This document shows, in pieces, positions 1 through 64,000 of a DNA stretch of 64,000 bases (the first letter of the stretch is position 1; each line of letters begins with the position of its first letter). The stretch is from NCBI RefSeq assembly GCF_008274585.1, contig NZ_VTRT01000003.1, positions 186,001-250,000 of the forward strand, read 5' to 3'. The notes beneath the pieces are model-generated. The model saw nothing but the letters and a program-made list of their open reading frames with translations. It was not told where the DNA came from and made no database searches. The translations under genes and the position numbers were made by a program. This DNA is from Pedobacter sp. BS3. Lineage in GTDB: Bacteria > Bacteroidota > Bacteroidia > Sphingobacteriales > Sphingobacteriaceae.

Positions 1-82
1 TCTGTAAAAATACGTTTTTTTTAAATCAATATATTATTAAAGATGTTAACCCTTCGCGGCAACCTATGAAATAATTTAAATT

Positions 83-2230
83 ATGAATTTAAACATAGAT
101 TTTAAAGCTATAACAGAAAACTCGCCTGATATTATTACGCGGTGGAACAGGCAATGTAAATTAATCTATGCTAATGCCGGCTTCGAAGCAAAAACCGGCA
201 TGAAAAACGGCTTTCTGATAGGCAAAACCAAATTAGAAATGGGCTTACCGGCAGATATTGCTCTTCCATGGGCTCAAAGCCTGAAAAAGGTATTTAAAAC
301 AGGAATGCCGACAGAGCATTACAACCATTTTCCATTACCTCACGGCAACCTGCATCTTTTTTCGAGAATGGTTCCCGAACTGGATGAACGTGGGAAGGTA
401 CAGAGTGTGCTGGCTGTATCGCGTGATATTACCACGCTGAAAAAAATTGAAGAAACACTGAAAGAGCAGGCTCATTTCATAGAGCAGATCAGCAATGCCA
501 TGCCCGATATGCTGTATGTTATTGATCCTGTAAAAAAAGAAATAAGCTATGTAAACGAACGGGTACAGCAGATATTAAATATTAAGCCGGCAGATATTTA
601 TAAACGAGGCCTTAATGTTGCTAAAAAGGCCTTGCTGCCAGCTGATTATGAACGCTACATAGAACACCTGGATGAATGTACGCGGCTGAAAGACAACCAG
701 GTAAAGGAAATAGAGCTGCCCATACGAACGGAAAATAAAACGATGCGCTGGTTCCGCATACGCGATAAAGTGTTTAAGCGTAATGCCGATGGCTCTGCCG
801 CCCAGCTTATAGGCATTGCCCAGGATATTGACGATCATATTAAGGTGCGTGAAAAATTTACAGCCGATCACCGCCGGTTAAAAGAGGCCCAGGCTATCGG
901 GCATATCGGCAGCTTTGAGTGGCAGGCCGGCGATATCCGCGAGTACTGGACGGATGAGCTTTATCACATCTATGGAATAAAGCCCCGCAACCGCGGAATA
1001 ACGGTCAATGAGTTGCTCGGGTTTGTTCATAAAGCCGACCGCCCTGAACTGTTAAACGCCATTAAAACTGCCCGGAACGCAGGCCAACCAACAGATATTA
1101 CGCATCAGATCATACGGAAAGACGGCACTATCCGGTACATCCAGCGACGTTCGCAAAGCATTTTCGATGAAAAGGGCCGCATCCGGAAGGTATATGGCAC
1201 TGTTCAGGATATTACCGATATTAAGCAGGCCGAAAAAAGCCTGCGTAAAACTACCGAGCTGTTAGAATCTATATTTAATACCACCACAAACGGCATATTC
1301 GTACTTCGTTCTGTGCGTAACACCCGCGGCAGGTTAATCGGCTTTAAGCTGGAGCTGATGAACCGGATAGCCCAGGATATGATTGGCGGTAACCTGGTCG
1401 GCGAATCGTACACCAATGTGTTTCCGGCAGCCATAGCTGGCGATCTGTTTCATGAATACAGGAAAGTAATTGAAGAAAACAATATCATGGATGTCGAGCA
1501 ACCTTACGAGCATTTTGGCACTAAAGGTTGTCTGCACCTTGTTGCCGTGAAATTGAACGACGGCCTGGTGGCTACCTGGAATGATATTACCAACCAGAAA
1601 AAACTGGAAAAAGAGCGCCGGGAGCTTGAGATCAAACACCGCAATGAGATTTTAGATGCCCAGGAAATTGAACGCAAACGCATCGCGGAAGCTATTCATA
1701 ATGAAATCGGACAACTGTTGTCTATAGCCAAAATGAAAATAAGCCAGAACGGAGCTGAGGCGGAACGCATATTAAACGAGGCTATAAAAAAAGTGCGTAA
1801 CATATCGTTTGAGCTGATGCCCGCCATTTTATACGATTTTGGCTTGGAAGCAGCTATCGTAGACCTTTTCCAGTCGAAGCTTCGCCTGGCAGATATTACC
1901 TATAACCTCAACTTAACAGGTACGCAATTGCAGCTTGCCAAAAACGCCGAGCTGGCTATATTTCGCATTATCCAGGAGCTGATAACCAACGTTATTAAAC
2001 ATTCGGGCGCCGACCATGTTAACCTGACCATCTCTAAAGAGGAAAACTGGCTGGTAATATACTTTACGGATAATGGCAAGGGCTTTAAAGAAACCGACAA
2101 AAAGCCTCGTTTTGGCTGGCGTACCATGGCCGATAGAATTAACCGGCTGAATGGTGAATATGAAATTAATACAGCGGCAAAAAAAGGGTCAGAAATTATT
2201 ATCCGGATACCGGTAAAAGCTATTGAATAA
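83..2230 (+). CDS. Soluble multi-PAS sensor histidine kinase (HisKA_3 type)
   Basis: Predicted sensor kinase that autophosphorylates and signals to a response regulator. No signal peptide or membrane segment is visible, so sensing should be cytoplasmic. Four PAS-like modules appear in series (about residues 5-120, 130-255, 265-385, 390-505); modules 2 and 3 end in QDID/QDITD, typical of PAS/PAC units. The transmitter follows: a HisKA_3-type dimerisation helix with ERKRIAEAIHNEIGQ, putative phospho-acceptor His539, then an HATPase_c domain with an N box (ELITNVIKHSG) and a G box (DNGKGF). HisKA_3 kinases usually act on LuxR/NarL-type regulators, and one lies immediately next door on the other strand, overlapping the last 11 bases. 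The ligand cannot be told from sequence. Confidence 0.93.
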   Translation: MNLNIDFKAITENSPDIITRWNRQCKLIYANAGFEAKTGMKNGFLIGKTKLEMGLPADIALPWAQSLKKVFKTGMPTEHYNHFPLPHGNLHLFSRMVPELDERGKVQSVLAVSRDITTLKKIEETLKEQAHFIEQISNAMPDMLYVIDPVKKEISYVNERVQQILNIKPADIYKRGLNVAKKALLPADYERYIEHLDECTRLKDNQVKEIELPIRTENKTMRWFRIRDKVFKRNADGSAAQLIGIAQDIDDHIKVREKFTADHRRLKEAQAIGHIGSFEWQAGDIREYWTDELYHIYGIKPRNRGITVNELLGFVHKADRPELLNAIKTARNAGQPTDITHQIIRKDGTIRYIQRRSQSIFDEKGRIRKVYGTVQDITDIKQAEKSLRKTTELLESIFNTTTNGIFVLRSVRNTRGRLIGFKLELMNRIAQDMIGGNLVGESYTNVFPAAIAGDLFHEYRKVIEENNIMDVEQPYEHFGTKGCLHLVAVKLNDGLVATWNDITNQKKLEKERRELEIKHRNEILDAQEIERKRIAEAIHNEIGQLLSIAKMKISQNGAEAERILNEAIKKVRNISFELMPAILYDFGLEAAIVDLFQSKLRLADITYNLNLTGTQLQLAKNAELAIFRIIQELITNVIKHSGADHVNLTISKEENWLVIYFTDNGKGFKETDKKPRFGWRTMADRINRLNGEYEINTAAKKGSEIIIRIPVKAIE

Positions 2231-2867
2231 TATTGTTCCGGATAGCAAACCGGATGAGCGAAGCTGTATTTCTCGACCCGGTTTTATCCAGCAGGTTTTG
2301 CCGGTGCCCTTCTATGGTTCGCCGGCTTGAAAACAACTTATCGGCAATTTCCATATTGGTAAAACCATCGGCAATAAGCGATAGCACCTCAACTTCCCGC
2401 TCAGAAAGCTCCACAGGCGATTCTGACGGTGAAGCCGGAACAGCGCTGTAAAAATATTTTTTAAAGAGCTCGAAAACGAGTTCAGAACAAATATATTTAT
2501 TCCCTGCGGCCACATGCCTGATGGCAAACACCATCTGGTCTTTATCAATATTTTTTAACAGGTAACCACTGGCGCCATTACGCATAGCCTCCACAATATA
2601 ATTTTCGTGCTCAAGCATGGAAAGTACCACCGTAATAACGTTAGGGTAAGAAGCGCTTACCTGCTGAATAAGCTCTATGCCGCTTTGGCCCGGCATGTGT
2701 ATATCGGTAAGCAAAATATCTACAGCTATACCACCTGCTAAAATATCCAGCGCCTCTTTCGCATCCGATGCCTCGGCAACAACCTCCATATCTGGCTCCA
2801 TATTCAGCAGGGTTTTGATCCCGTTCCGAACAATGGTATGATCTTCAGCAAGTAGTATTTTTATCAC
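2220..2867 (-). CDS. LuxR/NarL-family response regulator
   Basis: Two-component output protein. The receiver domain (about residues 1-120) has the acidic pocket AEDH, phospho-acceptor Asp55 in LLTDIHMPG and the conserved Lys105 in YLLKNIDKD. The C-terminal LuxR-type helix-turn-helix (about residues 150-212) starts with LSEREVEVLSLIADG and contains RRTIEGHRQNLLDKTG. It is the natural partner of the HisKA_3 kinase that converges on it. The two coding regions overlap by 11 bp at their 3' ends, so they cannot be one operon and need separate promoters. Regulated genes are unknown; the glycan operon at 3353 starts divergently from this gene. Confidence 0.93.
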   Translation of the reverse strand: MIKILLAEDHTIVRNGIKTLLNMEPDMEVVAEASDAKEALDILAGGIAVDILLTDIHMPGQSGIELIQQVSASYPNVITVVLSMLEHENYIVEAMRNGASGYLLKNIDKDQMVFAIRHVAAGNKYICSELVFELFKKYFYSAVPASPSESPVELSEREVEVLSLIADGFTNMEIADKLFSSRRTIEGHRQNLLDKTGSRNTASLIRFAIRNNIIQ

Positions 2868-3352
2868 AGCTATAACTTATCAGCGTTTATAACAGTTTGT
2901 TTATGCAACACCAGAGTGACTATCCTGTTTTAAATTCCGGTAAAATTTATTTCAAATATTATTTTAACCGCTATGATATTAATACGGTTTTTCTAAAGGA
3001 AATTACGTGTTTTGCAATTCGCATGTCCAGGTAATTTCAGCAGCAGCTATCCGTACCTGTCTGCTGACTAAGTGTCAGAACCGCTTCTAAACCAGCATTG
3101 TTCATCATTTTCAGCTTCCCCGGCCCAGCTCAATATCATTGATATTTATCGGCATAAATACGTTTGCAGGTGTTTTTGCCGGTAAACAAATGCTGATGTC
3201 TGTTTGTCAGAAAAGGGACACATCATCTATTAAAAATGGTTGCAAACTATTACATAAATGGTAAAGCTACACTCCGGTACATTGATGTGCCGGTAAACAG
3301 TACCTGAACGTCAACATGAATAAATTATCGTAAACATCCTATCTATCTAACC
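2868..3352. other. Gene-free divergent intergenic region
   Basis: About 485 bases between the response regulator start (minus strand) and the glycosyltransferase start (plus strand). I see no convincing open reading frame, RNA gene or member of the repeat families found elsewhere in the window. It must hold both divergent promoters. No clean Bacteroidota TTTG-N19/20-TAnnTTTG promoter stood out by eye. Confidence 0.5.
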
Positions 3353-4621
3353 ATGAAAAACAAAATTGCATTTATCAGTGAACACGCCTCCCCTTTGGCA
3401 ACCTTGGGCGGGGCAGACAGCGGCGGACAGAATGTTTATGTTGCAGAGCTGGCTAAACACCTTGTAACCAAGGGTTATGAGGTTGATATATTTACCCGTT
3501 GGGATGACCCGCAATTGTCCCGGGTGGTAAACTGGCTGCCGGGAATCAGGATCATACATGCGGAAGCCGGTCCGGTATGCTATATTCCCAAAGAAGAGTT
3601 ATTAGAATATATACCTGAATTTACCGAGAGCATGCTGGCATTTATCCAGCAGGAAGGTATCAGTTACCAACTGGTACATGCCAATTTCTGGATGTCGGGA
3701 ATGGTAGCCTGCGAGCTGAAAGCCATTTTAAATATTCCCTTCGTCATTACATTCCATGCCCTGGGTTATATCAGGCTGATGTACCAGAAGGAAGCCGATA
3801 AATTCCCGGTAAAACGGGTGGCTATTGAAGAAGAGATTGTAAAATACGCCGACCATATTATTGCTGAGTGTCCGCAGGACAAAGACGATCTGACCATGTA
3901 TTACCATGCTGCCGAAGATAAAATCAGCATTATTCCCTGCGGGTTCAGCAAACAGGAATTTTATCCTATACAAAAAACGCTGGCCAGAAAACGGCTCGGA
4001 CTTAACCCGAACGACAACATTATTTTGCAGTTAGGAAGAATGGTTCCGCGTAAAGGCATTGATAATGTTATCAAAGCCATGGGCAAGCTCAAAAACCTGG
4101 CAGCATCCACCCGGCTGCTGGTTGTGGGTGGTGATACGGATAAACCTGATCCTGCGCTTAGTCCGGAACTTGCCCGGTTGCAGGATATAGCCCACCAGGA
4201 AAAAGTTTTTCAATCGGTGATATTTGCCGGCCGGAAAAACCGCGATATTTTAAAATACTATTATTCCGCGGCTGATATTTTTGTGACCACACCCTGGTAC
4301 GAGCCTTTTGGTATTACCCCATTAGAAGCCATGGCCTGCGGAACACCGGTAATTGGTTCGGATGTAGGCGGTATCAAATACAGCGTTACCCATAACCATA
4401 CCGGTTTCCTGGTTCCGCCAAACAATCCGCAGGCGCTTGCCGAAAAAATAAGGCATCTGCTTACTGATAAAAGCACTATGTTTAAAATGCGGCACAATGC
4501 TATTAAACGGGTCAACGCCGTATTTACATGGAGCCATGTAGCCAACCAGGTAGCGGCTTTGTATCAACATATAACTCAGCCGGTAAAACAGGTGTCCTCA
4601 TCAGCTATTAAAGCGGCCTGA
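3353..4621 (+). CDS. GT4-family glycosyltransferase (sucrose-phosphate-synthase-like)
   Basis: Retaining nucleotide-sugar glycosyltransferase with the GT-B fold, probably cytoplasmic. The N-terminal acceptor domain begins with a glycine-rich loop (GGADSGGQNVYVAELA, about residues 20-35) typical of sucrose-synthase-like GT4 enzymes. The C-terminal donor domain has LQLGRMVPRKGID and the E-x7-E motif EPFGITPLE (Glu317 and Glu325) followed by AMACGTPVIGSDVGG. At 422 aa it has the usual length. It is followed after 2 bases by a GmhB-like phosphatase and then a GT9 enzyme, so the three form an operon, probably making a heptose-containing or related glycan. Donor and acceptor are not determined by the sequence. 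Confidence 0.9.
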   Translation: MKNKIAFISEHASPLATLGGADSGGQNVYVAELAKHLVTKGYEVDIFTRWDDPQLSRVVNWLPGIRIIHAEAGPVCYIPKEELLEYIPEFTESMLAFIQQEGISYQLVHANFWMSGMVACELKAILNIPFVITFHALGYIRLMYQKEADKFPVKRVAIEEEIVKYADHIIAECPQDKDDLTMYYHAAEDKISIIPCGFSKQEFYPIQKTLARKRLGLNPNDNIILQLGRMVPRKGIDNVIKAMGKLKNLAASTRLLVVGGDTDKPDPALSPELARLQDIAHQEKVFQSVIFAGRKNRDILKYYYSAADIFVTTPWYEPFGITPLEAMACGTPVIGSDVGGIKYSVTHNHTGFLVPPNNPQALAEKIRHLLTDKSTMFKMRHNAIKRVNAVFTWSHVANQVAALYQHITQPVKQVSSSAIKAA

Positions 4622-4623
4622 AT

Positions 4624-5226
4624 ATGAATAAAGCCATTTTCCTGGATAAAGACGGCACTCTCATTCCGGATATACCATTTAATGTCAACCCGGATGTTGT
4701 CTCTCTGGAGAAAAACGCAGTTGAGGGATTAATTCAACTACAGGCGCAGGGCTACCTACTTATTGTGGTAAGTAATCAGGCAGGCATTGCTCACGGTTAC
4801 TTTAAGGAAGCACAGCTTGAACCGGTAAAGCAAAAGCTCTTTGAGCTTTTATCGCAACACGGATTGTACCTGAACGGCTTTTATTACTGCCCGCATCATC
4901 CTTACGGGATAATCCGGGCATACAGAAGAAACTGCGAATGCCGGAAACCACAGCCGGGATTACTGCTAAAAGCGGCTGCCGACTGGAATATCGACTTAAC
5001 GGAATCATGGATGATTGGCGATATTTTACACGACGTGGAAGCAGGTAACCGGGCCGGCTGCAAAAGTATTCTTATTGATAACGGCAGTGAAACCGAATGG
5101 GAAATGAACGCTTATAATCAGCCTGATAAAATAGTACGGAATATTAACCAGGCAGCAAACTATATTATTAGTTGTCAGAAAAGTATAGCGAGGCAGGAAA
5201 ATGCATACAAACTGGGAGAACTGTAA
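4624..5226 (+). CDS. gmhB: HAD-IIIA phosphatase, GmhB-like (heptose bisphosphate phosphatase)
   Basis: HAD-superfamily hydrolase of the histidinol-phosphatase/GmhB type. GmhB removes the 7-phosphate from glycero-manno-heptose 1,7-bisphosphate during ADP- or GDP-heptose synthesis. The nucleophile motif FLDKDGTL is at the N terminus (Asp8, Asp10). A Cys/His zinc loop (CPHHP followed by CECRKPQPG, about residues 89-110) and the acidic motif MIGDILHDVEAG are present. It sits between a GT4 and a GT9 glycosyltransferase, which supports a heptose role, and its 3' end overlaps the next gene by 26 bp. The exact substrate (D,D-heptose or another sugar bisphosphate) is inferred from family and context. 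Confidence 0.82.
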   Translation: MNKAIFLDKDGTLIPDIPFNVNPDVVSLEKNAVEGLIQLQAQGYLLIVVSNQAGIAHGYFKEAQLEPVKQKLFELLSQHGLYLNGFYYCPHHPYGIIRAYRRNCECRKPQPGLLLKAAADWNIDLTESWMIGDILHDVEAGNRAGCKSILIDNGSETEWEMNAYNQPDKIVRNINQAANYIISCQKSIARQENAYKLGEL

Positions 5227-6346
5227 ACATATCCTTTGTATCAGGCCCGATAATATGGGCGACCTGGTGATGTCGTCGCCGGCTATACGTGCATTAAAAG
5301 AAACGTTCGGTGCAAAAATATCTGTATTAACCTCGTCGGCAGCGGCCGGTATTGCCGGGTTTATTCCTGAAATTGATGATGTTATTGTTTACGATCTCCC
5401 CTGGGTTAAGCATCGTCAGCATATAGATCCTGATCAATTTCCATCATTGATCACAACACTTAAAAACAGGCAATTTGATGCCGCTGTGATGTTCTCGGTT
5501 TACAGCCAGAATATTCTTCCTACAGCCATGATACCTTACTTTGCCGGTATTCCTAAACGGCTGGCCTACTGCCGTGAAAATCCATACGCATTACTAACAG
5601 ACTGGGTTCCGGATAAGGAACCGTACAGTTTTATCAGGCACCAGGTAAAACGTGACCTGGATCTGGTTGCTCATGTCGGGGCATTTACATTACAGCAGAA
5701 ATTGGCATTAAGCATTTCCCCCGATGCATGGGAAAGTGCAAAAAACAAGCTCACACAAAACGGTATATTCACAGATAATTCCTGGTTAATTCTTCACGCG
5801 GGCGTCAGCGAAGCCAAGCGTGAATATCCCGAACAGCAATGGGCAGAAACCGCCAGGCAGTTAGTCAACATGGGATACCAGGTTTTATTTACTGGTGGTC
5901 CTGACGAAAAAACACTAACCGACCGTCTCTGCCAACTCAGCGGCCCGAACACCTTTTCGCTGGCCGGCAGTTTTTCGCTGGAGGAATATATTGCCTTAAT
6001 CCGCTATGCCCCGCTGGTCATTTCGGTAAATACGGCCACGATACATCTGGCCGCTGCTACCGAAACACCGGTTATCGTTTTGTATGCATTGAGCAATCCG
6101 CAACATACCCCCTGGATGGCTAAAGGCAGCATATTAACGTTTGACGTCCCTTCCTGTTTGCAAAGTAAAAACGAAGTAATCCGGTATGTCTATCAGCTTA
6201 CAGCAAAACCAGGCAGCATCGTTTCTCCGGATGAAATTGTACATGCGGCCTGGAAAATACTGAACGGTCATGCCGATTATATCCCCGAAATACTCCCGGT
6301 AGCTATTCCGGTTGAGTTGTCTGAATCAAGCAATCATACGGACTAA
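5201..6346 (+). CDS. GT9-family glycosyltransferase (ADP-heptose:LPS heptosyltransferase-like)
   Basis: GT-B fold glycosyltransferase of family 9, which adds heptose to lipopolysaccharide core in Gram-negative bacteria. The N terminus ILCIRPDNMGDLVMSSPAI is the classic GT9 opening (R-x-D-x-x-G-D). The C-terminal half contains ILHAGVSEAKREYPEQQW, LFTGGPDEK and INTAT-like SVNTATIHLAAATETPVI, the nucleotide-sugar site. It is 381 aa with no membrane span. It overlaps the upstream phosphatase by 26 bp, indicating translational coupling. Substrate specificity is inferred; Bacteroidota carry many GT9 paralogs with unknown acceptors. Confidence 0.88.
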   Translation: MHTNWENCKHILCIRPDNMGDLVMSSPAIRALKETFGAKISVLTSSAAAGIAGFIPEIDDVIVYDLPWVKHRQHIDPDQFPSLITTLKNRQFDAAVMFSVYSQNILPTAMIPYFAGIPKRLAYCRENPYALLTDWVPDKEPYSFIRHQVKRDLDLVAHVGAFTLQQKLALSISPDAWESAKNKLTQNGIFTDNSWLILHAGVSEAKREYPEQQWAETARQLVNMGYQVLFTGGPDEKTLTDRLCQLSGPNTFSLAGSFSLEEYIALIRYAPLVISVNTATIHLAAATETPVIVLYALSNPQHTPWMAKGSILTFDVPSCLQSKNEVIRYVYQLTAKPGSIVSPDEIVHAAWKILNGHADYIPEILPVAIPVELSESSNHTD

Positions 6347-6441
6347 AAGCTGTTAAACAATTCAGTTTTAGTCATCCTGTCGCAGAAGCAGTATGAACTA
6401 TCTCATACAATAAAGCAAATTTAAATTTTTGTTTTAAACAC

Positions 6442-6472
6442 TTGTTTAATTTTATTGTTTAAACTACATTTG
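6442..6472 (+). promoter_or_regulatory. Candidate Bacteroidota promoter for the TetR gene
   Basis: TTG at 6442-6444 and TACATTTG at 6465-6472 are separated by 20 bases, matching the Bacteroidota TTTG/TAnnTTTG promoter type. Transcription should start near 6479, downstream of the possible TTG start at 6475, so the real start codon is the ATG at 6493. The surrounding GTTTAAAC-rich sequence (GTTTAA at 6444 and 6457, AAAC at 6437 and 6461) could also be the operator for the TetR protein itself; this is inference. Confidence 0.55.
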
Positions 6473-6492
6473 CCTTGTACACTCCATTTGTG

Positions 6493-7128
6493 ATGAAAAA
6501 AATTACGAAAGAAAAATTGGATGCCTCTACCGAAGAGAAAATAAAGGAAGCTGCACATACGGTATTCACCCGTAAGGGATATGTGGCTACCAAAGTACGG
6601 GATATCGCCGCCGAGGCCGGAATTAACCTTGCCCTGGTTAATTACTATTTCAGGAGTAAGGAAAAACTTTTTGAACTGATTATGGCCGAAACTATCCAGA
6701 AAGTACTTTCGGAAGTTAAAATCATCATTACCGATGAGCAAACATCGCTCATTGAAAAAACAGAGCGTATTGCCGACCATTATATTACAATGCTGCTTGA
6801 CAACCCCGATGTACCTTTATTCATCATTAACGAGACATTTTCCGGGTCCGATAAATTTTCTTCGCTGCTAAAAAACACTGAATTATTTTCCGGGTCGCAT
6901 TTTGCCAGGCAATTAGCGGAATTAAGCACGGAGCGAAAAATAAACATACATCCTATACACATCCTCATGAACCTGATGGGCCTTATTGTATTCCCGTTTC
7001 TGGGAAGAAAAGTACTACTGAAAGCGGCAGGCATACAGGATGAGGAATTTAAAGCGCTGATGGAAGAACGGAAAAAACTTATCCCGGTCTGGATTAAAAC
7101 GCTGGTGCTCAATAACACAACCAATTAA
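6493..7128 (+). CDS. TetR/AcrR-family transcriptional regulator
   Basis: DNA-binding repressor, probably controlling the efflux operon that follows 50 bases downstream. The N-terminal helix-turn-helix (about residues 8-55) reads AAHTVFTRKGYVATKVRDIA then LALVNYYFRSKEKLFELI, a textbook TetR signature; the C-terminal ligand-binding half is unlike named families. I start at ATG 6493 (211 aa) rather than the TTG at 6475 because a good promoter -7 element ends at 6472. The position before TolC, HlyD, two ATPases and two permeases parallels CecR (YbiH), which regulates the ybhGFSR transporter genes in Escherichia coli. The inducer is unknown. Confidence 0.92.
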   Translation: MKKITKEKLDASTEEKIKEAAHTVFTRKGYVATKVRDIAAEAGINLALVNYYFRSKEKLFELIMAETIQKVLSEVKIIITDEQTSLIEKTERIADHYITMLLDNPDVPLFIINETFSGSDKFSSLLKNTELFSGSHFARQLAELSTERKINIHPIHILMNLMGLIVFPFLGRKVLLKAAGIQDEEFKALMEERKKLIPVWIKTLVLNNTTN

Positions 7129-7178
7129 ACCTGCAAACTTTAAAAGCACAATTGAACAAATTTTAAAATAGGTTCACC

Positions 7179-8468
7179 ATGAATTTCAAAACTGTTTTTA
7201 TCAGATACATTTCAATAGTATACGTCAGCCTTTCGGCGATACCGGTACATGCCCAAAACCAGGTGCTGACACTTGAAACGTGTTACCAACTGGCCCGTGA
7301 AAATTACCCGCTCATCCGCAAACAGCAACTGATAACAGAAACAGAGCAATATTCCATCGCTAATGCTTCAAAAGTATACCTGCCTACCCTGTCGTTTGCC
7401 GGACAAGCTACCTATCAGTCTGAAACCGTCCACTTTCCTGACGCATTGAGCAGTTTGTCTGGAATTTCTTTTCCCGAAATCAGCAAAGACCAGTACAAAG
7501 TACAGGGCGAACTTAACCAGCTGATTTTTGACGGAGGATTGAGCAAAGTCCGGAAAGATGCCGCCCGGGCACAGGCCGAAACTGAGCAGCAAAGCCTGGA
7601 AGTAAACCTGTATGCCCTGAAAGAGCGAATCACCCAGATTTATTTTGCCATTTTATTAATGGATGAGCAAATTAAGCAAAACGATTTACGAAAAGCTGAT
7701 TTGGAAAATATCGCCGGCAAAACACGGGCGGCGCTTAAAAACGGAACAGCATATCGCAGTAATGTTGATGAGCTGGAAGCCGAACTAACCACAGCCGAAA
7801 TGACCGATATTGAGCTTGCGGCAAACCGGAAGGCTTACCTGCAAATGCTATCGCTATTTACCGGCAAAAATATCAGCAGCAGCAAAGAACTGGTCATGCC
7901 GGCCGAACAACCGGTAAACTCAGAAATCAAGCGGCCTGAACTGGCCCTGTTTAACGCACAGAAAAAAACAATTGGTGTCCAAAAAGAACAGCTCCGTACC
8001 GGTTACCTGCCTCAAGTGAGCGCATTTTTCCAGGGCGCCTATGGCCGGCCAACGCTTAATTTCCTGGAGAATAAATTCGGGCTGTGGTACATCGGCGGAC
8101 TAAGACTGAACTGGAACCTGGGAAGTTTATATACGCTCTCAAACAAAAAGCACATGTTGGATATCAGTCAGCAATCGCTTGAGGCCGACAAAGAAACATT
8201 CTTATACAACACACGGCTATCGCTGATTCAGCAGAACAGCGAAATAGAAAAATTCCGGCAATTAATCAGTAAAGACGAAAAGACCATCAGCCTTCGGGCA
8301 TCGGTAAAAAAATCGGCGCAAGCCCAATTAGATAACGGTGTAATTACCGTCAGGGATTACATCAACTATGCCAATGCCGAAAACCAGGCCCGGCAAACAC
8401 TCATTCTGCATAAAATTCAATTGCTGCAGGCTCAGTATCATTTCAACAATATTTCAGGCACAAACTAA
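7179..8468 (+). CDS. TolC-family outer-membrane efflux protein
   Basis: Outer-membrane channel of a tripartite exporter. A signal peptide is visible (about residues 1-25, ending VPVHAQ-like IPVHAQNQ). The rest is the long alpha-helical repeat typical of TolC/NodT proteins, with two internally similar halves, including LETCYQLARENYPLIRKQQ near the N terminus and DLENIAGKTRAALKNGTAYRS mid-protein. At 429 aa it has the usual length. It begins the structural part of an efflux operon and is followed after about 10 bases by the periplasmic adaptor. Export substrates are unknown. Confidence 0.92.
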   Translation: MNFKTVFIRYISIVYVSLSAIPVHAQNQVLTLETCYQLARENYPLIRKQQLITETEQYSIANASKVYLPTLSFAGQATYQSETVHFPDALSSLSGISFPEISKDQYKVQGELNQLIFDGGLSKVRKDAARAQAETEQQSLEVNLYALKERITQIYFAILLMDEQIKQNDLRKADLENIAGKTRAALKNGTAYRSNVDELEAELTTAEMTDIELAANRKAYLQMLSLFTGKNISSSKELVMPAEQPVNSEIKRPELALFNAQKKTIGVQKEQLRTGYLPQVSAFFQGAYGRPTLNFLENKFGLWYIGGLRLNWNLGSLYTLSNKKHMLDISQQSLEADKETFLYNTRLSLIQQNSEIEKFRQLISKDEKTISLRASVKKSAQAQLDNGVITVRDYINYANAENQARQTLILHKIQLLQAQYHFNNISGTN

Positions 8469-8478
8469 ACATATCTTT

Positions 8479-9420
8479 ATGAACCGCTATCACCTATTTA
8501 TCGCAGTAAACGCCATTTTATTATGCGCATCCTGTTCAGGAAATAAGAACGAATACACGGCTCCGGGCAATTTTGAGGTCGATGAGGTTATTGTCTCGGC
8601 TGAACAAACCGGCGAACTACTATCGTTTTCCGTTAACGAGGGCGACCATTTACAGGCGGGAGATGTGGTCGGGCAAATTGACGTCACCATTCCGAAACTT
8701 CAGCAAGAACAGGTTCAGGCATCGATTGCGGCATTAAAAAACAAAACGGCCAATGCAGGCGACCAGGTTGCCCTGATAAAAAATCAACTGGCAGTACAAC
8801 AAACGCAGTTAGCGCATTTGCTGCATGAACAGCAACGCACAGCAAACCTGGTAAAAGCCGATGCCGCCACACAAAAGCAGTTGGACGACATGGATGCACA
8901 GGTTGAACAGCTACAAAAGCAAATTAAAGTGACCCGCCAGCAAATCAATGTAGCCATTTCTAATACATCTACACAAAACCGCGGCATTTTAAGCGAAAAA
9001 GCACCGCTCGAAAAAACAGCGCAGCAGTTTGAAAGGCAGGTTGAAAAAGGAACCATCATCAACCCCATAAATGGCATGGTGCTGACCCGCTATGCGCTTC
9101 GCGGTGAAATGGCCGTAACCGGGAAACCGCTGTATAAAATTGCCAATACCGATACGCTCACCCTAAAAGCGTATGTCACAGGCACACAGTTACCGCATAT
9201 TAAAACCGGCGACACCGTAACCGTACGGGTTGACAAGGACAAGGATAGTTACAGGAACTACCCGGGAAAAATCACCTGGATTTCGGATAAAGCGGAATTT
9301 ACCCCGAAAACCATCCAGACTAAAGATGAACGGGCTAACCTGGTTTATGCTATAAAAGTACGGGTTAAAAACGATGGTTACCTGAAAATAGGCATGTACG
9401 GGGAAGCCTTGTTTAATTGA
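8479..9420 (+). CDS. HlyD/YbhG-type periplasmic adaptor, probable lipoprotein
   Basis: Membrane-fusion protein linking inner-membrane ABC permeases to TolC. The N terminus MNRYHLFIAVNAILLCASCS has a hydrophobic stretch ending in cysteines, consistent with a lipoprotein signal. A biotinyl-lipoyl-like half (VIVSAEQTGELLSFSVNEGD) precedes a long coiled-coil hairpin rich in Gln and Leu (about residues 75-185), then the second lipoyl half (INPINGMVLTRYALRGE) and a beta-barrel domain. An upstream in-frame ATG at 8368 exists but lies inside tolC and would add a non-homologous leader, so I use 8479. Partner of the two ATPases and two permeases downstream, as in YbhG. Confidence 0.9.
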   Translation: MNRYHLFIAVNAILLCASCSGNKNEYTAPGNFEVDEVIVSAEQTGELLSFSVNEGDHLQAGDVVGQIDVTIPKLQQEQVQASIAALKNKTANAGDQVALIKNQLAVQQTQLAHLLHEQQRTANLVKADAATQKQLDDMDAQVEQLQKQIKVTRQQINVAISNTSTQNRGILSEKAPLEKTAQQFERQVEKGTIINPINGMVLTRYALRGEMAVTGKPLYKIANTDTLTLKAYVTGTQLPHIKTGDTVTVRVDKDKDSYRNYPGKITWISDKAEFTPKTIQTKDERANLVYAIKVRVKNDGYLKIGMYGEALFN

Positions 9421-9612
9421 CAATGGGTAATTGATAGTTGACGGACAATGAACTGATTAATGAACAAATCAGATGAATTATGGAGAATATAATTGCCAGT
9501 AAAAGCTATGCTTTTATCTATCTTAAAGTTACTCATCAGCATTGTAAAAACAACTAAGCAAAAATCAGGCAAATGATACAATCATTATCAATTATCAATC
9601 GTCAATTGTCCA
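9421..9612. repeat. Dispersed AT-rich repeat (CAATTGTCCATT / TTGACAATTG family) at the adaptor-ATPase junction
   Basis: The spacer between the adaptor and the first ATPase contains imperfect copies of short words such as TTGATAGTTGACGGACAATG (9431-9450) and ATTATCAATCGTCAATTGTCC (within 9590-9612). The same words recur at 23349-23380, 43201-43234 and 52722-52768. The second stretch runs directly into the reading frame of the ATPase and encodes its first residues. This looks like a small dispersed repeat, not a gene. Confidence 0.6.
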
Positions 9613-10526
9613 TTAAATGTGAAAATATTACCAAAACCTACAACAAAGGTGAACTATTAGCTGTAGATGATGTATCGTTTGCTGTTGAAAAGGGCGAATT
9701 ATTTGGTTTGATTGGCCCTGATGGAGCCGGGAAAACATCTATTTTCAGGATATTAACCACCGTTTTACTGGCAGATAAGGGTACAGCTACCGTTGCCGGA
9801 TTTGATGTGGTGGATGATTACCGGGCCATCCGGAACCGCGTAGGTTATATGCCGGGCAAATTCAGCTTGTACCAGGACCTCACAATTAAAGAAAACCTGG
9901 AATTTTTCGCTACCGTCTTTGGAACTACCATCGAAGAGAACTACGAGCTGATTAAAGATATTTACGACCAGATTAAGCCCTTTAATAACCGCCGGGCCGG
10001 AAAGCTTTCGGGCGGAATGAAACAAAAGCTGGCTTTGTGCTGCGCCCTGATTCACAAACCGGAAGTATTGCTGCTGGACGAACCGACAACCGGCGTGGAC
10101 GTAGTTTCGAGAAAGGAATTCTGGGATATGCTGAAAAAGCTGAAACAACAGGGAATCACCATCTTGGTTTCCACGCCTTACATGGACGAGGCTAATTTGT
10201 GCGAACGGATCGCCTTGATTCAGAACGGGAAAATCTTATCGGTTGATACACCGCAAAATATCATCAAAGCGTTCCCGGTATCCTTATATGCCGCTAAAGC
10301 CGATAATATTTACAAGCTCCTCACCGATTTCAGGAAAAGCGATTTTGTTGCCAGCGCTTACGCCTCCGGCGAATACATGCACCTTACCCTGAAAGAAGAT
10401 AAGCCGGACAGCATCAGGATGTTAACACAATACGCGGCGCAGCACGGGCACAGCGATGCGGAAATAAAAAAGATAACACCGGGTATTGAAGACAGCTTTA
10501 TCAGGCTGATGCAGCAACCAAACTAA
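9573..10526 (+). CDS. ABC transporter ATP-binding protein (YbhF N-half-like)
   Basis: ATPase energising the ABC-2 exporter. Motifs in order: Walker A GPDGAGKTS (about residue 50), the signature LSGGMKQKLALC, Walker B VLLLDEPTTGVD, and the switch region VSTPYMDEA with Thr-Pro where most ATPases have a Thr-His. A regulatory tail follows to residue 317. It corresponds to the first half of YbhF, a double ATPase in Escherichia coli. The start is unusual: the first 15 or so codons are made of a dispersed repeat (SLSIINRQLSIK), so either the repeat supplies the start codon or translation begins at an internal TTG (9606). It is followed after one base by the second ATPase. Confidence 0.92.
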   Translation: MIQSLSIINRQLSIKCENITKTYNKGELLAVDDVSFAVEKGELFGLIGPDGAGKTSIFRILTTVLLADKGTATVAGFDVVDDYRAIRNRVGYMPGKFSLYQDLTIKENLEFFATVFGTTIEENYELIKDIYDQIKPFNNRRAGKLSGGMKQKLALCCALIHKPEVLLLDEPTTGVDVVSRKEFWDMLKKLKQQGITILVSTPYMDEANLCERIALIQNGKILSVDTPQNIIKAFPVSLYAAKADNIYKLLTDFRKSDFVASAYASGEYMHLTLKEDKPDSIRMLTQYAAQHGHSDAEIKKITPGIEDSFIRLMQQPN

Positions 10527-10527
10527 C

Positions 10528-11274
10528 ATGGAAGAAAAAGTAATAACCTGCCGTAACCTCACCAAACAGTTTGGCAATTTTTATGCCGTAAACAATATCA
10601 GCTTTGATGTGTACCGGGGCGAAATTTTTGGTTTCCTTGGAGCAAACGGCGCCGGAAAAACTACAGCCATGCGCATTTTATGCGGCTTATCATTTCCCAG
10701 CTCCGGCGAGGCCAGCGTTGCCGGTTTTGACGTGTACAGGCAGCAGGAACTCATTAAACAGCATATCGGCTACATGAGCCAGAAATTCTCACTGTACGAA
10801 AACCTGACCGTATTAGAAAACATCGAGTTTTTTGGCGGAGCATACGGCATATCACGTAAGGAAATCAATAAACGCAGTGAGGAACTGGTGCGAAAACTCG
10901 GGCTACAACGCGAAGCAAAAAAACTGGTTGGTGAGCTTCCTTTAGGCTGGAAACAGAAGCTGGCATTCTCCGTGGCTATTTTTCATCAGCCCAAAATCGT
11001 TTTCCTGGATGAGCCCACCGGTGGTGTCGACCCTGTTACCCGGAGACAATTCTGGGACATGATTTACGAAGCCGCGGCTGCGGGCATCACCATTTTTGTA
11101 ACCACTCATTACATGGATGAAGCTGAATACTGCAACCGGGTTACTATTATGGTTGACGGCAAAATCGAAGCACTCGACTCGCCCGCTAACCTGAAAAAGC
11201 AGTTTGCCGCCAATACCGTTGAAGATGTTTTTTATAAACTGGCCCGGGGAGCGAAGAGGGAGAATAGCGGATAG
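10528..11274 (+). CDS. ABC transporter ATP-binding protein (YbhF C-half-like, degenerate signature)
   Basis: Second ATPase of the exporter, 248 aa. Walker A is GANGAGKTT, Walker B is IVFLDEPTGGVDP, and the switch histidine is present in VTTHYMDEAEYC. The signature motif is degenerate: LPLGWKQKLAFS replaces LSGGQ. The same LPLG form is known from the second half of YbhF, so this is a family trait and not damage; it implies two unequal ATP sites in a heterodimer with the preceding protein. It lies one base after that gene. The permease genes follow only after a 600-base interruption holding repeats and a four-helix-bundle gene. Confidence 0.92.
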   Translation: MEEKVITCRNLTKQFGNFYAVNNISFDVYRGEIFGFLGANGAGKTTAMRILCGLSFPSSGEASVAGFDVYRQQELIKQHIGYMSQKFSLYENLTVLENIEFFGGAYGISRKEINKRSEELVRKLGLQREAKKLVGELPLGWKQKLAFSVAIFHQPKIVFLDEPTGGVDPVTRRQFWDMIYEAAAAGITIFVTTHYMDEAEYCNRVTIMVDGKIEALDSPANLKKQFAANTVEDVFYKLARGAKRENSG

Positions 11275-11489
11275 CCTTTGTTAGCTGATGGCTGTTGGCC
11301 GATAGCTATTAGCTAAATTTAGAAACATAAAAAAAGTAATAGCTAATAGCCAGCCAGTGGCCAAAGGCTAATAGCCCAAAAAATGTAAAAAGTAACAGCC
11401 AATAGCCAACAGCCAAAGGCTAATAGCCCAAAAAATGTAAAAAGTAACAGCCAATAGCCAACAGCTAAAGGCTAATAGCCAAAATAAAA
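11275..11489. repeat. Tandem and dispersed GCTAATAGCC repeat array
   Basis: This spacer is built from the words GCTAATAGCC, CCAATAGCCAACAGC and their reverse complements. A 52-bp unit starting AAAGGCTAATAGCCCAAAA repeats at 11363, 11415 and 11467, the last copy cut short at the start of the next gene. Between 11283 and 11320 the words occur in inverted orientation (GTTAGCTGATGGCTGTTGGC). The same words resume at once after the four-helix-bundle gene (11830-11870). It has no spacers of CRISPR type. Confidence 0.85.
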
Positions 11490-11840
11490 ATGAAAAATTA
11501 TCAGGAATTAAAAACCTGGCAACAGGGAATTGAAATTGTGAAAGGAATTTTCAGATTAACCGAAGCATTACCAAAAACAGAAAAATATGGCTTAATTTCT
11601 CAAATGACAAGAGCTGCTGTGTCTATACCCGCCAACATTGCTGAAGGTAGCAGTAGAAACAGTGATAAAGATTATGCCCGTTTTTTACAAATAGCTTTAG
11701 GCTCTTCCTTTGAACTTCAAACCTATCTTGTCCTGATAAAAGAATTAGGATGGATAAGCTCAGGCACTGAAGACCTGGAACTATTGTTAGAACAGGAAAT
11801 AAAAATGATACACGCTTTCATTAAAGCCATTAGCCAATAG
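11490..11840 (+). CDS. Four-helix-bundle protein (S23 / 23S rRNA intervening-sequence protein family)
   Basis: Small helical protein of the IVP/S23 family, first known from intervening sequences inside 23S rRNA genes; related Avd proteins act as accessory factors in diversity-generating retroelements. The cellular role of stand-alone copies is unknown. Visible hallmarks are the N terminus NYQELKTWQQGIEIVK and the core QMTRAAVSIPANIAEGSSRNS, followed by FLQIALGSSFELQTYL. At 116 aa it has full family length. It interrupts an efflux operon between the ATPases and the permeases, is more AT-rich than its neighbours, and sits inside a GCTAATAGCC repeat array; its last four residues (AISQ) and stop codon are encoded by the repeat. 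This suggests acquisition as a cassette, by inference. Confidence 0.85.
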   Translation: MKNYQELKTWQQGIEIVKGIFRLTEALPKTEKYGLISQMTRAAVSIPANIAEGSSRNSDKDYARFLQIALGSSFELQTYLVLIKELGWISSGTEDLELLLEQEIKMIHAFIKAISQ

Positions 11841-11870
11841 CTATCAGCTAACAGCCAATAGCCCCAGATT
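11830..11870. repeat. GCTAATAGCC-family repeat, downstream copy
   Basis: ATTAGCCAATAGCTATCAGC and the following CTAACAGCCAATAGCCCC repeat the words of the array at 11275-11489. Together the two stretches bracket the four-helix-bundle gene, and this one overlaps its stop codon. Confidence 0.7.
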
Positions 11871-11876
11871 CATAGA

Positions 11877-12983
11877 ATGAAACAGCTTCTAACATTCGTA
11901 AAAAAAGAGTTTTACCATGTGTTTCGCGACAGACGGACATTACTCATTATGTTCGGGTTGCCGCTGGTGCAAATACTCCTGTTTGGCTATGCCCTGACTA
12001 CAGAGGTAAGGAATATCACCATTGTGATTTCTGATAATGCCAAAGACATCAACTCGCAACAGCTTACCAACAAGATAAAATCATCCGCCTATTTTAACGT
12101 GCGTGAAGCCGTAACCGGCAGTAAGGATATTGAAAAGATTCTGAAAAAAGGCGAGGTCAAGGCCGTGGTTATTTTTCCATCCCAGTTCGGCAGCGACTTA
12201 CAACATTCGGGCAAGGCCCGGGTACAGGTTATTACCGATGGCTCCGACCCTAATACCGCTAAAACCATTGTAAATTACCTTACGGCAATCATTGCCGGTT
12301 ACCAGCAGCAAATCGCTCCGGCAAGTCCTCTACCCTATACCATTGTTCCCGAAATCCGCATGCTGTATAACGAGGAGGGAAACGGCTCGTTAAACTTTAT
12401 TCCGGGCGTAATGGCGCTTATACTTATGCTGGTCTGCACAGCCCTTACATCGGTTTCGGTAGTAAAAGAAAAGGAGCTTGGAACCATGGAAGTGCTGCTG
12501 GTATCGCCGTTTAAGCCGGTTATGGTACTCATATCCAAAGCCGTACCCTACCTAGTGCTTTCTATGGTAAACTTCATACTCATCGTGCTTTTAGCCGTAT
12601 TTGTACTGCATGTAGAAGTAAAAGGAAGCCTGTTGCTGCTATTCATGGAAAGCACTTTATTTATCATCACGTGCCTGTCATTCGGGTTAATGATTTCAAA
12701 CGTTACGTCATCGCAGCAAACGGCCCTGCTCCTTTCTATGATGGGTATGATGATACCAACCATCGTATTTACCGGGTTTCTGTTTCCGCTGGAGAATATG
12801 CCCTACATTTTCCAGCTGATTTCAAATATCATCCCATCGCGATGGTATTTCCTCATTATAAAAGCCGTTATGCTGAAAGGTTTGGGATTTGCCTACATCT
12901 GGAAGGAAACACTCATCCTCATTGTCATGACGCTGGCTTTGCTGGGTATCGCATTAAAAAATTTTAAAATCAGGCTGGCATGA
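11877..12983 (+). CDS. ABC-2 type permease (YbhS/YbhR-like)
   Basis: Inner-membrane subunit of the exporter, 368 aa. It has one N-terminal membrane helix (about residues 20-42, MFGLPLVQILLFGYAL), a large periplasmic domain (about 45-170), and five more helices from about residue 175 on, including the conserved VKEKELGTMEVLLVSPF cytoplasmic loop. This is the standard ABC2_membrane_3 layout. The stop overlaps the next permease start in an ATGA junction, so the two are coupled and likely heterodimerise. The gene begins just after the repeat-flanked four-helix-bundle gene, and probably relies on read-through from the upstream operon promoter. Confidence 0.92.
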   Translation: MKQLLTFVKKEFYHVFRDRRTLLIMFGLPLVQILLFGYALTTEVRNITIVISDNAKDINSQQLTNKIKSSAYFNVREAVTGSKDIEKILKKGEVKAVVIFPSQFGSDLQHSGKARVQVITDGSDPNTAKTIVNYLTAIIAGYQQQIAPASPLPYTIVPEIRMLYNEEGNGSLNFIPGVMALILMLVCTALTSVSVVKEKELGTMEVLLVSPFKPVMVLISKAVPYLVLSMVNFILIVLLAVFVLHVEVKGSLLLLFMESTLFIITCLSFGLMISNVTSSQQTALLLSMMGMMIPTIVFTGFLFPLENMPYIFQLISNIIPSRWYFLIIKAVMLKGLGFAYIWKETLILIVMTLALLGIALKNFKIRLA

Positions 12984-14098
12984 ACAGGTTAACATTTTTA
13001 TTACGGAAAGAATTCAGGCAGATATTTCGCGATAAAATCATCATTATCATGATGTTTGCCATGCCCACCGTTCAGCTCATTATTCTTCCGCTGGCTATGG
13101 ATTTCGATGTAAAAAGCGTTAATCTTTCGGTTGTCGACCATGACCATAGCACTTACTCACAGCAGCTGATCACCAAAATCGCCTCCTCCGGATATTTCAA
13201 AATGGTAGGCGCAGAAGCCTCTTACCGCGATGCTTTAACTTATATTGAAAAAGGCAAAACCGACCTCATTCTTGAAATCCCGGCAGGATTTGAGCGAAAC
13301 CTCGTAAGAGAAGGCGCTCAGAAAATAGGCATTTCTGCCGATGCCATTAACGGTACAAAGGCCGCTATTGGCGGAAATTATCTCAATACCGTTATTGCCT
13401 CATTCAACGCCGGTTTAGGTATAAATGTTACAGCTAATCTCACATCACCACCCGCAAGTATCATTGATATTACCTGGTCAAACTGGTTTAATCCGCTGGC
13501 AGAATACAAATATTACGTTGTTCCGGGAGTCCTGGTGCTGCTGCTTACCATGATTGGCGGTTTCCTTTCCGCGTTAAATATCGTGAAGGAAAAAGAAACA
13601 GGAACCATAGAGCAGATTAATGTAACACCCATTAAAAAATGGCAGTTCATTGCCGGGAAGCTTATCCCTTTCTGGATTATGGGCATGATTGTTTTCACAT
13701 TGGGATTACTGGTTTGCCGTATAGTCTACGGCATTACACCAGAGGGAAGTATTCCGCTGCTTTACCTGTTTGCCGCCATTTACCTTATCGCCCTGCTCGG
13801 TTTCGGACTGCTGATTTCAACTTACAGCAACAGCCAGATACAGGCCATGTTTACGGCATTTTTTTTCATGATGATTTTTATGCTGATGAGCGGCCTGTTT
13901 ACACCGGTAGAAAGCATGCCTCTCTGGGCCAGGTCAATAGCCAATCTTGTTCCTATTACCCATTTCATTAAAGTTGTGCGCATGATTGTGCTCAAAGGCA
14001 GCGGCTTTAGCGATGTACAGCCGGAGCTACTTTACATTATTGGTTTTGCCATTATTTTAAATGGCTGGGCCATCTGGAATTACCGGAAAACATCATAA
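12980..14098 (+). CDS. ABC-2 type permease (YbhS/YbhR-like)
   Basis: Second membrane subunit of the exporter, 372 aa, paralogous to the preceding gene. It shows an N-terminal helix (about residues 20-40), a periplasmic domain, then five or six membrane helices with the loop IVKEKETGTIEQINVTPIKKW between them and VESMPLWARSIANLVPITHFI near the C terminus. It overlaps the previous permease by 4 bases. Two permeases with two ATPases, a HlyD-type adaptor, TolC and a TetR regulator match the YbhGFSR multidrug or cation exporter arrangement; the substrate cannot be read from sequence. Confidence 0.92.
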   Translation: MNRLTFLLRKEFRQIFRDKIIIIMMFAMPTVQLIILPLAMDFDVKSVNLSVVDHDHSTYSQQLITKIASSGYFKMVGAEASYRDALTYIEKGKTDLILEIPAGFERNLVREGAQKIGISADAINGTKAAIGGNYLNTVIASFNAGLGINVTANLTSPPASIIDITWSNWFNPLAEYKYYVVPGVLVLLLTMIGGFLSALNIVKEKETGTIEQINVTPIKKWQFIAGKLIPFWIMGMIVFTLGLLVCRIVYGITPEGSIPLLYLFAAIYLIALLGFGLLISTYSNSQIQAMFTAFFFMMIFMLMSGLFTPVESMPLWARSIANLVPITHFIKVVRMIVLKGSGFSDVQPELLYIIGFAIILNGWAIWNYRKTS

Positions 14099-14250
14099 TG
14101 TTAGCCAGGCAGTATAATTTATCACTTCTTATTATTTTTATTTGGATTTATTATAAATAAGACATTACTTTGTCGAATTACCAATCGAATCTTTTGAATC
14201 AAAGGCTTTCCGGGAAAACTTTAGCGTACAGATAAACAAAAACAATAACT

Positions 14251-14568
14251 ATGTGCCAGACCATCGTTTTAAGCAGTAAAGAATCAGTTGTTATCAGCCA
14301 GTGTATGGATTGTAAAATGCTGACCATCTGGCATCAGAATATCTTACTGACCTTTACACCGGCACAATTCAGGGCATTCAAATCCTACACCGCTAAGCTA
14401 AATATAGAAGAATCCCTGTTCCCTTTCCCTGACGGCGAAGAAAGACTTATCTTACATACCCCATACCATGATATCCGCTTTACATTTACCCTTGAAGAAT
14501 GGGAGGATTTCAAGATAGCCTTAAACGAGGCTGTTTACATGCAAAACATTTACCAGATGATTTATTAA
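14251..14568 (+). CDS. Conserved hypothetical protein, DUF6686-like
   Basis: Small cytoplasmic protein of 105 aa with no signal or membrane segment. It has three cysteines near the N terminus (MCQT and a QCMDCK pair) that could bind metal, followed by an alternating strand pattern and repeated phenylalanines (LTFTPAQFRAFK and FTFTLEEWEDFK, which look like an internal duplication). It resembles the Bacteroidota family I know as DUF6686; that assignment is from memory of the pattern. It is transcribed alone between the efflux operon and lysS. No function is known. Confidence 0.7.
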   Translation: MCQTIVLSSKESVVISQCMDCKMLTIWHQNILLTFTPAQFRAFKSYTAKLNIEESLFPFPDGEERLILHTPYHDIRFTFTLEEWEDFKIALNEAVYMQNIYQMIY

Positions 14569-14621
14569 GCCGGGATTTTAGCCCAGCTTTCCCTATCATT
14601 CAAATCCAAAACCATTTCCTG

Positions 14622-14652
14622 TTTCGTTAGACCATGCAAAAATGTATTTTTG
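14622..14652 (+). promoter_or_regulatory. Candidate promoter of lysS
   Basis: TTT at 14622-14624 and TATTTTTG at 14645-14652 are 20 bases apart, matching the Bacteroidota promoter. The -7 element lies downstream of the upstream ATG at 14634, which therefore cannot be the start on this transcript; translation should start at 14667. Confidence 0.55.
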
Positions 14653-14666
14653 CAAAAATTTTAAAC

Positions 14667-16385
14667 ATGAGTATTGGTTTATCTGAACAGGAAATACTAC
14701 GCCGCGAGGCATTGCAAGAGCTTCGTAAATTAGGTATTAATCCCTACCCTGCTGAATTATTTGATGTAAATGCCACTGCCGCCGATATAAAGAAAAACTT
14801 TACAGCCGATAACAACGCCTACCAAAACATCAGTTTTGCGGGCCGCATCATGAGTCGCCGCATTATGGGCAACGCCTCATTTGCAGAGTTGCAGGATTCT
14901 ACCGGACGCATACAGATTTACATCAAACGCGACGATATTTGTCCCGATGAAGATAAAACCTTATACAATACTGTTTTTAAGAAATTACTGGATATTGGCG
15001 ACTTCATCGGCGTTAAGGGTTACGTATTTACCACGCAAACCGGCGAAATTTCTATCCACGTTACACAATTTACAGTGCTGGCGAAATCATTAAAACCGCT
15101 TCCAGTGGTAAAAGAAGCCGACGGTAAGGTTTTTGATGCCGTTACCGATGCCGAGTTTCGTTACCGTCAGCGTTATGTAGACCTGGTTGTCAATCCCGGC
15201 GTACGCGATACCTTTAAGAAAATCACTAAAATAAAAAGCACTATCCGCGAATTTTTGGATGAACGCGGAGCACTTGAAGTAGATACTCCCGTGCTGCAAA
15301 GCATTCCCGGAGGCGCTGCTGCACGTCCGTTCATTACCCATCACAATGCGCTGGATATTCCGCTATATCTCCGTATCGCTAATGAGCTGTACCTCAAACG
15401 GCTGATTGTTGGCGGCTTTGACTGGGTGTATGAGTTTAGCCGGAACTTTCGCAACGAAGGCATGGATCGTACCCACAATCCCGAATTTACTGTTCTGGAG
15501 TTCTACGTGGCCTACAAAGATTATATCTGGATGATGGAAACCACCGAGCAGCTATTTGAGCGTATCGCCCTGGCTGCCAATGGGAATACAGTAGTTCAGG
15601 TTGGTGATAAACAGATTGATTTTAAAGCGCCTTACAAACGTATCAGCATATACGATGCTATTAAAGAACATACCGGATTTGACGTAAGCAATATGGACGA
15701 AAACGGCTTACGCGATGTTTGCCGCCAGTTAGGTATTGAAACTACCGAAGCGATGGGTAAAGGAAAGCTGATAGATGAAATTTTTGGCGAAAAATGCGAA
15801 GAGCACTATATCCAGCCTACTTTCATTATTGATTACCCGGTAGAAATGAGTCCACTTACCAAAAAGCACCGTAACAAAGAAGGGCTGGTTGAGCGTTTTG
15901 AGCTGATGATTAACGGCAAAGAGCTGGCTAATGCCTACAGCGAGCTAAACGACCCGATAGACCAGTTGGAACGTTTTGAAGAACAGGTAAAACTCATGGA
16001 ACGCGGCGACGAGGAAGCCATGTACATTGATTACGATTTCCTGCGGGCATTGGAATACGGCATGCCACCTACTGCCGGAATCGGAATCGGAATAGACCGC
16101 CTGTGCATGCTGCTGACCAATCAGCCAAGCATACAGGATGTGCTGTTCTTCCCGCAAATGCGCCCTGAAAAGAAACAGGTAGTTTCATCTACCAAAGATT
16201 TTGTAGTTATCGGCGTGCCCGAAGAATGGGTTCCGGTGATCAACAAGATGGGCTTTAACACGGTTGATGAGCTTAAAGCAGCCAATCCAAACAAGGTATT
16301 TAACGACCTTGGCGGGATGCGAAAAAAACTAAAACTCGAAATCGCTATTCCTGCCAAGGATGTGGTGATGAGCTGGTTTGAGTAG
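14667..16385 (+). CDS. lysS: Lysyl-tRNA synthetase (class II)
   Basis: Charges tRNA-Lys with lysine in the cytosol. The N-terminal OB-fold anticodon-binding domain (about residues 45-150) has ISFAGRIMSRRIMGNASF; the class II core has motif 2 (FRNEGMDRTHNPEFTVLEFY) and motif 3 (GIGIDRLCMLLTNQPSIQDVL). After the core there is an extension of about 70 residues ending KDVVMSWFE with a helix-hairpin-like sequence (INKMGFNTVDELKAANPNKV), seen in many Bacteroidota LysS. I use ATG 14667 (572 aa) instead of 14634 because the promoter -7 box lies between them and homologs begin near SEQEILRREAL. Confidence 0.97.
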   Translation: MSIGLSEQEILRREALQELRKLGINPYPAELFDVNATAADIKKNFTADNNAYQNISFAGRIMSRRIMGNASFAELQDSTGRIQIYIKRDDICPDEDKTLYNTVFKKLLDIGDFIGVKGYVFTTQTGEISIHVTQFTVLAKSLKPLPVVKEADGKVFDAVTDAEFRYRQRYVDLVVNPGVRDTFKKITKIKSTIREFLDERGALEVDTPVLQSIPGGAAARPFITHHNALDIPLYLRIANELYLKRLIVGGFDWVYEFSRNFRNEGMDRTHNPEFTVLEFYVAYKDYIWMMETTEQLFERIALAANGNTVVQVGDKQIDFKAPYKRISIYDAIKEHTGFDVSNMDENGLRDVCRQLGIETTEAMGKGKLIDEIFGEKCEEHYIQPTFIIDYPVEMSPLTKKHRNKEGLVERFELMINGKELANAYSELNDPIDQLERFEEQVKLMERGDEEAMYIDYDFLRALEYGMPPTAGIGIGIDRLCMLLTNQPSIQDVLFFPQMRPEKKQVVSSTKDFVVIGVPEEWVPVINKMGFNTVDELKAANPNKVFNDLGGMRKKLKLEIAIPAKDVVMSWFE

Positions 16386-16491
16386 GTGGTTTGGTGGTTC
16401 GTTGTTATTGGTTAGTGATTAGTTTGTTGGTATTTGCTTAGGATCATTTGCAGACCTAACTTCCGGTCTTTCCGACTTTCCGGACTACAAT

Positions 16492-17052
16492 CTATAATTT
16501 TACTATAAACAGCAATAAGCTGGCTACGTCTATTAAAGGCCGGAGACGTTTAAGCGCCAGGTTTACCTGGTTTCTAACAGTTTGTTCTGAAATGTTCATC
16601 CGCTTGGCAATGTCGGCAACTTCAATATGCTGAATACGATGGAGATAAAACACCTCCCGCATACGTTCGGGAAGTTCGTCCATGCCACTTAAAACAAGCT
16701 GGTGCATATCCTTTTCCAATAAACGATCGAACGTATTATTATCCTCTTTAATATTCGCCAAAGCAAAAGCCTGCAAATGCTTATCTTTAATATGCCGGGC
16801 CTGAAAATGGTTTAACACCAGCCGCTTGGTACAGGTGAATAAATAAGCCTCAACCTGAGTCACTTCCGGTAATGTGGCATGCTTAACCCATAATTGACTA
16901 AATAATTCCTGGATAAGATCCTGTGCTTCATCTTTGTCCTGAAGCAGGCGGGATGCATAGCAGAATAAAGGTTTCCATAAGGATTTATATAACAACCGAA
17001 AGCCCTCTTCATCACCGCTACGCATTAAATTCCAGTAATTAACTACATCCAT
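16492..17052 (-). CDS. ECF RNA polymerase sigma factor (Bacteroidota family)
   Basis: Alternative sigma factor of 186 aa. Region 2 (about residues 20-85) contains YASRLLQDKDEAQDLIQELFSQLW, and region 4 (about 120-175) contains LPERMREVFYLHRIQHIEVADIAKRMNISEQTV, a standard helix-turn-helix. In Bacteroidota such factors usually sit beside a FecR anti-sigma gene and a SusC/SusD pair; none is adjacent here, so it is an orphan whose regulator and targets cannot be inferred. It is transcribed towards lysS. The C terminus is hydrophobic (SLLLFIVKL). Confidence 0.92.
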   Translation of the reverse strand: MDVVNYWNLMRSGDEEGFRLLYKSLWKPLFCYASRLLQDKDEAQDLIQELFSQLWVKHATLPEVTQVEAYLFTCTKRLVLNHFQARHIKDKHLQAFALANIKEDNNTFDRLLEKDMHQLVLSGMDELPERMREVFYLHRIQHIEVADIAKRMNISEQTVRNQVNLALKRLRPLIDVASLLLFIVKL

Positions 17053-17384
17053 TATGCTTATTTGCTAAATCCGTCTGTCATTTAGATCATATCCAACAGG
17101 CAAGGCTAAAATCCGGAATCCTCGTTAGAAACAGGTTAATTTAATATTAAATATCCTTTTCAAACATTTATGTTTCCGCACACATAAGTCAAATATAATT
17201 ACTGTATCAGATAAAACAAAAAGGGTAAGTTTCAAATTTTGGCCCAAGGCAAAGATTTACAGACTTAAAAATCGTTAGTTCTCCTGGTAATCAAAGACAT
17301 TTTTCCACATTGATGGTAAAACTGTATCCTGTAGCACTATATCGTCGAAAAAAAGTATAAATTCAGCCCTGAAAATAAATCCTT
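17053..17384. other. Divergent intergenic region, no gene seen
   Basis: About 330 bases between the sigma factor and the gate-protein gene, which are transcribed away from each other. It is AT-rich and should hold both promoters. I see no open reading frame, hairpin or shared repeat that I can support. Confidence 0.5.
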
Positions 17385-18626
17385 ATGGCATTAAATTATT
17401 TATGGATTGCCTTTTTCATCATCGCGTTTATTGTAGCCCTCATCAGGCTGATATTTTTTGGCGATACCGAGATCTTTAAACTGATCATCGACGGCACTTT
17501 TGATTCGGCCAAGGTTGGCGTAGTTGATATTGCCCTGCCGCTGATCGGCATTATGACACTATGGCTGGGATTTATGAATATCGGCGAAAAAGCCGGGGCT
17601 ATTAATTTTCTTTCACGCATCATTGGTCCGTTTTTCAATCGTATTTTCCCGGATGTACCTAAAAATCATCCGGCAACGGGACACATGGTCATGAATTTTT
17701 CGGCAAACCTGCTGGGACTCGATAATGCCGCCACGCCCTTCGGCCTCAAGGCCATGCAAAGCCTACAGGATATCAATCCTAAAAAAGAGGAAGCCAGCAA
17801 CGCCCAGATCATGTTCCTGGTGCTGCATACATCGGGATTAACCCTTATACCGTTAAGTATTATTGCACAGCGGGCTATTCTGGGAGCCAAAGATCCATCG
17901 GATATTTTTATTCCCTGCATTATTGCCACTTATGTAGCCACGGTAGTAGGCATGGTAGCCGTAGCCATAAAGCAACGTATTAACCTGTTTAACAGCGTAG
18001 TTATTGCCTGGCTGGGTGGTATTACGCTGTTTCTGGCCGGCACTATTTATTATTTCAGCGCTTTTTTAACCAAAGATGAAATAGAAACCGTTTCTAAAGT
18101 TGCATCGAATATCACCCTGTTTACCATTATTGTAGCCTTTATAACGGGCGCCCTGATTAAAAGAGTAAATGTGTACGATGCCTTCATTGAAGGCGCAAAA
18201 GGAGGTTTCCAGGTGTGCGTTACCATTATTCCGTACCTGGTGGGTATGCTGGTTGCTATTGGCGTGTTGCGAAATTCGGGTGTTTTAGGCTACATTGTCG
18301 ACGGTTTTAACTGGTGCTTTACACAGGTGGGTATTGATACCGGCTTCACTCCCGCCCTGCCAACGGCGCTGATGAAACCGCTTAGCGGCAGCGGTGCTAA
18401 AGCCATGATGATCGACACCATGAAAACGTACGGCCCCGATTCGTTTATCGGACGCCTGTCATGTGTATTTAACGGTTCTGCCGATACTACATTTTATATC
18501 GTAGCCTTATATTTCGGCTCGGTGGGAATTAAAAAAACCCGCTATGCCATTCCGTATGGGTTAATTGCCGATCTTGCCGGGATCATAGCCGCTATTTTTG
18601 TATCGTACCTGTTCTTTGGAGGATAG
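17385..18626 (+). CDS. SpmA/SpmB-like nucleoside-recognition (Gate) membrane protein
   Basis: Polytopic inner-membrane protein of 413 aa with about ten hydrophobic segments. It looks like a fusion of SpmA-like (about residues 1-200, with NFSANLLGLDNAATPFGLKA) and SpmB-like (about 215-413, with LMKPLSGSGAKAMMIDTMKTYGPDSF) halves, each a Gate domain. In Bacillus these two proteins are separate and affect spore core dehydration; this organism does not sporulate, so the role must differ, possibly transport of a small solute. The fused form is common in Bacteroidota. It is followed by mgsA after 120 bases. Confidence 0.85.
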   Translation: MALNYLWIAFFIIAFIVALIRLIFFGDTEIFKLIIDGTFDSAKVGVVDIALPLIGIMTLWLGFMNIGEKAGAINFLSRIIGPFFNRIFPDVPKNHPATGHMVMNFSANLLGLDNAATPFGLKAMQSLQDINPKKEEASNAQIMFLVLHTSGLTLIPLSIIAQRAILGAKDPSDIFIPCIIATYVATVVGMVAVAIKQRINLFNSVVIAWLGGITLFLAGTIYYFSAFLTKDEIETVSKVASNITLFTIIVAFITGALIKRVNVYDAFIEGAKGGFQVCVTIIPYLVGMLVAIGVLRNSGVLGYIVDGFNWCFTQVGIDTGFTPALPTALMKPLSGSGAKAMMIDTMKTYGPDSFIGRLSCVFNGSADTTFYIVALYFGSVGIKKTRYAIPYGLIADLAGIIAAIFVSYLFFGG

Positions 18627-18746
18627 CTAATGGTTCATGGTTCATAGCAACAATTAAACACGTCTCAATACACATTACCTAATACCGAATTGGATTAAAG
18701 CGAGGCCATTTTGACTTTTAACTTTAGACTTTTAACTTAAAAAGAT

Positions 18747-19124
18747 ATGCCAGAAAAAACAATTGCATTAATTGCCCACGACGGTCGTAAAGCAGAGATG
18801 GTAGCTTTTGTAAAAGACCATTTCGATGTACTGAACAAAGTAAAGCTGGTAGCTACGGGCACAACCGGTTCATACATTCAGCAAACCGGCTTAAAGGTAA
18901 CCCGCAAGCTTAGCGGCCCTAAGGGCGGCGACGCACAGATTGCGGCCATGGCTGCCGAAGGAAAGATCGCTGCCATTATCTTTTTCCGCGATCCTTTGGG
19001 CAAGCACCCGCATGAACCTGATGTACAGATGCTGCTGCGGATATGCGATGTACACGATGTGCCTCTGGCAACCAACCCGGCAACAGCACGGTTATTGCTA
19101 AAGGGAATACAGTTGGAAGGCTAA
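18747..19124 (+). CDS. mgsA: Methylglyoxal synthase
   Basis: Converts dihydroxyacetone phosphate to methylglyoxal and phosphate, a bypass of lower glycolysis under phosphate limitation or sugar excess. Hallmarks are IALIAHDGRKAEMVAF at the N terminus, the phosphate loop GTTGSYIQ, and GPKGGDAQIAAM with the catalytic aspartate (Asp62), followed by FFRDPLGKHPHEPDVQ and HDVPLATNPATA. At 125 aa it is shorter at the C terminus than the 152-aa Escherichia coli enzyme but complete for the catalytic core. It is preceded by a short repeat-like spacer and may be transcribed alone. Confidence 0.95.
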   Translation: MPEKTIALIAHDGRKAEMVAFVKDHFDVLNKVKLVATGTTGSYIQQTGLKVTRKLSGPKGGDAQIAAMAAEGKIAAIIFFRDPLGKHPHEPDVQMLLRICDVHDVPLATNPATARLLLKGIQLEG

Positions 19125-19164
19125 TTTATCATCACTGAAGAGGAAAAGACCCGCGATAAAATAT

Positions 19165-19270
19165 TTTAGAAAAGCAATGCCGGAAAATCATCGGGAACGA
19201 TAGCCCTGTGTTCCGCTCATACACCTGCAAGCATTCCGCACAAGGCCGGTATCCGCTGCACCCAGGTTTA
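19165..19270. repeat. Dispersed repeat sharing blocks with 50688-50815
   Basis: The stretch shares ordered blocks with 50688-50815: a TTTAGAAAAGCA-like start, CGCTCATACRCCTGCAA (19214-19230) and a 21-base identical block at 19239-19259 (matching 50784-50804), then CCNGGTTTAT. A weaker match in reverse orientation lies near 44520-44625. It is non-coding and is a dispersed intergenic element of unknown function. Confidence 0.6.
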
Positions 19271-19355
19271 TATAACAAGGGAAAGTGCTGCTATTAACCT
19301 TCTAAAATCTAACCGCTTGCTTACTGCCCGTTTATACTAACAGGTGCATCATTAT

Positions 19356-19416
19356 GAGGGTGTCTAAAAATTAAAGACATCGTTGTTTCGACGACTTCAA
19401 CTTTTTATACACCCTC
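19356..19416. repeat. MITE-like element with GAGGGTGTCTAAAAA terminal inverted repeats
   Basis: GAGGGTGTCTAAAAA at 19356-19370 is matched by TTTTTATACACCCTC at 19402-19416, an inverted repeat with one mismatch. The same termini bracket a longer element at 52507-52661. Only about 30 bases lie between the arms here, so it has no coding capacity. I see no target-site duplication. Confidence 0.65.
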
Positions 19417-19440
19417 ACTTTAAATAACAGCATTAAGCCG

Positions 19441-19475
19441 AAGACCTATAAGGTTTTGAAAACCTTATAGGTCTT
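19441..19475. terminator. Perfect 17-bp hairpin between mgsA and the AraC gene
   Basis: AAGACCTATAAGGTTTT at 19441-19457 is exactly inverted at 19459-19475 around a single G. It lies between two convergent genes (mgsA and the AraC regulator), so it can serve as a bidirectional terminator. It belongs to a hairpin family with sequence TTTTGAAAA at the centre, also at 44735 and 62695. Confidence 0.65.
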
Positions 19476-19495
19476 TTAAACACTTAAATTTCACC

Positions 19496-20404
19496 TTATT
19501 CACTACTTAACCTTACTCCACCTTCACGGTATTTCGACGGCGAAAAGCCTATTTTCTTTTTGAATATCCGCGAAAAATGATATTCAGATACAAATCCGGT
19601 TAAAAAAGCTATTTCCGAAACTGTTAAAACAGTTTCTTTTAGCATTTGGCAGGCTTTTTCTAATTTCAAATTAAGATAATACTGTCCCGGAGATATACCC
19701 ACAACTTCTTTAAACGCCTTTCTGAACCATATATAGCTCACATTATGTTGGGCAGCAAGTTCTTCCATCGTGAGGCCGGATGCCCAGTTTTCGTGCATTT
19801 TATACCGCAGGTTATTAATCATCTGCTCCTTACGGTTATGCGGCCTTTCTTTCAGTAAGGCCGATGCATAAACCAGGCCCAAAAGCTGTATGGTCAGGCA
19901 CGACGAGATTTGAGAGAATGCCACTCCCTCAAACCGTAAAGTATCGATCAGCCGGATAAAAATATTCAGAAAATCTGTATTAAAACCCATGTGGATCAAC
20001 GGTGTATCGGGATCAAAACATTCCTGCCGCATCAGGTATTCAGCGTAATGACCGTTAAAACCTACCCAATATTCTTCCCAGCCTTTATCATACAGCGGTT
20101 TATACCGATGCCATACACCAGGATACAATAAAAAAACAGTACCGGGATCAACAATTACCGAGCCGACTTTCTCCGCTTCAAAAACTCCTCCTCCCGAAGC
20201 GATATAAACCAGTTGATATTCATTCAGTACCCGTCCCTCATTCCAGTCAAAACAATACGGATTCGGATGATTTGTATCCGGGTATTTTTTATTACGGGGA
20301 TGGATATTATGGCCTACGTTCAGCACGTTTACGCCCCAGTCGGGTTTGGTCTGGGCAATTTGCTCCAGTTGTTCAACGGTGAAGTACTTCCGGTATAGCT
20401 CCAT
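19496..20404 (-). CDS. AraC-family transcriptional regulator
   Basis: Transcription factor with an N-terminal cupin-type ligand domain (about residues 35-170: YQLVYIASGGGVFEAEKVGS, WEEYWVGFNGHYAEY) and a C-terminal double helix-turn-helix (about 205-298: LTMEELAAQHNVSYIWFRKAFK and VSEIAFLTGFVSEYHFSRIFKK). Such proteins usually sense sugars and activate catabolic genes. I start at the ATG at 20404 (MELYRKYFTVEQ, 302 aa); the upstream ATG at 20434 adds ten residues of poor quality. No sugar-use genes are adjacent, so the target is unknown. It is followed downstream by a perfect hairpin shared with mgsA. Confidence 0.92.
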   Translation of the reverse strand: MELYRKYFTVEQLEQIAQTKPDWGVNVLNVGHNIHPRNKKYPDTNHPNPYCFDWNEGRVLNEYQLVYIASGGGVFEAEKVGSVIVDPGTVFLLYPGVWHRYKPLYDKGWEEYWVGFNGHYAEYLMRQECFDPDTPLIHMGFNTDFLNIFIRLIDTLRFEGVAFSQISSCLTIQLLGLVYASALLKERPHNRKEQMINNLRYKMHENWASGLTMEELAAQHNVSYIWFRKAFKEVVGISPGQYYLNLKLEKACQMLKETVLTVSEIAFLTGFVSEYHFSRIFKKKIGFSPSKYREGGVRLSSE

Positions 20405-20646
20405 ATTACAAAAATAGCAATGAAAATATTTCATCGCTATTTTTTATGAAATGATAGTTAAGTCAAAATCAAGAATTAAAAAACAAAACAGTTAACGCTT
20501 TTAAGATCAGCAGCATAAAATATCTTAATACGACAGTTTATAATAACTCACGTCCTTTAGTAGTGTAACCTGATTTTCCATATAGCCCGGATCGAACAGA
20601 TTTTTCACATCGGCAAACCAGTCTTAACTGGCATTATTACAATAAA

Positions 20647-20682
20647 TTTAGACTTGTCTAAAAATATACTTAGATTTGCTAA
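20647..20682 (+). promoter_or_regulatory. Palindromic operator and -7 box of the mntR-mntH operon
   Basis: TTTAGAC at 20647-20653 and GTCTAAA at 20656-20662 form a perfect 7-bp inverted repeat around TT. A second, weaker site, TTAG-ATTTG-CTAA, follows at 20670-20682 and contains the -7-like box TAGATTTG (20671-20678). DtxR/MntR-family proteins bind such TTAG...CTAA palindromes, so autoregulation is likely. The box ends only 4 bases before the ATG at 20683, so the transcript may be leaderless. Confidence 0.65.
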
Positions 20683-21339
20683 ATGATTTTATCGCTAACA
20701 GAAGAAAACTACCTGAAATCCATTTTTCATTTAAGCGATAATGGACAAACGGCAGTAAATACCAACCATATTGCCAACCAGCTGAATACGCGGGCTTCAT
20801 CGGTAACCGATATGCTAAAAAAGCTCGCCGATAAAAGCCTGATCAATTACCAGCCTTACCAGGGCGTTACCTTAACGGCCGAGGGGCGGAAAAAGGCAAT
20901 AAGCATTGTACGCCGGCATCGCTTATGGGAAGTATTCCTGGTAGATAAGCTCCATTTTGGCTGGGACGAGGTTCACGATATTGCCGAGCAGTTAGAGCAT
21001 GTACAATCGGATGCACTGACCGACCGGCTGGCCGATTTCCTGGGCAATCCGGTTGCAGACCCTCATGGCGACCTGATACCGGATAAAAACGGTGAGTTTG
21101 AACAGACTAAATTCATTCCTGTTGATCAAATGAGTACGGGACACACAGGTATTATCTCGGGAGTTTCTGAACATTCGGTGAGCTTTCTCCAATACCTCCA
21201 GAAACACGACCTGGTATTAGGGAAACACATCGCCTTGCTTGAAACCACCGGCTTTGACGGTTCTGTAACCCTATTAATAAACCAAAGCAAAGAATTGACC
21301 ATCAGTAAAGAAGCGGCAAAAAATATCCTTGTTTTATGA
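20683..21339 (+). CDS. mntR: DtxR/MntR-family metal-dependent transcriptional regulator
   Basis: Metal-sensing repressor, 218 aa. The N-terminal winged helix (about residues 1-65) has LTEENYLKSIFHLSD and TRASSVTDMLKKLADKSLINY; the dimerisation and metal domain (about 65-140) has RRHRLWEVFLVDKLHFGWDEVHDIAEQLEHVQSD, supplying Glu, His and Cys-equivalent ligands; a FeoA/SH3-like C-terminal domain follows. It overlaps the downstream Nramp transporter gene by 4 bases (ATGA), so metal sensing and uptake are coupled. A perfect TTTAGAC/GTCTAAA palindrome 21 bases upstream is the likely operator. Manganese is the probable effector because the partner is an Nramp transporter. Confidence 0.9.
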   Translation: MILSLTEENYLKSIFHLSDNGQTAVNTNHIANQLNTRASSVTDMLKKLADKSLINYQPYQGVTLTAEGRKKAISIVRRHRLWEVFLVDKLHFGWDEVHDIAEQLEHVQSDALTDRLADFLGNPVADPHGDLIPDKNGEFEQTKFIPVDQMSTGHTGIISGVSEHSVSFLQYLQKHDLVLGKHIALLETTGFDGSVTLLINQSKELTISKEAAKNILVL

Positions 21340-23207
21340 TGAGTAAAAATTACGAATCATTAAGCGAAGTTCATTCATCGATACATATTGCCGGGAAAAC
21401 CGGCTGGCGTAAGCTTCTGGCCTATATCGGGCCGGCTTACCTGGTAAGCGTGGGCTATATGGATCCCGGGAACTGGGCTACCGATATTGCCGGTGGAAGC
21501 CAGTTTGGCTACAAGCTGATCTGGGTGCTGCTCATGTCAAATCTCATCGCCCTGCTGCTGCAATCGTTAAGTGCACGCCTGGGTATTGTTAAACAGCTCG
21601 ATTTGGCACAGGCATCACGCAAGGCATACCCGTCGGCAATTAATTTTTTCCTGTTCATTTTCGCCCAGATCGCCATTATTGCCTGCGACCTGGCCGAGAT
21701 CATCGGTATGGCCATCGGCTTACAGCTACTGTTCAAGCTACCTTTATTGTGGGGTGTTTCCATCACCATATTAGATACCCTGCTACTGTTGGTTCTGCTC
21801 AACAAGGGCATGCGCATGATGGAAAGCTTCATTGTATCTATGGTGTTTATTGTGGGCATCTCATTCCTGGCCGAAATGTTCATTGTAGAGCCCGAGATCA
21901 CAGAAATAGCCAAAGGACTAAAGCCATCAGCTCTTTCGGGCGATGCCCTGTATATTGCCATCGGTATTATTGGCGCCACGGTGATGCCGCATAACCTGTA
22001 CCTGCATTCATCGCTGGTGCAAACCCGCAGAATTGACCGCAGCCATAAAGGCATAAAAGAAGCACTGAAATTTAACATTGCGGATACGGCCATTGCCCTT
22101 AACCTGGCGTTTTTTGTTAATGCAGCTATCCTGATACTGGCTGCGGCAGCTTTTTACCGCAATGGTTTATATGAGGTTGCCGACATCCGGGATGCCCACA
22201 AACTGCTCGAAAATATTTTTGGCCCGGTGGCTCCTGCCCTGTTCGCCATAGCGCTTATTGCATCGGGCCAAAGTTCTACCGTTACCGGCACACTTGCCGG
22301 ACAGATCATCATGGAGGGACACCTGAACCTGCGTATCGCTCCCTGGGTGCGGCGCCTGCTTACACGATTACTGGCCATCATTCCAGCCTTTTTAACCATT
22401 GTTTATTATGGCGATGATGCCCTCGGCGGACTGCTTGTACTGAGCCAGGTAGTATTGAGCCTGCAGCTGGGTTTTGCTATTATTCCACTTATACATTTTA
22501 CTTCAGATAAAACCCTGATGGATGGATTTGCCATTAAAACCGGCACCAAAATCATTGCCTGGATAAGCGCATTGGTTATTGTGGGCCTGAATATCAGGCT
22601 GGTTTCTGAGGAAATTTTAGGATGGATAAACCGCAGCAATAATAACTGGTGGGTGTATGCGCTTATTATTCCGGTTACGGGAGCGGTATTATTACTACTA
22701 TTATACGTACTGTTTGCTCCCTGGATCGATAAGCGGAAGCACCGGGCAACTAAAACGCCGCATGGCAAAGCCCTGCAAATAGAAAGTATTGAAAATATCC
22801 TGTACCAGCATATCGGTATACCGGTAGATTTTTCACAAAACGACCGGAATATCATCCGGCATGCATTAATTCAGGGAGGTAAAAAAGCTGAATATTTCCT
22901 GATACACGTTGTTGAAACTGCAGCCGCAAGTTATCACGGCAACAAAGTGTTTGATCACGAAACACAAAGCGACAGGGAAAATCTTGAAAAATACCAGGAG
23001 AATCTGCAGGCATTGGGATACAACGTGCAGGTGCTCATCGGCTACGGAAAGGTTTCTAAAGCCATACCCGAATTTGCCAAAGACAAAAAGCTCGATCTGT
23101 TAGTAATGGGCGCACATGGTCATACCGGAATTTCAGATCTGATCTTTGGCACCACATTAGATATTGTACGACACCGGGTGAATATTCCTATTCTTGTTGT
23201 TAAGTAA
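21336..23207 (+). CDS. mntH: Nramp-family Mn2+/Fe2+ transporter fused to a universal-stress (Usp) domain
   Basis: Proton-coupled divalent metal importer of the inner membrane. Residues about 25-470 form the Nramp core with some eleven helices; the metal-binding motif of helix 1 is DPGNWATD and that of helix 6 is MPHNLYLHSS, both canonical for Mn/Fe. A cytoplasmic C-terminal domain (about residues 480-623) is a UspA fold with the ATP-binding motif G-x2-G-x9-G-T in MGAHGHTGISDLIFGTT. The fusion suggests nucleotide control of transport, by inference. It overlaps the MntR gene by 4 bases. Similar fusions occur in other Bacteroidota, as I recall. Confidence 0.93.
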   Translation: MMSKNYESLSEVHSSIHIAGKTGWRKLLAYIGPAYLVSVGYMDPGNWATDIAGGSQFGYKLIWVLLMSNLIALLLQSLSARLGIVKQLDLAQASRKAYPSAINFFLFIFAQIAIIACDLAEIIGMAIGLQLLFKLPLLWGVSITILDTLLLLVLLNKGMRMMESFIVSMVFIVGISFLAEMFIVEPEITEIAKGLKPSALSGDALYIAIGIIGATVMPHNLYLHSSLVQTRRIDRSHKGIKEALKFNIADTAIALNLAFFVNAAILILAAAAFYRNGLYEVADIRDAHKLLENIFGPVAPALFAIALIASGQSSTVTGTLAGQIIMEGHLNLRIAPWVRRLLTRLLAIIPAFLTIVYYGDDALGGLLVLSQVVLSLQLGFAIIPLIHFTSDKTLMDGFAIKTGTKIIAWISALVIVGLNIRLVSEEILGWINRSNNNWWVYALIIPVTGAVLLLLLYVLFAPWIDKRKHRATKTPHGKALQIESIENILYQHIGIPVDFSQNDRNIIRHALIQGGKKAEYFLIHVVETAAASYHGNKVFDHETQSDRENLEKYQENLQALGYNVQVLIGYGKVSKAIPEFAKDKKLDLLVMGAHGHTGISDLIFGTTLDIVRHRVNIPILVVK

Positions 23208-23620
23208 CAGATGCGTACTTTTGTGGGAAGGTAGAAGGGAGTAATTGGGATAGTTCATGGTTCATAGCTTAGTCCGAAAGCCGGGAAAGTTGAGCGCAAC
23301 GAAATCCCGATTATTCGGGGTTAGAAAAGACAGGAAGCAACCTTTAATAATTAACAGTTGACAACTGACAGTTGACAATGCCTGTATGATTTATAGGTTA
23401 TGATTGAGAGACAAAAACATAGAAACAAAACAAAGAGCACAATCCTACTCCCTCCCTCAGGGAGGGCCGGGGTGGGCTAATAGATAAGAAACAAGACGTA
23501 ACACAGTCTGCTTACTCCCTCCCTTGCGCCACCGCTAAAGCTAAGGCGGCACGCGGTTGGGAGTACCAGAGTGGGCTTTCCAAACAACTAACAAACTAAC
23601 CAAGCAACTAACAACTACAC
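23208..23620. repeat. Repeat-rich intergenic mosaic upstream of smpB
   Basis: This 413-base gap has no gene and is a string of dispersed repeat modules. They are: a GTTCATGGTTCATAGCTTAG word with AAATCCCGATTATTCGGGGTT (23250-23340), a TTGACAACTGACAGTTGACA module (23350-23380), GCCTGTATGATTTATAGG (23381-23400), an ACATAGAAACAAAACAAAGA module (23416-23436), and TACTCCCTCCCTCAGGGAGG plus GCCGGGGTGGGCTAA (23446-23480). The same modules occur in the same order at 43130-43350. A further CTCCCTCCC/GGGAGTACCAG stretch lies at 23516-23580. Confidence 0.75.
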
Positions 23621-24064
23621 ATGAATATTAACATCCGGAATAAAAAAGCTCACTTTGAGTACCATATTCTCGACACCTATATTGCCGGCATCCAGCTTTT
23701 GGGAACCGAGATTAAATCCATCCGCGAAAGCAAAGCGAATATTAATGATGCTTTTTGTGCATTCATAGATGACCATCTGTATGTACGCAACATGCACATT
23801 GCCGAATACTCGCATGGCTCATTTTACAATCATGAATCAAAACGCGACCGTATATTGCTGCTGCATAAAAAAGAGCTGAAAAAACTTCGGGAGAAAGGCG
23901 AAGAAAAGGGCTTTACCATTGTCCCCCTAAAGCTTTTTATTAACGAACGCGGTTTTGCCAAGCTGGAGATCGGGCTGGCGCAAGGTAAAAAAAGCTTTGA
24001 TAAACGCGAAACCATCAAAGAACGCGATTCAAAAATTGAAATGGACCGGGCTATGAAGCGGTAG
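23621..24064 (+). CDS. smpB: SsrA-binding protein SmpB
   Basis: RNA-binding partner of tmRNA in trans-translation, which rescues stalled ribosomes. Hallmarks: NKKAHFEYHILDTYIAGIQLLGTEIKSIRES at the N terminus, MHIAEYSHGSFYNHESKRDRILLLHKKE, the LKLFINERGFAKLEIGLAQGKKSFDKRETIKERD segment and a basic C-terminal tail. At 147 aa it is of usual length. It stands alone on the plus strand between repeat-rich spacers. I found no ssrA (tmRNA) gene in the window. Confidence 0.97.
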   Translation: MNINIRNKKAHFEYHILDTYIAGIQLLGTEIKSIRESKANINDAFCAFIDDHLYVRNMHIAEYSHGSFYNHESKRDRILLLHKKELKKLREKGEEKGFTIVPLKLFINERGFAKLEIGLAQGKKSFDKRETIKERDSKIEMDRAMKR

Positions 24065-24392
24065 ACAAAAGCTATCGCATAATCTTTATAACCTGCTTGC
24101 TCAAAACAGGTTTAACAAAGGTTATTCATTAGTTTTTATGTTTTTCAATGGCATTCATGAGCTACTGCGTTCGGGAACAAAAAAGGTACGTCATTGCGAA
24201 CCGAAGCGTGGAAAATGTGCGCAAGGATGAAGCAATCTATTAATCGAGCTCAGGTTTATAAAAAGATACGCCTGGTTGCTGAGATATCCGGATCTTCCTT
24301 TGTGTATGTATTTATTTCTATATATCCAAAAAAAATCCCCAAAGGAAAACCTTTGAGGATCTTTCAATTAAAAGAGTTTTCTACTCAAATGC
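24065..24392. other. Convergent intergenic region with a half-copy of a dispersed repeat
   Basis: About 330 bases between smpB and the convergent beta-barrel gene. At 24189-24242 it carries CGTCATTGCGAAC...GAAGCAATCT, one half of a repeat that is complete at 37245-37350 and 52545-52634. A strong minus-strand terminator lies at 24328-24360. A plus-strand reading frame here is made of these elements and is not a gene. Confidence 0.6.
24328..24360 (-). terminator. Intrinsic terminator of the beta-barrel protein gene
   Basis: Read on the minus strand, ATCCTCAAAGG, a TTTT loop and CCTTTGGGGAT form an 11-bp stem with one G-U pair, followed by at least eight T residues (24328-24335). It lies 33 bases after the stop of the beta-barrel gene. 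Confidence 0.8.
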
Positions 24393-24908
24393 TTAGAATT
24401 TGAAAGCTACGTGGAAAGCAACCTGGTCAATAGAACCATTTTTGTTCCAGCTTTCGTAACGTACACCGGCATCGATATCATTTTTATCAGAAACCGGGAA
24501 AGATACACCCACACCAGGAGCCCAGGCAAATGCAGTACTTGAACCAGATTCTGTACCAATGGCGGCACCTAATTCAACCGCACCATAAATGTTTTGTGCA
24601 AAGAAATACTTTCCACCAACCTTTACAGGTACAAAGCCAGCTGCTTCAGCACCTAAATCTTTCCATTCTTTCTTAGGAGCCCAGCTGGTGTAACCAGCAG
24701 ACACAGTACCAAAAAATGATTGCGCAAAAGGAATTTCGGCACGTAATGAGCCACCTAAAGCAACACTGTAAACATCTCCGGCATCGCCTACAGGAATTCC
24801 GGCTTCAAAAGCTACACCAAAACGGGTTTTACCTTTTGAGGTACTTTGAGCAGACGCAACGCTAACCGCTAACGCGATAACAGCTGTCAGTAAAAATAAC
24901 TTTTTCAT
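24393..24908 (-). CDS. Small outer-membrane beta-barrel protein
   Basis: Exported protein of 171 aa with a clear signal peptide (MKKLFLLTAVIALAVSVASA, cut before QST). The mature part alternates polar and aromatic or hydrophobic residues in short strands and ends in a phenylalanine (FHVAFKF), the usual signature for outer-membrane insertion by BAM. It resembles Bacteroidota OprF/OmpW-like small barrels; the function is unknown. It has its own intrinsic terminator and a separate AT-rich upstream region, so it is probably monocistronic. Composition is Gly-, Ala- and Val-rich. Confidence 0.85.
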   Translation of the reverse strand: MKKLFLLTAVIALAVSVASAQSTSKGKTRFGVAFEAGIPVGDAGDVYSVALGGSLRAEIPFAQSFFGTVSAGYTSWAPKKEWKDLGAEAAGFVPVKVGGKYFFAQNIYGAVELGAAIGTESGSSTAFAWAPGVGVSFPVSDKNDIDAGVRYESWNKNGSIDQVAFHVAFKF

Positions 24909-25067
24909 GTTTGATTAATTTGTTTTAAAACTCCGCTGCAAAAGTATAAAGTGTTTTAATATAAACAAATACTTTCTTCTACAGACGAAACAAACTACCC
25001 TCTCATGTAAATGATAAAGGCATAATCAAGGCTATTATCTTGACAAAACAATGACACAATCTGTCAG

Positions 25068-25901
25068 TTAAATGGAATTTAGCTTGTCTGTAAGGAAGCG
25101 GCTTACCTCATAAAAATATCGTTTACGGTTATAGCCCATTACCCATTGTATGCCTCGTGTTGCATTGGTTACAAATAGCTCGTCGGCTTCATTTAATATC
25201 TGCGGGTTAATTTGCGCTTCGGTAACCGGGAGCTGATGTTTGGCCGCGATATCCATTACTACACTACGCATAATTCCTTCTACACAACCCTCTGTTAGTG
25301 CCGGCGTATAAATTTGCTTATCATACACCACAAACACATTTGAACTGATAGCCTCACACAAAAAACCATGCTGGTTCAGTATTAACGCCTCATCCAGCTT
25401 GTGTTGCTGCTTAAATACGCCCGCCAGCACATACACCAGCGAATTACAGGTTTTGTAGTTAGACAATGCATTTACCGGCTTGGTCACATCCTGGAAAACA
25501 TCAATGATCAGTCCATTACCGTTTGATTTATAAACCACATCCTCCGCTTTGCTGATCTCCATCGCGTAACCTGCCTTATTACCTGCCGGCGAGTATAATC
25601 CCTCACCTTCTCTGAAAACCGTTAACCGGATGCGTGCATTCTGTGTAATTTTGTTGCGTTTAGCCAGCTCTTCAACCCGCTGACGCAGAAACCAGGCGTC
25701 AAACTGCGAATATCCTTCCAGCTTCAGCGCTTTCATACCACGTTGTAACCGGTCGGCATGCAATTCGGCAAATTTCAACTCTCCCTTAACCATCTTCATC
25801 GATTCAAATAACCCATCACCATACCTGAAAGCCCGGTTATGAATGGTTACAACCGCCTGGCCCGATGGGTAAATCTCGCCGTTATAATTGATAAATTTCA
25901 T
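25068..25901 (-). CDS. Class IV PLP aminotransferase / aminodeoxychorismate lyase-like
   Basis: Pyridoxal-phosphate enzyme of fold type IV, 277 aa. Visible motifs are FRYGDGLFESMKMVKG near the N terminus, the probable Schiff-base lysine in NALSNYKTCNSLVY, the glutamate motif GFLCEAISSNVFVV and TPALTEGCVEGIMR. The family includes branched-chain aminotransferase, D-amino-acid aminotransferase and PabC, which releases 4-aminobenzoate for folate. The short length and the EAISSNVF motif favour PabC or a related lyase, and a pabB gene lies at 62762, but the substrate is not fixed by sequence. It is the last gene of a minus-strand run after rluD. Confidence 0.8.
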   Translation of the reverse strand: MKFINYNGEIYPSGQAVVTIHNRAFRYGDGLFESMKMVKGELKFAELHADRLQRGMKALKLEGYSQFDAWFLRQRVEELAKRNKITQNARIRLTVFREGEGLYSPAGNKAGYAMEISKAEDVVYKSNGNGLIIDVFQDVTKPVNALSNYKTCNSLVYVLAGVFKQQHKLDEALILNQHGFLCEAISSNVFVVYDKQIYTPALTEGCVEGIMRSVVMDIAAKHQLPVTEAQINPQILNEADELFVTNATRGIQWVMGYNRKRYFYEVSRFLTDKLNSI

Positions 25902-25982
25902 TAGTAGTTGCTCGTCTTTCGTTGTTCGTCTTCCGTTGCTCGTTTATCGTTTATCGTGAACTTACAACTTATAACCTAAAAC

Positions 25983-27011
25983 TTATTGCTTCGCATACGC
26001 CCGCCATTTTTCAAGTACCGCCGCAAAATCGGCAGGTAGCTCTGCTTCAAAATGCATGTACTCTTTTTTAGTAGGATGTTTAAATCCTAACGTTTGTGCA
26101 TGCAGGGCCTGCCGGGGCATTAGCTCAAAGCAGTTCTCTATAAACTGCCGGTACTTGTTAAAAATTGTGCCTTTGAGAATTTTATCTCCACCATACATAG
26201 CATCACTAAATAAAGGATGGCCGATATGCTTCATGTGCGCCCGGATCTGATGGGTTCGCCCGGTTTCTAACTGGCATTCGATCAGTGTGACATAGCCAAA
26301 CCGTTCAAGCACCCTGTAATGCGTTACGGCCCATTTGCCCTTGGTTTCATCATCGTAAATGGCCATCACCTTACGGTCTCTCAGGCTGCGACCGATATAT
26401 CCGGTAACAGTTCCATCTTCTGCTAAATCGCCCCAAACTAATGCCAGATATTTACGGGTAATGGTATGATCAAAAAACTGTTTGGCCAGGTACGTCATAG
26501 AGCGCTCATTTTTACTGATGAGCAATAGCCCGGAGGTATCCTTATCAATACGGTGCACCAATCCGGGACGACCGTCATTTCCGGGCAACTGTGGCAATTG
26601 ATTAAAATGATAAACCAGTGCGTTAACCAGCGTGCCGTGATAATTATTGTACCCGGGATGCACTACCATACCTGCGGGTTTATTCACCAGCAATACATCA
26701 TCATCTTCGTAGCGTATATCCAGCGGAATATTTTCAGGGTACACCTCGGTGTCACGCGGCGGATGCGGTAATACCACCGAAATAACATCCTCAGGCTTTA
26801 CCTTATAGCTTGATTTTACGGGTTTATTATTTACAAGGACGCTCTCTGATTCTATGGCGTTTTGTATGCGGTTGCGGGACGCGTTCTCAATACGATGCAT
26901 CAGGAACTTGTCTATCCGCAACAAGCTCTGGCCTTTATCAACCACTACACGCAGGTGCTCATAAAGGTCCTGCTCATCGCCATCGTTTAATTCTAATGCA
27001 TCATCAGACAT
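25983..27011 (-). CDS. rluD: RluD-type 23S rRNA pseudouridine synthase
   Basis: Isomerises uridines to pseudouridine in large-subunit rRNA (RluD makes positions 1911, 1915 and 1917 in Escherichia coli). An N-terminal S4 RNA-binding domain (about residues 30-75, LLRIDKFLMHRIENASRNRIQNA) precedes the catalytic RluA-type domain with HRIDKDTSGLLLISK, catalytic Asp156, and later LETGRTHQIRAHMKHIGHPLFSD. At 342 aa it is of family length. The start matches the acidic N terminus common in Bacteroidota. It is followed after 80 bases by the class IV aminotransferase gene. Confidence 0.93.
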   Translation of the reverse strand: MSDDALELNDGDEQDLYEHLRVVVDKGQSLLRIDKFLMHRIENASRNRIQNAIESESVLVNNKPVKSSYKVKPEDVISVVLPHPPRDTEVYPENIPLDIRYEDDDVLLVNKPAGMVVHPGYNNYHGTLVNALVYHFNQLPQLPGNDGRPGLVHRIDKDTSGLLLISKNERSMTYLAKQFFDHTITRKYLALVWGDLAEDGTVTGYIGRSLRDRKVMAIYDDETKGKWAVTHYRVLERFGYVTLIECQLETGRTHQIRAHMKHIGHPLFSDAMYGGDKILKGTIFNKYRQFIENCFELMPRQALHAQTLGFKHPTKKEYMHFEAELPADFAAVLEKWRAYAKQ

Positions 27012-27070
27012 GCTGCAAAAGTAATCTTTGCAAGCGTTATTTGCTATGGAAAGATGAAGAGTATTAAGTC

Positions 27071-27130
27071 AAAAGTTGAGCGCTGAGAAATCCCGACACC
27101 TACCCCGAGTAATTCGGGGTTCGGGATTAA
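27071..27130. repeat. Fragment of the GTTGAGCGC...CGGGGTT dispersed repeat
   Basis: AAAAGTTGAGCGCTGAGAAA followed by TCCCGACACCTACC and AATTCGGGGTTCGGGATT repeats the module seen at 23291-23330, 38041-38080 and, in reverse, at 54630-54690. It is non-coding. Confidence 0.55.
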
Positions 27131-27216
27131 AATTCAAAACCTGTAATCGACCTAATATTAGAGTATACAAATAGAACGATGTGTCAGGTTGAGGATTAAC
27201 GGTTCAGGATACCCGA

Positions 27217-27903
27217 TTAAGCATCAAACTTATATCCAACGCCTTTTACAGTACTTACGTATTTGTCGCCAAGCTTTTCGCGTATTTTACGGATGTGTAC
27301 ATCAATAGTCCGGTTGGTAACCACAACCGAATCTTCCCAGATGGATCGCAAAATCACTTCGCGGGTATATACTTTGCCGGGCTTTGATGCCAACAGGTAT
27401 AACAGCTCAAATTCTTTTTTTGCCAGCACAACCTTTTCGCCATTGCGATATACCAGAAATGTTTCCCGGTCAATTACCAGGTCAGCAATCTCCAGCTTGC
27501 TATCCTGTATGGTTTCTGTTTGAGTATTGCGCCGTAATATGGCATTGATTCGGCTCACCAAGGCCCGCGGTTTAATGGGCTTGGCAATATAATCATCGGC
27601 TCCTACGTTAAAGCCTGCAATTTCTGAATATTCTTCGCTGCGTGCCGTTAAAAACACCATGAAAGTATTTTTAAATTCGGGCATTGTCCGCATGATCCGG
27701 CAGGCTTCAATACCGTCCATTTTGGGCATCATGATATCCAGGATGATCAGATCGGGCAAAATTTTACGGGCCAGGGCAACCCCTTCCTGACCATTGGCGG
27801 CAGTAAATACCTGGTAACCTTCTTTCTTAAGGCTATATTCTATCAGCTCTAAAATATCGGGTTCGTCGTCAACAATTACTATTTTTTGCCTTACAGTAGC
27901 CAT
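27217..27903 (-). CDS. OmpR/PhoB-family response regulator
   Basis: Two-component regulator of 228 aa. The receiver domain has IVIVDDEPDILELIEYSLKK, phospho-acceptor Asp56 in LIILDIMMPKMDG and the conserved lysine in DYIAKPIKPRALVSR. The C-terminal winged helix (about residues 130-228) has VLAKKEFELLYLLASKPGKVYTREVILRSIW and VDVHIRKIREKLG-like sequence ending VKGVGYKF. No histidine kinase gene is adjacent, so the partner is elsewhere. The PhoB-like C terminus suggests it could be the phosphate or envelope regulator, but that is not shown. Confidence 0.93.
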   Translation of the reverse strand: MATVRQKIVIVDDEPDILELIEYSLKKEGYQVFTAANGQEGVALARKILPDLIILDIMMPKMDGIEACRIMRTMPEFKNTFMVFLTARSEEYSEIAGFNVGADDYIAKPIKPRALVSRINAILRRNTQTETIQDSKLEIADLVIDRETFLVYRNGEKVVLAKKEFELLYLLASKPGKVYTREVILRSIWEDSVVVTNRTIDVHIRKIREKLGDKYVSTVKGVGYKFDA

Positions 27904-28021
27904 ACGGTATATATCTTTTCTTTTTTATGACGCTAAAATATAAACCCATTAACAGGATAACATTAACCCAATATTAAAAAATCGTTAACTATACCGATTT
28001 ATTAACAGCAAGGCGATTTTG

Positions 28022-29125
28022 CTATAATGTTTTGTTTAAAAATTCTTTAAGCTCGTCGCCACGAAGATTTTTAGCGATAATTTTCCCCTGTGGATCCAAT
28101 AAGAACGAAGCCGGAATGGCGTCTACCTTATACAAACGGGCTACCTGGCTCTCCCACTCTTTCAGCTCCGATGTTTGTTTCCAGGTAAGATTATCGTCTT
28201 TAATGGCTTTCAGCCAGGCATCTTTCTTCTTATCCAGCGAAACTCCCAGGATGGTGAAATTTTTGTCTTTGAACTGCTGATAGGTCTTTACCACATTAGG
28301 GTTCTCCTGGCGGCAAGGGCCACACCACGATGCCCAGAAATCAACCAATACATACTTACCTTTAAAATCAGAAAGCTTAACATCCTTGCCTTCGGTATCG
28401 GCAATGGTAAAATCTGGCGCCTGCTGACCAATCGATACGGGTTTTATTTCCATCATGTGCGATACAAAAGCCTGCACCGCTTTATTACCCGGAAATTTAT
28501 TCTTGATATCTTCCGCATAACGGATGAGCTCCGGTTCATATTTTACCTGGTCTATAGAGCCAACCGCATAAAACCCGGCCAGGTTATCTTTATTTTCCGA
28601 GCCAAACTTCAGCGCCTCTTTAGAAAAAGCATCCATATTTTTCTGAAATTCGGGCATCAGCACATTATAAAGCGAATCTTTGGCATTGGGATTCTGGGCA
28701 ACCTGCGTGTTGTACCGGTTCTGTATATCCATGTAGATTTTACCGTACTTATTGGTGATTTTGTTGAAATCCCTGATTTTTTCGGTATCTCCGGAACCCT
28801 TAATTTCAAATACACCGGCAGTATCGGTCAAATTGGCCTTAAAATCAAGCTCATCGCCATTACGGGCAATTACCAGGTAATTTTTATCACCTGCAACAAT
28901 GGTATAAAAATTAGGCTCTGGCGATGTCCGTTTAAACCTGAATTCGTGATCCTCGTTCAGAAATGCCGAATCGACAACCTGGTCATTTTCATACAATAAC
29001 ACTTTTTTAATGGCCCCGGGATTATCAATCTTACCATTTATAACAAACTGGTCTTTGTTTTTACATGCTGAAAATATAGCTATCGCCAGCAAAATACCTT
29101 TAATACGTGTTTTCATGCGTAACAT
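28022..29125 (-). CDS. TlpA-family thiol:disulfide oxidoreductase lipoprotein with DUF4369
   Basis: Exported thioredoxin-like protein, 367 aa. The N terminus MKTRIKGILLAIAIFSACKN is a lipoprotein signal with the lipidated cysteine after FSA; the start may be the fourth codon (29116). A DUF4369 domain (about residues 25-130) precedes a helical linker, then an AhpC/TSA-Redoxin domain (about 235-365) with the redox motif WASWCGPCRQENP and cis-proline region VDAIPASFLLDPQGKI. Such proteins reduce or oxidise periplasmic thiols, for instance for cytochrome c maturation. It directly follows gatB (10-base gap), probably as a second cistron. Confidence 0.9.
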   Translation of the reverse strand: MLRMKTRIKGILLAIAIFSACKNKDQFVINGKIDNPGAIKKVLLYENDQVVDSAFLNEDHEFRFKRTSPEPNFYTIVAGDKNYLVIARNGDELDFKANLTDTAGVFEIKGSGDTEKIRDFNKITNKYGKIYMDIQNRYNTQVAQNPNAKDSLYNVLMPEFQKNMDAFSKEALKFGSENKDNLAGFYAVGSIDQVKYEPELIRYAEDIKNKFPGNKAVQAFVSHMMEIKPVSIGQQAPDFTIADTEGKDVKLSDFKGKYVLVDFWASWCGPCRQENPNVVKTYQQFKDKNFTILGVSLDKKKDAWLKAIKDDNLTWKQTSELKEWESQVARLYKVDAIPASFLLDPQGKIIAKNLRGDELKEFLNKTL

Positions 29126-29135
29126 TTATTTAATA

Positions 29136-30605
29136 TTATTTTAAAGCTTCAAGCTTCTGTACCATCAGCTTGTTAGCGGTTTTAGGGTCTATTTTTCCTT
29201 TGCTGCGTTTCATCACTTCGCCCATAAACAAACCTAAAACGCCTTTTTTACCTTTATTGTATTCAACTACCTTATCGGGATATTGGGCCAGGGCTTCGTT
29301 AATAAATTGCAGCAATTCATCTTCGTTGGTATCAATAAGCAGGTTCAAATCGTGCATAAGCCGCTCTACCGGGGTTTCCGGCTGCCGGATTAAGGCCGGG
29401 AATAACTGCTGCACCGCTGCTGTATTATTAATTTTCCCGTTGTCTACCAATGCTATAACCTGCGCAATGACCGATGTTTTTACCGGCAATTCGGAGATGG
29501 ATGTATTACCTTCGTTCAGGTACGATTGAATTGGCCCGATTGTCCAGTTGGCGGCCGCTTTATAGTTCGAAGTATGTGTAATCAGCTCTTCATAAAATTC
29601 GGCCACTTCGCGTTCTATGGTGAGCAGGTTGGCATCGTATTCTGAAAGACCATAATCGGCCATATAACGGGCAATACGTTGCTCGGGAAGCTCGGGTAAC
29701 GATTTTAACAGGTTATCAATCCAGGAATCTTCCAAAACCAGGGGCTGCAAATCGGGTTCGGGAAAATAACGGTAATCGTACGCCATTTCTTTAGAACGCA
29801 ATACGGATGTTTTGCCAGTTGCAGCATCAAAATTCAACGTGTTCTGACCAATGGTTTCGCCGGCTTCCAGCAATGCTACCTGTCGCTGAAATTCGTAGTT
29901 TATAGCCCGCTGAAGGTTACGAATAGAGTTCAGATTCTTCACTTCACAGCGGTTTCCGTAGGTTTCCGCTCCTTTTAGCCTGACTGAAATATTGGCATCG
30001 CAACGGATACTGCCTTCTTCCATATTGCCATCGCAGATATCCAGGTAACGGGCTATCTTCCGGATTTCTGTTAAATAAGCAGCCGCTTCTTCGGCCGAAC
30101 GGATATCCGGCTCCGACACAATTTCTATTAACGGCACACCGGCACGGTTCAGGTCAATCAGCGAGTAACGCGGGTCTTTATCGTGCATACTTTTACCGGC
30201 ATCTTCTTCCATGTGGATGCGGTTTATGCGTATCTTTTTATCTTCCTTATCTTTAAATACCAGCTGAATGTAGCCGTTAACACATACCGGAGCTTCATCC
30301 TGGGTAATCTGGTAGCCTTTGGGCAAATCGGCATAAAAGTAATTTTTGCGGTCAAACCGGTTTTCGCGGTTAATGTGACAATGTGTAGCCAGGCCCATTT
30401 TTACAGCATACTCAACTACCTTTTTATTTAACATGGGCAATGTGCCGGGCAAACCTAAAGATACCGGACTGGTATGCTGGTTGGGGCCTGCGCCAAAGCT
30501 TGCCGGGTCTGATGAAAAGATTTTTGTTTGGGTAGATAGCTGAACGTGCACCTCAAGGCCAACAACAAGTTCGTATTTATGTAAAGCGCTCTGGCTGGTT
30601 TTCAT
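29136..30605 (-). CDS. gatB: Aspartyl/glutamyl-tRNA amidotransferase subunit B
   Basis: Subunit of GatCAB, which amidates misacylated Glu-tRNA-Gln or Asp-tRNA-Asn. The catalytic cradle domain (about residues 10-290) has YELVVGLEVHVQLSTQTKIFS, CHINRENRFDRKNYFYADLPKGYQI and MEEGSIRCDANISVR; the C-terminal helical and YqeY-like tail (about 330-489) binds tRNA and ends KGKIDPKTANKLMVQKLEAL. At 489 aa it is of family length. gatA and gatC are not in this window, as is common in Bacteroidota. Confidence 0.97.
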   Translation of the reverse strand: MKTSQSALHKYELVVGLEVHVQLSTQTKIFSSDPASFGAGPNQHTSPVSLGLPGTLPMLNKKVVEYAVKMGLATHCHINRENRFDRKNYFYADLPKGYQITQDEAPVCVNGYIQLVFKDKEDKKIRINRIHMEEDAGKSMHDKDPRYSLIDLNRAGVPLIEIVSEPDIRSAEEAAAYLTEIRKIARYLDICDGNMEEGSIRCDANISVRLKGAETYGNRCEVKNLNSIRNLQRAINYEFQRQVALLEAGETIGQNTLNFDAATGKTSVLRSKEMAYDYRYFPEPDLQPLVLEDSWIDNLLKSLPELPEQRIARYMADYGLSEYDANLLTIEREVAEFYEELITHTSNYKAAANWTIGPIQSYLNEGNTSISELPVKTSVIAQVIALVDNGKINNTAAVQQLFPALIRQPETPVERLMHDLNLLIDTNEDELLQFINEALAQYPDKVVEYNKGKKGVLGLFMGEVMKRSKGKIDPKTANKLMVQKLEALK

Positions 30606-30718
30606 TTTACTTTGCCTGCAACAATTTAATTCTTCAAATATAATGCTTTTTGCGATACCTGCCCGCCGGATTATAGTAAAGGATTTGTGAGGAACGCAGA
30701 CTTACGGCTCTATGCATG

Positions 30719-30765
30719 CGGATTACAAATCCGAAGTTAACAATAACGGGATTGCAAATCCCGTT
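30719..30765. repeat. Paired short palindromes (CGGATTACAAATCCG and AACGGGATTGCAAATCCCGTT)
   Basis: CGGATTACAAATCCG at 30719-30733 and a 21-base palindrome with 9-bp arms AACGGGATT / AATCCCGTT at 30745-30765 lie in tandem between gatB and the small lipoprotein gene. A further fragment (TTACAAATCTCGTTATATGC) follows at 30777. This GATTACAAATC-type palindrome is a recurring intergenic element in Bacteroidota as I recall; no coding potential. Confidence 0.6.
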
Positions 30766-30802
30766 AAGCGTATAGTTACAAATCTCGTTATATGCAGGGA
30801 TT

Positions 30803-31159
30803 TTATTTCTGAAATGTCATATAAGTAGTCGGATATTCCGGAATATGAGGATACAAATCTTCAATTTCAAATGTTGAACTATTGATTAATTTAAAACCTA
30901 ACTCAACAGATGGTGAGTTGTCCCAGGTTGGTGTAAGTTTAATCTTATTTCCTGATATACTGTAATTAAATTCATCTTTTACAGAACTACCGGATTCAGT
31001 TTTTACAACCTTATTTTTACTAATAAAAGTAAGTTGAGAGCGCCCTTCAACCGGCGAAGTTTCCGCATAAACACCAGACAACGTTTCTTTATCGTTATCC
31101 TTACTACAGGAAATAAACCCAATAATTAGCATGAGCACTATTAAAAAGTTCCTTTTCAT
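30803..31159 (-). CDS. Small hypothetical lipoprotein
   Basis: Exported protein of 118 aa with a lipoprotein signal: MKRNFLIVLMLIIGFISCSKDN, lipidated cysteine at residue 18. The mature part is beta-rich and Ser/Thr-rich (SVKDEFNYSISGNKIKLTPTW), reminiscent of lipocalin-like or META-like small barrels that report on ligand binding, but I do not recognise a family. It is more AT-rich than its neighbours and lies alone between kdsA and gatB, so it may be a lineage-specific acquisition. No function is inferred. Confidence 0.75.
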   Translation of the reverse strand: MKRNFLIVLMLIIGFISCSKDNDKETLSGVYAETSPVEGRSQLTFISKNKVVKTESGSSVKDEFNYSISGNKIKLTPTWDNSPSVELGFKLINSSTFEIEDLYPHIPEYPTTYMTFQK

Positions 31160-31182
31160 TTCATATAGATATTATAATCTAC

Positions 31183-31992
31183 TTATCCCCTCACCGCTTC
31201 CCTAATCCGAACCAGCTTCACCAACAAATCTTCCAGCAAGGCAAGGTTTAGCATATTCGCCCCGTCGGATTTAGCGTTTTGCGGTTCGGGATGCGTTTCG
31301 ATAAACAGGCCATCAGCACCTACGGCAATAGCGGCTTTCGCGATGGTTTCTATCAAGGCGGGCTTTCCCCCGGTTACGCCGCTGGCCTGGTTAGGCTGCT
31401 GCAACGAATGTGTACAATCCATCACCACCGGAATATTGAATGAGCGCATTTCGGGTATTCCCCTGAAATCTACAATCAAATCCTGGTAACCGAACGTGTT
31501 ACCGCGGTCGGTAAGAATAACATTGTCATTCCCGGCCTCCTTAACTTTATCTACGGCATGTTTCATGGAACCTGCCGATAAAAACTGTCCTTTTTTAATG
31601 TTTACCGCTTTGCCGGTTTTAGCGGCGGCTATCAGCAAATCAGTTTGACGGCACAGAAAGGCCGGAATCTGCAATACATCTACATATTCGGCAGCCATAG
31701 CCGCCTCGGTAGTTTCGTGGATATCGGTAACAGTGGGAACACCAAACTCACGACCTATACGGGCCAATATTCTCAACGCTTTTTCATCGCCGATACCGGT
31801 AAATGAATCCACACGTGACCGATTAGCCTTGCGGTATGAACCTTTAAAAATATAGGGTATTTGCAGCTTATCAGTGATGGACACAATGCGTTCGGCAATA
31901 CGCAAGGCAATATCTTCGCCTTCAATGGCGCAAGGGCCGGCCATAAGGAAAAAATTACCGGATGCCGTATGTTTTAATTTGTCAGAAATCAT
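31183..31992 (-). CDS. kdsA: 3-deoxy-8-phosphooctulonate synthase (Kdo-8-phosphate synthase)
   Basis: Condenses arabinose 5-phosphate with phosphoenolpyruvate to Kdo 8-phosphate, the committed step of Kdo synthesis for lipopolysaccharide. Motifs: FLMAGPCAIEGEDIALRIA, PYIFKGSYRKANRSRVDSFTG (substrate loop), VDVLQIPAFLCRQTDLL, VNIKKGQFLSAGSMK and VVMDCTHSLQQP. At 269 aa it is complete. kdsD and kdsC lie within 7 kb downstream on the map, so most of the Kdo pathway is clustered here. It is a separate cistron, 24 bases upstream of the small lipoprotein gene. Confidence 0.96.
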   Translation of the reverse strand: MISDKLKHTASGNFFLMAGPCAIEGEDIALRIAERIVSITDKLQIPYIFKGSYRKANRSRVDSFTGIGDEKALRILARIGREFGVPTVTDIHETTEAAMAAEYVDVLQIPAFLCRQTDLLIAAAKTGKAVNIKKGQFLSAGSMKHAVDKVKEAGNDNVILTDRGNTFGYQDLIVDFRGIPEMRSFNIPVVMDCTHSLQQPNQASGVTGGKPALIETIAKAAIAVGADGLFIETHPEPQNAKSDGANMLNLALLEDLLVKLVRIREAVRG

Positions 31993-32088
31993 TGGATTTA
32001 CGGGTTACGATTTTAGATTCACGAATTGCGCATTTTCAGGGCAGGAAGAAGCAATCATACTTTTTCCCACCCTTCTATGAGCATAATA

Positions 32089-34278
32089 TTAGTTTCCTAA
32101 CTCCGACAGGAACTTGATTCGCATGAGCTGAATTTCCTCACGGGTATAATCATCGCTGCCAAGCTCTTTCAAGGCCACATCAATAGAATCTACTTCTGAA
32201 GATCGGAAATAATCAAATACCTCGTCCTGACGGTCTTCATCAATCAGCTCATCAATATAATAATTCAGGTTCAATTTGGTTCCCGAATTAACAATGGATT
32301 CTACTTCGCGTAAAATATCCTCGTAAGAGATGCCTTTTGCCGATGCAATGTCTTCCAACGCAATATGCTTATCAATATTCTGGATAATGGAAACTTTCAA
32401 CGCCGATTTATTGGCCGTGCTTTTGATAACCAGATCAACGGGACGCTCAATTTCATTTTCTTCCACGTATTTGCTGATAAGCTCAATGAAAGGTGCACCA
32501 AATTTCATGGCTTTACCCGCACCTACACCCTGAACCTGCTTTAGCTCATCAATGGTAATGGGATAATGATTACACATTTCCTCGAGCGACGGATCCTGGA
32601 ATATCACGAACGGCGGCAGGTTTTTCTGCTTGGCGATTTTTTTACGCAGGTCTTTCAGCATTTGCAGCAACTGCGTATCTAACGAAGCACCACCCGAAGG
32701 CATATTGTCTTCCTGGTCTTCGTCGCCGGCCTCCATGGGCTGGTTAAGAACAAATTTAATGGCGTACGGGCTTTCGATAAAGGCCTTGCCGGATTTGGTT
32801 AACTGTAGCAGGCCGTAATTATCGGTATCCTTTTGCAGGAAATTATTCAGCACTGCCTGGCGCAACAGCGATTTCCATAGCAAAATACCATCTTCTTTAC
32901 CGCTGCCAAATTCGGGTAGCTTATTATGCTCATACGATGATATTTGCTGATTATCAATACCCATTATCAGGTTAATGATGTGGTGGTCATCAAATTTCTC
33001 ACCCAGACGCTGTATAAGCTCCAGCGTTTTCTGTAGCTTTTCGGACGCATCGAAATGAGTTTTCGGATGCCGGCAATTATCGCACATATTGCTGCAGCCG
33101 GCATCGTTAAAGTTTTCGCCAAAATAATGCAGTATCTGCTTGCGCCGGCATACCGACGATTCGGCATAATCGATAACTTCTTTCAGTATCTGGGTTCCTA
33201 TTTCACGTTCAGAAACAGGCTTATCCTTCATGAACTTGGCCAGCTTATCAATGTCTTTCTCGGAGTAGAACGCCACGCATAAGCCTTCGCCGCCATCTCT
33301 GCCTGCCCGGCCGGTTTCCTGGTAATAACCTTCCATACTTTTGGGTATGTCATGGTGAATTACATAGCGAACGTCGGGTTTATCGATACCCATACCAAAC
33401 GCAATGGTTGCCACAATGACCTCAACCTCTTCCATCAGGAATTTATCCTGGGTTTCGGCACGCATTTTGGCTTCCAAACCGGCATGATAAGGCAATGCCT
33501 TAATGCCATTCAGATTCAGAACTTCGGCTATCTCTTCTACTTTTTTCCGGCTCAGGCAATATACAATACCCGATTTTCCGGGATGCGATTTAATGAACCG
33601 GATAATCTCCTTGATGACATTGCGCTTGGCCCTTACCTCGTAATACAAGTTAGGCCGGTTAAATGACGATTTAAACAGCGTTGCGTCGTTCATTTGCAGG
33701 TTTTTGATAATATCCTGCTGAACTTTCGGCGTTGCTGTCGCGGTTAACGCAATAATGGGTATATTACTGCCTATATTATTGATTACCTGACGAATTTTGC
33801 GGTATTCGGGCCGGAAATCATGCCCCCACTCTGAAATACAGTGAGCTTCGTCAACAGCCACAAAAGAAACCTTGATAAGCCGTAAAAAGTCAACATTATC
33901 GGCTTTGGTAAGCGATTCCGGCGCTACATACAGCAGCTTCGTCTCGCCGCTCAATACATCCTGCTTTACCTTGGCAATATCTGTTTTGTTTAACGATGAG
34001 TTTAAAAAGTGCGCAATGCTGTCCGTTCCGCCAAAAGCTCTGAGCTGGTCAACCTGATTCTTCATCAGCGCAATAAGCGGCGATATCACAATGGCCGTAC
34101 CATCGCTCATTAATGCAGGCAGCTGGTAGCAAATGGATTTCCCGCCACCGGTAGGCATAATTACAAATGTGTCTTTTTGCTGCAGGACATTGGTTATGAT
34201 CGCTTCCTGCTCCCCTTTAAAATTATCAAACCCAAAAAAGTTTTGTAAATTATCAAATAATGATTTTTTTATCTCCAT
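32089..34278 (-). CDS. recQ: ATP-dependent DNA helicase RecQ
   Basis: 3'-5' DNA helicase acting in recombination and fork repair, 729 aa. Helicase motifs: Walker A MPTGGGKSICYQLPAL, DEAH-box VAVDEAHCISEWGHDFR, and IAFGMGIDKPDVRYVIHHDIP with YYQETGRAGRDG in the second RecA domain. The RQC region has the four-cysteine zinc site (CRRKQ..CSNMCDNCRHP, about residues 375-400), and a HRDC domain (about 535-610) follows. An extra C-terminal segment of about 100 residues rich in acidic residues is Bacteroidota-typical. It is divergent from kdsD. Confidence 0.96.
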   Translation of the reverse strand: MEIKKSLFDNLQNFFGFDNFKGEQEAIITNVLQQKDTFVIMPTGGGKSICYQLPALMSDGTAIVISPLIALMKNQVDQLRAFGGTDSIAHFLNSSLNKTDIAKVKQDVLSGETKLLYVAPESLTKADNVDFLRLIKVSFVAVDEAHCISEWGHDFRPEYRKIRQVINNIGSNIPIIALTATATPKVQQDIIKNLQMNDATLFKSSFNRPNLYYEVRAKRNVIKEIIRFIKSHPGKSGIVYCLSRKKVEEIAEVLNLNGIKALPYHAGLEAKMRAETQDKFLMEEVEVIVATIAFGMGIDKPDVRYVIHHDIPKSMEGYYQETGRAGRDGGEGLCVAFYSEKDIDKLAKFMKDKPVSEREIGTQILKEVIDYAESSVCRRKQILHYFGENFNDAGCSNMCDNCRHPKTHFDASEKLQKTLELIQRLGEKFDDHHIINLIMGIDNQQISSYEHNKLPEFGSGKEDGILLWKSLLRQAVLNNFLQKDTDNYGLLQLTKSGKAFIESPYAIKFVLNQPMEAGDEDQEDNMPSGGASLDTQLLQMLKDLRKKIAKQKNLPPFVIFQDPSLEEMCNHYPITIDELKQVQGVGAGKAMKFGAPFIELISKYVEENEIERPVDLVIKSTANKSALKVSIIQNIDKHIALEDIASAKGISYEDILREVESIVNSGTKLNLNYYIDELIDEDRQDEVFDYFRSSEVDSIDVALKELGSDDYTREEIQLMRIKFLSELGN

Positions 34279-34495
34279 CTCCCGTTAGGAAAAATTATTT
34301 AGTAAATTTTAACCGGCGTATCTGTTTAACGCCCTTTTATATTTTTCAGTATATTTCTTTAAATATACAAGAAATAAGCAATAATAACATACCTGTTATA
34401 ACAGAAATGACCAAAAGTTTTCACCGGGGCAGATTAATAACAGGTTTCGATGATTTTTACACAACAATTACATGCGCTCACAAAGTATAAACCAC

Positions 34496-34527
34496 TTTTA
34501 AATAAAGTTCAAAATAACATATTTTTG
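34496..34527 (+). promoter_or_regulatory. Candidate promoter of kdsD
   Basis: TTT at 34496-34498 and TATTTTTG at 34520-34527 are spaced 21 bases apart, close to the Bacteroidota consensus. The -7 box ends 33 bases before the proposed TTG start of kdsD at 34561. Confidence 0.5.
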
Positions 34528-34560
34528 CGGATATATCGTTACTTGAATTAAAAAAATCGT

Positions 34561-35526
34561 TTGAAAAATAACTCAGAAATATTACGGTCGGCACGCAGAA
34601 CGCTACAGGCCGAACAGGAAGGCATTGCCGGGCTGATTGACCGTCTTGATGCTGATTTTGCCGAATGCGTGCAACATATCCTGAAAATTAAGGGAAGAGT
34701 GATTGTTACCGGTGTTGGTAAAAGCGCCATTATTGCTCAAAAAATAGTGGCAACGTTTAATTCTACCGGTACACCTGCCGTTTATATGCATGCCGGCGAT
34801 GCCATACATGGCGATTTGGGTATCATCCAACAGGATGACCTGGTGATATGTATTTCAAAAAGCGGCAACACGCCGGAAATAAAAGTGCTTATTCCTTTTC
34901 TGAAATTGGCGGGCAACCTGCTTGTTGGTATGGTTGGCGACCGGGAATCGTACCTGGCCAAACAAGCCGACCTGATACTGGATACTACCGTAACAGCCGA
35001 AGCCTGTCCGCACAACCTGGCCCCTACTACCAGTACAACAGCCCAGTTGGCGCTGGGCGATGCGCTGGCCGTTTGCCTGCTGGAATGCCGTGAATTTAGC
35101 AGTCGCGATTTTGCACGGTACCATCCGGGCGGCTCATTAGGTAAAAAATTATACCTGAAAGTGGGCGACCTTTCTGTAAATAACGAAAAGCCACAGGTAT
35201 CGCCTGCTGATAACATCAAGCATGTAATTATTGAGATTACCCGAAACCGGCTTGGTGCCGTTGCTGTTATTGACGATGAGCAGGTTAAGGGTATTATTAC
35301 CGATGGCGACATCAGACGAATGATTGAAAAGTACGATAACATCGGCAGCCTGAAAGCCTCGGATATTATGGGGACATCGCCCAAAACAATTGATAAGAAC
35401 GAGCTGGCGATAAACGCTTTTGAGCTGATGCGCAAAAACAATATCACCCAATTATTGGTATTAGATGATGGTTTATATGCTGGCATTGTGCATTTGCACG
35501 ATTTATTACGCGAAGGAATCATCTAA
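34561..35526 (+). CDS. kdsD: Arabinose-5-phosphate isomerase (KdsD/KpsF)
   Basis: Isomerises ribulose 5-phosphate to arabinose 5-phosphate, the first step of Kdo synthesis. A SIS sugar-phosphate domain (about residues 30-190: GRVIVTGVGKSAIIAQKI, HGDLGIIQQDDLVICISKSGNTPEI, HPGGSLGKKL) is followed by two CBS domains (about 205-318). At 321 aa it has full length. The start codon is TTG at 34561; no in-frame ATG is near enough to give the conserved N terminus. It is divergent from recQ and followed after 216 bases by the GDP-mannose gene. Together with kdsA and kdsC it forms a dispersed Kdo cluster. Confidence 0.94.
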   Translation: MKNNSEILRSARRTLQAEQEGIAGLIDRLDADFAECVQHILKIKGRVIVTGVGKSAIIAQKIVATFNSTGTPAVYMHAGDAIHGDLGIIQQDDLVICISKSGNTPEIKVLIPFLKLAGNLLVGMVGDRESYLAKQADLILDTTVTAEACPHNLAPTTSTTAQLALGDALAVCLLECREFSSRDFARYHPGGSLGKKLYLKVGDLSVNNEKPQVSPADNIKHVIIEITRNRLGAVAVIDDEQVKGIITDGDIRRMIEKYDNIGSLKASDIMGTSPKTIDKNELAINAFELMRKNNITQLLVLDDGLYAGIVHLHDLLREGII

Positions 35527-35742
35527 GCGAAAATGCACTGCTGCCCTATCAAACCAAACTATTTCAAAATGTCCGGCTGTTCGGGTTATTGATACGTTTT
35601 TATTAATGCATCAATGAACCTGCCGGTTGACGGGGTTTTTAATTTTTAATTTTTAATTTTGACTTAGCACTAAAATTGTACGCTCGGGGAAATGAATATG
35701 CTTAAAACAGCTTCATTGCCATTGAAAAAACAACATACTCAA

Positions 35743-36825
35743 ATGAAAAATTATTATGCCATCATTATGGCCGGCGGCATAGGGAGCCGCTTCTGGCCTA
35801 TAAGCAGAACTGCACATCCAAAACAATTTATTGATATTCTTGGCACCGGAAAAACACTGATACAAAGCACTTATGACCGCTTTTTAAAAATAGTGCCTAA
35901 AGAAAATATTTATATCGCCACCAACGAAATTTACATCAATCTTATTAAGGAACAATTGCCGGATATAACCAGCCAACAAATTCTGGCTGAGCCTGTAATG
36001 CGTAACACGGCTCCGTGTATTGCATACGCGTCGCACAAGATATATTCGCTTAATCCGGACGCAACCGTTGTAGTTGCACCGTCAGACCATCTTATACTTG
36101 AACCCGAAAAATTTGTTGAAGACATACAGATTTCGCTGGATGCGGCTTCTAAGTATAACCGGTTAATTACTCTGGGTATAAAACCGTCACGCCCTGATAC
36201 GGGATATGGATATATTCAATACGATACCACCGAATACGACAACGCGTTTTATAAAGTAAAAACCTTTACCGAAAAGCCCAACCTGGAACTGGCGAAAACC
36301 TTTATTCAAAGCGGCGATTTTCTATGGAATGCCGGTATCTTCGTCTGGTCGGTCAAATCTATTTTAAATGCCTTCGAGAATCATTTACCCGAGGTTAATG
36401 ATATCTTTAAAGAAGGATATGCCCATTTCAACACCAATAACGAGCAAAACTTTATTCAGTCGGCATATTACCAGTGTACCAATATCTCAATAGATTACGC
36501 CATTATGGAAAAGGCCGATAATGTGTATGTGCTTCCGGCAGATTTTGGCTGGTCTGATTTAGGGACATGGGCCTCTATTTACGAATTAGCCGAAAAAGAT
36601 TATGTAGGTAACGTGGTTATTCCTCCCGAAAAGGTAATTATGTACGATTCATCAAACTGTATGGTGAATGTCCCCAAAGGCAAACTGGTAGTTTTACAGG
36701 GATTACATGATTATATCGTAGTAGAATCCAATGATACGTTGCTTATTTGTCCCCGCGACCAGGAACAGAATGTAAAACGAGTGGTGGCCGATGTGAAATC
36801 TAATTTCGGGGTGGAGTATATTTAA
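35743..36825 (+). CDS. manC: Mannose-1-phosphate guanylyltransferase
   Basis: Makes GDP-mannose from mannose 1-phosphate and GTP, for mannose-, fucose- or heptose-derived glycans. The nucleotidyltransferase fold starts with IIMAGGIGSRFWPISR (GTP loop), then VAPSDHLI, and YGYIQYDTTEY...VKTFTEKPN and FLWNAGIFVWS; no C-terminal isomerase domain follows, so it is the short single-function form (360 aa). I start at ATG 35743 (MKNYYAIIMAGG); the ATG at 35692 would add 17 residues with no homology. It is downstream of a long repeat array and may form an operon with kdsD. Manganese or Mg2+ is the usual cofactor. Confidence 0.94.
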   Translation: MKNYYAIIMAGGIGSRFWPISRTAHPKQFIDILGTGKTLIQSTYDRFLKIVPKENIYIATNEIYINLIKEQLPDITSQQILAEPVMRNTAPCIAYASHKIYSLNPDATVVVAPSDHLILEPEKFVEDIQISLDAASKYNRLITLGIKPSRPDTGYGYIQYDTTEYDNAFYKVKTFTEKPNLELAKTFIQSGDFLWNAGIFVWSVKSILNAFENHLPEVNDIFKEGYAHFNTNNEQNFIQSAYYQCTNISIDYAIMEKADNVYVLPADFGWSDLGTWASIYELAEKDYVGNVVIPPEKVIMYDSSNCMVNVPKGKLVVLQGLHDYIVVESNDTLLICPRDQEQNVKRVVADVKSNFGVEYI

Positions 36826-36832
36826 GTTGTAG

Positions 36833-37200
36833 GTTGTACGTGGTAGGTTTTACGTTGTAAGCTTAAAGCAGAAAGCACGGAAGAGAAGCAAGAGCATAGA
36901 AGCAAGAGACAAGACAAAACGCAGAAAGGCGGAAGGTTGTACGTGGTAGGTTTTACGTTGTAAGCTTAAAGCAGAAAGCACGGAAGAGAAGCAAGAGCAT
37001 AGAAGCAAGAGACAAGACAAAACGCAGAAAGGCGGAAGGTTATACGTGGTAAGTTTTACGTTGTAAGCTTAAAGCAGAAAGCACGGAAGAGAAGCAAGAG
37101 CATAGAAGCAAGAGACAAGACAAAACGCAGAAAGGCGGAAGGTTATACGTGGTAAGTTTTACGTTGTAAGCTAAAAGTGGAAGGCTCAAAGCAGAAAGCA
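36833..37200. repeat. 103-bp tandem repeat, three full copies and one partial
   Basis: Units start GTTGTACGTGGTAGGTTTTA or GTTATACGTGGTAAGTTTTA at 36833, 36936, 37039 and 37142, exactly 103 bases apart, and end AAACGCAGAAAGGCGGAAG. Copies differ by only a few bases, so the amplification is recent. The fourth copy diverges after about 30 bases. The middle of the unit contains CATAGAAGCAAGAGACAAGA, a word also in the dispersed repeats at 23416 and 43281, so a dispersed element seems to have been amplified locally. No reading frame crosses it. Confidence 0.9.
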
Positions 37201-37244
37201 CGGGAGAGACAAAAAATATAATGAATGCATCTAAAAAAATGTAA

Positions 37245-37350
37245 CGTCATTGCAAACTGAAGGGCTGGGCTTTGAGGCAGAGTGAAGCAATCTCGTTGTT
37301 AATTGAAGATTGCTTCGGCTCGCACTCCCCCAGACAGCCTCGCAATGACG
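37245..37350. repeat. MITE-like repeat (CGTCATTGC...GCAATGACG)
   Basis: Starts CGTCATTGCAAACTG and ends CCTCGCAATGACG, with inner words GAAGCAATCTCG and AGATTGCTTCGG in inverted orientation, so the element is a long imperfect palindrome. Related copies are complete at 52545-52634 and half-size at 24189-24242. Confidence 0.7.
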
Positions 37351-37435
37351 AAGAAATCAAACGCGTTGTTCTGATAAGTTATGAGCTAAGACGCTCGTAA
37401 CACGTAACTCATAACACGTAACAATTTACCTTTCA

Positions 37436-38008
37436 CTACTCACTAACAACCAGTACTGATAATTCCCGGTATAGTTTTTCGGTAGGCAGACCCACAATAT
37501 TGGTGTATGAGCCGTTAATTTTTTCTATGCCCACAAGGCCAATCCATTCCTGGATGCCGTAAGCTCCGGCTTTGTCCAACGGCTGGTATTTTTTTACATA
37601 ATATTGTATCTGCTCTTCTGTAAGCTTGCGAAAATAAACATCAGAGATATCGGTAAATGTATGGTATCGCTGTTTATAAAGGATACAAACGCCCGTAATC
37701 ACCTGGTGTTTTTTACCGGACAAAAGCGATAACATCGTTACGGCATGCTCTTCGGAAGATGGTTTACCCAATATTTGTCCGTCAATACAAACAATGGTAT
37801 CCGCTGTGATAACCAGTTCATTCGTTACGCTTTCATCAAAAGCATGTGCCTTTTTTTCTGCAATATATCTTGCTATTTCTTCGGGCTGTAAATGCTCCGG
37901 GTACGATTCATCTACATCCTTTAAAACTACCCGAAAATCCAGGTTCATTAATTTAAGTAACTCCTGGCGCCGCGGCGATTTAGATGCAAGTATGATGGGT
38001 GGAAACAT
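37436..38008 (-). CDS. maf: Maf-type nucleoside triphosphate pyrophosphatase
   Basis: House-cleaning enzyme hydrolysing dTTP, UTP or modified nucleotides to the monophosphate; over-production blocks septation in Bacillus. The N-terminal motif IILASKSPRRQELLKLM and the downstream EKKAHAFDESVTNELVITADTIV (with the active-site Asp), ILGKPSSEEHAV and YQPLDKAGAYGIQEWIG are diagnostic. At 190 aa it is full length. It lies with kdsC 76 bases upstream on the minus strand, likely in one transcript with the genes that start at 38917 or earlier. Confidence 0.94.
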   Translation of the reverse strand: MFPPIILASKSPRRQELLKLMNLDFRVVLKDVDESYPEHLQPEEIARYIAEKKAHAFDESVTNELVITADTIVCIDGQILGKPSSEEHAVTMLSLLSGKKHQVITGVCILYKQRYHTFTDISDVYFRKLTEEQIQYYVKKYQPLDKAGAYGIQEWIGLVGIEKINGSYTNIVGLPTEKLYRELSVLVVSE

Positions 38009-38040
38009 ACGAAAAGTTGAAAGTTGAAGGTTTAAAGTTA

Positions 38041-38080
38041 AAAGTTGAGTGCAGCGAAATCCCGACTATTCGGGGTTGAA
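38041..38080. repeat. GTTGAGTGC...CGGGGTT dispersed repeat between maf and kdsC
   Basis: AAAGTTGAGTGCAGCGAAAT followed by CCCGACTATTCGGGGTTG is the same module as at 23291-23330 and 27071-27130. It lies in the 75-base gap between maf and kdsC. Confidence 0.5.
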
Positions 38081-38083
38081 CGG

Positions 38084-38620
38084 TTAAGCAGATGGAATGC
38101 TGTCATCATGTGCAGATGGCTCGGCATCAAACCATTTTCGCTGTACTTTCAGTAATTTTTCAAGAATATCGCGAACACAACCCGCTCCGCCAACTTTTGG
38201 CGATATATACATGCTGACCGCTTTTACTTCTTCGGCGGCATCGGCGGGACAAGCGGCAGCTCCGGCTATCTTCATAACCGGCACATCGGGAATATCATCG
38301 CCGATATATAATACTTCTCCGGCGTTGAGCGCATGCTGTTCCAGGAAACTGTTAAACACATCCAGCTTTTTATCAATACCTAAATGAATATCGGTAATGC
38401 CCAGGCTGTTTAACCTCAGAACCACACTTTTGGACTTTCCACCGGATATAGAACAAACTTTGAACCCCCGTTTAACGGCAAGCTGCATGGCATATCCGTC
38501 GCGAACATTAAAACGACGCAATTGCTCACCCGTTTCGGTTACCAGCACCGTAGCATCGGTAAGAACACCGTCTATATCCAGAATGATGCCCTTAATATGA
38601 TGTAGCTTATCGAGAAACAA
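38084..38620 (-). CDS. kdsC: Kdo-8-phosphate phosphatase (KdsC, HAD-IIIA)
   Basis: Removes phosphate from Kdo 8-phosphate, the third step of CMP-Kdo synthesis. The HAD nucleophile motif is IKGIILDIDGVLTDATVLV, followed by RFNVRDGYAMQLAVKRGFKVCSISGG, and the later motif EVLYIGDDIPDVPVMKIAGAAACP. It lacks a cap domain, so it works as a tetramer in this family. At 178 aa it is of usual size. With kdsA at 31183 and kdsD at 34561, three pathway enzymes are in this window; kdsB (CMP-Kdo synthetase) is not. Confidence 0.93.
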   Translation of the reverse strand: MFLDKLHHIKGIILDIDGVLTDATVLVTETGEQLRRFNVRDGYAMQLAVKRGFKVCSISGGKSKSVVLRLNSLGITDIHLGIDKKLDVFNSFLEQHALNAGEVLYIGDDIPDVPVMKIAGAAACPADAAEEVKAVSMYISPKVGGAGCVRDILEKLLKVQRKWFDAEPSAHDDSIPSA

Positions 38621-38677
38621 GTTTTAAAGTCAAAAGTAAAAATTCAAAAATCAAAACATTAAAACCACTAATCAGTA

Positions 38678-38917
38678 CTATTGATTATCCCGCCATTCGT
38701 ACACCCAGGCAGATTGTATCTGTTCCAGGTGACCTTCGTTACATTCCTCACGTGTACCGGCAAAATTAGGCAGGGACAGCACCCATTCCATTAAATCGGT
38801 AAAGCGTATGCGATATATCTGCGATTCGCCAAACTCATCGCCAAACTTTTCATAAAGTTCCATAGCGATATCCTCATAGTTATTCCAGTATATCGGTAAA
38901 GCGTATTTATCTGTCAT
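38678..38917 (-). CDS. iscX: IscX-like iron-sulfur cluster assembly protein
   Basis: Small acidic helical protein of 79 aa. It matches IscX (YfhJ), a putative iron donor or regulator for IscS: YWNNYEDIAMELYEKFGDEF, IRFTDLMEWVLSLPNFAG and EGHLEQIQSAWVYEWRDN parallel the Escherichia coli sequence. In Escherichia coli it sits at the end of the isc operon beside fdx; here it is upstream of a 2Fe-2S ferredoxin gene as well, with 77 bases between, which supports a role in Fe-S biogenesis. Other isc or suf genes are not in the window. Confidence 0.85.
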   Translation of the reverse strand: MTDKYALPIYWNNYEDIAMELYEKFGDEFGESQIYRIRFTDLMEWVLSLPNFAGTREECNEGHLEQIQSAWVYEWRDNQ

Positions 38918-38994
38918 TATGTAAAGTTAAAAGTTGAAAGCTAAAAGTTGAAAGTAGGCCAACAATAATATTACCCGTATCATTATTTTGGTTG

Positions 38995-39327
38995 TTAATG
39001 ACCAAGAAACTGGGTTTGGTCGGGTAGTGTAACTTCAAGGTCGCCGTCTATTACCACACACTGGCAACCCAACCGCGAATTAATCCGTGGGTTTACCGCC
39101 CGGTCTATAAAATCTTCTTCCTTATCGGATATTTCCTGGATATTGTCCATTCCCTGATTTACATAGATATGGCAGGTGCTGCATCCGCAAACACCGCCGC
39201 AGTTGTGCTGAAGCTCTACACCGTTCTCCAGGCAAACATCCAGCACCGATTCGCCTTCAACAATAGGCAACTCTATGGACTCTTTGCCCGGTTCTTCAAA
39301 ATTTATCTTGAGTTTAAAAACATTCAT
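38995..39327 (-). CDS. fdx: 2Fe-2S ferredoxin (adrenodoxin-type)
   Basis: Electron carrier of 110 aa with four cluster cysteines: ELQHNCGGVCGCSTCHIYVNQ supplies three (C-x5-C-x2-C pattern) and LGCQCVVIDG the fourth. This spacing and the N-terminal strand pattern (FKLKINFEEPG) fit adrenodoxin/ISC-type ferredoxins that serve Fe-S cluster assembly. It stands next to the iscX-like gene, giving an fdx-iscX pair. It may be co-transcribed with the DUF2520 gene upstream (27-base gap). Confidence 0.9.
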   Translation of the reverse strand: MNVFKLKINFEEPGKESIELPIVEGESVLDVCLENGVELQHNCGGVCGCSTCHIYVNQGMDNIQEISDKEEDFIDRAVNPRINSRLGCQCVVIDGDLEVTLPDQTQFLGH

Positions 39328-39354
39328 TGCTTTGCAAAATTAGTAAAATTGCCA

Positions 39355-40131
39355 TTAGGCGCCGGGATTATCATACAAATTGATGATTTGCTGACTAATC
39401 TGCCGGTAAAGCTCTTGCAAAGCTGGTTGTGACAAAAGAAAATCGATATGTTTTTGCAGGATGTATTTATCGTTACGAACAGCGGGCCCTGTTTGTGCAT
39501 CGGCAGGTAAATGTTCCTGGACTTTTGCTGCTGTTTCAGCTATCAGTGGACGAATAAGGTCAAAATCCAGGTCGTGTTTGGTCAGTATTTGCTGGGCAAC
39601 GGTATAGAGGTAATTGGTGAAGTTACAGGCAAAAACAGCCGAAACATGCAGAGCAAGCCGTTTTTCGGATGTTAAATAAAACACCTTATCAGAAACATCC
39701 TGCATCAGTAAAGTCAGCACTTTTGCATTTTCTTCGCTATTAGCTTCAACAGCCACCGGAACATTCCTGAAATCCACTTCCTTCACCTTCGAAAAGGTTT
39801 GTAAGGGGTAAATAACACCGGTATTTTTGGAAACGGGTTTCAAAACGTCCATCCCGGTTGAACCGGATGTATGTACCACCAACGTTTTACCCAATTTTAG
39901 CTGCTGCACCAATTGCGGGATGGCATCATCGCTTACAGCGATAATGATCAAATCAACATCGGAATTAAGTTGGGCTAAACCGGTAATGGCTTGTGCACGT
40001 ACGTGATAGGCCAGCAACGAAGCATGTTGTATATCACGACTGTAAACCTGTGCAATAACATGACCTGCGTTATACAAGGCAGCGGCCAGATGAGTTGCTA
40101 CATTACCCGAACCGATGAATGAAATCTTCAT
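39355..40131 (-). CDS. Rossmann-fold plus DUF2520 domain protein
   Basis: 258 aa protein of a family with an N-terminal F420-dependent NADP-oxidoreductase-like Rossmann domain (about residues 1-120; KISFIGSGNVATHLAAALYNAGHVI with a GxGxxA/G motif) and a C-terminal helical DUF2520 domain (about 125-255; VHVSAVFACNFTNYLYTVAQQIL-like). The C-terminal domain looks like 6-phosphogluconate or ketopantoate reductase helical bundles, so it is probably an NAD(P)-dependent dehydrogenase with unknown substrate. It is one base downstream of the ccmF stop and is probably co-transcribed. Confidence 0.88.
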   Translation of the reverse strand: MKISFIGSGNVATHLAAALYNAGHVIAQVYSRDIQHASLLAYHVRAQAITGLAQLNSDVDLIIIAVSDDAIPQLVQQLKLGKTLVVHTSGSTGMDVLKPVSKNTGVIYPLQTFSKVKEVDFRNVPVAVEANSEENAKVLTLLMQDVSDKVFYLTSEKRLALHVSAVFACNFTNYLYTVAQQILTKHDLDFDLIRPLIAETAAKVQEHLPADAQTGPAVRNDKYILQKHIDFLLSQPALQELYRQISQQIINLYDNPGA

Positions 40132-40132
40132 A

Positions 40133-42586
40133 TCATGCCTGCTTCAGCTCTTTATTCCGACGGAATATGGACAGCAGGAAGCCGATAACCATGATAATGG
40201 TTCCTCCCCAGAACAGGTTGATATAAGGGAACATAATGGCTTTCATCACAATCCATTTCTTTTCGGCGGGCTTGCTGCGATAAAGCATCACCTCTAACTT
40301 GTTTTTATCCGGTAAAACATTGGTAAAACGCAGTTTTACACCCAGGTTATCGATGGTTTTGCCAAAATCAAACTTATTGCCCGATTTAAGGAGGTAAACC
40401 GGCTCGGCTTCTTCGGTTTTGCCGTTCTGATGCACTTCTATCTTTAAGCCTACGGCAATATCGCCATTGGCTAAAGGAATATTGCTGATGCTTGCATTGC
40501 GATTAACTGATTTGATGACCAGGAAACCTTCCTTGTAACGTACCGTATCGCCGGGAGACACCTGGTAAGTTATTGGTTCCAGGTATTTACCGTCATCGGC
40601 ATGGTCGTGGTCATCATGCCCTTCGTGCTCATGTTCCGCTTCCTCGGTTTTAATGGGCACACTGCTTACATGCGTATAAATATCGTATAACAGGTAGTGC
40701 TTGGTATCGGGCGAAGCAATCAATCCCATTTTGGGATTTTGCTGCGCATTGGGCAACAGGTTAAAATCTTCCTTAACCTTACCGTCTTTATCAAACGATT
40801 TATAATTTACCTTATAAAAGGTATTGGGGCCAATAGTGGTATCGCCAATATACGTTACCGTGTACCGGTCTATCTTAACCGGCTCATTCAGGTTCAGCAT
40901 CAGGTTATCGCCGGGCTTATTCTCTTTCTCAAATCCGCTTACCGGGATAAATCCGCTTTTATTTACCGATATTACCTTGTTGGTTGCGGCGGCAATCAAC
41001 GCACCGATAAGCAGCAACCCGAAACCGATATGCGCTACCGCAGAACCAGCCAGCTTCCATTTACCTTTCAAAGCATCGAGCATAATTTTGCCATTGCTCA
41101 CCACGGTAAATGATGCGGCCAGTATCAAAGCTACAAATATGGGATTACTGTAGATGTGCGCCACATAAGCCAGGATAATGGTTATTACCACGGCTATACC
41201 AAACGACACCGCAAGGCTTTGCCAGAATTTCTTAGCGTTAGTGTCCTTGTATTTCAGGAACTGCGCTAAACCTGATAACAACGCCACGATAATTGCAAAC
41301 GGGGTTTGCCATTTATTATAATGCTGCACCACATCAGTTGGCGGAGCTACCTTGGTTTTAAATACCGCATTAAATACAGGTATCGATGTGGTTGCCACAA
41401 TCTGCACACAGGCTACCGTCAGCACCAAAGCGCCGATAAACAGCCAGAATTCACGGGAATACGTTTCTTCGTCTTTTTTGGTAATGGGCAGCTCTTTCCA
41501 GCGGGCAATAAGAAACCCAATGGCGATAACGGCAAAAACCAGAATGTCAATGACCAGGTGCCAGAACATTCCCAAATCGGTAAAGGCATGTACAGAAGTT
41601 TCGCCCAAGATGCCGCTCCGGGTAAGGAATGAAGCATACAACACCAGCACAAAACTAATCAATACCAGGAATGTGGCTGTAAAGTACGAATGTCCGCTGT
41701 TTTTATAAGCCAGCAGCACATGCACCGCCGCTATCAGCGTAAGCCAGGGAATAATCGAGGCATTTTCTACCGGGTCCCAGGCCCAGAAACCGCCAAAATT
41801 CAGCGCTTCGTAAGCCCAGAACGAACCCATAATAATGCCAGTACCTAAAACCATTACCGCGAACAGCGCCCAGGGCATTACCTGCTTCACCCATTCGGTA
41901 TACCGTTTTTGCCACAAGCCGGCAATCGCGTAAGCAAACGGAACAACCATCGATGCAAAACCGAGGAAAAGTGTGGGCGGGTGAATCACCATCCAGTAAT
42001 TTTGCAATAAAGGATTCAACCCGTTACCATCCTGTATCAGGCTCAGGTAATCCGGACGTGAAAAAATGGGCGCCTCAAGCGCATTGCGTAACAGGATGAA
42101 CGGCGAGCTTCCAACCCGGGTTCCTAAAATATCCACACCGATAAGCATCGATGCAATCAGCGTCTGCGACAGCATAACGATAGCCAGCACCGGGCTTTCC
42201 CAGCTTTTGGCTACCCTTACCAGGATATTTGCCAGCACAATCTGCCAGAAAGTCCATAGCCAGAAACTGCCCTCCTGCCCTTCCCAAAAGCTGGAAATAA
42301 TGTAATATACCGGCAACGAACGCGACGAATGCGCCCAGGCATAATGATATTCAAACAGGTGATTGTAAATGATATAAAACAGGCATGAGCCGATACCAAC
42401 CACAGCCAGGGTGTTTACCCATAAGGCCGCACGACCGATATTGCGCCACGAATTACCGGGCCTGTCGTTAATTGCCGCGAAATAATAGCTAATGGTCGAC
42501 AGCAACGCCGAACCAAAAGAAAGAATTACGAAAAATTGTCCTAATTTTCCGGGCAGCAGGTGTTCACCTACAAATTGTACGTCCAT
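40133..42586 (-). CDS. ccmF: Cytochrome c biogenesis protein CcmF (heme lyase)
   Basis: Polytopic inner-membrane protein of 817 aa that ligates heme to apocytochrome c in System I. The tryptophan-rich heme-handling motif reads ALNFGGFWAWDPVENASIIPW (about residues 230-250), flanked by membrane helices and conserved histidines. A large periplasmic segment (about 555-780) contains a histidine- and acid-rich stretch (EHEHEGHDDHDHADDG), possibly metal-binding and unusual for CcmF. It lies 8 bases downstream of ccmE in the same operon; the rest of the ccm genes in the window (ccmD-like, ccmC) are at 54296-55387. Confidence 0.93.
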   Translation of the reverse strand: MDVQFVGEHLLPGKLGQFFVILSFGSALLSTISYYFAAINDRPGNSWRNIGRAALWVNTLAVVGIGSCLFYIIYNHLFEYHYAWAHSSRSLPVYYIISSFWEGQEGSFWLWTFWQIVLANILVRVAKSWESPVLAIVMLSQTLIASMLIGVDILGTRVGSSPFILLRNALEAPIFSRPDYLSLIQDGNGLNPLLQNYWMVIHPPTLFLGFASMVVPFAYAIAGLWQKRYTEWVKQVMPWALFAVMVLGTGIIMGSFWAYEALNFGGFWAWDPVENASIIPWLTLIAAVHVLLAYKNSGHSYFTATFLVLISFVLVLYASFLTRSGILGETSVHAFTDLGMFWHLVIDILVFAVIAIGFLIARWKELPITKKDEETYSREFWLFIGALVLTVACVQIVATTSIPVFNAVFKTKVAPPTDVVQHYNKWQTPFAIIVALLSGLAQFLKYKDTNAKKFWQSLAVSFGIAVVITIILAYVAHIYSNPIFVALILAASFTVVSNGKIMLDALKGKWKLAGSAVAHIGFGLLLIGALIAAATNKVISVNKSGFIPVSGFEKENKPGDNLMLNLNEPVKIDRYTVTYIGDTTIGPNTFYKVNYKSFDKDGKVKEDFNLLPNAQQNPKMGLIASPDTKHYLLYDIYTHVSSVPIKTEEAEHEHEGHDDHDHADDGKYLEPITYQVSPGDTVRYKEGFLVIKSVNRNASISNIPLANGDIAVGLKIEVHQNGKTEEAEPVYLLKSGNKFDFGKTIDNLGVKLRFTNVLPDKNKLEVMLYRSKPAEKKWIVMKAIMFPYINLFWGGTIIMVIGFLLSIFRRNKELKQA

Positions 42587-42594
42587 TAATTCAA

Positions 42595-43005
42595 TTAGAT
42601 TTTTGCCTGAGCAGCCGTATTGGCTTTTACCTCAACCTGGTCTTTATTATACTTGGAGGGGCATTTCATCAGTATTTTAGAGGCATGAAACTCATCGCCC
42701 TGCATTTTACCGGTCAATACAATTTGCTCTGACTTCTCAAAATCCTGGGGTTTGGTACCGTTAAACACTACCTTGCATTCGGTTCCCTTATTATCACGCA
42801 TGTAAAAAGCGAAATAATTGGCATTCTCCTGCGGATTATAAATCATGGCTTTATTTTTTTCCAACTGCCCAACCACATGCAATTCGGTTTGTGTTTCCTT
42901 TGCTTCTGCAAACGAAGCGTAAGTACTTGAATCAGCGTAAGTACTGATAATAACACCTATTGCCACTGCAATAATAATAATACCAATGATGGCGCTTTTC
43001 TTCAT
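42595..43005 (-). CDS. ccmE: Cytochrome c maturation protein CcmE (CxxxY variant)
   Basis: Periplasmic heme chaperone anchored by one N-terminal helix (about residues 5-23). The OB-fold body is about 40-125. In the usual family member a histidine in an HxxxY motif binds heme covalently. Here the corresponding position is ILMKCPSKYN, with Cys115 and Tyr119, giving the CxxxY variant known from some delta-proteobacteria and archaea. It ends in a short variable tail. ccmF follows after 8 bases. The variant predicts a thioether-type heme bond and a different CcmC/H/F interplay. Confidence 0.9.
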   Translation of the reverse strand: MKKSAIIGIIIIAVAIGVIISTYADSSTYASFAEAKETQTELHVVGQLEKNKAMIYNPQENANYFAFYMRDNKGTECKVVFNGTKPQDFEKSEQIVLTGKMQGDEFHASKILMKCPSKYNKDQVEVKANTAAQAKI

Positions 43006-43350
43006 AGCTTATCAGGATTTGAAAAAGCAATTACTTTTATGCTGCAAAGGTACGAAATAGTACGATGTTGATATAATATTAACAAGTCTGTTACTTATTA
43101 AGAACTGTTCTAAATTATTAGCTTGTAGCTTATGGTTCATAGTTCATGGTGGATAGTCCGGAAGTTGGGAAAGACAGAAAAGTCAGAAAGCAATCTTTAC
43201 AATTAACAGTTGATAATGGACAGTTGATAATGTCTGTATGATTCATAGGGCATGGTTAATAGTATTTTTAGAGATAAGAATATAGAAACAAGAGACAAGA
43301 CAAATCGCACAGTCCTACTCCCTCCCTTTGGGAGGGCCGGGGTGGGCTAA
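43006..43350. repeat. Repeat mosaic, second copy of the 23250-23480 arrangement
   Basis: This gap has no gene. From 43130 it repeats the modules of the region before smpB in the same order: a GTTCATAGTTCATGG word with a GTCCGGAAG stretch, TTAACAGTTGATAATGGACA and GTTGATAATGTCTGTATG (43201-43240), a TATAGAAACAAGAGACAAGA stretch (43281-43300), and CTACTCCCTCCCTTTGGGAG plus GGCCGGGGTGGGCTAA (43315-43350). The first 120 bases are AT-rich and hold the ccmE upstream region. Confidence 0.7.
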
Positions 43351-44394
43351 CTACAACTTCACCTGCCTGATAATATTCTTAATGTTCAGCTCAATAATGT
43401 CGGTCATATTGCGGCAGGCACGGTAATTGGCATCCTGGTAATATGTGGCCATGCTTTCCTTCAGTTTAAGAATATTTTCCTGTGTAGTCAGCTCCTCTTT
43501 ACAGGAGACATCCCGCAAATCGGTAAGGCGATGACGCTCACTGCGCACCCGGTGCACAATAGACGACAATTCTTCCTGCTGATACTGCTGTACGGTTTTT
43601 TCAGTGAGATGTTCCATACACAATTTTACCAGGGGATAATTTTCCTTAAAGAACTGCGGCATGTAAACCTTGATATTACCTTCATAAAATTGCTGGTCGA
43701 AATCTATAGCCCTGATGCGGAACTGGATATCATCAAAATCGGGCGTAATTTGTACCACAAAGTTGTAAGAGCGCATATCGCCCAACAAGGTTGTCAGACA
43801 ACGTTCGTTAAATTTTACAAACTCTTTGGCTATACGGGTGGGATTAAAATCGCCCTGGTAAATTTTCCCTTTGTTAAATACATCGCCGGGCAGGCCCACA
43901 ATATGTTCCTCTACCATAGTATCGCCGTCTACCAGGTAATTTACCTGGTTTGGTGACAATATTTCTTCCAGCTCCAGCCCGTAAATCCGTGAGGCGTCTG
44001 CCTTTTTCACGTAGAAATAATCGTAAACATCGTTTAAACGGTTCACTATCCTTATCCTGAAAGGATGCGTGTTGCCAAAAGTGCAATAATCAATCTTGTC
44101 TATATACTTATGCTCAACAATACGCAAATTACCCGATGCCTTTAGCTTGGCATAGATAATTTTCAAGCCATTATGCAGCTCTTCTATCTGGTTGGGAGAA
44201 TAGATAGGGCTCTCCCACAACGTGTCTTTTCCGTCCTTATCTAAAATGGGAAAACTCTCGGTAAAGGCTTTTAGATCTTCGTACTTAACAGGAAACCGGG
44301 CATCACGCTGATAGGTACGCAGGTATTTATGCAGATTCTCGCTTACCGGGAAAATGGGTTTCTTTCGGGATATTTTAACCTCGCTGGCTGACAT
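43351..44394 (-). CDS. Conserved protein of unknown function with kinase-fold-like motifs
   Basis: Cytoplasmic protein of 347 aa with no signal or membrane segment; I do not recognise a named family. Motifs suggest a protein-kinase-like fold: a putative beta3 lysine in DYFYVKKADASRIYGLELEE (Lys130/131 with Glu in the next helix), a hinge-like MVEEHIVGLPGDVF, a catalytic-loop-like GDMRSYNFVVQI (Asp206, Asn211) and a DFG-like AIDFDQQFYEG (Asp231). The spacing fits atypical kinases such as HipA or PI3/4-like enzymes. It is the last gene after a gap downstream of the M48 protease. The kinase call is inference only. Confidence 0.7.
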   Translation of the reverse strand: MSASEVKISRKKPIFPVSENLHKYLRTYQRDARFPVKYEDLKAFTESFPILDKDGKDTLWESPIYSPNQIEELHNGLKIIYAKLKASGNLRIVEHKYIDKIDYCTFGNTHPFRIRIVNRLNDVYDYFYVKKADASRIYGLELEEILSPNQVNYLVDGDTMVEEHIVGLPGDVFNKGKIYQGDFNPTRIAKEFVKFNERCLTTLLGDMRSYNFVVQITPDFDDIQFRIRAIDFDQQFYEGNIKVYMPQFFKENYPLVKLCMEHLTEKTVQQYQQEELSSIVHRVRSERHRLTDLRDVSCKEELTTQENILKLKESMATYYQDANYRACRNMTDIIELNIKNIIRQVKL

Positions 44395-44461
44395 AATTGC
44401 ATGGTTATGTAAGGCTGCAATTTACCAAAATAGCGGAATGAAAAGCAGGTTTTAATTGGAG

Positions 44462-44492
44462 ACTTTGACAACTTTTAGAAAGTTGTCAAAGT
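44462..44492. repeat. Perfect 14-bp inverted repeat
   Basis: ACTTTGACAACTTT at 44462-44475 is exactly inverted as AAAGTTGTCAAAGT at 44479-44492 around TAG. It lies 68 bases upstream of the unknown 347-aa gene (minus strand) and could be a terminator or an operator for it. Confidence 0.5.
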
Positions 44493-44734
44493 TCAAAGTC
44501 TCAGAAAAACAGCACTGGCCTAACCAAACTAAACCCGACAGGAGCGGCAGCCCCGAATGCAATGAGGGCTATAGCGGATGGCGGGGCTATCTTTACCGAT
44601 GACACTACTGTACCTGCTTTTCAGAAAATAAAATCTGCCTGGTAATATTTAAAGCCTGCAGCCTGTCCTAAACCCTTTAATAGCCATGTACGAGCTAACA
44701 CCAGCGAAGAAACAGTGCTGCTATGTTCAAAAGA

Positions 44735-44767
44735 AAACCTCACAGATTTTTGAAACCTGTGAGGTTT
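44735..44767. terminator. Hairpin after the M48 protease gene
   Basis: AAACCTCACAG at 44735-44745 and CTGTGAGGTTT at 44757-44767 form an 11-bp stem around ATTTTTGAAAC. It lies 82 bases beyond the stop of the minus-strand M48 gene and belongs to the same hairpin family as 19441-19475 and 62695-62727. Confidence 0.5.
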
Positions 44768-44848
44768 ACAAGCTTTTAGCATCCTAATTCTTGTCTCTCT
44801 TAACCGCTTTCGACTCACCCTACGCCTTAACCCTTTTACCTTAGCCCT

Positions 44849-45634
44849 CTATTTACCGGTATAATACTTCATCGCTTCCGGCAGGCGTTTCTGAATATCA
44901 GCTATCCGGGTAGCATCGCTGGGGTGTGTGCTTAAAAACTCAGGAGGAGCGCCGTTGCTTTGGCTTGCAGTTGCCATACGCTTCCAGAAATCTACAGCAG
45001 TATTGGGATTATATCCGGCCATTGCCATAAAAATTAATCCCAGGCGGTCGGCCTCACTTTCCTGGTTACGCGAATATTTCAGTAACGCCAACTGTCCGCC
45101 GATGCCATATAACTGGGTCAACGTTTCAGAGCCTGCGGCGCCAAGTAAGCCTCCGCCGGCCTGTGCCAAAGCGGTTTGCGAAGCACGCTCGGCAGAATGC
45201 CCTGCAATGGCGTGGGCTATTTCATGACCTAAAACTGTGGCCAGTCCGTTATCATCTTTTGTTACCGGTAATATAGCCGTGTAAACAGCAACTTTTCCGC
45301 CAGGCATGCACCAGGCATTAATGTCCTTACTTTGAACCAGGTTAAACTCCCAGGCATAATTATAGCGGTCGCCATAGCCGTTTTGCTGCATATAACGTGT
45401 TATTGCGGTAGCTATATTTGAGCCTACCCGTTTAACCCGCTGCGCATCGGTTGTGCCGGTAATAACTTTAGTTTTAGGATCGCTTAAAAACTCTTTATAA
45501 GCTGTTGTGGCCTGCTGTTGTATCTGCGATTCATCAACCAGGCTTAATTGTTTGCGACCGGTAAGCGGAACCGTTGAACATGCCGCCAGAATAAGAATGG
45601 CAATAAGAGCGGGCAATGATTTAATTCTTTTCAT
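44849..45634 (-). CDS. M48-family metalloprotease lipoprotein (BepA/LoiP-like)
   Basis: Zinc endopeptidase of the outer-membrane or periplasmic M48 type, 261 aa. The lipoprotein signal LPALIAILILAACSTVPLTG carries the lipidated cysteine at residue 20. The zinc site is HEIAH in VLGHEIAHAIAGHSAER, with the third ligand glutamate in NQESEADRLGLIFMA. In Proteobacteria BepA and LoiP degrade or assemble outer-membrane proteins; the same job is likely here but not proved. It lies 38 bases after plsY (minus strand) and probably shares its transcript. Confidence 0.92.
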   Translation of the reverse strand: MKRIKSLPALIAILILAACSTVPLTGRKQLSLVDESQIQQQATTAYKEFLSDPKTKVITGTTDAQRVKRVGSNIATAITRYMQQNGYGDRYNYAWEFNLVQSKDINAWCMPGGKVAVYTAILPVTKDDNGLATVLGHEIAHAIAGHSAERASQTALAQAGGGLLGAAGSETLTQLYGIGGQLALLKYSRNQESEADRLGLIFMAMAGYNPNTAVDFWKRMATASQSNGAPPEFLSTHPSDATRIADIQKRLPEAMKYYTGK

Positions 45635-45671
45635 AGATCATATTGTTTGTTTTTTACAAAAAGCAATAAGG

Positions 45672-46319
45672 TTACGAAATTGTTTTTTTAAACAGCCTGA
45701 CTTTTGATTCTTTTCCCTTTAATAATCGTTCAATATTTTTCTGGTGGGTTACCAGTATGAGCACACAGATACACATGCCGTATAATACCACCGAGCGCAC
45801 CGGCGAATGAAACACGAAAATAACGCTTAACGGCAGTGTAAATCCGGCAGCGATAGAACCTAATGAAACATACCCAAATACCAGGAAGAAAACCAGGAAA
45901 ACCAGTACGCACAGCAAAGCTGCCTGAAGGTGTACGGCCAGGATCATACCAAATAGCGTAGCAATGCCTTTGCCGCCCCTGAAACCGGCAAAAACCGGGA
46001 ATAAATGCCCCATAACAGCCGTAATGCCCAGGGCTAACTGGTAATTTACAAATTGCACTGAGTTTTGAGGCCCTGTTACTGATAAACCAATAAAAAAAGC
46101 CAGATTAGTGGCGGTGTATCCTTTCAGAATATCAAGGATCATAACGGCCGTACCGGCCTTTTTACCCAACACCCGGAAGGTATTGGTAGCACCTGCATTA
46201 CCGCTACCGTACTCGCGTACATCCACACCATAAAACGCCTGTCCTATCCATACGGCAGTAGGAATTGAACCAAACAAATATGCCCCGATCAGCGCTAAAA
46301 TTGAATAAATGGAAATCAT
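45672..46319 (-). CDS. plsY: Acyl-phosphate:glycerol-3-phosphate acyltransferase
   Basis: Inner-membrane enzyme that acylates glycerol 3-phosphate with acyl phosphate, the first step of phospholipid synthesis. It has five membrane helices. Motif 1 is GSIPTAVWIGQAF with REYGSGNAGATNTFRVLGKKAG, motif 2 is VFAGFRGGKGIATLFGM, and the catalytic loop fits the family. At 215 aa it is normal length. It is transcribed on the minus strand between nadC and the M48 protease gene. Confidence 0.95.
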   Translation of the reverse strand: MISIYSILALIGAYLFGSIPTAVWIGQAFYGVDVREYGSGNAGATNTFRVLGKKAGTAVMILDILKGYTATNLAFFIGLSVTGPQNSVQFVNYQLALGITAVMGHLFPVFAGFRGGKGIATLFGMILAVHLQAALLCVLVFLVFFLVFGYVSLGSIAAGFTLPLSVIFVFHSPVRSVVLYGMCICVLILVTHQKNIERLLKGKESKVRLFKKTIS

Positions 46320-46374
46320 GCGTTACAATAATACTAAAAACAATAAGCCAGTGGCCCTAAAGTAATCAACATTT

Positions 46375-47229
46375 TTAATTGTTTACAGCCTTTAAGCTCA
46401 TATCCAGGCTTTTAACCGAATGCGTTAATGCACCCATAGATACGTAATCTACACCGCACAGGGCATAATCACGCACATTATCTTCGGTTATTCCACCCGA
46501 TGCCTCTGTAACGAACCTTCCGTTTACCAGCTGTACAGCTTTTTTAAGTGTATCGAAATCAAAATTATCCAGCAAGATCCGGTCCACACCACCGGCTTCT
46601 ATTACTTCCTGCAGTTCCTGCATTGACCGCACTTCTATTTCTACCGGGATATTCAGCTGATTTTCGTGTACATATTTCTTAGCTGCCGATATAGCCGCCG
46701 TAATGCCTCCGGCATAATCCACATGATTATCTTTGATCAGGATCATATCGTACAAACCAAACCGGTGATTAACACCTCCACCGATTTTTACTGCAATCTT
46801 TTCTAAAAATCGCATATTAGGCGTGGTTTTACGGGTATCCAGTACCCTGGTACCGGTATCTTTGATCAACTGCGTAATGCGATGCGTAATGCTGGCAATA
46901 CCGCTCATACGCTGCATGGTATTGAGTACCAAACGTTCGGCTATGAGTATGGCATACAGGTTACCGCGTATAATAAAAGCAACATCGCCGGGCTTTACGG
47001 CAGCGCCATCTTCTATAAAAATATCTAAGTGTAGTTGCGGATCTATTTGCCTGAAAATTTCGCGGGCCACTTCAACACCCGCCAAAATACCATCTTCTTT
47101 AATAAGCAACCTGGCTGTGCCCTGTTTACCCTGCGGAATGGTAGAAAGTGATGTATAATCGCCGGGGCCAACATCTTCTGCCAACGCAAGCTGCACAAAC
47201 TGATGCAGTAATTTCTTAAAGTCTTCCAT
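46375..47229 (-). CDS. nadC: Nicotinate-nucleotide pyrophosphorylase (carboxylating)
   Basis: Converts quinolinate and PRPP to nicotinate mononucleotide in de novo NAD synthesis. Diagnostic parts: LALAEDVGPGDYTSLSTIP, LNTMQRMSGIASITHRI, DTRKTTPNMRFLEKIAVKIGGG, VNHRFGLYDMILIKDNHV and DYVSMGALTHSVKSLDMSL (near the C terminus). At 284 aa it is full length. It is upstream of plsY (55 bases) and downstream of the DUF4783 gene (28 bases) on the minus strand. Confidence 0.96.
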   Translation of the reverse strand: MEDFKKLLHQFVQLALAEDVGPGDYTSLSTIPQGKQGTARLLIKEDGILAGVEVAREIFRQIDPQLHLDIFIEDGAAVKPGDVAFIIRGNLYAILIAERLVLNTMQRMSGIASITHRITQLIKDTGTRVLDTRKTTPNMRFLEKIAVKIGGGVNHRFGLYDMILIKDNHVDYAGGITAAISAAKKYVHENQLNIPVEIEVRSMQELQEVIEAGGVDRILLDNFDFDTLKKAVQLVNGRFVTEASGGITEDNVRDYALCGVDYVSMGALTHSVKSLDMSLKAVNN

Positions 47230-47257
47230 AAAATCGAAGCTAAATTAAGAAATCTCT

Positions 47258-47656
47258 TTACTCTTTGTTGGTTTCTATGCGTATTTCGGTAATAAGAAAA
47301 TTACCCTTAAAGTTTTTCATAGAATATGAAACCCTGAAAACGCCGTTGGAGGTATTGAGTGATAGCACATTAAAACGGTAGTTCGGATTTGAGGTAAGCT
47401 TGTGAATAACTTTTAATGATTGCGGCAGGTGCTTGGCAAAAAAATCTTTCAATATAATTTCTGCCTGCGATTTAGAATAAACGTCCTCATCGTTCAGGAT
47501 GGTAATTTCAACATTGCCGGCAAAATACTTTGCAAGTTCTTTGGTGTTAGCAGTGCGTATCAGATTATTTACATCATCTGTAATATCTGCCGCATCGTTA
47601 GCAAAACTTATATTTCCGGCAAATAATAATAAAATGAAACAACAAATTTTCACCAT
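47258..47656 (-). CDS. Exported DUF4783-family protein
   Basis: Secreted protein of 132 aa with a signal peptide (MVKICCFILLLFAGNISFAND). The mature body is a SnoaL/NTF2-like alpha-beta fold in this family (NLIRTANTKELAKYFAGNVEIT, FAKHLPQSLKVIHKLTS, GVFRVSYSMKNFKGNFLIT). It is a Bacteroidota-specific family with no known role. It sits directly upstream of nadC on the same strand, 28 bases apart, so co-transcription is likely. Confidence 0.85.
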   Translation of the reverse strand: MVKICCFILLLFAGNISFANDAADITDDVNNLIRTANTKELAKYFAGNVEITILNDEDVYSKSQAEIILKDFFAKHLPQSLKVIHKLTSNPNYRFNVLSLNTSNGVFRVSYSMKNFKGNFLITEIRIETNKE

Positions 47657-47743
47657 ATTTAATTTTAGGGTTGCGTGTTCAAACTTACGTTAAAATAACT
47701 TAAAATCTGCACTTGCCCTCATTCAAAAATACCGAAAACAAAT

Positions 47744-47768
47744 AAGGCGGTCTGAAAAAGACCGCCTT
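47744..47768. terminator. Hairpin terminator after the dicluster ferredoxin gene
   Basis: AAGGCGGTCT at 47744-47753 and AGACCGCCTT at 47759-47768 form a perfect 10-bp stem around GAAAA, followed on the plus strand by AAAAAATC and on the minus strand by ATTTG. It lies 38 bases past the stop of the minus-strand ferredoxin gene. Confidence 0.7.
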
Positions 47769-47805
47769 AAAAAATCATTGTATTGACTTTGTTACACACC
47801 AGGTA

Positions 47806-48159
47806 TTATTCTTCGGCATGCAGCCAGGCTTTTTTAGCAAGCAACTCTTCTTTGGTTTCCCGCACATCCTCATCGTCTACACAACAATCAACCGGACATA
47901 CTGCTGCACATTGCGGTTCATCGTGAAAACCCACACACTCTGTACACTTATCAGATACGATATAGTATACCTCGTCTGAAATTGCGGGTTGAGATTCCTC
48001 AGCATCCAGAGTAGTACCATCTCCAAAATCGATAACTCCTCTTAAGCTGGTTCCGTCCGAAAATCTCCATGCTGTGCCGGCATCATAAATTGCGTTATTA
48101 GGGCATTCCGGCTCACATGCCCCACAGTTTATGCACTCATCGGTGATTTTAATTGCCAT
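47806..48159 (-). CDS. 2[4Fe-4S] ferredoxin
   Basis: Low-potential electron carrier of 117 aa with two four-cysteine clusters: CINCGACEPECPNNAIYD and, after a linker, CTECVGFHDEPQCAAVCPVD. The second cluster motif has an insertion of about six residues (GFHDEP) between the second and third cysteines, characteristic of Allochromatium-type dicluster ferredoxins with a negative potential. The C-terminal tail is helical. It is divergent from the acyl-CoA reductase gene 97 bases away, so it may supply electrons to a related pathway. It has its own hairpin terminator. Confidence 0.92.
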   Translation of the reverse strand: MAIKITDECINCGACEPECPNNAIYDAGTAWRFSDGTSLRGVIDFGDGTTLDAEESQPAISDEVYYIVSDKCTECVGFHDEPQCAAVCPVDCCVDDEDVRETKEELLAKKAWLHAEE

Positions 48160-48256
48160 CTTCTACTTAAAAAACTAAATTCTGAATACTTTTGCAGATC
48201 CTTATTCAGGTAACAAAAACAATGCAAATATAGTATCTTTCGGCGAACTTATTGGA

Positions 48257-49285
48257 ATGATTGAGATTTTGACACATAATAAACGAATAACCGCACTGGC
48301 AAACCTGGGCGACTGGTTAAAACAGGGCGATACGGCCCTTGATACACTGATACAGCACACCAGCATGCATAATGCCTGGTTTACCCCTGCATATACTCAA
48401 AAAGCGTTACAGGCTATTGCCAACATGCTAACCATCAGCAATTTAGAACACTGGTTACAGCCATATCCCAATACCTATACAGAGGAACCTAAAAACGTAG
48501 GGCTGATACTGGCCGGAAACATTCCATTAGTTGGGTTTCACGATATTTTGTGCGTGCTGATGTCCGGGAACAGGGCTTTGATAAAAATGTCTTCACAAGA
48601 TCAGCAGCTTATCCCCTATCTGCTTGATCAATTAGTTAAACAGGAACCGACCTTTGCGGGGCAGTTCCGTTTTGTGGAACGGCTTGAAAACTTCGATGCC
48701 GTAATTGCCACCGGCAGCAATAATACATCGCGTTATTTTGAATATTATTTCGGGAAAGTTCCGCACATTATCCGTAAAAACCGGAATAGTGTAGCCGTGC
48801 TGAACGGCAACGAAAACCCAGCTTCATTATACCGCTTAGGAAATGATATTTTTGATTATTTCGGTTTAGGATGCCGGAATGTCTCTAAAATCTTTGTACC
48901 GCAAGGTTATAATTTCAGTACACTGTTCGAGGCTATTGAACCTTTCAAAAAAGTGGCAGAACATCATAAATATAGCAACAATTACGATTACAACAAATCC
49001 ATTTTCCTGGTAAACGGCGATCATCATTTGGATAACGGATTCGTGTTGCTTAGACCTGACAGCAAACTGGCCTCACCCCTGGCGGTGGTTTATTATGAAG
49101 AATATACCGGTTTACCCAGCCTGGAAAGACTATTGAGAGACCAAAGCGATAACATTCAATGTATTGTATCTGAAACACCATTATCAGTAAATAACCAGGT
49201 AATAGCCTTTGGACAAAGCCAGCAACCGCAATTATGGGATTATGCCGATGGAATAGATACCATGCAATTTTTGAGTAGCCTGTAA
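48257..49285 (+). CDS. Acyl-CoA reductase (LuxC-like)
   Basis: Aldehyde-dehydrogenase-fold protein of 342 aa related to LuxC acyl-CoA reductases that reduce acyl-CoA to aldehyde. The segment PKNVGLILAGNIPLVGFHDILCVLMSGN holds the nucleotide-binding helix, VIATGSNNTSRYFEYYFGKVPHI follows, and GLGCRNVSKIFVPQGY carries the likely catalytic cysteine. It is shorter than LuxC (about 480 aa), as is common for Bacteroidota members. It stands alone on the plus strand, divergent from the ferredoxin. The acyl substrate is unknown. Confidence 0.85.
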   Translation: MIEILTHNKRITALANLGDWLKQGDTALDTLIQHTSMHNAWFTPAYTQKALQAIANMLTISNLEHWLQPYPNTYTEEPKNVGLILAGNIPLVGFHDILCVLMSGNRALIKMSSQDQQLIPYLLDQLVKQEPTFAGQFRFVERLENFDAVIATGSNNTSRYFEYYFGKVPHIIRKNRNSVAVLNGNENPASLYRLGNDIFDYFGLGCRNVSKIFVPQGYNFSTLFEAIEPFKKVAEHHKYSNNYDYNKSIFLVNGDHHLDNGFVLLRPDSKLASPLAVVYYEEYTGLPSLERLLRDQSDNIQCIVSETPLSVNNQVIAFGQSQQPQLWDYADGIDTMQFLSSL

Positions 49286-49495
49286 GTTTTACATGCAAAT
49301 ACGCAGGGAAATTGCTTTTAAGCTATTTTTATCCCGATGAACAAGCTATTTATAAATTGCAGTAAGATGGGATATACCGACAGTGTTACGGGTATTCCGG
49401 CTCTGTTTCTTTAAAGGAATCAATCATATCTCAATGCGCAATACTTACACACTGCCAAGTGATGGGCTTAGGAGAGCACCAACTAACCAACCAAA

Positions 49496-50644
49496 CTACA
49501 GCAACAAGCTGTCAATACGATGCGCCTGCACCATAGACCGATGCTGCGACCATGTGAATATGGTAAAATGACCGTCCTGCGAAGCAACAAGCGCATGCGC
49601 ATCCGGCTGATCGTGAACAAACTGCGCTGCCGAAAGATGCCTTGTTCCTCCTATTTGCGTTGAATGCACAATAACCGATTCGCCGCCAATAACAGGCTCG
49701 CTCATAGCAACCTGCTCCACCGGCTGACGCCCGCTTGCCCGGCCGATCTTTGCACCGAAAGCCAGCAGCTCATACTGCGTATTAATAATGGTAGCACCGT
49801 CTACCGCGGTAAGACCGGCCAGGTGCTCAATCTCCCGGTTCAGCGAACTTTGCCGGGCACTTTCGCTGCCGCGGCTTTCCACATCGGTAAAAATCAGTTC
49901 GCTAAGTCCCGAAAAAGTAGGCATTACCGGGTATTGTACAGGCTGTATAATAGAATGCTGCCAGCCGGCATCTTCTGCGGAAACCAGCAACAACGTTCCG
50001 CCATGCCGATGCGCCCGCATAGATACAGCCAACTGGATCAGCACATTTAACGGGTCATTCCACGACGCGGCCGAATAAAATCCCAGCAGATACTTCAGCA
50101 TATCGGGGCAATCAGGCACTCCGCCATTATAAGCATCCACAATTTTCACCTGGTCGCCTTTCAACACCGCCACATTGGTATATTTACCATAGCCACATAT
50201 CCGCCGGTGCTTGATCACCAGCAAACCCGGCTCCGACACATCCAGCACAAAACAGAAGTTCGGCACAGAAAGCGTTGTGCCCCACAAATACAATTCATCG
50301 CCATCCGTCCAGACACCCAAATGCACACCGGCCCGCTCCACACCCGGCGCCAGCTTGGTGAGTATAGCAGGACTTAACGGAATGCGATGCCCGAAAAGCA
50401 AGGGATTTCCAGCCTGCTCCGGCGGCAAAAAGGCCAGCGAGATACGTGGCGAATGTCCCTCTTCCCGGCGAAGACTGGCCCAGAACGCAGCATCGATCAA
50501 CGCCTCAATAACTGCCGACGAGGGTACGGGAGCCCGGTTGCTATCTTCACAGGCAGGGTCGCCACCGGCGGCAAGCCTGTTAAAATGCTCTTCTATCGGT
50601 GCCGCCACAATTCCGGCGGCCTGGTAGGTTGATCTGTAAGTCAT
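49496..50644 (-). CDS. Protein with a C-terminal diadenylate-cyclase-like (DisA_N/DACNV) domain
   Basis: Cytoplasmic protein of 382 aa. The C-terminal part looks like the DisA_N nucleotidyl-cyclase fold: AVDGATIINTQYELLAFGA carries a DGA motif (residues 282-284) and GGTRHLSAAQFVHDQPDAHAL an RH motif (Arg335, His336), followed by LVASQDGHFTIF. True diadenylate cyclases have DGA and RHR; here the third residue is Leu, and the two motifs are about 50 apart instead of about 33, so activity is uncertain. The N-terminal half (about 1-260) resembles what I know as the DACNV sensor-type domain. The gene is visibly GC-rich compared with its neighbours, hinting at transfer. No partner genes are adjacent. 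Confidence 0.78.
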   Translation of the reverse strand: MTYRSTYQAAGIVAAPIEEHFNRLAAGGDPACEDSNRAPVPSSAVIEALIDAAFWASLRREEGHSPRISLAFLPPEQAGNPLLFGHRIPLSPAILTKLAPGVERAGVHLGVWTDGDELYLWGTTLSVPNFCFVLDVSEPGLLVIKHRRICGYGKYTNVAVLKGDQVKIVDAYNGGVPDCPDMLKYLLGFYSAASWNDPLNVLIQLAVSMRAHRHGGTLLLVSAEDAGWQHSIIQPVQYPVMPTFSGLSELIFTDVESRGSESARQSSLNREIEHLAGLTAVDGATIINTQYELLAFGAKIGRASGRQPVEQVAMSEPVIGGESVIVHSTQIGGTRHLSAAQFVHDQPDAHALVASQDGHFTIFTWSQHRSMVQAHRIDSLLL

Positions 50645-50687
50645 TCACAAAGTTAATGGATTCACATCATAAGCCATGTCAGTTATT

Positions 50688-50815
50688 TTTCAGAAAAGCA
50701 AAGTACGGATTACATCGCTTCCGGTAGTCCGGCTGTACGCTCATACGCCTGCAACCTGTCCCGATACCTCGTGGGGCCTTAACCACAAGGCCGGTATCCG
50801 CTGCCATCCGGTTTA
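50688..50815. repeat. Dispersed repeat, copy with blocks shared with 19165-19270
   Basis: TTTTTCAGAAAAGCA, CGCTCATACGCCTGCAA (50739-50755) and the 21-base block at 50784-50804 occur in the same order as at 19165-19270. The plus-strand reading frame starting at 50676 runs through this repeat before reaching the pirin gene, so that early part is not protein. Confidence 0.6.
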
Positions 50816-50903
50816 TTTTACACAGTTCATTGCAGCTATTAATGTTTTTCTTAGGTTTACTTTTAACTTTCGACTTTTAACCTACACTACATTACTAAAA
50901 ATT

Positions 50904-51773
50904 ATGTCGAACATCGGATTGATTATAGAAGAACGGGCAGCAAATATCGGTAACTTTATGGTGGGGCGCTTATTACCCTTTCGCCAGAAACGTGCAGTCG
51001 GCCCTTTTGTATTTATTGACCACATGGGTCCCGTTCATTTAAAAAATTACCAGAATTTTGATGTGCCGCCTCATCCGCATATCGGACTTTCTACACTCAC
51101 CTACCTGTTCGAGGGAGCAATTATGCATCGCGATAGCCTGGGAACCGAAATGGAAATTCAACCCGGAGCCGTAAACTGGATGACCGCCGGCAAAGGTGTT
51201 GTTCACTCCGAGCGGACGCCGGAATATTTACGCACTTCGGATAAAAACCTGCATGGTTTACAGATCTGGGTTGCCCTGCCTAAAGCGATGGAGCAAACCG
51301 ATCCCTCTTTTTCGCACATTGCTGCACATGAACTGCCTCATTGGGAACAAGACGGGGTTACACTGAGGCTAATTGCCGGAGAAGCCTTCGGCAGGAAATC
51401 ACCAGTCCCGGTGTACAGTCCGTTATACCTTATTGAAATTAAAAGTACCGCACCGGCGCAACTTAACATTGGAGATGAACTATACGGCGAAAGTGCCCTG
51501 TATATCCTGGAAGGAGAAATACGAAACGATGGTAACACATATTCGCCCAGGCAGATACTGGTAGCAAAAGACAGTAAGCTATGCCAGTTTGAAATGGCCC
51601 CAAACACCACCGTTTATATTTTCGGCGGAGAACCTTTTCCCGAAGAGCATTTCATTTACTGGAACTTTGTAAGCTCAGACAAAGCATTAATTGAGCAGGC
51701 CAAGCAGAATTGGCGGGAACAAAAGTTTCCTGAAGTTCCGGGCGAAACAGGATTTGTTCCACTGCCACAATAA
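50904..51773 (+). CDS. Pirin-family bicupin protein
   Basis: Metal-binding bicupin protein of 289 aa; some pirins act as quercetin dioxygenases, others as redox-sensitive transcription cofactors. The N-terminal cupin has GPFVFIDHMGPVHLKN, FDVPPHPHIGLSTLTYLFEGA and GAVNWMTAGKGVVHSERTPE, with His residues at the iron ligands; LHGLQIWVALPKAMEQTDPSF links to the C-terminal cupin. I start at ATG 50904 (MSNIGLIIEERAA) because the reading frame upstream to 50676 is repeat sequence. Substrate unknown. It converges on coaD with a one-base gap. Confidence 0.92.
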   Translation: MSNIGLIIEERAANIGNFMVGRLLPFRQKRAVGPFVFIDHMGPVHLKNYQNFDVPPHPHIGLSTLTYLFEGAIMHRDSLGTEMEIQPGAVNWMTAGKGVVHSERTPEYLRTSDKNLHGLQIWVALPKAMEQTDPSFSHIAAHELPHWEQDGVTLRLIAGEAFGRKSPVPVYSPLYLIEIKSTAPAQLNIGDELYGESALYILEGEIRNDGNTYSPRQILVAKDSKLCQFEMAPNTTVYIFGGEPFPEEHFIYWNFVSSDKALIEQAKQNWREQKFPEVPGETGFVPLPQ

Positions 51774-51774
51774 A

Positions 51775-52239
51775 CTATTTCAAAAACGGCAAAGCCTCTT
51801 TAGGTACAAACTGGCTTACATCGCCTTTATAACGCAGAATATCACGAACAATGGTGGAGCTTATGGACGAATAACCGGGCTTGCTGACAATAAATATGCT
51901 TTCTATATCCGGCTCAAGCGCATGGTTCATTTGTGCAATAGCCTTTTCGTACTCAAAATCCGATACGGTGCGTATTCCCCTGATCATATAGTTAATACCG
52001 GCCTTCTTGCAATACTCAACCGTTAAACCCTCGTAGGTAACTATTTCAATCTTAGGCTCGTAGGCAAAAACAGCCTGTAACATGCTTTTACGTGTTTCCG
52101 GCGATAAATAGGCCTGCTTATTACTATTAAGTCCCACTCCAACTACAATCTTATCAAAAAGCGGAACAGAACGTTTCAGAATATCAACATGGGCCTTGGT
52201 TACGGGGTCAAACGAACCGGGGAATAACGCTGTTTTCAT
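51775..52239 (-). CDS. coaD: Phosphopantetheine adenylyltransferase
   Basis: Penultimate enzyme of coenzyme A synthesis, transferring AMP from ATP to 4'-phosphopantetheine. Motifs: ALFPGSFDPVTKAHVDILKR (nucleotidyltransferase HIGH-like), YMIRGIRTVSDFEYEKAIAQMN and IVSKPGYSSISSTIVRDI (ISSTxVR). At 154 aa it is complete. It is transcribed towards the pirin gene. The next sequence upstream, 52291-52494, is a decayed toxin-antitoxin relic. Confidence 0.96.
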   Translation of the reverse strand: MKTALFPGSFDPVTKAHVDILKRSVPLFDKIVVGVGLNSNKQAYLSPETRKSMLQAVFAYEPKIEIVTYEGLTVEYCKKAGINYMIRGIRTVSDFEYEKAIAQMNHALEPDIESIFIVSKPGYSSISSTIVRDILRYKGDVSQFVPKEALPFLK

Positions 52240-52290
52240 TGTTTAAGATTAAAGGTTTGAGACATTAGATTTGAGATTTGAAGCTGCACA

Positions 52291-52494
52291 GGTAAAATTA
52301 AGATTAACCAATGAAATTGTCATATTGCTTTACTTTCCTTCTTCAAAAGTTTCATCTTCAAAAACATCATCCATTAAAAGTTGGTCATCTTTGTTTTCAT
52401 GCATCTTTCTGAAAGCTTGTTCCCAATTTTTTCTTGGCTTTTTCTTTTTACCATATTGTTGTAATAATAGCATGTTTAAATTTTCTGAATAAAG
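52291..52494 (-). pseudogene. Decayed MazEF toxin-antitoxin relic (C-terminal MazE, start of MazF)
   Basis: A small minus-strand frame (52330-52473, 47 aa; readable in frame from 52494) encodes KKKKPRKNWEQAFRKMHENK, DDQLLMDDVFEDETFEEGK, a pattern I know from the C-terminal tail of Bacteroidota AbrB/MazE antitoxins. The DNA-binding half is missing; two stops lie just upstream. Immediately after, the minus strand reads VKQYD, shifts frame and continues ISLVNLNFT (52333 to 52291), which looks like the N terminus of MazF (VKQYDIxLVNLDPT). The remainder of MazF is absent. This is AT-rich, lies beside a MITE-like element, and is best read as a truncated, frameshifted mazEF locus. Confidence 0.6.
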
Positions 52495-52506
52495 TTATTA
52501 TCCATA

Positions 52507-52661
52507 GAGGGTGTCTAAAAAGTTCCCCAGACACCGAAAAAACGCGTCATTGCGAGGAAGCATGACGAAGCAATCTGCGTTTTGACATCACAGATTGCTT
52601 TCCCGTACGTACGGGATTCCTTCTCGCAATGACGGTAATGTTTGACTTTTTAAACACCCTC
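52507..52661. repeat. MITE-like element with GAGGGTGTCTAAAAAG terminal inverted repeats
   Basis: GAGGGTGTCTAAAAAGT at 52507-52523 and ACTTTTTAAACACCCTC at 52645-52661 are inverted with one mismatch in 17. Inside at 52545-52634 is the CGTCATTGCGAGG...CGCAATGACG palindromic repeat, including GAAGCAATCTG and CAGATTGCTT. The 155-base element has no coding capacity. The same termini occur at 19356-19416. The MazEF relic begins 12 bases to the left. Confidence 0.75.
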
Positions 52662-52767
52662 TTTAAAATCAAAGTAATTATTTTCTTTCAATTAACCAGG
52701 TTTATTTGATCTGGAACCACATTGTCCACTGTCCATTGTCCATTGTCCACTGTTCCATTATCAATTG

Positions 52768-54201
52768 CTACGGCCATATTCCCAGCGTATTATACGATAC
52801 GGCAATTTTATCAATAGATTTCACAAATGCCGCTGTGCGTAAGCTGTCTATTTTAGGGTTACTCAGTTTCGTATTGCGAATTTCGTGGTACGAACGTATC
52901 ATGGTATCTTCCAGTCCCGAATTAACCAGTTCCAGTTCGGAAGCCCCTTTTATAATCGTACGGCGTTGTGTATCAGTAAGCTGTATGCCGCTAACCGACT
53001 CCAGGATATTCACCATGTTCATGTTTGCGTTTTCTGCATAGCGTTTATCCATGCGACCAAAAGCTACATGCGACAGGTTTTTAAGCCACTCAAAATACGA
53101 TACCGTAACACCGCCGGCATTGCAATACATATCCGGAATAATAATACCGCCTTTTTTAAGAAAAGCCCGTGCCGCTTCCGGCGAAGTTGGCCCATTTGCA
53201 CCTTCAGCAATGATCTTGGCCTGGATACGGTTAATATTTTCCGTCGTGATCTGGTTTTCCAAAGCCGCAGGAACCAAAATATCACAAGGCTGCTCCAAAC
53301 CTTCGGCCGGCTTCTTGAACTGCTTTTTAGCGCCTTTATATCCCATGATCGAACCGGTTTCCTTACGATGCGCCACAACTTCCTCTACATCCAGTCCGTC
53401 GGCATTATAAATAGCACCGTCATATTCGCAGATTCCTACGATCACAGCGCCAAACTCCTGTAAAAACTTTGCCGAATAATAACCCACATTACCCAATCCC
53501 TGAACAATTATCCGCTTACCGGTTAAGCCAGGAGTTAATCCGAGTGCTTTCATATCTTCGGCCACGCCTGCACATTCGCGAACAGCAATGGCAACTCCCC
53601 TGCCGGTAGCCTCTTTTCTGCCGGCTATTCCATGCAGCGCAATAGGTTTTCCGGTTACGCAGCCCAACGCATCCATCTGCCCGGTGTTCATGGTATAATA
53701 CGTATCGGCAATCCAACTCATTTCACGCTCACCGGAACCGTAATCAGGTGCAGGGACATCAATACCGGGGCCAATAAAGTTTTTCTTCATCAGCTCTACG
53801 GTATAACGACGGGTAATGGTTTCAAGCTCCGCTACAGTATAATTTTTAGGATTAATTTTTATACCGCCCTTAGCTCCGCCGAAAGGCACATTCACAATGG
53901 CACATTTATAGGTCATCAGCGCAGCCAGCGCCATCACTTCGTCTTCATTGACCATCTCGCTGTAGCGGATACCGCCTTTGGTTGGCGACATGTGGTGTGA
54001 ATGTTCCACCCGCCAGGCATGAATTACTTCAAAGCTGTTGCCTTTGCGAATGGGGAATTGGAACCGGTACACGCTGTTACAGGTTTTAATCTGTTCCAGC
54101 AGGCCTTTAGGATGTTTGGTAAATTGTGCAGCATAATCAAAAAATTCGCATACATCACCAAAAAATGAAACTTCTTTGGTAGCAGAGTTGGTTTTTGCCA
54201 T
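52768..54201 (-). CDS. Glutamate/leucine-type dehydrogenase
   Basis: Oxidative deaminase of the Glu/Leu/Phe/Val dehydrogenase family, 477 aa. The N-terminal dimerisation and substrate domain has [38 protein letters not shown] and [19 protein letters not shown]; the Rossmann domain follows with [19 protein letters not shown] and [26 protein letters not shown] and PFGGAKGGI contain the catalytic lysines and glycine loop. Length and motifs fit glutamate dehydrogenase, common in Bacteroidota; leucine is a less likely substrate. It is transcribed alone, separated by a gap from coaD and ccmD. Confidence 0.92.
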
Positions 54202-54295
54202 AGCTTAATTTAGATAAAGGTTAGAAAGTTAGATAAAGATTAGAAAGGTGAATACTATTCGTTCGAAAGCATAACACCAAAAACTATATTTAGCT

Positions 54296-54496
54296 TTAAG
54301 AATCTTGTTCCAGTTTCTTTATTCTCCGCTCTATAGCGAATAAAAACAAGGCAATCCCGATAAATATTACCGTAATAACTGCCACCACCACGTAAATCAT
54401 CCCTGAGCTGCGTATATCAAAACCAGTAGTGGCTGTTTGTGCAGATACCATGTAACTCATTAAAACAAAAGCAATTGCCAGTGATGTTTTTTTCAT
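54296..54496 (-). CDS. CcmD-like small membrane protein
   Basis: Small protein of 66 aa: a signal-like start MKKTSLAIAFVLMSYMVSA, a single membrane helix MIYVVVAVITVIFIGIALFLF (about residues 33-53) and a charged tail IERRIKKLEQDS. This layout fits CcmD, a small helper that interacts with the heme-exporter CcmC in cytochrome c maturation, and ccmC is the next gene upstream on the same strand. CcmD has low sequence identity, so the call rests mainly on size, topology and position. ccmF and ccmE are at 40133-43005. Confidence 0.75.
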   Translation of the reverse strand: MKKTSLAIAFVLMSYMVSAQTATTGFDIRSSGMIYVVVAVITVIFIGIALFLFAIERRIKKLEQDS

Positions 54497-54499
54497 TGT

Positions 54500-54712
54500 T
54501 TAGTTTGTTAGTAGCCTCACCCCAACTCCGCCACCTGGCGGAAGAGGGAGTTGTTAGTGCATTTATGTTCTTAATTTCTTTATCGCTATTATATTTACTT
54601 CTACCATTCTTTCCGCTTCCGGTCTTTTCTGACCCCCGAATAATCGGGATTTCGTTGCGCTCAACTTTCCCGACTTGCGGACTATAAGCTATGAACCATG
54701 AACTATTAGCTT
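54500..54712. repeat. Dispersed repeat mosaic between ccmD-like and ccmC
   Basis: Reverse-orientation copies of modules seen elsewhere: CCTCACCCCAACTCCGCCAC with GGAAGAGGGAGTTGTTAG (54518-54560), and TCCGGTCTTTTCTGACCCCC, AATAATCGGGATTTCGTTGC, CTCAACTTTCCCGAC and CTATGAACCATGAACTA (54617-54705), which are the reverse complements of 23255-23345. It separates ccmC from the ccmD-like gene and contains no gene. Confidence 0.65.
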
Positions 54713-55387
54713 TTAATCATCATTCAGCTTTTTGCTTTCCAGCATCCGGATGCGAAACCGTAACGTAGCGATCCAGCTGCCTATCAATATCCAGCCTAAA
54801 CATGCCGGATAAAACACGGTACGCATGGTATTGTCCAGGTCATATTTTCCGAAAGCAGGGTTTCCGCCGTTTCCGGGATGCAGCGAATCGGTCATACGGG
54901 GCAGAATAAAGATCAGCACGATCATTACCGGGAAGGCGAAAATATTATATATGGCCGATATTTTGGCCCGTTTTTGTTCCTCGTCTACAGAATTACGCAA
55001 TACCAGGTAAGCACAATATACCAAAAAAGCAATGGCAGCGCTGTTCTGCTTCGGATCGTTGCTCCAGGGTTCGCCCCAGGTATAATTTGCCCAGATCATG
55101 CCGGTAACCAGGCCCAGTATATAGAACATCAGGCCGGTATTGACACATTCAACCGCAATAAAATCGTATTCCTCTTTCGGGTTACCCAGGTACTTAATGC
55201 TATAAAAAACAGAGATGCTGAACAGCACACACATGGCAAACCACATGGGCACGTGAAAATACAGGTTACGTATGGTTTCGTGAATGATAGGCAGCGGAGG
55301 AACCGGGAATAACAAACCCGCAATCATGGTGTAAGTTACCAGGATCACACCGAGAACCTTCCACCAGCTTTGATAAATCATTTTCAT
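54713..55387 (-). CDS. ccmC: Heme-exporter/assembly protein CcmC
   Basis: Inner-membrane protein of System I cytochrome c maturation that presents heme to CcmE. It has six membrane helices. The tryptophan-rich heme-binding motif reads IWANYTWGEPWSNDPKQNSA (about residues 105-125). I start at the ATG at 55387 (MKMIYQSWWKVLGV, 224 aa); a longer frame up to 55468 begins with an unlikely hydrophobic leader. It is followed downstream on the same strand by a ccmD-like gene. The ccmF-ccmE genes are 12 kb away, so the system is split. Confidence 0.9.
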   Translation of the reverse strand: MKMIYQSWWKVLGVILVTYTMIAGLLFPVPPLPIIHETIRNLYFHVPMWFAMCVLFSISVFYSIKYLGNPKEEYDFIAVECVNTGLMFYILGLVTGMIWANYTWGEPWSNDPKQNSAAIAFLVYCAYLVLRNSVDEEQKRAKISAIYNIFAFPVMIVLIFILPRMTDSLHPGNGGNPAFGKYDLDNTMRTVFYPACLGWILIGSWIATLRFRIRMLESKKLNDD

Positions 55388-55506
55388 GCGATACAAAGTT
55401 AGAAAAATTGCCTTGTAAAAAGGATTAGCAAAATTGTTAAAGTATAAACAAATATTACTGCTGTTCAATTGAAATATTTCGGTTACTTTCGCAGTTCATC
55501 AAAGTT

Positions 55507-56142
55507 ATGCAACATATCAAAAACATTATTTTTGATTACGGAAACGTAATTTTTAGAATTGACTTTAACCGTGCCCAGCACAGTTTTACCGAACTGGGCA
55601 TTAAAAATGTAGAACGATTTTTTGCTCATAAAGGTCACGATCCGCTTTTTGACCGGTTCGAAACCGGTGACATCTCCGCTGCACAGTTCAGGGATGGCAT
55701 TCGCCGGATAACCGAAAACTCCGATCTGACCGATGAACAGATTGACCGTGCCTGGAACTCACTGCTGATTGGCGTTCCGCCTGTGAATCACGAGATCCTG
55801 TTAAAGGCCAAACAGCAGTACCGTACATTTTTATTAAGCAATATCAACGAGATACACCTGGATTATATTCACAACTATCTTTACCAGGAATATCATATCC
55901 GTTCTAACGATGTATTTTTTGAAAAGGTTTATTATTCGCACCTGGTACGTAAGCGTAAACCCAATGCTGAAATTTTTGAGCAGGTGATCAACGAGAATGA
56001 TCTTCAGATAAACGAAACCCTGTTTATTGATGATAGTCCCCAGCACCTGGAAACAGCGAAAAAATTAGGCTTACACACGCACCTGATGACGGCTGACGAT
56101 TCCCTTGAGAAATTCATGTACCGGTCAGGACTGTTGCACTGA
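55507..56142 (+). CDS. HAD-superfamily hydrolase (phosphatase)
   Basis: Cytoplasmic HAD phosphatase of 211 aa. The nucleophile motif is IKNIIFDYGNVIFRIDFN; the YGNVIF variant is characteristic of the epoxide-hydrolase-N/YihX-like subgroup, with the second acid replaced by Gly-Asn. A helical cap follows (about residues 20-90); motif II is RTFLLSNINEI and motif IV is NETLFIDDSPQHLETAKKLG. It probably acts on a sugar phosphate or similar small metabolite. It is divergent from ccmC and followed by the small conserved gene at 56182. Confidence 0.88.
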   Translation: MQHIKNIIFDYGNVIFRIDFNRAQHSFTELGIKNVERFFAHKGHDPLFDRFETGDISAAQFRDGIRRITENSDLTDEQIDRAWNSLLIGVPPVNHEILLKAKQQYRTFLLSNINEIHLDYIHNYLYQEYHIRSNDVFFEKVYYSHLVRKRKPNAEIFEQVINENDLQINETLFIDDSPQHLETAKKLGLHTHLMTADDSLEKFMYRSGLLH

Positions 56143-56181
56143 TTGCATAAACAATTACAAGGCGGCAGATGTTAACAAGGT

Positions 56182-56487
56182 ATGAATGATTACAGAACTT
56201 TGGTTGACGCCCTGAACGATTTACGTTCGAGAGGTTACACGTTAGATTTTAACCTGACAAAGGATGCACTGCATAACAGCACCCAAAATATCACCTTACA
56301 CCCGGATGATTTTGAGATCACAGAGCTTTACCGCTTTGAAGGTGAATCAGATCCGGCAGATAACTCAATTTTATACGCTATTAATTCGGACAAACACCAG
56401 GTAAAAGGTGTATTTGTGGATGCGTATGGCGTGTATGCCGATGATATTTCGGAGGAATTATTACGTAAGCTGAACACTCCCGGGTAG
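56182..56487 (+). CDS. Small conserved Bacteroidota protein
   Basis: Cytoplasmic protein of 101 aa of a Bacteroidota family often labelled phosphoribosylpyrophosphate synthetase by annotation transfer; I see no PRPP-binding motif, so that label is not supported. The N terminus MNDYRTLVDALNDLRSRGYT is helical, then a beta-rich middle with FEITELYRFEGESDPADNSILYAI and YGVYADDISEEL follows. No known role. It lies 39 bases downstream of the HAD phosphatase and converges on putA. Confidence 0.8.
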   Translation: MNDYRTLVDALNDLRSRGYTLDFNLTKDALHNSTQNITLHPDDFEITELYRFEGESDPADNSILYAINSDKHQVKGVFVDAYGVYADDISEELLRKLNTPG

Positions 56488-56488
56488 A

Positions 56489-57691
56489 TCAGTGTTTCCG
56501 GCGCTTTAATTCTGCTGAAAGCAAACTGAGCTCCCGTTTGGCGTGGCCGGTAACCGATGTATTTTCTTCCGCCCGCCTGAACAGGTATGGCAAAACAGCC
56601 TTTACCGGGCCATAAGGCATATATTTAGCTACACGATATCCCGCATGGGCCAGGTTAAAGCTGATGTGATCGGCCATACCCAGCAATTGTGCGAAATATA
56701 CATGAGGATGCTGTTTATTGATACGCTGCAGATCCATCAGGCGGGTTAACAGCATACAGTTTTCCTCATTATGCGTGCCTGCAACCAGTGCAACCTGCTG
56801 CAGGTTTTCAATACAATATTGCAGACTTTTGTTGTAAGCATTGTCAGTATCGTCTTTATCCGGGTAAACCGGCGATGGATACCCCAATTCTGTTGCACGG
56901 GCCCGTTCTTTTTCCATATATGCTCCCCGCACCAGCTTTGCTCCCAATATATATCCACTATGCCTGGCAGTTTCAATATCCGCTTTAAGCGATTCTTCCT
57001 TGTGCCGCAAATAGAGCTGATAGGTATTGTATACCACGGCCTTATCGCGGTTAAAGCGCTTCATCATCTCTGTTGCCAGCTTATCAATGGCAGGCTGGAT
57101 CCAGCTTTCTTCGGCATCGATCATTACCGGAACGCCGGCATGTTCGGCAGCAGCACAGATCATGCTTACCCGGCCGTTGAGCTTTGTCCATTCGGCCCGT
57201 TCTGCTGCCGTAAGCGATTCACCGGCGCTTACCTTTTTCAATAATTCAAACCGCCCGATGCCTGAAATCTTAAATACAGCCAGGGGTATGCGCTCATCAT
57301 GCTGCGCCCGCTTAATGATCCGTATAATTTCATCGGCAGTACGACTAAACGATTGCTCGTCCTGGCTTCCCTCTACCGAGTAATCCAGGATGGTTCCCAC
57401 ACCTCCGTTCGCCAAACGGGCTATGGCAGGTTCGCAGCCGGCAATATCCTCACCGCCGCAAAATTGCTTGAAAACAGTAGATCTTATAACCGATGTCACC
57501 GGCAATCCTACCCTAACGGCCCATTTCACCAATTTCTGCCCCGTACGGGACAAAAACGGATTACTGATGATCTTAAATATCCGGTACGAAGTTTTTAGCT
57601 CCTTTACGGATTTATCCTGGAAAGCGATCTGTGTATTATTGAAGGATAAGGCTGACTGTTGGGAAACATTTCCACCGGGTTGTGCTGGCAT
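56489..57691 (-). CDS. putA: Proline dehydrogenase
   Basis: FAD-dependent first enzyme of proline catabolism, oxidising proline to pyrroline-5-carboxylate; monofunctional (400 aa). The (beta/alpha)8 barrel has GVPVMIDAEESWIQP, ILGAKLVRGAYMEKERARATELGYPSP and VALVAGTHNEENCMLL, matching the FAD and substrate sites of the PutA-type enzyme. No pyrroline-5-carboxylate dehydrogenase domain follows. It is divergent from the S4-domain gene at 57750 and ends one base from the small conserved gene. Confidence 0.93.
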   Translation of the reverse strand: MPAQPGGNVSQQSALSFNNTQIAFQDKSVKELKTSYRIFKIISNPFLSRTGQKLVKWAVRVGLPVTSVIRSTVFKQFCGGEDIAGCEPAIARLANGGVGTILDYSVEGSQDEQSFSRTADEIIRIIKRAQHDERIPLAVFKISGIGRFELLKKVSAGESLTAAERAEWTKLNGRVSMICAAAEHAGVPVMIDAEESWIQPAIDKLATEMMKRFNRDKAVVYNTYQLYLRHKEESLKADIETARHSGYILGAKLVRGAYMEKERARATELGYPSPVYPDKDDTDNAYNKSLQYCIENLQQVALVAGTHNEENCMLLTRLMDLQRINKQHPHVYFAQLLGMADHISFNLAHAGYRVAKYMPYGPVKAVLPYLFRRAEENTSVTGHAKRELSLLSAELKRRKH

Positions 57692-57749
57692 GATACAAAG
57701 TTAAAAAATTACACCGGTAACATCGGCTTACATTTCGTAAGTTTGCGCC

Positions 57750-57956
57750 ATGATTTCGTTCAAGCTCGAAAGAGATTACATTCCTTTAATCCAACTGCTC
57801 AAAGCCGTTAACCTGGTTGAAACCGGCGGTCAGGCACAGCTGGTGGTTGCAGAAGGACTGGTAAAATACAACGGCCACGTTGATTATCGCAAGCGACTGA
57901 AAGTAAAACGCGGCGATACCGTAGAGTTTGACGGCAACACTATACACATTCAGTAA
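57750..57956 (+). CDS. Small S4-domain RNA-binding protein
   Basis: 68 aa protein made of a single S4 domain (YIPLIQLLKAVNLVETGGQAQ and VAEGLVKYNGHVDYRKRLKV), like YbcJ/YaaA. Such proteins probably bind structured RNA; the role is unknown. Its stop is directly joined to the aroB start (TAAATG, 57954-57959), so the two are translationally coupled. Confidence 0.88.
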   Translation: MISFKLERDYIPLIQLLKAVNLVETGGQAQLVVAEGLVKYNGHVDYRKRLKVKRGDTVEFDGNTIHIQ

Positions 57957-59027
57957 ATGCAATCTATAATCAGTAATTCATATTCCGTTTATTTCAATGA
58001 GCAGCTTGATGATCTGAAAACCTTCATCGCTCAAGGCAATTATTCAAAGATCTTTTTCCTGGCCGATCGTATCACGATGGATAAATGTCTTCCTTATGTT
58101 ATTGAGCAGTTAGATACGCTGAAAGAATACGACCTGATCGAGGTGGATGAAGGCGAAGAGAACAAGAATATTGATTTCTGTATCGGGATATGGAATATGC
58201 TGCTTGATTTTGGCGCCGACCGTAACAGCCTGCTCATTAACGTGGGCGGCGGCGTGGTAACCGATATGGGAAGTTTTGCGGCGGCAACCTATAAACGCGG
58301 TATCGATTTTGTGCAGGTTCCCACTACCCTGCTATCGCAGGTTGACGCTTCTGTAGGCGGCAAAACGGGCATCGATCTGGGCAAAGTAAAAAATATCATC
58401 GGCACGTTTACCCAGCCGAAGGGTGTTTTTATTTCCTCTAAATTTTTAAAAACGCTGGATGAGAAGCAACTGGTTTCCGGCTTCGCCGAAGTTATTAAGC
58501 ATGGCCTTATCTTTGATGAAGCCTATTTCAACGAGCTGAAAACCATCTCGCCACAGCAAATTACCACAGCACAGATTTACCGTTCGGTAGAAATAAAAAA
58601 TGAAGTGGTTACTACCGATCCTTATGAGAAAGGATTACGGAAAATCCTGAATTTCGGACATACCATCGGCCATGCCATTGAGAGCTTTTCGCTTACCGGA
58701 AACCGCCAGCCGCTGCTGCATGGTGAGGCCATCGCCATCGGTATGATCTGCGAAAGCTATATATCACATCGCTGTAATAATTTGAGCCGGCAAAATCTCG
58801 ACGAGATAACTGCGTATATTCGCAGCATATTTCCTGATTACAGGTTTACGCAGAACGATTACGCCGAGCTGCTCGATTTTATGCAAAACGATAAGAAAAA
58901 CAGCAACGGTAAGATCGGTTTCGCCCTGTTAAATACCATCGGGAAATGTGATTATAACATCTACCCCACCGAAGAACAGATTTTTGAGAGCTTAGACTTT
59001 TACAGGAATTTGTTAAACAATAACTAA
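57957..59027 (+). CDS. aroB: 3-dehydroquinate synthase
   Basis: Second enzyme of the shikimate pathway, converting DAHP to 3-dehydroquinate, NAD- and zinc-dependent. Motifs: VDEGEENKNIDFCIGIWNML, INVGGGVVTDMGSFAAATYKRG, VPTTLLSQVDASVGGKTGIDLG, and zinc ligands in ILNFGHTIGHAIES and LLHGEAIAIGM. At 356 aa it is full length. It follows the S4-domain gene directly and precedes the hydroxylase gene by 2 bases, forming a three-gene operon. Confidence 0.96.
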   Translation: MQSIISNSYSVYFNEQLDDLKTFIAQGNYSKIFFLADRITMDKCLPYVIEQLDTLKEYDLIEVDEGEENKNIDFCIGIWNMLLDFGADRNSLLINVGGGVVTDMGSFAAATYKRGIDFVQVPTTLLSQVDASVGGKTGIDLGKVKNIIGTFTQPKGVFISSKFLKTLDEKQLVSGFAEVIKHGLIFDEAYFNELKTISPQQITTAQIYRSVEIKNEVVTTDPYEKGLRKILNFGHTIGHAIESFSLTGNRQPLLHGEAIAIGMICESYISHRCNNLSRQNLDEITAYIRSIFPDYRFTQNDYAELLDFMQNDKKNSNGKIGFALLNTIGKCDYNIYPTEEQIFESLDFYRNLLNNN

Positions 59028-59029
59028 AA

Positions 59030-59989
59030 TTGGAACGGAATTTAACTATTGGCATACTTTTCGGATTAGTAGCGCTGCTTACGTTAGCCGAAATGTTCTT
59101 CAGCTACTATCACGACCGGAAATATTATAATAAACGAGATACCTGGACCAACCTTTACCTCATGTCGGCCGCTTTTGTGGTTAACCTGGCAACCAAAACA
59201 CTCACATTCTTTGTGCTCGATTTTTTTTACCGGTTCCGGCTCTTCGAAATTGAGAACGTATTTTGGTATTGGCTGGTATTGGTGCTTGCGCAGGATTTCC
59301 TGTACTGGGCATTACACACGTTAGGGCATTATTCCCGTTTTTTCTGGGCTATACATGTTACCCACCACTCCTCAGAGCATTTTAACCTGACTACAGGTTT
59401 CCGGTCAACGGTTTTTGAGCCATTGTACCGGATGCTATTTTATGTTCCGCTTGCGCTGATGGGTTTCAATGCCATCGATATTATGTTTTGCTACCTGGCC
59501 ACACAGATTTACGGCAACCTGGTACACACCCAAACCGTAAAGAAGCTGCATCCTGTTATCGAATATATCTTTGTAACGCCATCACATCACCGGGTGCACC
59601 ATGCCAGCAATGTGCGGTATTTAGACCGTAACATGGGTATGATACTGATTCTCTGGGACAGGATATTTAATACGTTTCAGGAGGAAACTGATGACGATAA
59701 GGTAAAATACGGCTTAACCAAACCGCTGGAAAATCCGGGGCCTGCCGATATTATCTTCCACGAATTTATTGCGCTCTGGCACGATATAAAGAAAGCGCCG
59801 ACGCTTGCCGATAAAATCAGGTATGTTATCAATCCGCCCGGCTGGAGTCACGATGGCTCTACTCAAACCGCAAAAGTATTACAACGTGAGCTAAAAGCAC
59901 AGGAATCGGCACAAAACCAAACGACCATTCAGCATATTAGCGATGCTTCTGTCAGAAAGAAGGATACTTTAGTTGAAGATATGGCCTAA
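59030..59989 (+). CDS. Sterol desaturase / fatty acid hydroxylase superfamily protein
   Basis: Integral membrane di-iron enzyme of 319 aa. It has four membrane helices and the histidine motifs of the family: HTLGH and HVTHHSSEHFN (about residues 98-120), then HPVIEY and HHRVHHASN (about 185-195). Such enzymes hydroxylate fatty acids or sterols, or desaturate them. The start is TTG at 59030 (MERNLTIGILFG), two bases after the aroB stop. In Bacteroidota members likely act on membrane lipids, but the substrate is not shown. The tail after residue 260 is polar and may be cytoplasmic. Confidence 0.88.
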   Translation: MERNLTIGILFGLVALLTLAEMFFSYYHDRKYYNKRDTWTNLYLMSAAFVVNLATKTLTFFVLDFFYRFRLFEIENVFWYWLVLVLAQDFLYWALHTLGHYSRFFWAIHVTHHSSEHFNLTTGFRSTVFEPLYRMLFYVPLALMGFNAIDIMFCYLATQIYGNLVHTQTVKKLHPVIEYIFVTPSHHRVHHASNVRYLDRNMGMILILWDRIFNTFQEETDDDKVKYGLTKPLENPGPADIIFHEFIALWHDIKKAPTLADKIRYVINPPGWSHDGSTQTAKVLQRELKAQESAQNQTTIQHISDASVRKKDTLVEDMA

Positions 59990-59994
59990 AAGAG

Positions 59995-60025
59995 TTTTAC
60001 GTTTTGGTATTTTTGAATAACTTTG
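59995..60025 (+). promoter_or_regulatory. Candidate promoter of the fur gene
   Basis: TTT at 59995-59997 and TAACTTTG at 60018-60025 are 20 bases apart, matching the Bacteroidota consensus; a second TATTTTTG box overlaps at 60008-60015. The start codon is at 60046. Confidence 0.5.
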
Positions 60026-60045
60026 AGCCTTAGTTATTACCGGAT

Positions 60046-60519
60046 ATGGCTGGACAAGAAACCATTGCTATGGTGAAAAAGATTTTCGAGGCCTACCTTG
60101 AAAACAAAAACCTTCGGAAAACACCCGAACGCTTCGCTATACTTGAAGAGATTTATTCCCGCTCGGATCATTTCGATGTGGAATCACTGTATATCCACAT
60201 GAAAAACAAGAAATATCGTGTAAGCCGGGCTACTGTATACAACACGCTCGAATTACTGGTTTCGTGCGACCTGGTTACCAAACATCAGTTTGGTAAGAAC
60301 ATGGCGCAGTTTGAAAAATCGTATGGTTACAAGCAACACGACCACATCATTTGCATTGACTGCGGTAAAGTGGTAGAATTTTGCGATCCCCGGGTTGGCC
60401 AGATCCAATCCATGATGGGCGATCTGCTGAAATTCGACATCAAACATCACTCATTAAATCTCTACGGCAACTGTGCAAAGCTGAAAAATGGTTATTGCGA
60501 ATCATTTTCAAAAAATTAA
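60046..60519 (+). CDS. fur: Fur-family transcriptional regulator
   Basis: Metal-dependent repressor of 157 aa, most likely controlling iron uptake. The winged helix has [31 protein letters not shown] and [19 protein letters not shown]; the metal and dimerisation part has [20 protein letters not shown] with metal-ligand histidines and a CxxC pair, and [13 protein letters not shown] near the C terminus. Zur or PerR cannot be excluded. It is followed after 3 bases by the DUF6922/AbiEii pair and then purA. Confidence 0.92.
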
Positions 60520-60522
60520 GCT

Positions 60523-60822
60523 ATGGCCATCCGTAAACCGATATTAAGCAAACAGGCTTTCTGGGACGTAGATATGGAAAAAATAGACTACGAAAAGAAT
60601 GCCCGTTTTGTGGTAGAAAAGGTGATTGACCGGGGAACTCACCAGGATTTTTTAAATATCCTGAACTTCTATGGCTTTAAAAAAACCAAAGAGCTGGCCC
60701 TCAATGCAGGCTGGCTTTCTGATATCAGCATCAATTTTTGCTGTACCTTGTTTGATGTAAATCCTAACGATTTTAAATGTTACGAGAAGAAACAGTTGAA
60801 CCGTCAACACTGGAACTTCTAA
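60523..60822 (+). CDS. DUF6922-family protein, putative antitoxin partner
   Basis: Small cytoplasmic protein of 99 aa with the DUF6922 pattern: QAFWDVDMEKIDYEKNARFVVEKVIDRGTHQDFLNILNFYG and FCCTLFDVNPNDF. These proteins often precede AbiEii-type nucleotidyltransferases, and one follows here, overlapping by 46 bases in another frame. By position it is the likely antitoxin or regulatory partner, replacing the AbiEi winged-helix protein of classical AbiE; this is inferred from gene order. It starts 3 bases after fur. The call of the family is from pattern memory. Confidence 0.75.
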   Translation: MAIRKPILSKQAFWDVDMEKIDYEKNARFVVEKVIDRGTHQDFLNILNFYGFKKTKELALNAGWLSDISINFCCTLFDVNPNDFKCYEKKQLNRQHWNF

Positions 60823-61412
60823 AAAAACTGACATCCATGCCTGAATTATCAAACTTCAGACTGGTTGGTGGAACCGCACTATCGTTGCTGTTAGGACATC
60901 GTAAATCTATAGATATTGATCTGTTCACAGATATTCCTTTTGAAAAAGACGAACTGATAAATCTGTTAGATAGTAATTTTCCGGAATATTCCTCGCTCGA
61001 AAACAGGAGCAGGTCTATTTTTCAATGCATTATAAAAAATGTAAAAGTAGATTTTGTTTGTGTGAAAGATCCTTTTATTCACCCTGTTGATTACATAAAC
61101 ACTATTCCTTTTGCGAATATAAAAGACATTATTGCACTAAAGCTTAATACAATTAAAGGAAGAGGGGCCAAAAAAGATTTCTGGGATGTGGCAAAATTAC
61201 TGCAACTTTATGAGCTTGGAGAACTTCTGAATTTCTATCAGGCAAGATATCCCTATGATGATACTTTTGCAGTGATGCGATCTATTGTTTACTTCGACGA
61301 TGCTGAAGATGATGCAGATCCGGAAATTATTGAGAAGATATCCTGGGAACAGGTGAAAAACATTATAAAAAAAGCATTTAACGATTACTATAAACAAAAT
61401 ACCAAAAACTAA
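60777..61412 (+). CDS. AbiEii/AbiGii-type nucleotidyltransferase, putative toxin
   Basis: Nucleotidyltransferase of 211 aa of the AbiEii family, the toxin half of AbiE phage-defence and toxin-antitoxin systems; related MenT enzymes modify tRNA. The catalytic motif is LVGGTALSLLLGHRKSIDIDLFTD (GG, S-like position and D-x-D at Asp47/Asp49 by count), followed by AIALKLNTIKGRGAKKDFWDVAKLL-like sequence (DIIALKLNTIKGRGAKKDFW, where KxxR...K..D is typical). The gene is more AT-rich than neighbouring fur and purA, consistent with acquisition. It overlaps the DUF6922 gene by 46 bases and stops just before the purA start. Confidence 0.85.
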   Translation: MLREETVEPSTLELLKKLTSMPELSNFRLVGGTALSLLLGHRKSIDIDLFTDIPFEKDELINLLDSNFPEYSSLENRSRSIFQCIIKNVKVDFVCVKDPFIHPVDYINTIPFANIKDIIALKLNTIKGRGAKKDFWDVAKLLQLYELGELLNFYQARYPYDDTFAVMRSIVYFDDAEDDADPEIIEKISWEQVKNIIKKAFNDYYKQNTKN

Positions 61413-62687
61413 ATGGCTGTTGACGTACTATTAGGCCTCCAGTGGGGCGATGAAGGAAAAGGAAAAATTGTCGATGTTTTAAGTCCGGAATATGATTTAA
61501 TTGCCCGTTTTCAGGGCGGGCCAAACGCCGGGCATACGCTTGAATTTGATGGTCAGAAATATGTATTAAACACCATTCCATCAGGAATATTCAACACCAA
61601 AACCATGAACCTGATCGGCAATGGTGTGGTAATAGATCCTATCATTTTAAAACGGGAATTAGAAACGCTGAAAAAAAGCGGCTTTGACCCGGTTGCTGCT
61701 CAAAAGCTGGTTATTGCCCGTAAGGCGCACCTGATATTACCTACTCACCAATTACTGGATGCCGCATCCGAAAGTAAAATGGGCGATGGCAAAATAGGTT
61801 CAACGTTGAAAGGCATCGGGCCAACCTATATGGACAAAACCGGCCGCAATGGCTTACGTGTCGGCGATACCATGCTTCCTGATTTTAAAGAACGCTATGA
61901 TAAGCTGGTGTCCAAACATCTTTCCATTTTATCGCATTATGGCGAAGTACCTGATTTCAGCGAGAAAGAACAGCAGCTTTTCGAAGCTATTGATTACCTG
62001 AAAACCATTCCGCAGGTTGACAGCGAGCATTTTGTAAATTCATACCTGAAAGCTGGTAAAACCGTACTGGCTGAAGGTGCACAAGGAACCATGCTCGATG
62101 TAGATTTCGGTTCTTACCCATTTGTCACCTCATCAAACACCACAACAGCCGGGGCATGCACCGGCTTGGGCATTGCTCCAAGCGCCATTGGAGAGGTAAT
62201 TGGTATCTTTAAAGCTTACTGTACCCGTGTTGGCGGCGGCCCCTTTCCTACCGAGCTGCACGATGAAACCGGCGAGGAACTTCGTCGCGTAGGTCACGAA
62301 TTTGGCGCAACAACCGGTCGTCCGCGTCGCTGCGGCTGGATTGATCTACCTGCTCTGCGTTACGCAATTATGCTAAACGGTGTTACCGAATTGGTAATGA
62401 CCAAAGCCGACGTACTAAGCGGTTTTGATAAGATATATGCCTGTACGCATTATAATCACAATGGTGAGCTTATTGATTACATGCCTTATGACATTTGCTC
62501 GGTAAAACCGGAGCCTGTTTACGAAGAAATAGAAGGCTGGAACGAAGATCTGACAGGCATTAAATCGCCAGATGAGATTCCTGCCAAGCTAAAATCCTAT
62601 GTAAGCTATTTGGAAACTGCGCTTGGCGTGCCGGTTAAATACCTTTCTGTAGGGCCAGACCGGGTACAAACCTTGGTTTTGAGGTAA
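61413..62687 (+). CDS. purA: Adenylosuccinate synthetase
   Basis: Catalyses GTP-dependent condensation of IMP with aspartate in AMP synthesis. Motifs: LLGLQWGDEGKGKIVDVLS (P-loop, N terminus), GGPNAGHTLEFDGQKYVLN, IGSTLKGIGPTYMDKTGRNG and ATTGRPRRCGWIDLPALRY. At 424 aa it is full length. It begins directly after the AbiEii stop (ATG at 61413), so the TA pair sits in the fur-purA gap without breaking either gene. A perfect hairpin follows at 62695. Confidence 0.97.
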   Translation: MAVDVLLGLQWGDEGKGKIVDVLSPEYDLIARFQGGPNAGHTLEFDGQKYVLNTIPSGIFNTKTMNLIGNGVVIDPIILKRELETLKKSGFDPVAAQKLVIARKAHLILPTHQLLDAASESKMGDGKIGSTLKGIGPTYMDKTGRNGLRVGDTMLPDFKERYDKLVSKHLSILSHYGEVPDFSEKEQQLFEAIDYLKTIPQVDSEHFVNSYLKAGKTVLAEGAQGTMLDVDFGSYPFVTSSNTTTAGACTGLGIAPSAIGEVIGIFKAYCTRVGGGPFPTELHDETGEELRRVGHEFGATTGRPRRCGWIDLPALRYAIMLNGVTELVMTKADVLSGFDKIYACTHYNHNGELIDYMPYDICSVKPEPVYEEIEGWNEDLTGIKSPDEIPAKLKSYVSYLETALGVPVKYLSVGPDRVQTLVLR

Positions 62688-62694
62688 TACACTG

Positions 62695-62727
62695 AAACCT
62701 CACAGGTTTTGAAAACCTGTGAGGTTT
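62695..62727. terminator. Perfect 16-bp hairpin terminator after purA
   Basis: AAACCTCACAGGTTTT at 62695-62710 is exactly inverted at 62712-62727 around one G, followed by TAACTTACTAAAAAAC. It lies 8 bases after the purA stop. It is nearly the same sequence as the hairpin at 44735-44767 and of the same design as 19441-19475. Confidence 0.75.
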
Positions 62728-62761
62728 TAACTTACTAAAAAACAGTCTGATAATATGCCTT

Positions 62762-64000
62762 ATGGCACAAGAGCAGGTTTTTCATGTAGCTGATATTCCA
62801 CAGTTCTGCCGGCAGGCTTTGATTTGGGCCTCCGGGTTCGATCAATGCTGTTATTTAGATTCCAATCACTACACCGATCCTTATTCCGCATTTGATGTAC
62901 TGATCACTGCCGGAAGCGTATCAACGTATGTATTTTCGGCCAATAAACCGCTGCACTGTCTCGACACTTATCTTTCTCAGAATAACACCTATAAGTTCGG
63001 TTTTTTGACTTACGATCTGAAAAATGAGATTGAGGATCTACACTCGGCAAACAAAGATTACCTGAATTTTCCTTTGGCTTTCTTTTTCGAACCCAGGCAT
63101 CTTATCCAGATCAAGAACCGGCAGGTGAGCATTATTTCCCCGGATGCCCGGAATGTATTTGAGAAGATTAGCACACAAGCTATTTCACCGGGAAATGCAG
63201 GTTTTACAGGTAAGATCAGCAGCCGTTTTAGCAAAGCCGAATACCTGGAAACCGTTAAACAGTTGCAGGAGCATATTCACCGTGGTGATATTTACGAGGT
63301 AAACTTCTGCCAGGAATTTTACGCCGATAAAACCACAATAGATCCTGTGCAATTGTTTTTGCGGTTAAATTCGCTGTCGCCTACTCCATTTGCAACCTTT
63401 TTTAAAAATGGATCGCAATATATTATATCGGCCAGCCCGGAACGCTTCCTGAGTAAACGTAACAACAAGCTCATATCGCAACCTATTAAAGGAACGGCTA
63501 AACGCGGAGCCACAGCAGCCGAGGATGAAGCTATCAAAGAACAGCTACGTCACGATGCTAAAGAACAGGCAGAGAATGTGATGATTGTAGACCTGGTACG
63601 TAATGATCTGACCCGTTGCGCTGAGCCTGGCACCGTAACCGTTGAAGAGCTTTTCGGTATATACAGCTTCAAACAGGTACACCAGATGATCTCTACAGTG
63701 GCCTGCACCATCTCCCCGGAAACCTCTTTTAGCGATATCATTAAAGCCACTTTTCCTATGGGTTCCATGACCGGCGCTCCTAAAATCAGGGCGATGCAGC
63801 TTATCGAAAAATTTGAGCGCAGTAAACGTGGCGTATTTTCTGGCGCCCTGGGTTATGTTTCCCCTGCCGGGGATTTTGATTTTAACGTGATCATACGCAC
63901 CCTGCTGTACAATGCTGATACGGCTTATTTATCTTTCCAGGTAGGCAGCGCCATTACCGCCGCTTCGGTAGCCGAAAAAGAATACCAAGAATGCCTGTTA
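62762..64000 (+). CDS. pabB: Aminodeoxychorismate synthase component I (partial, runs off the end)
   Basis: Makes 4-amino-4-deoxychorismate from chorismate and ammonia for folate synthesis. The frame opens with ATG at 62762 and is still open at the window edge (413 codons). The chorismate-binding domain (about residues 160-413) has GDIYEVNFCQEF, the ADC-synthase motif PIKGTAKRG (Lys, where anthranilate synthase has Ala), IVDLVRNDL, FPMGSMTGAPK, FSGALGYVSP and DFNVIIRTLLY. The Lys in PIKGT separates PabB from TrpE. A class IV aminotransferase possibly acting as PabC is at 25068. It follows purA after a hairpin. Confidence 0.9.
   Translation, partial: MAQEQVFHVADIPQFCRQALIWASGFDQCCYLDSNHYTDPYSAFDVLITAGSVSTYVFSANKPLHCLDTYLSQNNTYKFGFLTYDLKNEIEDLHSANKDYLNFPLAFFFEPRHLIQIKNRQVSIISPDARNVFEKISTQAISPGNAGFTGKISSRFSKAEYLETVKQLQEHIHRGDIYEVNFCQEFYADKTTIDPVQLFLRLNSLSPTPFATFFKNGSQYIISASPERFLSKRNNKLISQPIKGTAKRGATAAEDEAIKEQLRHDAKEQAENVMIVDLVRNDLTRCAEPGTVTVEELFGIYSFKQVHQMISTVACTISPETSFSDIIKATFPMGSMTGAPKIRAMQLIEKFERSKRGVFSGALGYVSPAGDFDFNVIIRTLLYNADTAYLSFQVGSAITAASVAEKEYQECLL

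Follow-up and report, generated by a model that had tools for sequence, protein, structure and literature searches.

The reverse-strand open reading frame at positions 49496-50644 of the window (the whole 64,000-nucleotide stretch of Pedobacter sp. BS3 DNA analysed) was confirmed in the list of open reading frames and is a genuine gene. As judged from homology and structural modelling, its 382-amino acid product is composed of an N-terminal DACNV domain and a C-terminal domain with DAC fold. DAC enzymes are recognised by the motifs DGA and RHR. In the clade to which the protein belongs, found in a Bacteroidota family and in Acidobacteria, DGA and RH are kept and one RHR residue is changed; this change of the third residue is a clade trait. 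We give an about even chance to the reading that the protein is an active nucleotide cyclase of DAC fold whose phosphate site has been rebuilt, the likeliest product being c-di-AMP formed from ATP. The clade offers a natural test of the role of the third arginine, and the protein is a candidate for producing a second nucleotide signal in a bacterium already having CdaA. The chief points of interest are that the third arginine is changed clade-wide in company with K299 and Q341, and that the domain listed as a sensor resembles DAC in its modelled shape.

Domain architecture and DAC fold

The N-terminal domain matched the Pfam model PF21751 (DACNV, 'probable sensor domain') with 117.9 bits against a cut-off of 27 (Table 1); the Pfam model covers that domain only. 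The preliminary description had called the protein stand-alone and DisA_N-like and had missed the DACNV domain, which precedes the DAC-like part. The Pfam DAC model PF02457 scored 12.7 bits over residues 332-359, under its cut-off of 27, and a Pfam search at E values up to 1 gave no match to CdaA_N (PF19293) in the protein. The DACNV domain was reportedly introduced by Burroughs et al. (NAR, 2015), who are said to have already described its pairing with DAC. Our literature search retrieved nothing recognised on the DACNV family; the string 'dacnv' appeared only in an unrelated, antibody-titled paper.

The full-length protein was modelled with an alignment of only 10 sequences (the 382-aa protein and its relatives L001-L009). 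Five models had mean pLDDT values of 58 to 76, and the best one (pLDDT 76, pTM 0.59) was kept. The modelled C-terminal domain superimposed on M. tuberculosis DisA with c-di-AMP (9y4s_D) with an rmsd of 2.6 over 130 residues, and the superposition spans residues 178-380 of the model. In the structure ranking, rows 1-40 were all DAC structures with Z values of 10.2-13.4, followed by a row with a Z value of 2.9, and Foldseek concurred on the DAC fold (3c1y, E = 6.5e-05). When the protein and the two clade alignments were used as queries against the sequences of solved structures, 0 matches were obtained at E values up to 1.

For profile comparisons by hhalign, 21 CdaA rows of the phylum were used (21 of 23 CdaA loci; the selecting script required DGA, then RHR). 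The C-terminal domain of all 115 aligned DACNV rows matched these with a probability of 88% (E = 3e-6), and DGA was paired with DGA, TRHL with LRHR, and SQDG with SEETG. The same domain of the 94 altered-clade rows alone gave the same pairing with a score of 31.3 (probability 37%, E = 3.5e-4); 100 controls with shuffled columns reached 24.8 at most. Together with the conserved motifs of the relatives and the fold match to DisA, this upholds the earlier assignment of a diadenylate cyclase-like C-terminal domain that carries DGA and RHLSA. Separate sites for the two motifs, which would speak against it, were not found: the DisA superposition of the model takes in both DGA and RH, and the profile alignment pairs both. 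By homology, this pairing places DGA and RH in one DAC site.

Table 1. Features of the DACNV-DAC gene; positions refer to the window
Feature	Position	Strand	Basis
DACNV-DAC protein gene, 382 aa	49496..50644	(-)	ORF, Pfam, relatives
DACNV domain, residues 36-124	50273..50539	(-)	PF21751, E 2.4e-34; residues 1-178 modelled separately
DAC-fold domain (predicted), about residues 186-382	49499..50089	(-)	VIA Z 13.4 to DisA 9y4s_D; hhalign to CdaA
DGA motif, residues 282-284	49793..49801	(-)	94/94 clade rows; aligned with CdaA DGA
K299, clade-specific lysine	49748..49750	(-)	93/94 clade rows, 0/21 other DACNV rows
Stretch of residues 300-331, between DGA strands and RH helix	49652..49747	(-)	Lengthens DGA-RH spacing
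GGTRHLSA, residues 332-339; RH and Leu337 where RHR is usual	49628..49651	(-)	Census
Q341, four residues past L337 on predicted helix 334-345	49622..49624	(-)	94/94 clade rows, 0/21 others; helix from model
SQDG, residues 355-358, where CdaA has SEE[TRS]G	49571..49582	(-)	Alignment; CdaA census

A putative nucleotide site would be formed from DGA, T-R-H, and SQD, with binding predicted from fold and homology. In the excerpt of the study of S. aureus DacA with ApCpp, D176 and G177 contact the ribose, T207, directly before RHR, contacts the phosphate, and no contact is given for the third arginine of RHR (PMC6368335). Counterparts of D176, G177, and T207 are present here as D282, G283, and T334, and position 334 is T or S among the altered-clade rows listed. 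The SEE of CdaA is aligned with SQD, so that one acidic residue is gone. According to the excerpted sources, M. tuberculosis DacA with RHR exchanged to AAA neither bound ATP nor was active (PMC3328451), and the same exchange led to loss of activity of M. bovis CdaM (PMC13022847). Mutation of the third arginine alone was not found in the literature searched, which was present in excerpts, and such work may exist outside it; RHR is not mentioned in the excerpt of PMC10167629.

The likeness to DisA from M. tuberculosis and T. maritima comprises the DAC fold of the C-terminal domain, DGA, and RH, and is confined to the DAC domain. The 382-aa protein differs from DisA by the absence of the third arginine and by a distance of 53 residues from the D of DGA to the R of RH (D-to-R spacing). 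Its DAC domain is C-terminal, whereas the catalytic domain is described as N-terminal in DacA/DisA in the excerpt of PMC3328451.

The third residue of the RHR motif

The census started from 118 distinct proteins, a subset of the DACNV matches from the genome surveys in which rows identical over the last 150 residues were counted once. Three fragments were dropped (L112_8 with no motif, L135_6 with GTRHRS and DGA, and L009_2 with GGTRHLS and DGA), and 115 rows were aligned. The altered clade accounts for 94 of the 115 rows and has GG ahead of the RH motif. The third residue was L in 78 of its rows, F in seven, M in three, I and V in two each, and S and Q in one each; R was found in none, which bears out the altered RHR motif reported before (RHL in the 382-aa protein). 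DGA is invariant in the clade (Table 1), and the clade rows listed with GG[TS]RH span two phyla. Outside the clade, the third residue was R in 21 of 21 DACNV relatives, combined with DGV in 16, DGA in four, and DGL in one.

In a quick tree calculated with the motif columns left out, one change separates the two third-residue states, and the separating branch has an SH-aLRT value of 98; the deep part of the tree is made unsure by long branches (L134, L132, and L131). Most simply, the third arginine was lost in the clade ancestor: the tree by itself does not separate loss from gain, but RHR is present in CdaA and DisA, which makes loss the simpler assumption. L132 and L134 are members from the Acidobacteria side that sit on very long branches and have Ser or Gln as the third residue; they may have split off early from the rest of the altered clade.

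K299 and Q341 distinguish the altered clade from the other DACNV rows (Table 1), as does E316, present in 92 of 94 clade rows and in 1 of 21 others. These three residues possibly compensate for the absent arginine. With a single change on the tree they may only mark the clade, as shared descent alone could explain the co-occurrence.

The D-to-R spacing was 53 in 92 of the 94 clade rows and 51 and 54 in the remaining two, compared with 32-33 in the 21 CdaA rows; a spacing of 33 follows from positions given in the excerpt of PMC3328451. The longer spacing pointed out in the preliminary description is thus real in comparison with CdaA, but it has no connection with the altered motif, since the 21 DACNV relatives with RHR all have a long spacing, too (49-52).

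Some genomes of the family carry a second, longer DACNV protein (clade B, listed open frames of 444-477 aa). Like the 382-aa protein, the clade B paralogs have a DACNV domain (tested in three), a DAC-like C-terminal domain, SQDG, and the long spacing, but they differ in having an intact RHR and DGV or DGL where the altered clade has DGA. Among 16 clade B rows (L081-L095, called at 441-469 aa, and L105), RHR was present in all, with DGV in 15 and DGL in one. With RHR kept and DGA changed, clade B is the mirror image of the altered clade.

Distribution and predicted function

Of the genomes sampled, the DACNV domain was detected in 132 of 201 from the window's family, 11 of 395 across the phylum (nine from the same family, two from another family), and 22 of 297 for the phylum to which the Acidobacteria locus L006 belongs; these are domain counts that include both clades. 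The closest named relatives are from Chitinophaga (62-63% identity). The same genome has one DAC-family match, a CdaA (L010) with the CdaA_N transmembrane domain, DGA, RHR, and SEETG, together with one 7TM-HD protein (PgpH-type), and is therefore likely capable of c-di-AMP chemistry. The 382-aa protein resembles this CdaA in DAC fold family and motif order but has neither CdaA_N nor RHR nor SEETG. In another genome of the phylum, a 591-aa open frame (L162) has a DAC match above the cut-off (44.9 bits, E = 2.1e-11) and a length unlike that of CdaA.

The active cyclase given an even chance above would be a two-domain signalling protein, probably soluble as no CdaA_N was found. Its DACNV domain would be regulatory, and its C-terminal DAC fold would bind the nucleotide at the DGA/T-R-H/SQD site. 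Other conserved polar residues, K299 and Q341 being the candidates, would have taken over the holding of the phosphate from the third arginine. Under gating by the N-terminal domain, the protein may then serve as a second, conditionally active cyclase alongside the housekeeping CdaA. Retention of D, G, A, R, and H across two phyla favours catalysis over decay, and the presence of K299, Q341, and E316 together with the third-residue change argues for a rebuilt active site. The occurrence of DACNV in about two-thirds of the sampled family genomes and the c-di-AMP chemistry of the genome also speak for an active cyclase. Against it count the loss of function in the whole-motif RHR to AAA mutants, as far as the excerpts of those studies go, the change from SEE to SQD, and the fact that position 337 is not strictly fixed. 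With no partner gene, the neighbours lend no support to a signalling circuit.

The preliminary description had offered nucleotide synthesis and nucleotide sensing as alternatives, and this is still the choice between the readings. The absent third arginine and the SQD motif would also fit a pseudoenzyme or nucleotide sensor, whose DAC fold would bind ATP or the c-di-AMP produced by CdaA, leave it unconverted, and relay the binding via DACNV. The separate CdaA in the genome is consistent with this, as is the co-occurrence of RHR-bearing DACNV paralogs with the altered clade in some genomes (e.g. G050, G105, and G193). A pure binder would, however, be expected to vary its catalytic residues somewhere, yet DGA is kept in every clade row and RH in the clade rows listed; we regard a sensor as the leading alternative, possible but somewhat unlikely.

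The N-terminal domain itself gives rise to another reading. Mammalian adenylyl cyclase has C1 and C2 halves, one live and one dead. Similarly, the DACNV 'sensor' may be a degenerate DAC fold without the RHR helix, forming an internal one-chain pseudo-dimer of one live and one dead half whose rebuilt site would yield a linear nucleotide or a non-standard one and not symmetric c-di-AMP. The excerpt of PMC8573169 states that DAC enzymes require a head-to-head pair; the pseudo-dimer would supply this pair from a single polypeptide. In the separate model of residues 1-178 (pLDDT 84, pTM 0.84), rows 1-19 of the ranking were all DAC structures with Z values of 5.1-6.7 over 104-116 aligned residues, and the first other fold had a Z value of 3.1; the pool was preselected by Foldseek, and Z values below 8 may reflect just a common arrangement. 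The best two Foldseek matches were CdaM with weak E values of 0.17 and 0.23, and by eye the helices and strands follow one another as in DAC, which is not a test. hhalign found nothing between the N-terminal domain and either CdaA or the C-terminal domain (probability 0.3 to 1.6%). Ungapped profile scans over lengths of 20, 30, and 36 gave p values of 0.82, 0.91, and 0.97 against CdaA and of 0.44, 0.08, and 0.05 against the C-terminal domain, and the segments best paired in the latter scan were not equivalent in strand/helix order. Structural hints thus speak for the one-chain pseudo-dimer and the sequence tests do not support it, and we judge it unlikely. If the N-terminal domain were a dead DAC copy, it would show a route from a two-subunit cyclase to a single chain.

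An active enzyme with another product is still more doubtful. Here, the rebuilt phosphate site and a changed strand (FGAK) would lead to a different cyclic or linear dinucleotide, or to use of another NTP or acceptor. The clade-specific residues K299, Q341, and E316 at or near the site are in line with it, and the separate CdaA leaves room for a second signal. A decaying gene with no nucleotide function might explain the patchy occurrence (no DACNV match in 69 of the 201 family genomes), but it is highly improbable in view of the lack of internal stops among the matches listed and of 45-63% identity over 47 relatives with 27 invariant columns (Bacteroidota, Acidobacteria, and one Gemmatimonadetes fragment).

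Neighbourhood, GC content, and origin

In 40 neighbourhoods from 16 genera (L041-L080), analysed for ORFs and clusters with simple custom scripts, gene clusters located up to four genes from the DACNV-DAC gene were common to four genera at most. The top neighbour cluster (cluster 2, four loci) comprised proteins of very unequal lengths on either side of the gene, and at 29 of the 40 loci neither flank had a neighbour on the same strand at a distance of up to 60 bases. For the loci sampled, the protein thus works without a linked partner gene, in agreement with the earlier statement that no neighbour of known partnership exists.

With a GC content of 0.55 versus 0.45 in the flanking ORFs, the gene is GC-rich against its surroundings, as described before, and its GC3 value is higher than in any of the 12 flanking ORFs with a length of at least 450 bases. 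This is no sign of a recent insertion: in 48 of 48 examined loci of the clade, the GC content of the gene was above that of its flanks (+0.043 on average), the rise of about 0.10 observed here being among the largest. Recent arrival from a GC-rich donor was rejected as the main cause because of this clade-wide rise and the position of the 382-aa protein among 17 rows that are all from its own family (97*). An old transfer between Acidobacteria and Bacteroidota may have taken place. Searches of NCBIfam, PADLOC, and PHROGs with the protein gave no match at E values up to 1, and a phage or defence origin was rejected on the PADLOC and PHROGs results and on a search of viral contigs, which yielded 22 pattern matches, 0 of them confirmed as relatives.

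The -7 promoter element of Bacteroidota is TAnnTTTG. Of 41 loci, 12 had it in the upstream 100 bases, compared with 91 of 414 control ORFs, with no clear enrichment. In the window, TAnnTTTG is found at 50648-50655, beginning 11 bases upstream of the start codon, and would suggest a leaderless transcript or one with a very short leader. The gene is flanked by a divergent pirin gene on one side and a convergent ORF for a LuxC-like acyl-CoA reductase on the other (48257-49285, 342 aa, partial LuxC match with 32.2 bits at a cut-off of 21). An ORF at 47806-48159, divergent from the LuxC-like one, appears ferredoxin-like by eye.
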